From Methanobacteriota archaeon (GTDB lineage: Archaea; Thermoplasmatota; Poseidoniia; Poseidoniales; Poseidoniaceae): a DNA stretch of 35,133 bases. Where the stretch lies: positions 1 to 35,133 of the forward strand of contig JAAZXA010000073.1 in the NCBI GenBank assembly GCA_014240385.1, read 5' to 3'. This document shows, in pieces, positions 1 through 35,133 of this stretch (position 1 is its first letter; every line of letters starts with the position of its first letter). The notes under the pieces were generated by a model. That model saw only the letters and a list, made by a program, of their open reading frames with translations, was not told where the DNA came from and made no database searches. Made by a program: the position numbers and the translations under genes.

Positions 1-45
1 AGTGTCGACGTTTAGAGTGCAAACCAAATATCGAGGTTATTACTT

Positions 46-891
46 TCAGGACTGCGTAATACAATATGAACAAGAAATTCCAAGCACATAATCCTCATTC
101 TCTTGCTCCCCAACAGTCAATGGCTCCCTACAGGCAAAACAAACCTCTGTCCTAGTCTCATTCAACTGCGTATCAACAGCAACCCGTCTATCGAAGACGA
201 AACACTCTCCGTCCCAATAGTCGCCACCTGCATGCTCAAAATATCCAAGAATACCACCTTGCAATTGGCGCACATCTTTGAAGCCCTCTTCCAACATGAC
301 AACACTGGCCTTCTCGCAGCGAACTCCGCCTGTGCAAAACATCACGACTGGTTTTTCCTTGTCTAAGTTACAATCTTTCACCGCTTGAGGAAATGCTCGA
401 AACGATTCGATTTCAAAATCAATAGCATCTTCAAAAGTACCCAAACGGATTTCGTAATCGTTCCTAGCATCGAGAATTGTGATATCTTTGCCTTCATCCA
501 TCCATTGCTTAAATTCGGTTGGAGTAATATTCTCGCCGGTAAATTCTGCTGGCTTGACTTCATCGACTCCCATGCTGATGATCTCTTTCTTCAAGCGAAC
601 ATTCATTTTCCTGAATGCACAATCTGTACTGTAGGAAACTTTCTGAGCCATGCCAGCAAAACGCTCATCCTTTTCGATATATTCTGTGAAGCCATCAACT
701 GCCTCTTGACTGCCCGATAGAAAGAAATTGATTCCTTCTGTACTGAGCAGAATTGTTCCCAGTAAGCCGAGTTCCCCACAGACATCTCTGAAGGGTTGAC
801 GTAAGGCATCCCTATCGGGTAAATCTACAAATCTGTAGCCGGCGGTATTGACATACTGCTTCGCCATCAAGGTGTGCGAAATTGCTCTCAT
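46..891 (-). CDS. trhO: tRNA uridine-34 hydroxylase (TrhO/YceA family, rhodanese domain)
   Basis: The 281-aa product matches the rhodanese-related UPF0176/TrhO family, which makes 5-hydroxyuridine at the wobble position (U34) of tRNAs in the cytoplasm. An N-terminal acylphosphatase-like region (about 1-100) precedes a rhodanese domain (about 125-225) that contains the active-site loop CTGGVRCEK. A C-terminal cysteine cluster (CFACREP, CSYC) is typical of the family. The ATG at 889-891 lies 10 nt after the nuoN stop, so the gene is probably the last one of the nuo operon. No strong ribosome site is visible before the ATG. The family assignment is firm. The activity in this organism is inferred, and the placement behind complex I genes is unusual. 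Confidence 0.88.
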   Translation of the reverse strand: MRAISHTLMAKQYVNTAGYRFVDLPDRDALRQPFRDVCGELGLLGTILLSTEGINFFLSGSQEAVDGFTEYIEKDERFAGMAQKVSYSTDCAFRKMNVRLKKEIISMGVDEVKPAEFTGENITPTEFKQWMDEGKDITILDARNDYEIRLGTFEDAIDFEIESFRAFPQAVKDCNLDKEKPVVMFCTGGVRCEKASVVMLEEGFKDVRQLQGGILGYFEHAGGDYWDGECFVFDRRVAVDTQLNETRTEVCFACREPLTVGEQENEDYVLGISCSYCITQS

Positions 892-901
892 TCTTCAATG
901 C

Positions 902-2686
902 TCAGGAGAGTGCAAAGAAAGATTCTGCCGCGTTATTACACAACACGATCAGATGGTCTCCCGCAACACCAAAGGCGACGGCACCCAATGCGCATGACCA
1001 GATAGCCAAACGTAGGAACCAAGCACGAGGCAAGGGCCTCCTGCGGTCGCTCTCTGCTTCTTCGAAGAACATGACAACTCCAATTCGAAGATAATAGAAT
1101 AATGAAATGGCGCTATTGATGAAGACTGCAAATGCCAGCCACCAGACCCAGTGTAGGTCGCCAAATGCTGTTATTCCCCCACTGGCAATCAATGAACCTG
1201 CATCGCCGGCTGCTACATTGACTATTCCAGCGATTAGCATGAATTTACTCATGAATCCAGCCAGTGGTGGTACGCCTGCCAATGCCAACATGAAGATGAA
1301 CATCGAGGCTGCAATAACTGGGTCTCTCCTTGCTAATCCAGATAGAGAGCCGCTACGGCTTGCTCCACCATCTAATTCTAACAGTGCTAATACGAGGAAA
1401 GCACCGAGTTTGAAGGTGACTAATACCACAAGGTGGAACATGATGGCGGTGACTACCCAGGTTGCCGCTTCTTCTGGGGCGCTGATGTGTCCCCATCTCC
1501 AAGCACCAACTGCGGTTAATGCTGCCATCATATAGCCAGCATGGGCAACTGAAGAGTAGGCTAACATTCGCTTTGGATTATCAGAGCCTAAGGCCGCAAT
1601 ATTACCCCAAGTCATAGTGATGACGGAAAGAGTAGCCAAGCAAATCAACCATGCAGCTGAGCCATCGCCTTCAGGAAGTGATATCAAAAGTAGAATACGC
1701 ATCAAGCCGATGAATCCCATCGCCTTCGATGCCGTAGCAAGAACTCCAGCAATAGGTGAAGAGGCCCCCGAATAAGCATCTGGAGCAGCAAAGTGGAATG
1801 GAACAGCACTAACCTTGAATCCGAATCCAACCAGCATCATTCCCAACGCAATATATGCTAAAGAATCAGCATTCTCAAAAGCCCTATCTAATCCTTGGAT
1901 GACAATAACGCCGCTATCTGCATAGAAGACGTGTGAAGAAACCTGTAAGTTCCCATGCCAAATGTAGAGTAATGACATACCGTAAAGTCCGATTGCCGAG
2001 GCTGTAGCACCGACGATGAAGTACTTGACACCACCTTCAGTACCAGCCTTACTCTCTTTGTGGAAGGCGACTAAGACATAAATTGCCAGACTTGCTAATT
2101 CAAGTCCAAGGAAAAGCATGAATAAATCTTGAGCCAATGCAACAATTGCCATTCCCAAACCTGACATCAGCAATAAGATGTGGAAGTCTACTTGACGGCG
2201 ATTGTTAATTAGTGCCTTGACTGAAAGGTTCTTGCTCGGCTTACTAGCAGGCATTCTCGAAATTGTTGCTACAGCAGCCAACATCAAGGCACCAAAGAAT
2301 AGAATCTCAAAGACTCTAGCAAATCCATCAACCTTTAGCAATACTATCATTTCAGATGATTCTCCCGAATATAGGATCCAACGCGTAGCATTTCCCATCA
2401 GGCTTGCAAGAGCAAGAATAGTCGCTATCAACAAGGTTGCGATAGAGATTATCGCAGGCATACGAGGGTCAGAAGTTGCCTTGAAGCGCTGTCCTCCAAA
2501 GAACCACGGAATCCTAATCTTTGTCATCGGTAGGCGGATTTTTGCCTTACCAAGATTTGGTATCACGATAAGGGCGATGATTCCCATCAACATGACGAAT
2601 TCTGGCATCAAAGCACTCAAAGTTTGGCCGTCGCTGAATAATTGGTGCCAAACCGCTTGGCTTCCCTCATTCACATGGCTTGTCAT
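902..2686 (-). CDS. nuoN: NADH-quinone oxidoreductase-like subunit N
   Basis: This is an antiporter-like membrane subunit of complex I, expected to carry one proton channel. The roughly 594-aa protein has about 14 hydrophobic segments and the proton_antipo_M pattern (LGLELASLAIYVLVAF, then KYFIVGATASAIGLYG, then VSAVPFHFAAPDAYSGA). The frame is open to a GTG at 2695, but the ATG at 2684-2686 is preferred. It sits six bases after a GGGGGTG ribosome site and one base after the nuoM stop, whereas the GTG lies inside that site. The N-terminal region between the first two membrane segments holds a basic stretch (about 45-70) longer than in many NuoN proteins. This is the last complex I subunit of the operon. 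Confidence 0.93.
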   Translation of the reverse strand: MTSHVNEGSQAVWHQLFSDGQTLSALMPEFVMLMGIIALIVIPNLGKAKIRLPMTKIRIPWFFGGQRFKATSDPRMPAIISIATLLIATILALASLMGNATRWILYSGESSEMIVLLKVDGFARVFEILFFGALMLAAVATISRMPASKPSKNLSVKALINNRRQVDFHILLLMSGLGMAIVALAQDLFMLFLGLELASLAIYVLVAFHKESKAGTEGGVKYFIVGATASAIGLYGMSLLYIWHGNLQVSSHVFYADSGVIVIQGLDRAFENADSLAYIALGMMLVGFGFKVSAVPFHFAAPDAYSGASSPIAGVLATASKAMGFIGLMRILLLISLPEGDGSAAWLICLATLSVITMTWGNIAALGSDNPKRMLAYSSVAHAGYMMAALTAVGAWRWGHISAPEEAATWVVTAIMFHLVVLVTFKLGAFLVLALLELDGGASRSGSLSGLARRDPVIAASMFIFMLALAGVPPLAGFMSKFMLIAGIVNVAAGDAGSLIASGGITAFGDLHWVWWLAFAVFINSAISLFYYLRIGVVMFFEEAESDRRRPLPRAWFLRLAIWSCALGAVAFGVAGDHLIVLCNNAAESFFALS

Positions 2687-2687
2687 C

Positions 2688-4433
2688 TCAGGCACCCCCT
2701 GCTACAAGGTTGAGTAAACCGCCCATACTGAAGTAGAAGTGGGAATTTGCATAGGCCGACATCATATCCCAAATAATCCATGGTAGAACTCCGAATAAGA
2801 CGATTAGAAGAGCCATCAATAGATTGCCTATATTCTCCCAAGGTGAGATATCTCTTGCATCTTCTGCTGCCATGCCTTCTGGTAAGACGACCTCTCCAGA
2901 GCCCTCGAAGATAGTACGCTGCATCGACCAGAGGTAGTACCCAGCGGTTATCGCTAGAACAAGTGCTGGAAGCAATACCCACCAACCAAAGGTCATCCAA
3001 ACTGCAACAAGGACTGTTATCTCAGCAACGAATCCTGCTAGCAATGGTAGGCCAAGGCTAGCCATCCATGAGAACATCATGTAGACTCCTAAGAATGGAC
3101 TGGCCTTTGCTAAGCCGCGAGTAGAACCAATCTCCAAAGTATGGTAATGATGCTTGAAAGAACCGCAGACCGAGAATAACATCGGCGAAATAATTCCATG
3201 AGCAAACATCATGAAAATAGCACCGGCAAAGCCGAGAGGTTGCATACTTGCAATTCCTAAGATTACGATTCCCATGTGTGAAACCGATGAATAAGCAACC
3301 ATCCGCTTCAGATTAGTCTGACCTAGACAAACGATTGAGCCGTAAACTAAACTGATCATCCCAATAGCCAACAGTAGATATTGATACTCAGCAAGAGCAT
3401 GTGGGAACAGGGTTAGAGGTAGGCGGAACATTCCGTAAGCACCCATTTTCAGCATGACACCAGCCAGCACCATCGAGCCGCTTGTTGGAGCCTGAACGTG
3501 AGCATCGGGAAGCCAGGTATGGAATGGAACTGCTGGCAGTTTTACCAAGAATCCAAGCATCAACATCAGGAAGAGTGCATTCTGCATACTCGAACCCAAC
3601 CAAACAGAACCATCATTGGCTGCCATTTGTGCGCTATTTGTCATATCTATCATGCTGAAAGTTCTACCAGTTAGGACTCCTCTATCGATGAGGTATTGGC
3701 TTGGGTCTTGAAGGAAGTAAAGAGTGACGATACCCAAGAGCATGATGACTGAGGCTGTAAAGGTGTAGAGGAAGAATTTCTGAGCCGCATAGCGTCTATC
3801 CTTCCCTCCCCACTTTAAGATAAGGAAGAACATTGGAATCAATGTTAATTCCCAAAAGACGTAGAACATGAACATGTCAAGTGCTACGAAAACACCGATT
3901 AGAGCACCCTCCATAAGTAATAACAGTGGGTGGTGATACCAACCTGAGTTTTCTTCCCAAGTAGTAATCATGGTTATGGGGATAATCAGAGTAGTCAACC
4001 ATAGCATCGGGAAGGAAAGGCCATCAAGGCCAACATGCCAAGAGATTCCTAGACTGTTTATCCAAGTGTACTCATGATTCATGTTATACTCATTGATTTT
4101 CAGACTAGTCCAATCTATGGAGCCCAACCAACCGAAGAATAAGGCGCTGCTAATAGTCAAGATGAAAAGGGAGAAACCAAGACTTGCTGCCTTTACTGGG
4201 AAGGCCATCTTTTCTTTCATGCCACGCGGTTGTTGACTTGCTAAGGCAAGGAGGATGATTGATGCGAGTATCGGGAAGGCTACCATTGGAATGGTTATCC
4301 AATCGATTTCCCCAACCGCTTCCTCAAAGAATAATGGGAAAGATAGTAGTAAGGCACCTGCTCCAACGACAAGAGTTGCCACAATGCTGAACTCTCGTTC
4401 AAATATTGCCTTTTTAGAACTGTTTTCTGACAT
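2688..4433 (-). CDS. nuoM: NADH-quinone oxidoreductase-like subunit M
   Basis: This is the second antiporter-like subunit of the complex I membrane arm (581 aa, about 14 membrane segments). Diagnostic stretches are FYVFWELTLIPMFFLI, which contains the conserved channel Glu, then FLVKLPAVPFHTWLPDAHVQAPTSGSM in two parts, and KRMVAYSSVSHMG. The ATG (4431-4433) directly abuts the nuoL stop codon. A GGGGGGTGG ribosome site ends five bases before it, inside the 3' end of nuoL, so translation is probably coupled. Length and motifs are normal for the family. Confidence 0.95.
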   Translation of the reverse strand: MSENSSKKAIFEREFSIVATLVVGAGALLLSFPLFFEEAVGEIDWITIPMVAFPILASIILLALASQQPRGMKEKMAFPVKAASLGFSLFILTISSALFFGWLGSIDWTSLKINEYNMNHEYTWINSLGISWHVGLDGLSFPMLWLTTLIIPITMITTWEENSGWYHHPLLLLMEGALIGVFVALDMFMFYVFWELTLIPMFFLILKWGGKDRRYAAQKFFLYTFTASVIMLLGIVTLYFLQDPSQYLIDRGVLTGRTFSMIDMTNSAQMAANDGSVWLGSSMQNALFLMLMLGFLVKLPAVPFHTWLPDAHVQAPTSGSMVLAGVMLKMGAYGMFRLPLTLFPHALAEYQYLLLAIGMISLVYGSIVCLGQTNLKRMVAYSSVSHMGIVILGIASMQPLGFAGAIFMMFAHGIISPMLFSVCGSFKHHYHTLEIGSTRGLAKASPFLGVYMMFSWMASLGLPLLAGFVAEITVLVAVWMTFGWWVLLPALVLAITAGYYLWSMQRTIFEGSGEVVLPEGMAAEDARDISPWENIGNLLMALLIVLFGVLPWIIWDMMSAYANSHFYFSMGGLLNLVAGGA

Positions 4434-6659
4434 TCAAGCCACCCCCCAGATGAGTAAGAATAGTGCTAATGTCCCAAGTGCTGCCATCATGATATAATCA
4501 CGAGCACTTCCAGTTGTTAGGCTGCGAATATTACGACTTGCTTCTTGACTTCCTGCCTCGATGCCCTTGATGACTCCGTCGATAATTCTACGGTCAAACC
4601 AGGCGGCTGCATAGGAAAATGGAACCACTATCTTGAGCATTAGTGCATCATACCACTGATCGAAATAAAGGCGATTTCTAAGGGCTGTGCTGAGGCCTGA
4701 TTCTGCCCAAATACTATTGTCAAACTTGTACGATGAGTTAATCTTTCCACTTAATACAACAATCCAAGCGATTGACCAGTGGGCTTTCTGTCCCTTAGCC
4801 AACTTACCACCATAGAGGGACATTGCATAGAATGGTCCAATTACCATCGAAAGCAAAATTGTCGTCCAAGTGATAATCAGAATAAATGGATCTATATGTC
4901 CATCAGAGCCCAAAGCAAAGAATGCATGGGTTATCTCGTGCCATAGATGACTTGGAGCATGAGAGAGACTGAGGTGAGTTGAATTTTCCCCCAACCAGCC
5001 TGCAAAATTTAGACCTGCAAAGAGGATTCCTCCAAGTGTCATAATAGTTAGAGTAACTAGGGGGATTGGGATGAATGGTGTTGTCTCTTCTACATTTGCA
5101 GCAACTTCAGTCTTTGGCTTGCCTGCAAAAGTCATGAACCACATCCTACTCATGTAGAAGCCAGTCATTCCTGCAGTTAGTAATACCAAGATTGCTGGGA
5201 TGATGAATAAGCCACCGCCGTCATACATGACTGCTTTCCATGCAGAGCCAACGATGCCTTCCTTAGACCAGAAACCGCCAATCAGTGGAATACCGATAAT
5301 CGAGGCTGAACCTACGGCCATTGCGATGGCTGTGATTGGCATACGAGATGCTAAGCCCCCCATATTGTCCATATCTTGAGCATCGAAGTGGTGATCATCA
5401 TCTTCATCATGTTCATCATCACCATGTTCTAAATGGTGGTGAGCATGATGCATTTCATGGATGACACTTCCACTAGCCATGAATAGCATTCCCTTGGCCA
5501 TGGCGTGATTGAAGAGATGGAACATCGAAGCACCAAAAGCAAAGAATGCTAATTCATCATGGCCGTTATTAACGAACCAAAGTGCGGCACCAAGTCCAGT
5601 AAAGATGTAGGCTAATTGGCTCATCGTCGAATATGCCAATACCTTCTTGATGTCCTTTTGAACAAAAGCTATCGCTGCTGCCATGAAGGCGGTAATTCCT
5701 CCAATCATCGCGATTAATAGGGCGACATCTCCTAATTCTCCCGCCATTGCAGGGGCTGCAAAGAATGGGAACATACGAGCCACCAAGTAGAGACCGGCAT
5801 TGACCATTGTTGCGGCGTGAATAAGAGCCGATACAGGAGTAGGTCCCTCCATCGCATCTGGAAGCCAAACATGCAAGGGGAATTGTGCCGACTTTCCAAC
5901 TGCTCCAATAAACATTAGAAGCAGCATTGCTTTGATTAGACCTGCATCTGCGGCGCCAATATTGGCTGCATTAAAGACCACTGCGAAATCCCAAGAGCCA
6001 AATTCAGCATGCATGATTAAAAGACCGACAAAGAGGAAAATATCTCCAACTCTGGTTGTCAAGAATGCCTTCTTTGCTGCATAGGATGCGCTTGGCCTCT
6101 CATAATAGAAGCCGATTAAGAGGTAGGAGCAAAGACCCATTATTTCCCAGAATATGAATAACCAAAGGAAATTATCTGCCAAAACCATTCCGAACATTCC
6201 AGCACAAAACAGAACGAATTCAGCATAAAATCTGTGATTTCTGTTTTCATTGATTTTATCGGTATTCATGTAGCCTAACGAGAATATACTAATCAGCAAA
6301 CAAAGGAAAGAAGCGACGAAAAGGAGCATTACTGAAACATGGTCCAGTTGCATTCCAAAGCCGAGTTCCTGTACTTTCATGTCACCATGTTCAGTGAATA
6401 ATTGGTAGGAAACCCAATTTCCAACATCTGTGACAACATCATCGCCACTACCTTCAGAAAAGGCAGAAACATGGCCTACTATTAGCCAAAGAGAGAGAAG
6501 GAAAACAATAGCCATGACCGCTGTTGCGATGGTGCCTCCTTCCTTCCAGAAGCCCTTCCATTTTGCATTACCATTGAATAATTGTCCCAAAAATAGGATT
6601 ACCGGCATTGCCAAAATAGGCAAAACAGGAATAAGAATTGCTAATTCATTTGCTTCCAT
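4434..6659 (-). CDS. nuoL: NADH-quinone oxidoreductase-like subunit L with His/Asp-rich loop
   Basis: This is the largest antiporter-like subunit (741 aa), containing FIFWEIMGLCSYLLIGF, KSAQFPLHVWLPDAMEGPTPVSALIHAATMV (split over the channel region) and KKVLAYSTMSQLAY. The open frame continues 30 codons upstream into nuoK. The ATG at 6657-6659 is chosen because TGAGGTGG, made from the nuoK stop plus the ribosome site, ends five bases before it, and MEANELAILIPVLPILAMP is the expected first membrane segment. Residues 401-428 form a loop with ten His and eleven acidic residues, at the place where relatives have a short IHAL..QD segment before MGGL. The C-terminal helix HL and the last membrane segment are present, so the protein is complete. 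Confidence 0.95.
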   Translation of the reverse strand: MEANELAILIPVLPILAMPVILFLGQLFNGNAKWKGFWKEGGTIATAVMAIVFLLSLWLIVGHVSAFSEGSGDDVVTDVGNWVSYQLFTEHGDMKVQELGFGMQLDHVSVMLLFVASFLCLLISIFSLGYMNTDKINENRNHRFYAEFVLFCAGMFGMVLADNFLWLFIFWEIMGLCSYLLIGFYYERPSASYAAKKAFLTTRVGDIFLFVGLLIMHAEFGSWDFAVVFNAANIGAADAGLIKAMLLLMFIGAVGKSAQFPLHVWLPDAMEGPTPVSALIHAATMVNAGLYLVARMFPFFAAPAMAGELGDVALLIAMIGGITAFMAAAIAFVQKDIKKVLAYSTMSQLAYIFTGLGAALWFVNNGHDELAFFAFGASMFHLFNHAMAKGMLFMASGSVIHEMHHAHHHLEHGDDEHDEDDDHHFDAQDMDNMGGLASRMPITAIAMAVGSASIIGIPLIGGFWSKEGIVGSAWKAVMYDGGGLFIIPAILVLLTAGMTGFYMSRMWFMTFAGKPKTEVAANVEETTPFIPIPLVTLTIMTLGGILFAGLNFAGWLGENSTHLSLSHAPSHLWHEITHAFFALGSDGHIDPFILIITWTTILLSMVIGPFYAMSLYGGKLAKGQKAHWSIAWIVVLSGKINSSYKFDNSIWAESGLSTALRNRLYFDQWYDALMLKIVVPFSYAAAWFDRRIIDGVIKGIEAGSQEASRNIRSLTTGSARDYIMMAALGTLALFLLIWGVA

Positions 6660-6669
6660 TATAACCACC

Positions 6670-6972
6670 TCAGTGTTTGAGTAACTTGACCTCATCAAGT
6701 GAAATCGTCTCATGTTGCGAGTACATTGCAAGGAAGATGGCCAAACCAATGGCTACTTCTGCTGCGGCAATGGCGATTGCGAAGGCTGTGTATACCCAGC
6801 CGGTGGCGTCTCCATGCTGAACTGCTCCAGCGATGAAATTTAGGTTAACTGCATTGAGAATTAACTCGATTGACATCAATACGATAATCGCATTCTTACG
6901 GGTGAAGGCACCCCAGAGGCCGATACAGAAAAGGAAGACTCCTAATCCAGCTACCCATGATGGATCTATCAT
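6670..6972 (-). CDS. nuoK: NADH-quinone oxidoreductase-like subunit K
   Basis: This is a 100-aa protein with three membrane helices, MrpC/NuoK-like. It contains LFCIGLWGAFTRKNAIIVLMSIELILNAVNLNF, which includes the conserved Glu of the SIELILNAVNL helix, and a second acidic helix AIAIAAAEVAIGLAI. The start ATG overlaps the nuoJ2 stop by one base (TAATG), and GGAGGTGA lies upstream as the ribosome site. Length and motifs are normal. Confidence 0.95.
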   Translation of the reverse strand: MIDPSWVAGLGVFLFCIGLWGAFTRKNAIIVLMSIELILNAVNLNFIAGAVQHGDATGWVYTAFAIAIAAAEVAIGLAIFLAMYSQHETISLDEVKLLKH

Positions 6973-7241
6973 TAGGCCTCACCTCCTTCTTCTAATTCCC
7001 ACAGAAGGTTGACCTTGCGCTCATCCCTAACCAAGTATGCTGCACCAACCATGGCCATTGCCAACAATGCACCAAGTACTAACAAACCAATGGCCCAATC
7101 GACAAGTATCATTTCTGCCATGCTCTCAGTAGTAGGGACGCTTGCATCTCCATCCCAAACACTACTGCCGGCGATAGCCTGCAATAATACGACGCCGAGA
7201 AAAACGATGCCCAAGCGGGTTAGGATACTAAGTAACTTCAC
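6972..7241 (-). CDS. nuoJ: NuoJ C-terminal half (split NuoJ, part 2)
   Basis: This 89-aa product has two hydrophobic segments (about 8-24 and 47-70) and corresponds to the C-terminal part of subunit J, including the last membrane helix (LLVLGALLAMAMVGAAYLVRDE in two parts). It starts with GTG at 7239-7241, which overlaps the stop of the upstream half by four bases (GTGA). A strong GGAGGAGG site lies seven bases before it, so separate initiation is designed in and this is not a simple frameshift error. Split nuoJ genes are known in halophilic archaea and some other euryarchaea. The two halves should assemble into the membrane arm together. Confidence 0.85.
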   Translation of the reverse strand: MKLLSILTRLGIVFLGVVLLQAIAGSSVWDGDASVPTTESMAEMILVDWAIGLLVLGALLAMAMVGAAYLVRDERKVNLLWELEEGGEA

Positions 7242-7516
7242 TCGAAATCCTCCTCCAATATTTGTCTCCTCGTCAGCATTATCCCGAATAGAACAACCAA
7301 CATGACGCTAGCCAAGTAGACAAGAATCTGAACTACAGCGAGGAATTCTGCCTCCATCAAGATGAATATTCCACCAACTGCCATGAAACAGAAAATCAGG
7401 TACATCATTGAGTGGGCTACTCTCTGGGCATGAACTAGACCGAGTGCCCCAAAAATTGCAATTCCAGCCAATAGGAAAAATGCCCCCATTTCGGCATATG
7501 AAGATGCGCTCTCCAT
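7238..7516 (-). CDS. nuoJ: NuoJ N-terminal half (split NuoJ, part 1)
   Basis: This is a 92-aa membrane protein with three helices. It carries the conserved NuoJ stretch ALGLVHAQRVAHSMMYLIF and the following EAEFLAVVQILVYLASVMLV, which is the pi-bulge-type third helix important for coupling in complex I. The open frame reaches a TTG at 7522, but the ATG at 7514-7516 has the better ribosome site, GGAGG seven bases upstream inside the end of nuoI. The 3' end overlaps part 2 by four bases. A single-chain NuoJ is usually about 165-185 aa, which matches the sum of the two halves. Confidence 0.9.
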   Translation of the reverse strand: MESASSYAEMGAFFLLAGIAIFGALGLVHAQRVAHSMMYLIFCFMAVGGIFILMEAEFLAVVQILVYLASVMLVVLFGIMLTRRQILEEDFE

Positions 7517-7518
7517 TC

Positions 7519-8478
7519 TCAAGCCTCCGCTTTCTTTGCTGCTCTAGCTGCTGCCTTCTCTCGCTTTTCTTTCTCGCGCTTTGCTCTATGTGCTAATTCT
7601 GCGTCAACTGCTTCTTGGTGTTCATTGACCAAAACGCGAGTTCGACTTGCATCAAACCAAAGGTCTTGGCGCGTAAATCCTGACATGCCGTCATATTCGT
7701 TGGTCATGAAGAAAGAAGTGAAACTGCAGGCTTCCATACATAAGCCACAGAACATGCAACGTCCCATATCGATTCGTCCACTGACTATTTGGTCATCAGC
7801 GACAAGTAAATCAGATTGCTCCATGACTTCTTCCATTCCTGAATCATTCCAGCGTACAGTGGCGCTGTCTCCAGATAGATCGATGACTTCGGCAAAACGG
7901 AATTCATCAACAGGTGCGTCATGGGCAGTTATTGGGTCACGCTCTGAGTGCTCATCGGCGATTCCTTCGATTTCAACTGCTGCATAACCTCCGACTTCCA
8001 ATTCTCCACCATAGCCAGAGTTTTCTCCTTCTGCACTATCGAGAACATCTACGCGTAGTTCAGTGGTCATGTGAAGACAATCGTTTGGACAAATCTTTAC
8101 ACATAATTTACAGGCGGTGCAAGTCTCCCAAATTACTCCTATTCTACCATTATAGTTACCTGGAACGAAGAGCCAAGGCTCCATGTCCTCAAGTCTTTCA
8201 TAAGGATACATAATAGTTACAGGGCGCCAAATGCTTGGCACCAAGGTTGAGGATTCGCGGTCAGCGCTATATTCCTGCTTGCCAACTTTATTCATTTTTG
8301 AGCCCTTTACTCGATTCATACTATCTGCGTCGAGCATTATTGCCTTCTTGTTGTGATAATTATTGGAGAATCTCTTTCCAATAATTGGGAAGGTTCTCAA
8401 TGCAGTTTTCAAAGTCATCCAAAATGGCTTGATAAAGAGGTTTCTGAAATTGGGCTTAGCGTGCTTGTGCATTGGCAT
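7519..8478 (-). CDS. nuoI: NADH-quinone oxidoreductase-like subunit I (two 4Fe-4S clusters) with acidic insertion
   Basis: This peripheral-arm ferredoxin subunit passes electrons to NuoB through clusters N6a and N6b. Two CxxCxxCxxxC motifs are visible, C120-C123-C126-C130 (CTACKLCVKICP) and C241-C244-C247-C251 (CMFCGLCMEACS). In usual NuoI the two motifs lie about 39 residues apart; here the distance is 121, so about 80 residues rich in Asp and Glu are inserted between them. The second motif ends CS instead of CP. The N-terminus (about 1-60) is also long and basic. Total length is 319 aa against about 160-180 in the family. The ATG at 8476-8478 follows the nuoH stop by four bases. The reading frame is continuous, so the insertion is real. 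Confidence 0.92.
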   Translation of the reverse strand: MPMHKHAKPNFRNLFIKPFWMTLKTALRTFPIIGKRFSNNYHNKKAIMLDADSMNRVKGSKMNKVGKQEYSADRESSTLVPSIWRPVTIMYPYERLEDMEPWLFVPGNYNGRIGVIWETCTACKLCVKICPNDCLHMTTELRVDVLDSAEGENSGYGGELEVGGYAAVEIEGIADEHSERDPITAHDAPVDEFRFAEVIDLSGDSATVRWNDSGMEEVMEQSDLLVADDQIVSGRIDMGRCMFCGLCMEACSFTSFFMTNEYDGMSGFTRQDLWFDASRTRVLVNEHQEAVDAELAHRAKREKEKREKAAARAAKKAEA

Positions 8479-8482
8479 ATTC

Positions 8483-9985
8483 TCACTCTCCTGCTTTGTG
8501 CGTTCCTGCTGGTTCTAATGTCTGGGCATGGAATGGTCGTTCGACCATCTCTCCGGGCTCTTCATCCAATGAATAGAGAACGAATAATACTGAAAAGATG
8601 AAAGTAACGATAATTGGGATAACCAAGAATAGTCCTATTCCACCATCCCATGCGAAACCACCTCGGTCATTGAAGCGCAAATTTTCGGCATCGAATAAGT
8701 AGAGGCGCATGACCACAGTGATGACCAACTGAACGATCGACAATGGCAACAAGTATCTCCATCCAAATTCAAGAATCTGGTCAGTTCGAATACGAGGTAA
8801 TGCAGCCCTTAGCCATGCAAAGATGACGAAGACAGCCCAAGCTTTGAGCAGAGTCCAAGTAATTCCTGGTATGAGCAGATAACCTGTGCCGAGAATTGGA
8901 ATGGAACCGATGACGCCTTGGAACGGAGCATGCCAACCGCCAAGGAAGAAGTGGGTGAATAGGAAACAGGCTGCATAAGTACGCATATATTCTGCAGAGA
9001 ACATCAATCCCCAGCGCATTCCACCATATTCTGTCCACCATCCTTCAACTAATTCTGCTTCTGCCTCAGGCATATCGAAAGGGATACGCTCTACTTCTGC
9101 TACCATTGCTATCAGGAAAATGGCTGCACCAAGTGGCATTAAGAAAAGATTCCATGAACCCGCATAATGCTGATTGTCAACTAATTCTACAAGATTGAAT
9201 GTGCCACTCAAAATACAAGCGCTGAGTACTGCGATTAGCATGGGTATCTCGTAGGCTGTCAACTGGGCAGCAGAGCGAATTCCTCCAAGTAATGTGTATT
9301 TGTTATTGGAAGACCAACCTGCAAAGAATACACCTAACGGGGCTATTCCGAAAATAGCCATCATGAAAAGAATACTCATCTTTGGATTGATAGCATAGAA
9401 GTTTTCCGAAAACGGAATGAATCCAAGGATAACAACTGTTGAAGAGATGATTAGGAATGGTGAGATTTCGTAAATCCACTTATCTGCCTTACGTGGGACC
9501 ATGTGCTCTTTGGTCATGAATTTCATTCCATCGGCCAAATTTTGGAAAAATCCGGGGAATAAGAACCAGACTCCATGCCATGAACGGTTGTTTACTCTGT
9601 CAACAGTTGGGTGTTTTGGGTCGCGGTTGCCTGCAACTCTATTCAAGAATCCATTGAGAGCACCTATTGGGCGACCAAGTCCGTATGGTACTTTATTCCA
9701 CCATGCTCCGGCAGTTACTCCGCTTTCACCAACCCAAAGAGAACGCATTGAGGTTATCGCTCCACGCCTATCCATCAGACGGCCGAGGATTTTTCTCTCC
9801 ATCCATAGGATAACGAACATGGTATTCATTATTCCACCAAAGATTAGAGTACAGAGAATCATCTTCTCCATGAAGAATCCCAAATATTCTGCTTGCTCTG
9901 GCCACGGGGTTAACCCCATCATCTCATTTGCTAAGAAGAGGGATCCTTCATGCACCCAATCATTGATTCGTAACCAGTCGCCCAT
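8483..9985 (-). CDS. nuoH: NADH-quinone oxidoreductase-like subunit H, enlarged
   Basis: This membrane subunit forms much of the quinone site next to the peripheral arm. Recognisable parts are WMERKILGRLMDRRG (62-75), QNLADGMKFMTKE (148-160), ERIPFDMPEAEAELVEGWWTEY with the acidic loop, and the final helices. The family is usually about 320-350 aa; here it is 500 aa. Most of the excess lies in residues about 76-147, between RRG and the FFQNLADG segment, and in a long C-terminal tail. The ATG (9983-9985) follows the nuoD stop closely, with TGAGGTGAG serving as stop plus ribosome site six bases upstream. Confidence 0.94.
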   Translation of the reverse strand: MGDWLRINDWVHEGSLFLANEMMGLTPWPEQAEYLGFFMEKMILCTLIFGGIMNTMFVILWMERKILGRLMDRRGAITSMRSLWVGESGVTAGAWWNKVPYGLGRPIGALNGFLNRVAGNRDPKHPTVDRVNNRSWHGVWFLFPGFFQNLADGMKFMTKEHMVPRKADKWIYEISPFLIISSTVVILGFIPFSENFYAINPKMSILFMMAIFGIAPLGVFFAGWSSNNKYTLLGGIRSAAQLTAYEIPMLIAVLSACILSGTFNLVELVDNQHYAGSWNLFLMPLGAAIFLIAMVAEVERIPFDMPEAEAELVEGWWTEYGGMRWGLMFSAEYMRTYAACFLFTHFFLGGWHAPFQGVIGSIPILGTGYLLIPGITWTLLKAWAVFVIFAWLRAALPRIRTDQILEFGWRYLLPLSIVQLVITVVMRLYLFDAENLRFNDRGGFAWDGGIGLFLVIPIIVTFIFSVLFVLYSLDEEPGEMVERPFHAQTLEPAGTHKAGE

Positions 9986-9995
9986 CTATCTCACC

Positions 9996-11135
9996 TCACC
10001 TATCTGTCTCCCCAATGCAAGGGTCAAAACTGCCCATAATGGCAGGGATATCGGCAATTTTGTAGCCAATCATCGTTTCAGCAACGAATGGAATTGTAAT
10101 AAACATCGGCGAGCGGATACTGACTCTGTAAGGGTACTTTCCGCGTCCTTCTCCTCCCCCTTGTATGTAGAACATCGATTCCCCACGGCTGTCCTCAAAG
10201 TGGTGGTGCCCAGTTGCGCCCTCAGGTGCTCGAGATGGAACCTTTGTCAAGATTTTTTCATCTCCCGATTGGTAATGGCTTTCTGCTCCGCCTGGGATTT
10301 TGTCAAGAGCATCAAGAATCATGCGACATGATTCTTCCATCTCGGTCATCCTAACTCGGTATCTATCATAACAATCCGCACCTTTCACTGAACCAGGTTT
10401 CTCAACAGATGAAGTCCAATCAACTTCGTCATAAACGGAATAGGGGTGTGCCCAGCGTACATCGTAATTGACGCCTGCTGCTCTAACATTTGGCCCGGTT
10501 ACTCCTGCATTGACCATGTCTTCGGCTCTTGCATAGCCAACACCTTGAGTTCTGACAAGGAAGATTGTTGATTCGTCAAGGAGCATTTCGTATTCTTTCA
10601 TCCTCTCTTTGAACATCTCTATCTTTGCACGGGCTCTTTTCGCAAAGCCAAGTGGTAAATCGCGCTTTACTCCCCCTGGGCGTGGGAAATTGTAGTGCAT
10701 TCTACTTCCACCTAATTCTTGCATTAGGTCAAGGAACATCTCACGGTCTCTTAGGCACCAAACGAATACCGTCAAGTTACCAACATCGGGAGTATAAGCA
10801 CCAAGCCACATCAAGTGAGAAGCGACTCTTTGTAATTCAACTGCAATTAAGCGGATATATTCAGCGCGTTCTGGAACATCAACCTCGAGCAGGTCTTCTA
10901 CTGCATAACAGTACGAGTGGGCCCAAGTCATAGCACTTGCATAGCATAAACGATCGCAATATGGGATAATTTGAGTGAAGTCTCTGCTTTCGCATATTTT
11001 CTCAACTCCACGATGAATGTAACCTAATTCTGGCTCGGTGTCTACTACTGTCTCTCCATCAATTTTCACACGAAGTGTCCACAAGCCATGCGTCATTGGG
11101 TGTTGAGGGCCCATTGTAATCCACATTTGTGCCAT
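9996..11135 (-). CDS. nuoD: NADH-quinone oxidoreductase-like subunit D (49-kDa type)
   Basis: This 379-aa peripheral-arm subunit, related to hydrogenase large subunits, lines the quinone pocket. Characteristic stretches are MGPQHPMTHG at the N-terminus, GYIHRGVEKI, ELQRVASHLMWLGAY and GSFDPCIGETDR at the C-terminus. The N-terminal HPMTHG loop and Tyr/His quinone-site region are intact, and the hydrogenase NiFe cysteine pairs are absent, as expected. The ATG abuts the nuoC stop (TAAATG), with GGTG six bases upstream in nuoC. NuoC and NuoD are separate, not fused. Confidence 0.95.
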   Translation of the reverse strand: MAQMWITMGPQHPMTHGLWTLRVKIDGETVVDTEPELGYIHRGVEKICESRDFTQIIPYCDRLCYASAMTWAHSYCYAVEDLLEVDVPERAEYIRLIAVELQRVASHLMWLGAYTPDVGNLTVFVWCLRDREMFLDLMQELGGSRMHYNFPRPGGVKRDLPLGFAKRARAKIEMFKERMKEYEMLLDESTIFLVRTQGVGYARAEDMVNAGVTGPNVRAAGVNYDVRWAHPYSVYDEVDWTSSVEKPGSVKGADCYDRYRVRMTEMEESCRMILDALDKIPGGAESHYQSGDEKILTKVPSRAPEGATGHHHFEDSRGESMFYIQGGGEGRGKYPYRVSIRSPMFITIPFVAETMIGYKIADIPAIMGSFDPCIGETDR

Positions 11136-11789
11136 TTACTTCACCAACCCTGAATCAACTGGCTTTCTTTCGAAGCCTTGTGCATCATCATACATTTCGT
11201 TATGACCATCGTAGCGTAGTCTGTGTTGTTTCTGGAGCGGATGGAATCCGACAGGAGAATCGTGGGGGTTTAGGACTCTCATCATATCTTTATGACCTTT
11301 GAAATCAATACCAACTAAGTCCCAAGTCTCCTTCTCATTCCAATCAGCGCCTTTCCAAATCATTTGGATGCTATCGATGCTGGGAGCATCTCCTTTTGCT
11401 AATGGAATGAAAACTTCAACCTCAAGTGGAATATCTTGCCCGGTCAACTCTGTCGCTTTGTATTCAAGACACTGCCCTGGTGACTGGTCAGCAACTGGCA
11501 TTCTCATGAAGTGGTAGGCTACTTCCCAACCGCGGTTGTCATCCCCATCTGGGAAGTGGGTGCCGGTAATCATGGAACAATAGTTGATTCCAAGGTCGAA
11601 GCGAAGGAACTTAGCTAGTCCAAGCCAATGGCGAGAAGTACTTGTTATTCTCAAAAAGTGGAAGTGCTTTCCTGATGTTCTCTCGACACTTGTCGCCTCA
11701 ATCCCTGAACCTCCAAAGCGTCCATTAATTGCAGAAGCTGCAGCATCAACTGCAGCATGGTTTTGTTCTGAAGATAGAGTCATTCCCAT
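11136..11789 (-). CDS. nuoC: NADH-quinone oxidoreductase-like subunit C (30-kDa type)
   Basis: The 217-aa protein contains the subunit C signature ADWNEKETWDLVGIDFKGH followed by RVLNPHD, and a C-terminal basic tail. It is a structural peripheral-arm subunit that contacts NuoD and NuoI. The ATG at 11787-11789 has a GGAGAGG site six bases upstream and follows the nuoB stop by one base; a second ATG two codons later is possible. The N-terminal 40 residues are less conserved. Confidence 0.92.
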   Translation of the reverse strand: MGMTLSSEQNHAAVDAAASAINGRFGGSGIEATSVERTSGKHFHFLRITSTSRHWLGLAKFLRFDLGINYCSMITGTHFPDGDDNRGWEVAYHFMRMPVADQSPGQCLEYKATELTGQDIPLEVEVFIPLAKGDAPSIDSIQMIWKGADWNEKETWDLVGIDFKGHKDMMRVLNPHDSPVGFHPLQKQHRLRYDGHNEMYDDAQGFERKPVDSGLVK

Positions 11790-11790
11790 T

Positions 11791-12381
11791 TCAGTCCTCT
11801 CCTACGATGATTGGTGCCTCGTCCGGACGCTCCTTACTTGGTACAGCACCAATGCGAATTATTTTCTCACGCAACTTTCCGAAGCCGTCTATCAATGCTT
11901 CAGGGCGTGGTGGGCAGCCTGGAATGTAGACATCTACTGGGATTACGGTGTCAACACCTTCCAAAATATTGTATGATTGGAAGTATGGTCCCCCTGAAAT
12001 TGCACATTCGCCCATTGCTATGCACCACTTTGGTTCAGGCATCTGTTCCCATAAGCGAACGATTGGGTCGGCGAATTTCTTAGAGATGGGTCCGTTTACG
12101 AGCATCACATCACACTGGCGAGGGCTTGAGCGGAAAATAACACCAAATCTCTCAGCATCGAAACGAGGCCCGCCTGCTGCTGCCATCTCAAGAGCACAAC
12201 ATTTGATTCCTAAATGGAGTGGGAATAGAGATTTCCTTTGAGCCCAATTAAAGAATCTCCCTCCAAGAGTTCCGATGAATTGTTTCATCTTAGTAGCCTT
12301 CAATGCTTCATCGGTAACATCACCGATCATGTCAACCAATGTGCGGCTGTTGAATACGGAATAGTTCTCTCCTTCAGTCAT
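11791..12381 (-). CDS. nuoB: NADH-quinone oxidoreductase-like subunit B (cluster N2)
   Basis: This subunit holds terminal cluster N2 at the quinone site. The Cys ligands are visible as GIKCCALEM, MGECAISGGPY and IPGCPPRPE. The open frame extends to 12435 inside nuoA, but TGAGGTGG (nuoA stop plus ribosome site) points to the two tandem ATGs at 12384 and 12381. The second is preferred because the five-base spacing equals that seen before nuoL and nuoM, which gives 196 aa. The product is otherwise typical for the family. Confidence 0.93.
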   Translation of the reverse strand: MTEGENYSVFNSRTLVDMIGDVTDEALKATKMKQFIGTLGGRFFNWAQRKSLFPLHLGIKCCALEMAAAGGPRFDAERFGVIFRSSPRQCDVMLVNGPISKKFADPIVRLWEQMPEPKWCIAMGECAISGGPYFQSYNILEGVDTVIPVDVYIPGCPPRPEALIDGFGKLREKIIRIGAVPSKERPDEAPIIVGED

Positions 12382-12391
12382 CATATCCACC

Positions 12392-12859
12392 TCAGATGTA
12401 AATCCTGCCTCTCTTCCTAAAGACGTGCCAAACACCCAATATCATCAGGGCCAAGAATGCTGAAAGTGCAAGTAAGCCTTTCTTTGCAATGCTGCTATCA
12501 AGATCAGCGTCGGTCTGAGCGCCAAAACTCAAAAAGCCGCCCAAAGCCATGAACATGAATGCAACATCAAACACTAGGAAGATAATGGCATACCAATAAT
12601 ATTGGAAGTGGAATTGAATCATTGCATCTCCAACTGGCTCGCTTCCACATTCATATGTTGAAAGACGACGAGGGTAGAGGGTATGGTCTGTCTCATATCC
12701 TTCCAAAAAATAAGAACGTGTGATGTTTGGATTGGAGGCATCAGTCACCGGTCTGAGGAAGCGAGTCATGATGAAAGACATCAATGGAAAGCCAATTCCA
12801 ATGAGTGTCATCAGAGCCACAGCAAGATAAGCGTCTGGAACTGTCTCTGTCGATGCCAA
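12392..12859 (-). CDS. nuoA: NADH-quinone oxidoreductase-like subunit A
   Basis: The 155-aa protein with three membrane helices contains the family signature YECGSEPVGDA and FHFQYYWYAIIFLVFDVAFMF (split over a helix with the conserved acidic residue). The first codon appears to be TTG (12857-12859). An AGGTG site ends five bases before it, the same spacing as for nuoL and nuoM, and the next Met is inside the first membrane helix. This is the first gene of the nuo operon, transcribed toward lower coordinates, with about 100 bp of upstream DNA shared with the end of the 12959-15907 gene. Confidence 0.92.
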   Translation of the reverse strand: MASTETVPDAYLAVALMTLIGIGFPLMSFIMTRFLRPVTDASNPNITRSYFLEGYETDHTLYPRRLSTYECGSEPVGDAMIQFHFQYYWYAIIFLVFDVAFMFMALGGFLSFGAQTDADLDSSIAKKGLLALSAFLALMILGVWHVFRKRGRIYI

Positions 12860-12958
12860 TTAATCACCTAGAGTGCGTGCTTACGCTCCCTAAGTTGGCC
12901 CACCCGAAGGACGAACATAAGCATAACCGTTGGCCCCCCTACGGGGGGCCTCAACCAT
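12860..12958 (-). promoter_or_regulatory. Probable nuo operon leader/promoter region
   Basis: This is the only gap before nuoA, and it should hold the operon promoter unless transcription reads through from the upstream surface-protein gene. On the minus strand an AT-richer GGTTATGCTTATG stretch (about 12916-12928) is the best TATA-like candidate, but it is a poor match. A ribosome site (AGGTG, about 12865-12869) is clear. The GC hairpin at 12932-12950 lies at the upstream edge. Confidence 0.35.
12932..12950. terminator. Perfect GC hairpin after the 12959-15907 gene
   Basis: GGCCCCCC (12932-12939), loop TAC, and GGGGGGCC (12943-12950) give an 8-bp stem with a 3-nt loop. It starts eight bases after the stop codon of the PGF-CTERM protein gene (minus strand). 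There is no strong T-run after it, so its role as a terminator is an inference. It could also stabilise mRNA 3' ends or separate the surface-protein block from the nuo operon. Confidence 0.5.
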
Positions 12959-15907
12959 TCACTGCTTCTTTCGACCATTTAGCAACATTGCAGCGCCTAA
13001 CATCGAGATGATTCCAAGAGCTGTAGTGAATCCTGGTAAGCCCTCAAAGAAACCGATTTCTTCAGGCTCTCCATTGACTGTAAATTCCATATTCTTTCGA
13101 CCTACTAAGCCACTATCAGATGGTTCTGCAGAGAAAGTGAATTCCAAGGTATCTGATACTTCAGAAGAATGTGGTGGCTTCACATCAACCTCAATTGTCA
13201 CTGTTTCTCCGACATCGAGGGTACAGAGTAATTCTCCATTTTCTGCTGCTTCACAGACCTTGCTATTAGAAATAAAAGTCTCACCATGCATTACGCCATC
13301 TTGTTGACTGATACTAAGGACCCAACCGCGAAGAGCCTCGCTGGTGAAAACTCGCATCTCAAATTCGGTATTTCCTTCGTTGGTCAATTGGATTTCAAAA
13401 CTTATTGAACTAGAATAGTCGGTGTCGACTTCAGTTCCACCGTTGTGTGTCATGCCGATTTTTTTGATGGTATTTACCGAAACTGAAATCATCAATTCTT
13501 CCATTTCTATCATGTTGTTTTGGCTTGCTACCTGGAAAGTGATAATACCTGTCCTGCCATTTTCTGAATTACTTGAAATAGTAACTTCGATGTATAGAAG
13601 AACTTTGTAAACATCGGGTTCATGACTATCAACAAGTCCGTTATCGAAAATATATTGCCATGCTTTATCTTCAGTGCAATTGGCATCACATAATGGGCTT
13701 GGCTCGAACACAACAACTGCACCATTTGCATCTATCTCAAATTCTCCTGAACTTAGGTTTCGGACCGCATACCCCTTTAATACAGCCATTAAATCTTCGA
13801 TTGGTAAGTTATTTGAATCGGTTAATTTGACACTACCCATGCCTTCAAGTCCAGTTGCAGAAATAAAGGCTATATCGCTAAAATCACCCATATTAAACAG
13901 CCAAATTGGGATAGTGTTTGTACCACCTGGTGCTAGGGAAATTGAACCCCCATTTTGAGCCGCCCATTCAGCATCGATTTCTGCATCCATCAAAAATAAC
14001 CTATTGGAAAGTATGGCTCTAAAGGTCATTTCTGCCTGATTATCAGGGACTCCGTCATCATCCTCATCTGCAGTGTTGGAATCGCCTATATTTGTCACTC
14101 TAACTGTCAAGCGGGTATTCTCTAGTTCTTCTTCACCTTCGACCTTGACAACAAGAATTGCGTTTCGCTTTTCTCTTGCTGGTACAATGATTTCAGTGAC
14201 TGGAGTTTCACCACCATCATCCCACAAGAAATGAGTACTCCATCCGGGGTTAGAAGTTTGGCTAATGACTGAAAGTCTGAATCTATCTTGTGTATTTCCC
14301 ATGTTTTCAACTTCGAATGGGAAGTACACCTCTTCATTGCCCTTGCCTGTTTGATCGTCAGCAGAAGTAGTAACAAACATTCCATGCACTGCTGCAACAC
14401 TGACTGAAGCATTTGTTGAATCATATGCGATTCCTCCGGAAGATGATGAAACTGATATTGGAATAGTAATGACTTCATCTGCTAGTGCATCAAATGGTAC
14501 TGTTATCTCCAATACTGCTTCATTTTGTTTTGCCGAACCATGCTTACTACCGACGGTCAAAACAGTAGTTCCAATTCCTCCGCTGATGCTTGCGCCATCG
14601 AGGCTACCTATCCAACCCTCTGGAAGAGTGACTGTAATTCGCATTGATTCCTCGCCATTTCCTTGATTAGATACCGTAATCGTGGTACTATCATTCTCAC
14701 CAGGAATGATATTCGACATCATTGACTTAGAGAGACTAACCGCTGCGCCATGAGATTGACCTACTCGAACTGTCAAGTCTGAACTACATTTGATTGGACC
14801 ATTTCCATCTTTTCCTTCGATGGTGATAATGATCTCTGAACCTGAACTAACCGAATCATCGGGAGTGACATCGATGTCAAATGACTTAGTATCATCATCG
14901 GTATTATATGGTAAATTTCCAGAAGAAGCCCCATCGAATTGGGCCCAATTAGCCTTTGAGCCACTTATTCTCGCTTGGAGTGACCATTGGGTGTTTCCGG
15001 TATTCGAAAATGTGATTGTCGTCGACTTGGTTTCCTCGGGGTCAATAACCAATAAATCAGAAGTTAATTCTGAATCGCATTCATGTAATTCAGGAATCTC
15101 AAGGTTAACGGGTAGGTCATCTGTGGAATTTGCTTGTGGGTCATTGGTAACCGAAGCATGCACATTCCAGCATTGCTTTTTGGCTTGTTGACCATCTGGA
15201 ACATCGACTTCTAAATCGACCCATTCTGAAGAATCATTATCGATGTTGAGGGAAGTTTCTGAAAGGATTGCAGTCAATTCCAGTGGGTCGCATCCTGGTG
15301 CATCATCGTCCTCAACTTCCAAAGAAATTGTGGCATTAGTTCTGCCCTTATTCGTGACTTCAATCTGCCATATTACTAAGTTCTCGCCTTCCCAATCACG
15401 GTTAGGCTGAGTGGTTTCTAGTTCGACTGCCCATAGTTCATTTGATCCATCTCCATCCACACTTGTGGTCACAGTGATGTTCTCTTGAGCGGTTGCACCT
15501 GGTGTGTCAGGTGGAGTTACTTGTTCATTTGCGATGGCGGTGACTGTTGTTTCGCATGGGTCCTCCCCAGCGCCTTCAGTTACATTTACTCTCAAAGTTG
15601 TAGTTTCACTGGCGCCCGAATCTATTATCCCAGTAATTTGGTCTACTTGACTTGAAAATCCATTGCAGTCATCCCCTTGAGCCTGAGAAAGTTGTACTGT
15701 AACTGGGTTGCTCCCTGTATTCCGAATTGATATCGTATATTCTGCAGTTTCTCCTTTTGGCACCTCTTGGGACATCGGGTTGGAACTTATCACAATCGAA
15801 GCATCGCGACCAGAAACTGCTGCTGCCGGTACACTGGCTGCAAGCATTGAGGTTAGCAATAATAAGACGAGAAGGGTTGATTTCCTTCCTTGAAAACGAT
15901 TCTGCAT
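12959..15907 (-). CDS. Exported surface protein with NEW3/CARDB-like modules and PGF-CTERM anchor
   Basis: This 982-aa protein starts with a signal peptide (basic NRFQGRK, then LLVLLLLTSMLAASVPAAA, cut near 30). Most of the chain consists of repeated Ig-like modules with the patterns 'GETAEYTISIRNTGSNPVTV' and 'GENDSTTITVSNQGNGEESM', as in NEW3/CARDB-type archaeal surface proteins. The C-terminus has P958-G959-F960, then a hydrophobic segment and RKKQ, a good match to the PGF-CTERM sorting signal processed by archaeosortase A with lipid attachment. Function is probably structural or adhesive on the cell surface; no catalytic motif is seen. The ATG has no ribosome site, suggesting a leaderless transcript. 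A GC hairpin follows the stop. Confidence 0.8.
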   Translation of the reverse strand: MQNRFQGRKSTLLVLLLLTSMLAASVPAAAVSGRDASIVISSNPMSQEVPKGETAEYTISIRNTGSNPVTVQLSQAQGDDCNGFSSQVDQITGIIDSGASETTTLRVNVTEGAGEDPCETTVTAIANEQVTPPDTPGATAQENITVTTSVDGDGSNELWAVELETTQPNRDWEGENLVIWQIEVTNKGRTNATISLEVEDDDAPGCDPLELTAILSETSLNIDNDSSEWVDLEVDVPDGQQAKKQCWNVHASVTNDPQANSTDDLPVNLEIPELHECDSELTSDLLVIDPEETKSTTITFSNTGNTQWSLQARISGSKANWAQFDGASSGNLPYNTDDDTKSFDIDVTPDDSVSSGSEIIITIEGKDGNGPIKCSSDLTVRVGQSHGAAVSLSKSMMSNIIPGENDSTTITVSNQGNGEESMRITVTLPEGWIGSLDGASISGGIGTTVLTVGSKHGSAKQNEAVLEITVPFDALADEVITIPISVSSSSGGIAYDSTNASVSVAAVHGMFVTTSADDQTGKGNEEVYFPFEVENMGNTQDRFRLSVISQTSNPGWSTHFLWDDGGETPVTEIIVPAREKRNAILVVKVEGEEELENTRLTVRVTNIGDSNTADEDDDGVPDNQAEMTFRAILSNRLFLMDAEIDAEWAAQNGGSISLAPGGTNTIPIWLFNMGDFSDIAFISATGLEGMGSVKLTDSNNLPIEDLMAVLKGYAVRNLSSGEFEIDANGAVVVFEPSPLCDANCTEDKAWQYIFDNGLVDSHEPDVYKVLLYIEVTISSNSENGRTGIITFQVASQNNMIEMEELMISVSVNTIKKIGMTHNGGTEVDTDYSSSISFEIQLTNEGNTEFEMRVFTSEALRGWVLSISQQDGVMHGETFISNSKVCEAAENGELLCTLDVGETVTIEVDVKPPHSSEVSDTLEFTFSAEPSDSGLVGRKNMEFTVNGEPEEIGFFEGLPGFTTALGIISMLGAAMLLNGRKKQ

Positions 15908-15949
15908 GTATCTCGGACTAGCCGGACCGTAATCAACCCAACGCCCCTA

Positions 15950-15966
15950 TGATGCCATAGGCATCA
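15950..15966. terminator. Perfect hairpin after the protease gene
   Basis: TGATGCC, loop ATA, and GGCATCA form a 7-bp stem with a 3-nt loop. It begins five bases after the stop codon of the 15972-20540 protease gene (minus strand) and lies before the next gene start at 15907. It resembles the hairpins at 12932, 20603 and 25964 in form but not in sequence. The terminator role is inferred. Confidence 0.45.
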
Positions 15967-15971
15967 ATGAA

Positions 15972-18900
15972 TCATCCTTCCACAAAACCGCTAATTGGAT
16001 TTTGGCAACCACGGCATTCTTGCAGATTTTCAACTCCACAGCCGTGCTCCTTTGAGTGGTATCTCGCACCACACCCTGGGCATGCTAATATTTTCTCTGA
16101 AGAAATGTTTTTCATACAAGCCCAGCATTGGACCCCTGCCGCAGAAACGGGCTCTAGATTTGTAGAAAATGCCTCCACTGCTGGAGCTGCAACAGGTGCT
16201 ACCACAGGTACAATGCCAGGTGATTCGATTGACATCGGATGAACCATACTCAAATTAGCCCGATTTGGTTTACGTTGAGTGATGATAAATGCTATTAAAA
16301 TCAATCCAACAATGATAGTTATGAAACTCGACCAAATGACTACCGACGATCCACTTTCGGTTGAACCGATTATGACCTCTCCTTCTGCAGTCAACTTGAT
16401 TTGATGTTCACTCCCGGACACAGCATCCGCATCTGAAAGTCCGAGAGTAATCATCTCAGTTCCGGGTTTGTTTGCAATAATTAGCAACCTAATTGTCTGG
16501 GCCTGTCCGGGTTCGATTTGAATTAAATTTGAGCCATCAAAGTTGATTGACCAACCATCGGGTCTTTCTCCGATTTGGAGACGATGGCTCAACGCAATGT
16601 TCCCATCATTCCAAAGTTGAACTTCGACTGTTGCTTCTTCACCGGTTTCCAAAGTTGGAGTTTTGACTTCTGTCCAGATAACTTTACGGATTTCTTCAAT
16701 ATACATCGAGATTGTACTTTCACGAGTAATGCCATCGCCATTCAATGTAAGCACTAATTTTGGTTGACTACCTGGTGTTAACCCCGAAGTTAAAAGCACT
16801 GAACAAGTGATTTCTATTACTTTATCAACTTCCAATATTCCAGGGTTTATACAATCACTAATCACCCCTAAGTCGGCATTGATGGAGACTGTTGGTTGCC
16901 AATCTCCATCGCCTTCATTGATTAGATACCAAGTGAAATTAAATTCCTTACCAAGAGGGTGACTGCCTGGGCCCAGTGGATGGTCCCAAGTTTGACCATC
17001 TATCTCGATATTTGCAAATTGTAATACTGGCTCTGCCAAGGCAAGAACGTCTAGGTCCCCCTCCCAAGTGAAACGGTTTGAAATCCCCGTTAAATGAAGT
17101 TTGAAAACTCCACCTACTGCATTACCATTTCCTTCGATTGAGACCAACCAGTTTTCCGACTGCCCCGGTGATACTTGCATAGTTTGCATTGCAGTGGACA
17201 AGGACCAACCTCCTGGTAACTCAGCAGTTGGAAAAAGGGAAAGAAGACTATTTCCATTATTAAAAACGGTAAATTGTAGGTTCAATGATGAATCGGGACG
17301 TAAGGTTCCAAGCGTACTCTCAAGAGTGATAGAGGCATTCTCCACTGTCTCCACAACAAAGTCGATTGAAAGGTTCCACATTCGACTATTATTTGATTGA
17401 GAAATAGCCAAGATATCTAATTGTAATTGTGAGCCGGCAGCAACCATTGCAGTTGGTGGGATAATAGTAATTCCAACCTCACGTACATTGTTCTTAGGAA
17501 TGGCTCCAGTTGAACCAGAAGGTGCACCTGGGCGGCTACCTAAGTCGTCAAAACCGGCTTGCCAGCCACTTGGGGGGTGAATGAATAAGTTCCACCCTTG
17601 AGCAGAATTTCCTTGGTTTTCCACCTCAATGGTGAGTGGAGTTGGCTGTTCTGGAGATACTGCAATTGATTGAGACTCTAAATTGAATACAAGGTCAGGG
17701 ATTTCTAGAACTTCGAGTGTCAAGTCAAAAGGATAAGTGATACCATTGTCAACATCAATACCCAATAATGGCAAGATGTAGATACCTAAGTCTGGTGGAG
17801 AAGGATGCACCAATGTGATATTGATACTCGCCGAGCCCTTGCCTTCAAGGGAGAAATTAGAGCCACTGCTTCCAATGAACCAATCACTAAATTCTGCTCC
17901 ATCAGATTGACGGTAGACTGTACTCGTAGTCAAAGAAGCATTTGTTTCCAGCAAAGCAGTATTAGTCAAGTCAACCTGCCATGTACTTACGCTATGGGTT
18001 GGATTCTCAACAATGACTGTTGCTATCGCTGATTCTACTTTTACACCTGGCGCAGTCACTTCAATTAGCGCCATGATGTGGTTGTTATTCTCTTCGATTT
18101 CATCTATCAAATTATCAGGATCGGCGCGAATCACAATGGTTCTTTCACCCGCTTGAGTGGGAGTCCATGGCCATGACAAACCCTTGCTTTCTCCAGGCCC
18201 TAAATCTATGGTATATGTTGCCAAATCCACTGCGTCTGCAATTGCCTTAACTTCAAGGTCATTTATTTGGACATTCCCAAAGTTTTGGATTCGAGCAGAA
18301 ATTGTGACATCATCCCCGACTTGAGGGATAGGGATGTTGGTACTAACCGAACCCTGTACAGGCGATGCATCTGGGCGCAAATCGTTCACTCCTACGCCTG
18401 AAACTGAAAGTGCATAGGGCTGTGAACGCGACCCACCGTGATTGTGATCCTTGATACGTACCGTCCAAACCCCGGATTGGGCTTGATCGATTAGAACAAC
18501 TTCAACATTGTTCAAATCATCCCATGCACCACCAGTAGTGCTTCTACCATTGAAGAAATCATTTCCGCGATAGATTGTTCCATCTGGTGCTTCAACTTCC
18601 AAATTCAGGTCATTGACCAATTGAGCGCCATTTGCAAAACGGGACCCGCGTTCATCTGACCAAACCAAACTGGTCTTGAATGCTACATTCCCCGTGGTGA
18701 TATTGAAAGAATAGGTCTTCACTGAGCCACTACTTGAAACCACACTGCGGTCATCAACCCATATTCCTCGGCCTGCATTTGGAGCCAAAGTATTACGCAG
18801 ATTTACCCTACCCCAACCCTCATCATTATTCGGTATATCTCTGCTACTTCCACTATCTTCAGCACCGAGAATTAGAAGTGATTTTACAAGTGCACCTTGG

Positions 18901-20540
18901 GGTTGTTGGCGCTGGGCAATCTCAGTCAGATATTCACGAACCATGGCTGCAGCACCTGCTGCGTTTGGTGTTGCCATCGAAGTTCCAGTGTATTCCATAT
19001 ACCATTGATTTGACCAAGTACTTCCTGAAGTATCCTGTGCCTCTTGAGCACGGCAGGAACGAACGTATCCCCCAGGAGCAAGTAAATCGGGCTTGATTCG
19101 TCCGTCATCGGTTGGCCCACGGCTTGAACTACCCATGATGTCGTTAGGAGCACCGCTGTAGCGGGCCTGATGCATCCCTACTGAAATCGCATTCTTGGCT
19201 GTAGCAGGGGCACCCACGGTGCCTGAATTAGGGCCATCATTTCCATTTGCAAAAAGGACTGTTAGACCATCTCTCCCACTATAATAGCGGTCATAATAAT
19301 TGGTTCTGTCATCTACATCTTCCGCATCAGTAGTATATTTTCCATAATCACTTGAGGACTTCGAGCCCCATGAATTAGTATGTGTCCTTGCGCCATTACT
19401 GTAGGCTGAATTAAGCAAAGTGTTGATACTTGCAGAGTACATATTTCCTGAAGCATCGTGTTCCATTGCCTGAAAATACAATTCCGCTTCTGGAACAACA
19501 CCTGCATAGCCTCCTTGTGAGCCATCACCAAGCACAGTACAAGCAACATGGGTTCCATGGCCAGAATCTGTATCGGCGGTCGAACTGTCACCCACCATAT
19601 CCACCGTCTGAATAATTCGTGTGCCAAAATCACCATGGTCATCATCGATTCCAGTATCTGCAATACCTACAATTTGACCTGAACCATCCAAGTCTGAAGT
19701 AAACCAAGTGGACATTGTATTTGCATTCATGTGAGAACGTGATTGATCATTCCAAATTCCAAAGACGGGGGGTTGTCGAATCCATGCAATAGCAGGGTCA
19801 TGTGATAATTCTATGAGTGAATCAACCGACATCATGCCTTGCCAACGCCCTTCAGCGTGCAACCATGCATCATCGAGAAGGACCCTTGCACTATATCCAA
19901 TATCTCCGCCAATTCTCTTTCCATTGATATCAGTAAGAACGAAGTCTGATGAAATTACTTCATTTGCATCATCTCTCCATGCCTCGATTCTAACTTCAGT
20001 GCTTTCATTTGAAAATAACAATGAATCATCTATTACCATCGCTGCAGGCACATGGTGTAGGGCTACAACTTCTGGAAGTAATTCTGCCTGAGCAAGGGCG
20101 AGTTTGGTTCCTTGTAATAGATAACCAGAGGGTGAAATATATTCCCGGACCAATAAACCGTTGATATCGGAAAGGGCTGCCCTTGCAATATCCAAGGCGG
20201 TATCGCCCGAAACCAATGCTAAGCCGAGGTCACCTCTTGGCACAGTTGCCCATTCTGCTAATTCAATACTCAGGTTCAGCCCATCTACGCTATAATCGCC
20301 TAAACGGCTCTCTGCAATTTCTGGTCTCTCAAAGGAAATTTCTTCCCAAGAGGCTTCCATGCTTCCTCTTGCATCGAAGATTTTATTTTCATCAATTGAG
20401 AAATACAGTCGCTCTGGTTCACTGTTTTCCAATTTTTCATTTGCTTTTAATGGATTATTATCTGGAGTGGCGAGGCTTGTAAATCCAGCCAGCAAAAATA
20501 CCACTAGCATCGATAGGCTGGTAGCCTGACGAGTCCTCAT
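15972..20540 (-). CDS. Membrane-anchored subtilisin-like serine protease with cytosolic zinc-finger tail
   Basis: This is a secreted S8-family endopeptidase of 1522 aa. After a signal peptide (about 1-30) and a pro-region (about 30-270), the catalytic domain shows Asp295 (IADTGID), His328 (SGHGTHVA), oxyanion Asn434 (NGNDGPNSG) and Ser521 (TGTSMATPNAAG). All are intact, so it should be active. A proprotein-convertase-like beta domain (about 590-710) and several CARDB/NEW3-type modules (about 720-1390) follow. A membrane helix (about 1397-1420, WSSFITIIVGLILIAFII) is then followed by a short internal tail ending in a Cys/His-rich zinc finger (CWAC, CPGCGARYH, CGV, CRGC; about 1474-1517). The ATG at 20538-20540 is used; a TTG lies one codon upstream. 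There is no ribosome site. Exported protein or peptide hydrolysis is likely; the role of the zinc finger is unknown. Confidence 0.88.
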   Translation of the reverse strand: MRTRQATSLSMLVVFLLAGFTSLATPDNNPLKANEKLENSEPERLYFSIDENKIFDARGSMEASWEEISFERPEIAESRLGDYSVDGLNLSIELAEWATVPRGDLGLALVSGDTALDIARAALSDINGLLVREYISPSGYLLQGTKLALAQAELLPEVVALHHVPAAMVIDDSLLFSNESTEVRIEAWRDDANEVISSDFVLTDINGKRIGGDIGYSARVLLDDAWLHAEGRWQGMMSVDSLIELSHDPAIAWIRQPPVFGIWNDQSRSHMNANTMSTWFTSDLDGSGQIVGIADTGIDDDHGDFGTRIIQTVDMVGDSSTADTDSGHGTHVACTVLGDGSQGGYAGVVPEAELYFQAMEHDASGNMYSASINTLLNSAYSNGARTHTNSWGSKSSSDYGKYTTDAEDVDDRTNYYDRYYSGRDGLTVLFANGNDGPNSGTVGAPATAKNAISVGMHQARYSGAPNDIMGSSSRGPTDDGRIKPDLLAPGGYVRSCRAQEAQDTSGSTWSNQWYMEYTGTSMATPNAAGAAAMVREYLTEIAQRQQPQGALVKSLLILGAEDSGSSRDIPNNDEGWGRVNLRNTLAPNAGRGIWVDDRSVVSSSGSVKTYSFNITTGNVAFKTSLVWSDERGSRFANGAQLVNDLNLEVEAPDGTIYRGNDFFNGRSTTGGAWDDLNNVEVVLIDQAQSGVWTVRIKDHNHGGSRSQPYALSVSGVGVNDLRPDASPVQGSVSTNIPIPQVGDDVTISARIQNFGNVQINDLEVKAIADAVDLATYTIDLGPGESKGLSWPWTPTQAGERTIVIRADPDNLIDEIEENNNHIMALIEVTAPGVKVESAIATVIVENPTHSVSTWQVDLTNTALLETNASLTTSTVYRQSDGAEFSDWFIGSSGSNFSLEGKGSASINITLVHPSPPDLGIYILPLLGIDVDNGITYPFDLTLEVLEIPDLVFNLESQSIAVSPEQPTPLTIEVENQGNSAQGWNLFIHPPSGWQAGFDDLGSRPGAPSGSTGAIPKNNVREVGITIIPPTAMVAAGSQLQLDILAISQSNNSRMWNLSIDFVVETVENASITLESTLGTLRPDSSLNLQFTVFNNGNSLLSLFPTAELPGGWSLSTAMQTMQVSPGQSENWLVSIEGNGNAVGGVFKLHLTGISNRFTWEGDLDVLALAEPVLQFANIEIDGQTWDHPLGPGSHPLGKEFNFTWYLINEGDGDWQPTVSINADLGVISDCINPGILEVDKVIEITCSVLLTSGLTPGSQPKLVLTLNGDGITRESTISMYIEEIRKVIWTEVKTPTLETGEEATVEVQLWNDGNIALSHRLQIGERPDGWSINFDGSNLIQIEPGQAQTIRLLIIANKPGTEMITLGLSDADAVSGSEHQIKLTAEGEVIIGSTESGSSVVIWSSFITIIVGLILIAFIITQRKPNRANLSMVHPMSIESPGIVPVVAPVAAPAVEAFSTNLEPVSAAGVQCWACMKNISSEKILACPGCGARYHSKEHGCGVENLQECRGCQNPISGFVEG

Positions 20541-20558
20541 CAAGGATTGTCGGGCCGC

Positions 20559-20619
20559 GGAACGGATTTGAACCCATTCCCTTCAGAACCCCTTTCCAAA
20601 TGCGCTACCTATGGTAGCG
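20559..20619 (-). other. tRNA-like three-arm element (not a functional tRNA); arm one may be a terminator
   Basis: Reading the minus strand, three stems follow each other closely. CGCTACC-ATA-GGTAGCG (20619-20603) is first. After two bases comes TTTGGAA-AGGGG-TTCTGAA (20600-20582). After one base comes GGAATGG-GTTCAAAT-CCGTTCC (20580-20559). The last contains GGGTTCAAATCC, which is one inserted G away from a standard T-arm, and the first contains GGTAGCG like a D-arm. No acceptor stem pairs, the middle arm has no normal anticodon loop, and spacing is too short. It may be a decayed tRNA, a tRNA-like 3' structure, or the terminator of the 20682-21311 gene. Confidence 0.3.
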
Positions 20620-20681
20620 GTTGTCGCAAACCAAAAAATGTGAATGTCTTTTCTCCAAGAAAAATCACTACTTGTTGGAAA

Positions 20682-21311
20682 TTAGAATAATATCCAGTTT
20701 CTACCGGCTTCATCATAGAAATGTTCTGAAGTCCATTCTCCTACTTGATGGCTAAAGGTTTCTGAATGCTGACGCCCAGAATCATCTTGCCAAGATAAAC
20801 TGAGGATGATAGTATATTCATCCCATACCGTATAACCCTGCACTAATAATTCCAAATCATCCCCCGAATAACTGCTATGTGATGGTAATTCACCTTTATG
20901 CCATGAAGTTTCAGCGATATTGAATCCTTCTGAATCCTCAAATATCAAAGTCAATGAGATGTCTTTTATTGCTCGGGAACCGAGGTTGTCTACTTGAACC
21001 AAGATGACATGTCCGCCGCCTCGTTGAAAGTAAACAGTCTCAACATCAACTGCATCGCGAGGAATGACCCAATACCAAGTTGCAAATATTGAAAACAATA
21101 ACAATAAGAGAATTGCTGATGCTGCAAAAACTCTGACTGGGGTTATTGATCTACCCAAGCGTAACAATCTTTCTGCGGCTTGTTGAGCAATTTCATATTC
21201 CTCTTCGGTTGATTCATTAAGAACTTGAATTGCAGCAATTTCAGAATCATCAGTGACCACTCGGCCATCCGCGGTGACAACGAAGCCCTCTTCATCATCC
21301 CACAATTCCAT
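20682..21311 (-). CDS. Single-pass membrane protein, function unknown
   Basis: The 209-aa product has an acidic cytosolic N-terminal part (about 1-55), one strong membrane helix (about 58-82, VFAASAILLLLLFSIFATWYWVI) and an extracellular part of about 125 residues with beta-strand character (VETVYFQRGGGHVILVQVDNLGSRAIKDISLTLIF, in parts), like a CARDB-type domain. I do not recognise a named family. The ATG (21309-21311) is 24 bases after a clear GAGGTG site that overlaps the stop of the upstream 1559-aa gene. No normal start lies at the proper distance from it, although ATT occurs in frame six codons upstream. The gene is probably cotranscribed with the surface proteins around it. Confidence 0.65.
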   Translation of the reverse strand: MELWDDEEGFVVTADGRVVTDDSEIAAIQVLNESTEEEYEIAQQAAERLLRLGRSITPVRVFAASAILLLLLFSIFATWYWVIPRDAVDVETVYFQRGGGHVILVQVDNLGSRAIKDISLTLIFEDSEGFNIAETSWHKGELPSHSSYSGDDLELLVQGYTVWDEYTIILSLSWQDDSGRQHSETFSHQVGEWTSEHFYDEAGRNWILF

Positions 21312-21339
21312 TGATTTCTTTTTACTAATCTAAATCACC

Positions 21340-24300
21340 TCATAGGAAAGTTGCCACCAACGTTAAAATCAGAGAAGTAAATGGTTCAGGGACAATGATG
21401 TGAGTAGTACTTGCAGAGCCTCCAGTAAATGCATTAAGAATAGAAAGATCACTAACAACACCATTGACACCAATTGTCGATGCTGTTGGAATAAAGCCTG
21501 TAATTTGGGCATCGAGTAGAACTCCTCGGCCTTCCCATTCTGTGCCGAATAATTCGACTTTCGCATCCGCAGTTGCAACTATTCTACCCCCTGTTATATC
21601 ATCGATAATGATAATTGGATAAAGGCCTATATTATTGATGTGGATTGTAGCACTTTTGAGGTTTTCACCTGCTATTTCTATCTGCTCTATCCACAAACCT
21701 GGTTGAGCAGGAACATTGGTTTGTCTCAGATATATTTTGCTGATTCCTTTTCCTGAAGATGCAACTTCAACTCCCCAGTCATCTGTCGGTGCAATGACTG
21801 TTCTTTTAGGTAAATTCTCCGCTAACATCAGGGTGTCTCCTCGTTGCTCAATTGCTCTTCCTGCTGATTCCACATAGAGGTCCATTGTATCGGTATTACT
21901 GGTATAATCGAGGGTCATTGCGCCTTGGAATTGCATTGGGGAATTGATATCGAATATTTGTTGCGGGCGCATTGACATATCCATGAATCCAGGTAAGTCT
22001 CGCATAAATACAGTAGCGGGCCACCACTTATCCTCCTTCCACCTCAGCATCTGTAGCATCACAGCCTCAGCTGATCTTGTTCCTATTCTCAGGTGCTCTG
22101 GAACTTCGAAATTAATCAAAAGAATATCACCAATCGTTGCAACTAACGAGGCCTCTGAAGGGACATCTTCGACAAAGACCTCAACTCTTTGTTTGACTCG
22201 ATGATTAATCATCAAGGCTCGAACATAATCAAGCCTTTTTCCAAGATTGAAATACATATCTACATTGGTTCTAGGAACCGCATAAGCATCATCTGTGCCA
22301 ATTAACATTCTAACTTCAGCATCCTGAGGCTGAGTTGTGTCAAGGCCATCCAATTCAAACTCTATATCATATCCATTTAGACCCTTTATTTCAATCCTAA
22401 AAGCGCTAAGAGCCGGTTGCCAATCCTTTACTTTAAGCAGCAATTCCCAAGTAGGAATTTCTGTATCTCTACTATAATTAAAACGTATTTCTTCGATTTT
22501 TTGCGGCAAACTCGGAATCCAAGTTCGGATATGCCATGAACGTCTTTCATCGAAGACAAAGCCATTGGCTGTCAACATCTGTTCATCCATGCGCAACCAT
22601 TCGTCTTCGATAATTTCACCATCCATCAAAGCGTCCGCTAAACGAGTAGCATTGTCAACACCGATAATAGTTGAAATCCTGTCAATAAAATCTTGTCGCT
22701 CATCTCTGACAAGGATGCCATCAGCGAGTAGGGCTTCCACCGCATCTTGTTTGCTACTAGTGAAAATAACCGGCAGTAAGGTGTGATTCCAAGATAATCT
22801 ACTATGTTTAGCAATACCCATGCCAATTCCATGCATCCAAGTTGGGTCCTCAGCAACCATATCTCCTTTCTCGATATCTGCTATTAAACTGAAATCTTCA
22901 CCTGCATTTAGTGAGAGCGAAAGTAGAACATTTTCATCCTGCCCTTCCCCACCTGCAAGGTCAATTGTTAAGGCCTCGAGTAAATCGCTTAGAGTTCTTC
23001 CAAGCGATACCATGTCGCCTATGAAAAATGCCAATGAAGCGACACCTTCTTGTTCACCTAATTCTGGTAATTCCAAACCACCACTACTAACTTCACTTGG
23101 GTAATCGAAACCTACTGAGGCGGGGAGGGGATCTAGGCGGATTGTAGCATTGAATCCCAAATATGGGTCTGCGTGTGAAGATTCATCCCTCAACATAATA
23201 TCGAGGCGTGAAGAAGATGCACGCTCAAGAACAACATGCCCATTGCCGGCTTGACCGGATGCCCCCTCAACCTCTGGAGAACTTCTTGCCATCTTTGTGA
23301 TATTGGAGATTCTTCCCGAAAGGGTTGCTTCACCTAGGTCTTTGTCGGTAGTAAATAAAACATGGTCACCGCTCATCGAAACCGGTTCTGTGGCATTGCT
23401 TATCTGTAGGTGAATAGCCCCTATGGGCTCCAATGATGAATATCCCAATTCAGTACCAAGTAGTATTTCAAAACTCGATGGAAGAGATTCTAAGCGCAGC
23501 GCATTCTTCTGCTTTCCTTCTGAAGCGGTATATGTTATGGTCCCAATGTTATCATCGGCATCATATTTCACATGCTCAGTAGTTTGTTCCATACGGATGT
23601 TATTCGGTCTATCAGAAAAATGTGCATCTTGCATTTGCCCTTCCAATGAGCCGGAATCATGAGCCATGTAAATAAAATCCAAAGCGGCTCTTGAAGTTCC
23701 ATTGATCTCAATAATCCTCACTTCGGTATTAGGGTCATATTGGTGCATTATTCGGGAAATTCCACTCATTTTAATGCTCAATGCGACTTCAACTAGGGGG
23801 ACTTCATCCCCTGTTCGACCAGGAACAGGGTTGAGGTTTCTATCAGTAGCAAGTAGAAAGTGGTCTCCTTCCTCAAGGACGGGGTGGTCACTTGAAGCCA
23901 TCTCCAAACCTAAAACTCCTATCGATTCAGATACCCTCAATAGATTTCCACTACCTTTGCTAACCCTGCTATATAATTCGACTGAAACTGTTCCTCCCCC
24001 TTGGCCAGTACTGTCAAGAATTGCGGCTGGTAATCCATTAACGATACCACCGATATCGAGGACAATTTCCACTATTGTCAATAAGGTGTCATCGAAGAAT
24101 TGAGAAAATAAATCAAGATTAGGGTTGTCATATAATACCCTAATCCCCCCACCAGAAGGCAATTGAAATGTGCCTTGAATAATGAATACTGGTGGTAAAT
24201 CCTTGAGGGTGATTGCCGTTCTACTGCGGTCATCATTTGAGCCATAACGCTTGATATATGCAACGAATTCTACGCTCTTGATGCGGTTAGTGGAAATTAC

Positions 24301-26019
24301 ACAAACCAAACTATCTGGAGGCGAGCCTGGGTTAACAGGTAAGTCTGGATGGTCACCATTTCCATCAGCATCACGGGTGAAATTCTTGATACCGATTATC
24401 ATAGTCAATTGTGTCGGAACTCGACCTGGTAGATCATCCGAGTCAGGAGCCATCCCCAGCATCGTGAAAACGGCGGCGATTTCCTCTTCACTCATACTTC
24501 CAGAAGGTAGGCCTCTCAACCAGACTTCTGCATCTGTAATATTCCCATAAGGTTCGGTTGAATCCGGTTCAGTATAGTTTGAACGGTCTTCAAAATAATG
24601 TACGTATAGGTCCGCATTCTCATTACTGAAATATTCTAAGGTATCCAAGGAATTTGCTTGCAAGTTATCATTTCTCAAGATGATGTCAATCTCCCCAGGT
24701 AACTTTCTTTGGCCTTCGATTGGGTGGGCTGCAGCATCGAGATATGCAACTTCCAAAACTTCTCGTTCACCTCCAGAGTCTTTAGCATCAAAGTGAATAT
24801 AGCCAATACCCACGCCTAATGCACAACGATGGCCATGACTTGGTAAATCATAATCACGCGAGATATTGTACCATGGCTCATTAGATACTTCGACCCCTCC
24901 TTGACAGGTAGTTTGACGTGGGTTTCCAGAGGTATCGGGATTCTCGATTTCGATTAAATAAGGTGCAAGAACTTCAGTTATTGACACGGTCGAACCATCT
25001 AGACCTGAATTGAATAATGAAAAAATTACTTCTGCAAGAGTATTGAATGCACCTGTAATCGAAAAAGTAACCCTTTCGATTCCTACTTTCAGTTCAAAGT
25101 CATCAGGAGGTTGAGTAAATCTTGAATCAATAACTAAAGCATATGATTCTCCATCACTCAATAAATTGTAAGCAAAGCCTTTCATCAATGAAACTTGCAT
25201 TGTAGCCATGCTATCCCATAAATCATCGCCGGCGTCTATCATCTGAACATTCCAAACAATGGTCGGCCGAATCCAAAGCGCATCGGGGACCGGTAGCAAA
25301 TCATTTGTCATTTCAACATCCCATGTTTCTCCTTGACTGTCTAATGTAAGTCCTTCAACTGTAATACTAACAAGAATATCATCTTCCTCATCCCCGTCGA
25401 TATCCATTGAATTTTCAAAAGGTCTGAAATCATCTCCAAAAGCAATAATATCTCCAGTAAATGAACCATAATCCCACGCCTCATATTGAGGTCCACCAAA
25501 GCGGGAGGTGTAATTCAAGTAGAGCACATAACTGTTCAAACCGACTGCAAGAGGGTCACTGAAGTCATCTGGTAACTCGAATAAAGTGTCGATTAAATTG
25601 TCGGGAAAACCTGGAGGCTGGGTCTCTGTATCCATCAATAATTGGTAGGGCTTTGGGTGTACAGGGGCAGGGGCAGTAGTATTTCGCATGCTTACTTTGG
25701 TTCTGCCTTCGTCTACTTCTGAAAGTGGATCGTTAGAATTTATTTGCCTCATATTGGCTTCAACATCGCTCATATTGGCCATTGCCATGACTTCTACTTC
25801 AGGGGAATCTGCGTCGCCTGCTCGCTGCTGGAGGGCAGAATCAAGGGCAGCGAGAACCCCAAAATCATCACTTGCTACCTGTAATGTGCTTGCAGCCATC
25901 CCAACTGGCGAGACGACAGGGATTAGCAAAATCACTACAAATAGCAGTGCTACTTGTCTTGTACGCCCCCTAAGGGGGCGTTGTCCGGCAACCACAAGCC
26001 GCACATTCGGTGCCGTCAT
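21340..26019 (-). CDS. Very large exported surface protein, unknown family, VPEP-like C-terminus
   Basis: The 1559-aa protein starts with a basic stretch and a hydrophobic signal segment (VALLFVVILLIPVVSPVGMA, about 22-42). The rest is a long acidic extracellular chain with beta-rich, weakly repeated segments such as 'LDPLPASV', 'LESLPSSFEI' and 'LKDLPPVFII', with no catalytic motif I can identify. The C-terminus reads HIIVPEPFTSLILTLVATFL and then stops. This resembles a VPEP sorting motif plus membrane helix but has no basic tail. The ATG at 26017-26019 has no ribosome site; a TATA-like CTTTTATT lies about 52-59 bases upstream. A perfect GC hairpin (25964-25980) falls in codons 14-19. A surface location is likely, but the role is unknown. 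Confidence 0.7.
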   Translation of the reverse strand: MTAPNVRLVVAGQRPLRGRTRQVALLFVVILLIPVVSPVGMAASTLQVASDDFGVLAALDSALQQRAGDADSPEVEVMAMANMSDVEANMRQINSNDPLSEVDEGRTKVSMRNTTAPAPVHPKPYQLLMDTETQPPGFPDNLIDTLFELPDDFSDPLAVGLNSYVLYLNYTSRFGGPQYEAWDYGSFTGDIIAFGDDFRPFENSMDIDGDEEDDILVSITVEGLTLDSQGETWDVEMTNDLLPVPDALWIRPTIVWNVQMIDAGDDLWDSMATMQVSLMKGFAYNLLSDGESYALVIDSRFTQPPDDFELKVGIERVTFSITGAFNTLAEVIFSLFNSGLDGSTVSITEVLAPYLIEIENPDTSGNPRQTTCQGGVEVSNEPWYNISRDYDLPSHGHRCALGVGIGYIHFDAKDSGGEREVLEVAYLDAAAHPIEGQRKLPGEIDIILRNDNLQANSLDTLEYFSNENADLYVHYFEDRSNYTEPDSTEPYGNITDAEVWLRGLPSGSMSEEEIAAVFTMLGMAPDSDDLPGRVPTQLTMIIGIKNFTRDADGNGDHPDLPVNPGSPPDSLVCVISTNRIKSVEFVAYIKRYGSNDDRSRTAITLKDLPPVFIIQGTFQLPSGGGIRVLYDNPNLDLFSQFFDDTLLTIVEIVLDIGGIVNGLPAAILDSTGQGGGTVSVELYSRVSKGSGNLLRVSESIGVLGLEMASSDHPVLEEGDHFLLATDRNLNPVPGRTGDEVPLVEVALSIKMSGISRIMHQYDPNTEVRIIEINGTSRAALDFIYMAHDSGSLEGQMQDAHFSDRPNNIRMEQTTEHVKYDADDNIGTITYTASEGKQKNALRLESLPSSFEILLGTELGYSSLEPIGAIHLQISNATEPVSMSGDHVLFTTDKDLGEATLSGRISNITKMARSSPEVEGASGQAGNGHVVLERASSSRLDIMLRDESSHADPYLGFNATIRLDPLPASVGFDYPSEVSSGGLELPELGEQEGVASLAFFIGDMVSLGRTLSDLLEALTIDLAGGEGQDENVLLSLSLNAGEDFSLIADIEKGDMVAEDPTWMHGIGMGIAKHSRLSWNHTLLPVIFTSSKQDAVEALLADGILVRDERQDFIDRISTIIGVDNATRLADALMDGEIIEDEWLRMDEQMLTANGFVFDERRSWHIRTWIPSLPQKIEEIRFNYSRDTEIPTWELLLKVKDWQPALSAFRIEIKGLNGYDIEFELDGLDTTQPQDAEVRMLIGTDDAYAVPRTNVDMYFNLGKRLDYVRALMINHRVKQRVEVFVEDVPSEASLVATIGDILLINFEVPEHLRIGTRSAEAVMLQMLRWKEDKWWPATVFMRDLPGFMDMSMRPQQIFDINSPMQFQGAMTLDYTSNTDTMDLYVESAGRAIEQRGDTLMLAENLPKRTVIAPTDDWGVEVASSGKGISKIYLRQTNVPAQPGLWIEQIEIAGENLKSATIHINNIGLYPIIIIDDITGGRIVATADAKVELFGTEWEGRGVLLDAQITGFIPTASTIGVNGVVSDLSILNAFTGGSASTTHIIVPEPFTSLILTLVATFL
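25964..25980. other. Perfect GC hairpin inside the 5' coding region
   Basis: CGCCCCC, loop TAA, and GGGGGCG form a 7-bp stem. It lies 105 bases after the stop of the 26085-28577 gene and about 40 bases inside the next reading frame (minus strand). Its shape equals the hairpins found just after other genes of this block, so it may be a terminator, a translation-control hairpin, or a sign that the next gene starts later than annotated. Confidence 0.4.
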
Positions 26020-26084
26020 CGCTAACAGTGGCGTACTCGTTGACCTTCAACCATTGGGTCTTACGAGCAATAAAAGTTGTGAGT

Positions 26085-28577
26085 TCATCGGCTAAACAAT
26101 TGTTCGAGACCACATTTCGGACAATCAACCAAGGCCTCACTAACCCCTTCAGGAAGTTGTACTGCAAAGGCCTGACCACAGGAACTGCAAGTGCCCTTTG
26201 AGCCGGAAGGCTCTGCTACCGTTTTCTGTTGCGCAGTTTTCTGTTGTGGAATACTGACGCCACCACTCTCTGAGGTTGTAATTGTAGGTACAGTTTTCTT
26301 GACTTGTCCCGGCTCCTCATCGCCAAATAATGCAGCTGCATCCAATGCTGCAGCCTGTTGTGCTGAATCCAGCGTTCGTGAAGTCGTTGAAGCGCCACCT
26401 GCACCAACTCCCGCCATGGCAGCAAACTCAGCATCTGCTCCGGCTCGAGAACTGGTTGGTGAAGCAAAACCTGCATTGGGGTTTGACTGTGTCCCCTCAC
26501 CATAAAGTCGCTTCAATTCGGCCTGCTTTGCAGCCTCGGCTTTTTGCTCTTCAGTCATTTGTTGAGAACTTTCAGCAAGGCCTGCAAGAACCACACTCTT
26601 AGCGAAGAATGAAGGATTTTGATCCTCCTTCACATGGTTCATTCTGACAACAATTTCTTCATGGGAAAGACCATGTGAAGCCAATAATTTTCTAGCCATT
26701 CCCATCTCTTTTTGTCGCCACATAAAGACCCCCGCCCCAGCGCAAATTGCAAGGATTGCAATAACCGTCATCACAGTCCCCATCATACTGGTTTCAGGAC
26801 CCTCTTCAACAATTACAGTAAATCCAAATGAGGCTGTGTTCCCACTAGAATCTATCACATTCAAACGTACTGATTCTTCCCTAACCTCTTGGAAAACTAT
26901 GTTTTGAACAGGGCCACTTAATTCAGCATCATTCCACTTGATACCATCTCCGTCCAAATCTGTATCAAGGTCAAAATCCCAACCATAAGTCAAGGTTGTA
27001 TCATCATCCCAACTATCACTTGCGGCGTTTGATGCATCAAAAACAACAACCTTTCCGGCAACAGCCGTTTCAGGAATATTGACCTTGCTTTCATCAATCG
27101 TAGGTTTGGTATTATCTACTACCTCGATTATCAATTCTGTTCTAGCAGAATTCCCAGAAACATCAGTGGCTTCCAATGCCAAAGTATGATTGCCCAAAGA
27201 AGTCCAGCCTTTAGTCCAAACACTATCAGAACTAACCTCAACTCCATCAAGACTCCAACGCTTACCAGCAATAACGTGGTCATCACTAACTTGAGCAGTA
27301 AATTCCACCATTTCGCCAACCGGCGCAAGAACTTGACCAAGGCTATTTGAACCTGTATTATGCAATATTGAAACTGAAGGGTTGACTACATCAACAACAC
27401 TAACCTGATGACTAGTCTGTGCCTTTGCTCCAGTTGGAGTTGTTACTGTCAGCAATACGCGATGACTACCAGGGGTATTCCATGAAGTGCTAACTTTCCA
27501 ACCAGTTTTATCGACATCATTGTCAGTATCCCCATCATTATTGGTATCCTCATTGGAATCTAAATCCCATTCCAGGATTTGAATCTGGCCTTGGCGATTA
27601 GCAGTAGAAGTAGCATCAAATTCCACCGATTGCCCCAGCACAGCAGCAATTCCATCTAAGTCATCAACTATCATCGGATCCAAGATAGGATTAATTTCAA
27701 CCTTTACCGAAACTCTTGATTCAGAAGAACCGTCTCCCCCTCCAACTGGAGTACCCTCATTATCGACCATCAGAAATAGTGGTTGGCCATCATATTCTTC
27801 AGTCACGGTCCACAGCAAATTTGTTTGCTGCGAAAGTGAAAGCATTGAGGCCCCAGGAATATGGAAACTTCCGCTTCCTTGGTTCAAATAACTAGTTCGA
27901 TGTGATTGATTCATCAAATATATATCTGGCATTCCTTGCATTGGCCATGCAGTTATGGAAATTTCACTACCAGCATCCAAAGTTAATTGCTGAGAGTCTA
28001 GTATCTCCTCATGGCTTCCCGGGTTCAAAACACTCAAGCCATTGAATGCCGTCCAATGTGAATTTTGGACTTCATTTAACATAATTGAAACTGAAGAAGT
28101 AGAACCACCCATGTCTCCCTTATCATCATCGTTATCGTGGTCAAGGTTATCGAAAACTAAACGGAAATCTTCGTATTGGTCATTCGCATCTGGGCTCCAA
28201 TGGAATGAATATGTACCATTTGCAGAAAGTATCGAAGAGTCTTCTACAGCGTGAAGGTGACTAAAGCCGCCAGCATAGGCATCGAATACATTATCGAGCA
28301 TGAACATTAAATCGATGGCATCATCCGAAATAATAATTTCAAATTCCAAGACGCTATTTGTTGACACCATGCCGATATTATAGATCCTGCATTGGCCATC
28401 ATCGACTTGGAAATTGCTCAATCCTGAAGTTGAAACACTGGTGCAAACAACTACTTCTCTACCACCTGCTTCGACTGGTGAAACAGTCAATACGAGTGAA
28501 AAAATGAGCAGTGAGGCCAAGGCCAGATGGCTGCGCATATTTGCGGCTACTCTCGCTTTCATTTGAAGCAAACCCAT
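26085..28577 (-). CDS. Exported PKD-domain protein with membrane anchor and cytosolic zinc ribbon
   Basis: This protein of about 830 aa has a signal peptide (basic, then HLALASLLIFSLVLTVSPVEA, cut near 38) and an extracellular part of about 550 residues. Segments such as 'VEFTAQVSDDHVIAGKRWSLDG' and 'VVFDASNAASDSWDDDTTLTYGWDFD' (in part) match PKD/Ig-like folds, and acidic DxDxD loops suggest Ca binding. A membrane helix (about 598-620) follows. The cytosolic tail has a coiled EEQKAEAAKQAELKRLYGEG segment, an Ala-rich linker, and a zinc ribbon CSSCGQAF...DCPKCG at the end. The open frame reaches a TTG at 28781, but the signal peptide fixes the start at ATG 28577 or 28562. GGTAAATA about 28 bases before 28577 fits a TATA box of a leaderless transcript. 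Confidence 0.78.
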   Translation of the reverse strand: MGLLQMKARVAANMRSHLALASLLIFSLVLTVSPVEAGGREVVVCTSVSTSGLSNFQVDDGQCRIYNIGMVSTNSVLEFEIIISDDAIDLMFMLDNVFDAYAGGFSHLHAVEDSSILSANGTYSFHWSPDANDQYEDFRLVFDNLDHDNDDDKGDMGGSTSSVSIMLNEVQNSHWTAFNGLSVLNPGSHEEILDSQQLTLDAGSEISITAWPMQGMPDIYLMNQSHRTSYLNQGSGSFHIPGASMLSLSQQTNLLWTVTEEYDGQPLFLMVDNEGTPVGGGDGSSESRVSVKVEINPILDPMIVDDLDGIAAVLGQSVEFDATSTANRQGQIQILEWDLDSNEDTNNDGDTDNDVDKTGWKVSTSWNTPGSHRVLLTVTTPTGAKAQTSHQVSVVDVVNPSVSILHNTGSNSLGQVLAPVGEMVEFTAQVSDDHVIAGKRWSLDGVEVSSDSVWTKGWTSLGNHTLALEATDVSGNSARTELIIEVVDNTKPTIDESKVNIPETAVAGKVVVFDASNAASDSWDDDTTLTYGWDFDLDTDLDGDGIKWNDAELSGPVQNIVFQEVREESVRLNVIDSSGNTASFGFTVIVEEGPETSMMGTVMTVIAILAICAGAGVFMWRQKEMGMARKLLASHGLSHEEIVVRMNHVKEDQNPSFFAKSVVLAGLAESSQQMTEEQKAEAAKQAELKRLYGEGTQSNPNAGFASPTSSRAGADAEFAAMAGVGAGGASTTSRTLDSAQQAAALDAAALFGDEEPGQVKKTVPTITTSESGGVSIPQQKTAQQKTVAEPSGSKGTCSSCGQAFAVQLPEGVSEALVDCPKCGLEQLFSR

Positions 28578-28799
28578 AGTTGGCCCATCCAACTTTGGAC
28601 TATTTACCCTATTACTCAACAAAATTAGCATTTGCCTCTCTCGCGAGCGCACACGTGCGCAGGTCAACACAGACGACTGTTTTCCACGAGCAATAACAGT
28701 CTCAAGGCATGCAAAAACAAACATCTCGCGTACGCGGCCGCATGCGCCACGCGTCAACACAGAAGATTCTAGTTCAGACAACTATTTGGAAGAAATAAC
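28578..28799. other. Intergenic island, GC-rich and palindrome-dense
   Basis: About 220 bp lie between the RNase Z-like gene and the PKD protein gene. The part 28641-28770 is much richer in CpG than its surroundings and holds several inverted repeats: TCGCGA (28641-28646), GCGCAC-AC-GTGCGC (28647-28660), GACTGTT with AACAGTC (about 28674-28700), CGCGTACGCG (28727-28736) and GCGGCCGC (28734-28741). GTCAACACAGA occurs twice, at 28663-28673 and 28753-28763, exactly 90 bp apart. The downstream part contains the likely promoter of the PKD gene (GGTAAATA, 28601-28608). It could be a regulatory region, a structured RNA or an origin-like site. Confidence 0.5.
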
Positions 28800-29942
28800 T
28801 CAAAATGAATCATGGAGTTGTGACCAACCGCGTCCATCATATCTAAGGTGAGAAATACCACCTTCCAAATCCATCTTGATAATATCACCATCAACAGCAG
28901 CAGCGGTCGAAGGGTGAATCTCTCGAGCCTCTGCCAATAATTGTGAAGTATCTTCAATTCTGGAACTATAATGAGTCAACAACAAGTGCTTAGCCGACAT
29001 TTCCGTTGCTGCATGAGCAGCATCTTGGGAAGTGGAATGCAACCATTGGCGAGCTCTGTCCACTCTTTCGCTAGTATAAGTCGCCTCATGAATCAACAGG
29101 GTCGGTCCAACTTCAATCTTTGAGAAAGATGGGGCTCCTGCTCCCGTATCACCACTAATCAGTACACAGGGGGCAACTCTTGGAAGACCACGGAAATCTT
29201 CAGCCTTCAATAATTCACCATTGTTTTCTACATTTTTTCCAGCCGCAAGGTTTCGCTTTTGTTCAGAATCAAGATTCATTTCTACTGCTTTTTCTCTTTC
29301 AAAGCGCCCAGCCTTATCAGCAAGTCGGATCGACCAGCCGCAACTTGGAACAGAATGCAATGTTTCATGTGGGTGGACTGATACTCCATCCATAAGCACT
29401 GGTGGGTTATCCAATAAACTACATTCTCCACTTTCAGGGTTGAGTTTTAACCAGCGCTCACCGCTCGAAAAATCAACCGCAAACCATGTGATATCATAAC
29501 CAAGTTCTGAATTTGTTGCACCAAGACTCCACCATTGTTGCCATTGACGGGCCAAATCAACCTTGACAATCCCTGGGTCGTTCAAAATAGCATTTGCACC
29601 ATTTGCTAATAGAGCGTCAAATGAAATATCAGAAATTGGGCCTGCAACGGCTAAAGGTTTGTTGCGCCCATCGAGCGACATTGTCTGCAACATCGGCAAC
29701 ACGCCCCAACAATGGTCTAGATGTCCATGAGTTAACAGCAGTAATCGCAGACGTGTGTGACGTAGGCGTTGTTTCATATCACAAGCCTTCAACTGTGAAT
29801 TGTGAACTAACATTCTTTCTTGGAAGCCCTCGCCGCAATCAACTACAATTTGGCCCGTAGGTGTATCTACCACAGAGCCAGAAACATGCCTGCCATGAGC
29901 AGGCCGAGCCGATGAAACACCAAGCACATGTACCTCGAGCAT
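28800..29942 (-). CDS. Metallo-beta-lactamase-fold nuclease, RNase Z-like
   Basis: The 380-aa protein begins with the beta-strand MLEVHVLGVSSARP, typical of RNase Z. It has the metal motif H72-G-H74-L-D76-H77 (THGHLDH), a later GDTGAG, HEATY and LLLTHYSSR, which supply the remaining zinc ligands. RNase Z removes the 3' trailer of tRNA precursors in the cytoplasm. A stretch of about 70 residues (about 200-270) rich in charged residues is longer than in bacterial RNase Z. The ATG at 29940-29942 is chosen over a TTG four codons upstream because it matches the family N-terminus. It lies 25 bases behind the PRC-barrel gene and may be cotranscribed with it. Another phosphodiesterase of the same fold cannot be excluded. 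Confidence 0.82.
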   Translation of the reverse strand: MLEVHVLGVSSARPAHGRHVSGSVVDTPTGQIVVDCGEGFQERMLVHNSQLKACDMKQRLRHTRLRLLLLTHGHLDHCWGVLPMLQTMSLDGRNKPLAVAGPISDISFDALLANGANAILNDPGIVKVDLARQWQQWWSLGATNSELGYDITWFAVDFSSGERWLKLNPESGECSLLDNPPVLMDGVSVHPHETLHSVPSCGWSIRLADKAGRFEREKAVEMNLDSEQKRNLAAGKNVENNGELLKAEDFRGLPRVAPCVLISGDTGAGAPSFSKIEVGPTLLIHEATYTSERVDRARQWLHSTSQDAAHAATEMSAKHLLLTHYSSRIEDTSQLLAEAREIHPSTAAAVDGDIIKMDLEGGISHLRYDGRGWSQLHDSF

Positions 29943-29967
29943 GATTGCACCCAAAGCCTCGGACAGG

Positions 29968-30222
29968 CTAGGGGTTCTTTGGGATAGGGGTTGGAGGGAA
30001 CCAGCGTAATATCACAACATCATTGATTCCACGCACCCATTTCCATGGAATTGCCAAGTGAATTCCGCCTTCTACTAACTCCGGAGAGGTATCTTTTACG
30101 AAAAGATGAGAACATTGCCAGCCTTCTTCATCGATGACCGTATCATGGACAATACCGACCTTTCTGCCATCTGCAAGGTAGACCCCGAGGCCCCTCATCG
30201 AAGATAGCCGCCTCTCGCCCAC
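29968..30222 (-). CDS. PRC-barrel domain protein
   Basis: This small protein (84 aa) matches the PRC-barrel pattern: LSSMRGLGVYLADGRKVGIVHDTVIDEEGW, in parts, followed by a second half with LAIPWKWVRGINDVVILR. Archaeal PRC-barrel proteins are linked to RNA metabolism and cell division (CdpB-like), but this copy is too short to say which. The frame is open to 30297, overlapping the divergent CBS gene. The GTG at 30220-30222 is preferred because GAGGTG ends four bases before it and because the family domain then starts at residue about 6. Met codons at 30249 and 30255 are alternatives. Confidence 0.65.
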   Translation of the reverse strand: MGERRLSSMRGLGVYLADGRKVGIVHDTVIDEEGWQCSHLFVKDTSPELVEGGIHLAIPWKWVRGINDVVILRWFPPTPIPKNP

Positions 30223-30295
30223 AAAACACCTCAGAATGTAGCCCTCCATCAACATTGGCACAAGAAAAGCACAAAATCGCAAGAGCCGATGTAGC
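30223..30295. promoter_or_regulatory. Divergent promoter region between PRC-barrel and CBS genes
   Basis: With the starts chosen here, 73 bp separate the two divergent genes. The minus strand has TTTTGTGCTTTTCTT (about 30261-30275) as an AT-rich candidate promoter for the PRC gene; the same bases on the plus strand (AAAAGCACAAAA) lie 20-35 bases before the CBS ATG. The two genes may share regulation. Confidence 0.35.
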
Positions 30296-31366
30296 ATGAA
30301 GACTCATAATGAAGCAGAACTACGGCGAAGCATGGCCGGCATTCCGATGATTGGAGACATGTCCATTACCGACGAGCATAAATTGGTCCCAGTAAAGACC
30401 AAAATGAAGAAAATTCTTGATATTTTGAGAAACGAGCCCTCAACTGCTATCATCCTCGCCGATGGAAAAGGAAAGAAAATGAAAATCGCTGGAGTGATAA
30501 CCGCCGAAGATATTGACAAGGCTGTTGATGCGGGCAAAAATCCAAAGAAACTTAGTGTTATGGATGTCATGCTAACCAACATACTTGAAGTTCCAAATGA
30601 TGTTCCAATCGACCAAGCCATAGAAGTCATCGCCCAAAAGGGACCTGATGCTGTTATCGTACGCCATAAGAAAGATGGTGGCTTTGCTGGATACTTCAGT
30701 GTTGAAGATTATCAAGAGGCGAAAGGTATCATCGAATCTCAACAACAACGAGCCCAAGATTTTCAAAAGAATACCGAAGGATTCGGCGGCCGTGCCCAAG
30801 CATTACAAAATCAACTTGAAGATGATGGCGAGGAGGATGATGATGATGACTACATTCCCGCTGGAATGAAAGGATTACCTATCTCACCACAGATGAAGAG
30901 CGTATTCAAGTCAACAGCGCGCTCAAAGCCTGATGCAAGTAGAGCACCCGCAGCAAAAGTCGACCTTTCCAATGACCCAAACCGTGTTAGTGTTGCACCA
31001 CCAAGTGGACCGGGACGCGAAACAAAGGGCACTTCAGGACCTCCTCAATCTGGTGGCCCTCCAGGTCGCGGACCCCCGGGGAGAAGCAAAGCAAAACCTG
31101 AACCAGAGACACAGATGGGGACTGCTCGCCCAGCCGGCCCATCACTCCCAGGAGGAGGACCGCCGCCAAGGCAAGGTTCTGGGGGAGTAACAAATGTTGG
31201 TGAGGGCCAATCTAAATCCGTAGACCATAACACAACCCGCTCGAACAGAGGGACGGTTGTCCCTGGTGGCGGTGGTAGTGATGAACAGCCCTGTCCTTTT
31301 TGTGGAGAGACAATCAAAGCCGTAGCCAAGAAATGTCGCTTCTGTATGGAATGGCTAGATAACTGA
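30296..31366 (+). CDS. CBS-domain pair protein with low-complexity linker and zinc ribbon
   Basis: The 356-aa cytosolic protein has two CBS motifs (about 22-75, with AGVITAEDIDKAV, and about 83-145, with GYFSVEDYQEAKG), which usually bind adenine nucleotides and sense energy state. Residues about 175-190 form an acidic run (DDGEEDDDDDYIP). A Gly/Pro-rich disordered linker runs to about 325, and the protein ends in a zinc ribbon with C333, C336, C347 and C350 (CPFCGETIKAVAKKCRFC). The ATG is the first in frame with no ribosome site, fitting a leaderless transcript. The following zinc-ribbon gene is 24 bases away and probably in the same transcript. Partner or target unknown. Confidence 0.8.
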   Translation: MKTHNEAELRRSMAGIPMIGDMSITDEHKLVPVKTKMKKILDILRNEPSTAIILADGKGKKMKIAGVITAEDIDKAVDAGKNPKKLSVMDVMLTNILEVPNDVPIDQAIEVIAQKGPDAVIVRHKKDGGFAGYFSVEDYQEAKGIIESQQQRAQDFQKNTEGFGGRAQALQNQLEDDGEEDDDDDYIPAGMKGLPISPQMKSVFKSTARSKPDASRAPAAKVDLSNDPNRVSVAPPSGPGRETKGTSGPPQSGGPPGRGPPGRSKAKPEPETQMGTARPAGPSLPGGGPPPRQGSGGVTNVGEGQSKSVDHNTTRSNRGTVVPGGGGSDEQPCPFCGETIKAVAKKCRFCMEWLDN

Positions 31367-31390
31367 ACTCTTGAAAAGATGAGGGATTAG

Positions 31391-32020
31391 ATGCAGTTAG
31401 AATGTCCAGTTTGTGCAGAACATATTCCTGCTTCCAGTGAGGTTTGTCCAGTTTGTGCAGAGGCAACTAATTTCAATGATTCACTTGGATTGGCCGCTGG
31501 AGATGCAGGGATTGAATGTCCGGTTTGTGCCGAAGTAATCGATTTCTCCTGTGATGTTTGCCCTGTATGCGCTGAAGCAACAGGATTTACCGAGGCTATT
31601 CCTGCGGGTGGCCTTGAATGTCCAGTATGTGCAGAAATCATAGATCCCTCATGTGATATGTGCCCAGTATGTGCAGAACCAACCGGTTTCACAGACATGG
31701 GATATGTCGATGATAGCATGGAGTGTCCAGTTTGTGCAGAAAATATTCCTTCAGCGAGTCAAGTCTGTCCAGTTTGTGCAGAACCTCTCGAAATGGAAAC
31801 CTCCACTCCTGCTCCAACTGCCGCCCCAGAGGCTGCGGTTGCGGCTATGCCACCTTCTCATCCAGAGCACGACGAGGTCTTGATGAGTGCCGATGGAGAG
31901 ACTTGGGATCTTGTCAAAGACAGCAACAACATCGCTGATATTGAGTATTATCTGGAAAATTATCCAACTGGGAAGTATTCCGTTCCAGCCAAACTGAAAC
32001 TACGGCAATTGAGCCGCTGA
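31391..32020 (+). CDS. Tandem double-zinc-ribbon protein (eight CPVCAE motifs)
   Basis: The 209-aa protein consists of four repeats of about 35 residues. Each has the form ECPVCAE-x10-CPVCAE, so there are eight CxxC pairs, enough for four zinc sites (about 1-140). A Pro/Ala-rich linker follows. The C-terminal segment of about 55 residues, IADIEYYLENYPTGKYSVPAKLKLRQL, matches the yP.GkY...A..rL helical motif found near caspase-like and TPR-type proteins. A GAGGG site lies before the ATG, 24 bases after the CBS gene. The repeated motif is almost identical in sequence, which suggests recent expansion. It may be a scaffold or nucleic-acid/protein-binding protein; function unknown. Confidence 0.72.
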   Translation: MQLECPVCAEHIPASSEVCPVCAEATNFNDSLGLAAGDAGIECPVCAEVIDFSCDVCPVCAEATGFTEAIPAGGLECPVCAEIIDPSCDMCPVCAEPTGFTDMGYVDDSMECPVCAENIPSASQVCPVCAEPLEMETSTPAPTAAPEAAVAAMPPSHPEHDEVLMSADGETWDLVKDSNNIADIEYYLENYPTGKYSVPAKLKLRQLSR

Positions 32021-32370
32021 AAGTGGTTTGGAATCATTCGTAATCGGGTAATCAACCCTTGCAAGACCGACGCGTGATAAACCCATCAGAGGGTTACAGT
32101 AGATTGAATTTAGATTCACAAGGGTCTGAACAGGACATCCTAAAGTCTTGAAACAAAATTCACACCACCTCTCAACTCTAACCACGCGAAGCCCATACGA
32201 ACACCATCGTTTGGATGGGTAGCGTTCCGACTGGCCCACTGCAACCCCTTCCAACTATCTGCAATAATGCAGAGGGGTTTCGGATGAACCCCTCCAACAC
32301 ATCCGAGTTGGTTAGTTGATGCTTCCAACAAATGCATTCAATGGATTCCCATACAGAGAAGCCAGTTGGC
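32021..32370. other. Convergent intergenic region with structured element
   Basis: No credible gene lies in these 350 bp between the convergent zinc-ribbon gene and the DUF3592-like gene. Short inverted repeats occur early (AACCC-ATCAGA-GGGTT near 32086-32101). The part 32191-32311 is dense in hairpins and is described separately. The rest shows nothing else I can name; no intact tRNA, RNase P or SRP RNA motif was seen. Confidence 0.6.
32191..32311 (+). ncRNA. Candidate structured RNA, possibly a diverged copy of the 101-bp repeat
   Basis: Stems on the plus strand are CCCAT-A-CGAAC / GTTTG-G-ATGGG (32192-32219, one A/G mismatch and one G-U pair), CTGCA-ATAA-TGCAG (32259-32272), AGGGGTT-TCGGATG-AACCCCT (32273-32293, directly adjacent) and CCAAC-ACATCCGA-GTTGG (32294-32311). 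The seven-base loop TCGGATG is fully complementary to CATCCGA at 32300-32306, which allows a pseudoknot, and AGGGGTT can also pair with AACCCCT at 32243-32249, an alternative fold. G-U pairs favour the plus strand. The direction and the RNA nature are inferences. Confidence 0.4.
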
Positions 32371-32973
32371 CTACTTCGGTCCTTCTGTGCCCGAATTCCG
32401 CCCGAACCACACCCAGCCATATTCGGGGCCTTTCAATCCCCTCATCAGGGCGACGTACCCAATATAGGACAGCACGAGTGGACTGAGGGAGGGGCCGTGG
32501 ATGTACATCATCGCCTGCAAGGTGAAACCCGGATAGACGTCAATCTCCGAAGGATCATCAGGATTGTAGGCGATGGATTCCATGTCTAGGTAATCCTGAG
32601 ATCCGGTCAAACACTGTGTATTCCATGGAAACAAATCGTGCGCGTCATTCTGGCCAGATGCTGATTGAGAAATCTCGTACTGGCATTCGAAAGACGAGTT
32701 GTATTGCTCGCCATCTACCTCATAATGGAAGAAGAAGACGTATGAGTGCTCATCTGCTTCAAGATCCTGTTCGACCGAGAGGACGTCTGTCTCTGGCCAA
32801 TTTTCGGACCTGATTTCATCCACCACGTCAAATCCACCCCATATGGCAGAGAGAAAGATGCCCAGAATGATGCCGACTGCGCCGATCCCGATGAACATCA
32901 TCCGTTTCTCATCATCGTCCGAGATTGTTTCTTCTTCAGATGGAGCATCTTTCATGGTGCGAGCATCTCTCAT
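32371..32973 (-). CDS. DUF3592-like membrane protein
   Basis: The 200-aa protein has an acidic N-terminus, a membrane helix (about 25-45, FIGIGAVGIILGIFLSAIW), an external domain and a second hydrophobic segment near 165-182. The external part starts with SENWPETDVLSVEQ and contains YVFFFHYEVDGEQYNSS and YNPDDPSEIDVYPG, the pattern of DUF3592 proteins, whose function is unknown. The ATG at 32971-32973 is used; a second in-frame ATG six codons later (32955) is possible and no ribosome site at proper distance decides. It points away from the MFS gene. Confidence 0.68.
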   Translation of the reverse strand: MRDARTMKDAPSEEETISDDDEKRMMFIGIGAVGIILGIFLSAIWGGFDVVDEIRSENWPETDVLSVEQDLEADEHSYVFFFHYEVDGEQYNSSFECQYEISQSASGQNDAHDLFPWNTQCLTGSQDYLDMESIAYNPDDPSEIDVYPGFTLQAMMYIHGPSLSPLVLSYIGYVALMRGLKGPEYGWVWFGRNSGTEGPK

Positions 32974-33007
32974 GGCGCGGTGTTTTCACCTGACTAATTG
33001 AGGCTAT

Positions 33008-33033
33008 CCCCCCACATGGATACAGAGGGGGGG
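33008..33033. repeat. GC-rich inverted repeat between divergent genes
   Basis: CCCCCC (33008-33013) and GGGGGGG (33027-33033) can pair over a 13-base loop. It lies 35 bases before the start of the DUF3592-like gene and just before the first copy of the 101-bp repeat. Its role is unknown; it may mark a boundary of the repeat region. Confidence 0.4.
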
Positions 33034-33061
33034 CCCATGCAACTAACGGGTGTCGAATGGG

Positions 33062-33162
33062 TAGGCAGTGTACTGGGGGACTGAACACCCATTGTACTCT
33101 TCCATAATGTCTTGAGGGGTATGAGAGAACCCTTACGATTTCATGGGAATGATATGTCAGTT
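33062..33162 (+). repeat. 101-bp direct repeat, copy 1 (three-hairpin element)
   Basis: This copy matches 34954-35054 without gaps, with nine differences (about 91% identity); 55 bp (33066-33120) are identical. On the plus strand it folds by eye into three hairpins. H1 is 33067-33100 (AGTGTAC-TGGG paired with CCCA-GTACTCT, one T-T mismatch and a two-base bulge). H2 is 33115-33134 (AGGGGT with ACCCTT). H3 is 33138-33155, where TCAT-GGGA-ATGA is closed by a GNRA-type loop. A T-rich run (33161-33171) follows, as for an archaeal terminator. It ends 100 bp before the MFS gene start, so it may be a leader RNA, a small RNA or a mobile intergenic element. Confidence 0.85.
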
Positions 33163-33211
33163 ATTTTTTCTACTTTGTACCATAACTGCAAAAATAGTTG
33201 CTAGAAGAATA

Positions 33212-33230
33212 ATTGACGACTAATACAACC
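33212..33230 (+). repeat. 19-bp inverted repeat, left copy
   Basis: ATTGACGACTAATACAACC occurs here and its exact reverse complement at 34840-34858. The left copy ends 32 bases before the MFS ATG at 33263. With the terminal A/T pair left out, TAA precedes the left end and follows the right end, which would fit a 3-bp target duplication. It could instead be an operator or promoter element. Confidence 0.85.
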
Positions 33231-33262
33231 GATTGATAAAGTATCGCCAAACCACCAATGGT

Positions 33263-34813
33263 ATGGCTACTCTCCATTCACACCATGAGAAGCGGTGGAT
33301 TATCCTTGGGATTATGAGCCTCAGCCTCATTATCGTCATGCTCAACAATGTCACTCTCAACGTAGCATTGCCTAACTTAGCACTTGATTTGAAACTCAAA
33401 TCAAATAGTGAAATGCAGTGGATTGTAGATGCATATGCACTAATATTCGGTGGAACTCTGTTAGTTATGGGTTATCTTGGAGATCGTTTTGGTCGTAGAA
33501 GTGCCTTACAACTAGGCCTGGTAATATTAGCCAGTTCAGCAGGGTGGGCGGCATTTTTTGCTGAAACAGCAAGCCAAGTAATCGCTGCTAGAGCGTTGAT
33601 GGGTTTGGGGGCGGCATTGGTAATGCCCGCTACGCTGTCGATTGTAATTGTTGTATTTCCTAAAGAGGAACGCGGTAAGGCAATTGGAATATGGGCTGCT
33701 ATGGCGGGGATCGGTGCCCCAATTGGATTGCTTGTTGGGGGCTATGTCATGGAACATTACGATTGGCAAACCGTATTCTTGATCAATGTACCAATCATTT
33801 TATTGGCACTTATTATTGGAGCAATTTATGTTCCTGAATCGAAAGAAGCAAAAACGACACCATTAGATTGGATCGGTTCAATATTATCAATTTTAACTTT
33901 AAGCGCAATTCTCTATGGGATTATAGAAGGTCCAAATTTAGGGTGGAATAGCAACGAAGTAATCGCGGCCTTTGTAATAGGAATTATTTCGCTAATAACC
34001 TTCATAAAATGGGAAAAGAAGACGGAATATCCGATTTTACCAATGTCGTTTTTCTCAAATAGGGGATATACTGTGGGGCTTGTGGCTATTGGCCTTGCAT
34101 TTTTCGTTATGTTTTCATTTATGTTTATGCAGATGCTTCATTTCCAATTGGTCAGAGGATATTCGCCGCTTGAAGCTGCCATTCGTTTCTTCCCATTACC
34201 ATTTGGCTTAATGCCAGCAGCAGCCAATAGTGACAAGCTAGTCGCAAAATTTGGCGTTAATAGGGTTGTAGGAACTGGATTACTATTAGTTACCTTGGCT
34301 TTAGCAATTTTCTCACAAGTCTCGATGGAAACACCTTACATAATATTGGCAATGATGTTTTGGTTCCTTGGTTTAGGAATGGGATTGACAATGGCACCTT
34401 CAACTACAGTTGTCATGGATGCGATACCAGAAGATAAGGCTGGAGTTGGTAGTGCTACTAATGATGCTAGCCGAGAAGTTGGAGGCGCATTAGGAATCGC
34501 GATTGGTGGTAGTGCGTTGAATGAATTATATCAAAGAACCATAGTAATTCCAGACGGGCTAGAAGGTTATACGGATATGATCAACAGATCGTTCCCCGAA
34601 GCGATAAGATTTGGCCGGGAACTGAAAATGAAAGGAGACCCTGCCGGGGATATTTTGATTGAAAATGCCCGCTTAGCATTCATAGAAGGAATGCAAGCAT
34701 CATCTCTTATTGCAGGAATTATAGCTTTGACAGCATCAATCTTTGCTTATCGGATGATGCCTAAAAAGGTCATTGTCGCTGAAGTTAAGCAGTTGAAAGA
34801 GGAAGAAGAATAA
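33263..34813 (+). CDS. MFS transporter, DHA2 (EmrB/QacA-like) drug:H+ antiporter family
   Basis: The 516-aa inner-membrane protein with about 14 hydrophobic segments carries MFS motif A (GYLGDRFGRR, about 71-80), a motif-C-like stretch (GIGAPIGLLVGGYV) and the DHA2 pattern DWQTVFLINVPI. Proton-driven export of toxic organic compounds or metabolites is expected; the substrate cannot be read from sequence. The frame is open to a TTG at 33233, but the ATG at 33263 gives the usual short tail before the first helix. No ribosome site is visible. The gene lies alone inside a 19-bp inverted repeat and a 101-bp direct repeat, so transfer or duplication is likely. The DHA2 group is common in bacteria, which allows horizontal origin, but that is an inference. 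Confidence 0.88.
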   Translation: MATLHSHHEKRWIILGIMSLSLIIVMLNNVTLNVALPNLALDLKLKSNSEMQWIVDAYALIFGGTLLVMGYLGDRFGRRSALQLGLVILASSAGWAAFFAETASQVIAARALMGLGAALVMPATLSIVIVVFPKEERGKAIGIWAAMAGIGAPIGLLVGGYVMEHYDWQTVFLINVPIILLALIIGAIYVPESKEAKTTPLDWIGSILSILTLSAILYGIIEGPNLGWNSNEVIAAFVIGIISLITFIKWEKKTEYPILPMSFFSNRGYTVGLVAIGLAFFVMFSFMFMQMLHFQLVRGYSPLEAAIRFFPLPFGLMPAAANSDKLVAKFGVNRVVGTGLLLVTLALAIFSQVSMETPYIILAMMFWFLGLGMGLTMAPSTTVVMDAIPEDKAGVGSATNDASREVGGALGIAIGGSALNELYQRTIVIPDGLEGYTDMINRSFPEAIRFGRELKMKGDPAGDILIENARLAFIEGMQASSLIAGIIALTASIFAYRMMPKKVIVAEVKQLKEEEE

Positions 34814-34839
34814 CCGCACGAGATGCGTCAACCATTGTA

Positions 34840-34858
34840 GGTTGTATTAGTCGTCAAT
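34840..34858 (-). repeat. 19-bp inverted repeat, right copy
   Basis: GGTTGTATTAGTCGTCAAT is the exact reverse complement of 33212-33230. It starts 26 bases after the MFS stop codon (TAA at 34811-34813). Together the two copies enclose a 1647-bp unit with one gene and no transposase, the size of a typical insertion sequence. Confidence 0.85.
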
Positions 34859-34953
34859 AATGTCTAGATAGGATATACTCAAGGGTTAGTCGCAAAAACC
34901 TACTTAGACAAATGAAATACACACATGGGCTTGCTATGGGCCATACACATCGC

Positions 34954-35054
34954 TAGCCAGTGTACTGGGGGACTGAACACCCATTGTACTCTTCCATAAT
35001 GTCTTGAGGGGTTTGAGAAAACCCTCGTGATTTCGTGGAAATGATATGTCGGTT
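34954..35054 (+). repeat. 101-bp direct repeat, copy 2 (three-hairpin element)
   Basis: This is the second copy of the 33062-33162 element, in the same orientation, 1892 bp downstream. H1 is identical. In H2 the two A/G changes make GGGTTT-GAGA-AAACCC, a longer stem with a GNRA-type loop. In H3 one A-T pair becomes a G-T pair and the loop changes from GGGA to GGAA, still GNRA. It lacks the T-run that follows copy 1. Confidence 0.85.
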
Positions 35055-35133
35055 GAGCAAATCGCTGTGATTATCAATTCTTTCATATGAAACCATTGGT
35101 TTAATATGGACTTAGGCACAAGGCATAGGCATG

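Follow-up and report, generated by a model that had tools for sequence, protein, structure and literature searches.

A dispersed repeat of Poseidoniales as an end of mobile gene cassettes, probably moved by a serine recombinase

Introduction

Few archaea of the surface ocean are as common as Poseidoniales (Marine Group II). To our knowledge no member of the order has been cultured, and little is known of the way in which these archaea gain genes. The stretch of DNA considered here (the window, 35,133 nucleotides of a draft Poseidoniaceae genome) carries, close to its right end, a gene for a major facilitator superfamily (MFS) transporter with a copy of a repeat of about 100 bp on either side. 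What is such a repeat doing there? Is it an RNA, a passive duplicate, or the working end of something that moves genes? We argue that this repeat, L1, is an end of mobile gene cassettes of Poseidoniales, and that half-site exchange at a TA dinucleotide by a serine recombinase builds these cassettes into arrays, a reading to which we give a probability of roughly three in four. No earlier description of a Poseidoniales cassette system was found in the literature searched, most subscription papers being outside its scope.

The window as a cassette array

The first-pass annotation, made from the letters alone, described two 101-bp direct repeats enclosing the transporter gene. The repeat is real: a search of the window for repeats returned 33057-33162 and 34949-35054 as a single two-copy family (90% identical, spacing 1892), and in a search of the source genome the copies matched each other at 91% over 101 bp (E = 2.9e-35). 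Conservation extends over a unit of 102 bp, and the same draft genome has two more copies, one partial and one at a contig end. Are the copies a pair? They do flank the MFS gene, but they do not enclose it, as the MFS cassette closes with an inverted end of another type and not with a second L1 copy.

TA cores lie at 32220, 33062 and 34954, and from the letters three putative cassettes can be read between and beyond them (Table 1). Cassette A would span 32220-33062 and hold the gene for a 200-aa protein; cassette B would span 33062-34954 (1,892 bp), with the MFS gene and an inverted L2-like half-site at its close; cassette C would start at 34954 and leave the contig, which does not cover its end. 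Cassettes B and C each begin with L1, and thus the two repeats of the window are the same end of successive cassettes. A genome of the other family (G081) has DNA 86% identical to that of the 200-aa cargo, and the far-end type that closes cassette A, the third such type, also stands left of other L1 copies. The fragments at 32065-32200 are probably the start of the array, and suggest that it begins near 32025. Adjoining this probable start is a 209-aa open reading frame of repeated ECPVCAE/CxxC motifs (31391-32020; five DNA repeat copies).

Table 1. Features of the putative cassette array, in positions of the window
Feature	Position	Strand	Basis and remarks
Degenerate F-like half-site and inverted remnant of the 70-nt extension	32065-32200		By eye
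L2-like end of preceding cassette (A)	32218-32350	+	TA 32220-32221; weak profile match, E = 3e-4; right limit approximate
Cargo of preceding cassette (A), 200-aa protein without Pfam match	32371-32973	-	Open reading frame, Pfam search
Far end of preceding cassette (A), GGGGGGCCCATGCAACTAACGGGTGTCGAATGGG-TA	33003-33063		Third far-end type; limits approximate
L1 end, copy 1, left end of MFS cassette (B)	33060-33161	+	Central TA 33062-33063
Cargo of MFS cassette (B), MFS transporter	33260-34813	+	PF07690, 4.8e-54; frame may begin at TTG 33233
Far end of MFS cassette (B), diverged inverted L2-like half-site	34900-34955	-	Ends in TA 34954-34955; limits approximate, homology judged by eye
L1 end, copy 2, left end of next cassette (C)	34952-35053	+	Central TA 34954-34955

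End types and the central TA

How is a cassette delimited? Its accessory genes, one or a few in number, lie between ends that are unlike each other: L1 or L2 on one side and, on the other, F, an L2-like end in inverted position or a further type. Where L1, L2 and F adjoin one another, which they do in several combinations, TA always stands at the junction. On its left L1 is bounded by G[GC]TAG, with T in 98%, A in 99% and G in 100% of 106 sites, and the consensus of 79 copies starts with GGTAGGC and ends with ATGTCGGT. F reads ACCCTCTGTATACCCTTGCGACAGGCGTCTCACGCGTCGG-TA and L2 reads TA-GCGTCTGTATCGACCCACTGAA. Counts of the pairings, which are indicative because the search patterns were hand-made, gave L1 with some other half 79 times, F with another 37 and L2 with another 20, besides F with L1 (6), L1 with L2 (6), F with L2 (2) and F with F (2). 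The halves that face L1 at 76 sites give the consensus TACCCTTTG, which towards the site reads CAAAGGG-TA, and the target halves follow CAAWGGG-TA over 7-9 bp beyond TA.

Half exchange at a fixed dinucleotide is a mark of serine recombinases. Judged from these junctions, half-sites appear to have been exchanged at a fixed central dinucleotide, TA, whose palindromic nature would explain why both orientations occur. L1, at 102 bp, is longer than half-sites usually are, and such an exchange does not account for the inner 60 bp. About half of the L1 copies are followed on the right by an extension of 36-70 nt (TGTCTGTATCARCCCAYRAGAGACGGTGTGAA..., for example L038 7413-7485); its start resembles the L2 end, and an inverted remnant of it lies at about 32120-32200 of the window. 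In an unoccupied intergenic region of another genome (G126; L172 after 2264) the palindrome TGCAAAGGTACTTTGCA resembles the inferred target CAAWGGGTACCCWTTG.

Mobility and cargo of the cassettes

Do the cassettes travel? The first-pass annotation had offered a structured mobile intergenic sequence as one of its two readings, and the mobile half of that phrase is strongly supported. There are more than 100 copies; right of the site, homology is common to several genomes or genera, while left flanks are unrelated except at orthologous loci. A cassette with an HxlR regulator and an aldo/keto reductase recurs in three genomes (G015, G013, G020) and in two named MAGs. Five different neighbours adjoin it on the left, and its right neighbours also differ wherever the far end is readable, with both boundaries falling at TA. 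Cassettes are 86-97% identical across genera or families at different loci; a chromosomal locus that was compared is only 67-72% identical, across genera and within genus g11. At those cassette ends that could be checked, homology ends at TA, and the orthologue of the window's own left flank (G019:C21) has a different cassette after the site. Insertions lie at many different chromosomal places, copies occur at either end of genes and in both orientations, and accessory-gene cassettes with one site type in common occur as arrays. 'Mobile intergenic sequence' is too narrow a term for the repeat, which is a recombination end and moves together with genes.

Two comparisons show places that are occupied in some genomes and without a site in others. 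Two convergent conserved genes of G049 have 1,560 bp between them: L1 stands directly behind the stop codon of the first, and another site, L2-like, lies ahead of the next gene; in 11 relatives the same pair is 10-748 bp apart and has no site. At a gene end reading GAAGCATAG followed by GG, two genomes (G008, G037) have L1, one (G110) has an L2-like site and two (G101, G105) have no site. These comparisons are between species, so neither gives a base-exact empty site. Neither such a site nor a circular form of a cassette was found; for the L038 array the right flank is non-syntenic in relatives, and the left flank of L045 has too few orthologues.

On the right side 82 cargo genes were counted, which fall into 46 families; 54 of 81 have the 3' end towards the site. 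It includes MFS transporters, aldo/keto reductases, zinc alcohol dehydrogenases, HxlR regulators, PhoU and GST, as well as glycosyltransferase, metallophosphoesterase, PLD and many unknowns. IS200/IS605 elements with an omega RNA were suspected from a small gene and one of about 370 aa beside the site; they were ruled out when these genes proved to be HxlR regulators with an aldo/keto reductase or a zinc alcohol dehydrogenase.

Distribution

A DNA search located L1 sites in 26 of 98 Poseidoniales genomes, in both families, with a patchy distribution and frequently close to contig ends; the identity of full-length copies to those of the window is about 82-96%. A profile search of all loci gave 165 matches, of which 130 were unique and 108 strong. 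Among 84,980 prokaryote species genomes an exact 20-mer of the site occurs in 68 stretches, all labelled Poseidoniales, Poseidonia, Poseidoniaceae, Thalassarchaeaceae or plainly 'Euryarchaeota' or 'euryarchaeote', save two labelled Deltaproteobacteria. The latter (AH-558-G13, JAOMAZ01; L105 and L150) are on contigs of 63,577 and 45,855 bp, the sizes of two contigs (G002:C23 and G002:C4) of a genome of the window's genus, and the label is therefore probably wrong. As far as record titles tell, L1 cassettes are confined to Poseidoniales. The names AG-461-G23, AH-273-F07 and AH-558-G13 suggest single-cell genomes, and this makes metagenome chimaeras less likely. Could a virus or plasmid be the vehicle? 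The 20-mer has no match in 2.9 million viral contigs (IMG/VR), the L1 consensus none in phages or plasmids and the recombinase discussed below none in IMG/VR, and such a vehicle was ruled out on these grounds.

A candidate recombinase and a proposed mechanism

Which enzyme might act at these sites? One cassette with an L1 site and an F end (L038; G066:C17, SI053_bin38, taken as Thalassarchaeaceae from its place in the second family) holds a 261-aa serine recombinase, SR (PF00239, 8e-32), and so has an enzyme of this kind inside, as a serine-recombinase-mobilised element would. It is the one case known of SR within a cassette with an L1 end; most cassettes are without it. The same cassette has a restriction-modification pair, a C5 methylase and an EcoRII-C-like enzyme (L038 7556-10509). 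The close SR family counts 10 genes at E < 1e-60 (256-270 aa). The motif W[AG]GGTAG occurs within 350 bp upstream of 7 of these 10 genes; among control genes, 2 of about 129 have it (p = 2e-8). For this count, SR genes that had been sorted with the controls were reassigned manually, two of them with the motif and two assumed to be without. The arms at several SR genes are unlike L1, which would follow if every SR had its own ends to recognise.

SR resembles CcrB/XisF and the large serine integrases: residues typical of the catalytic site are invariant, the protein covers about positions 5-245 of the CcrB model's 542 (far below the cut-off), and its predicted structure, a moderate model (pLDDT 79, pTM 0.49), matches Bxb1 and TP901-1 integrases over the catalytic and adjoining domains. 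The source genome's lone serine recombinase (G000:C65:86788-87471) is distant from SR (28%) and has no GGTAG core in the 480 bp upstream.

It seems probable that the cassettes are moved by a serine recombinase. Each end abuts the central TA, around which, by sequence, the ends and chromosomal CAAWGGG-TA halves are recombined as half-sites in either orientation, with tandem and head-to-head arrays as the outcome. In the proposed mechanism the orientation of a cassette would not be fixed, because TA is palindromic. SR, encoded within a cassette that bears the same ends, would cut at TA, excise and insert cassettes and move those that lack SR in trans. No match to SR (E <= 1e-12) was found in 18 of the 26 site-bearing genomes, one of them with 8 sites at 94% completeness (G046), and the co-occurrence of SR with L1 is modest (6/10 vs 20/88, p = 0.02); for this reason mobilisation in trans is something we infer.

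Alternative readings

Could another mechanism leave the same traces? If the cassettes were TA-target DDE transposons of the Tc1/mariner kind, TA would be a target duplication of 2 bp and the cassettes would be non-autonomous copies that carry passenger genes. TA stands at every junction, a palindromic target would permit both orientations, and most cassettes have no obvious mobility gene, as this reading would have it. The ends of a cassette are not inverted repeats of one another, however, the target consensus extends 7-9 bp beyond TA, a sample of about 50 cargo and neighbour proteins scanned contained no DDE transposase, and SR is linked to such sites. We consider this reading unlikely.

A passive dispersed repeat, with flanking genes swapped by homologous recombination between its copies, would account for many copies per genome, high identity and varied neighbours. 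Shared cassettes would then be expected to end at random points within the repeat, whereas they end at TA; the far ends are a separate conserved motif, and insertions lie at target-like sites. Its chances are a little poorer still.

The third candidate is an integron-like system in which a tyrosine recombinase acts at structured attC-like sites. Single-gene cassettes, tandem arrays, a conserved site of about 100 bp able to form hairpins and a PF00589 recombinase in all genera searched would suit it. The attC boxes RYYYAAC...GTTRRRY are nevertheless absent from the ends of the 79-copy consensus (read by eye), and no covariation accompanies the hairpins. As to an IntI-type integrase, one PF00589 gene is present in nearly every genome with or without sites, and none was found close to a site. 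We rate this reading slightly below the previous one. Tyrosine recombination of the XerA/dif type, considered for inverted arms around a 6-bp centre, was dropped because the PF00589 gene is near-universal and unlinked, whereas SR is linked.

Finally, the repeat had been read as a structured RNA element, and three hairpins can indeed be drawn in each copy; on the plus strand, though, neither copy folds better than its dinucleotide shuffles (z = -0.25 and -1.23). Across 79 distinct copies the named helices show double-sided change in 2 pairs (1.8 in shuffles), the covariation score is 0.061 (0.060 in shuffles) and the RNAalifold consensus is only -2.3 kcal/mol; an Rfam search gave no credible match, its one chance-level match lying elsewhere than the repeat. 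The two observations named in the first-pass annotation as telling against it come out differently: covariation is absent, which counts against an RNA, and further copies are abundant. A structured non-coding or cis-regulatory RNA that spread along with genes, for which the drawable hairpins and the conservation of 102 bp well into the end might speak, is the least probable of the four, given also that copies are found at both ends of genes and in both orientations.

Comparison with known systems

How does an SR-driven cassette system compare with known mobile DNA? Archaeal integrons exist (PMC9668308). The Poseidoniales arrays are like integron arrays in their cassettes of mostly one or two genes, conserved site of about 100 bp, tandem arrangement, mixed accessory cargo and exchange between species; unlike them, they have no attC boxes and no linked tyrosine integrase, two dissimilar ends, and many insertion places on the chromosome in both orientations. 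The system works like an integron array, yet on the features tested (attC boxes, linked integrase) it is not an integron. A broader claim, that it is a serine-recombinase counterpart of the integron found in Poseidoniales only, with two non-identical ends per cassette, half-sites interchangeable around a palindromic TA, many chromosomal CAAWGGGTA targets and the role of a main gene-exchange route among surface-ocean archaea, seems to us evenly poised between right and wrong.

The staphylococcal SCCmec and enterococcal ECC elements (CcrA/CcrB) also use serine-recombinase sites near the 3' ends of genes (PMC6222049). Cargo bounded by such sites is a shared trait, and CcrB is among the best named relatives of SR, but SR has 256-270 aa as against 542 CcrB model positions, the Poseidoniales insertions are at many loci and are not tied to the 3' end of rlmH, and the cassettes are of about 1-4 kb and mostly without an enzyme. 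IS607, with its serine transposase, offers a small serine recombinase, 2-bp exchange and weak target specificity; the match of SR to NF033518 is nonetheless partial, weak and below the cut-off, and the neighbours of SR in its cassette are the methylase and the EcoRII-like enzyme, not a TnpB partner.

The large serine integrases (Bxb1, TP901-1, phiC31) are known to exchange half-sites at a 2-bp centre. The predicted SR structure resembles them as described above; SR differs in lacking their C-terminal half with its zinc-ribbon/coiled-coil part, and the Poseidoniales sites differ in their palindromic TA centre and interchangeable end types. Charybdis elements of the same host order are mobile DNA too, in the form of uniform circles of about 4.6 kb with structural genes; when integrated they have an annotated integrase or recombinase, and several adjoin tRNA genes (PMC12324425). 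In these traits Charybdis differs from the cassettes.

Meaning and use

Abundant ocean archaea thus seem to own an integron-like gene-swapping system, a defined gene vehicle with recognisable ends and a candidate enzyme. A serine recombinase with a palindromic centre and exchangeable half-sites may interest DNA-engineering work. The ends can be searched by sequence, so the accessory gene pool can be catalogued in metagenomes, a catalogue that extends to the contig breaks probably caused by these repeats and would take in transporters, redox enzymes with HxlR regulators, glycosyltransferase and restriction-modification genes. Cassettes of one genome (G046; L040 121-4982 and L041 9596-13602) encode long secreted repeat proteins (SLAIDSNDNLHVTY...) whose repeat number varies between cassettes.
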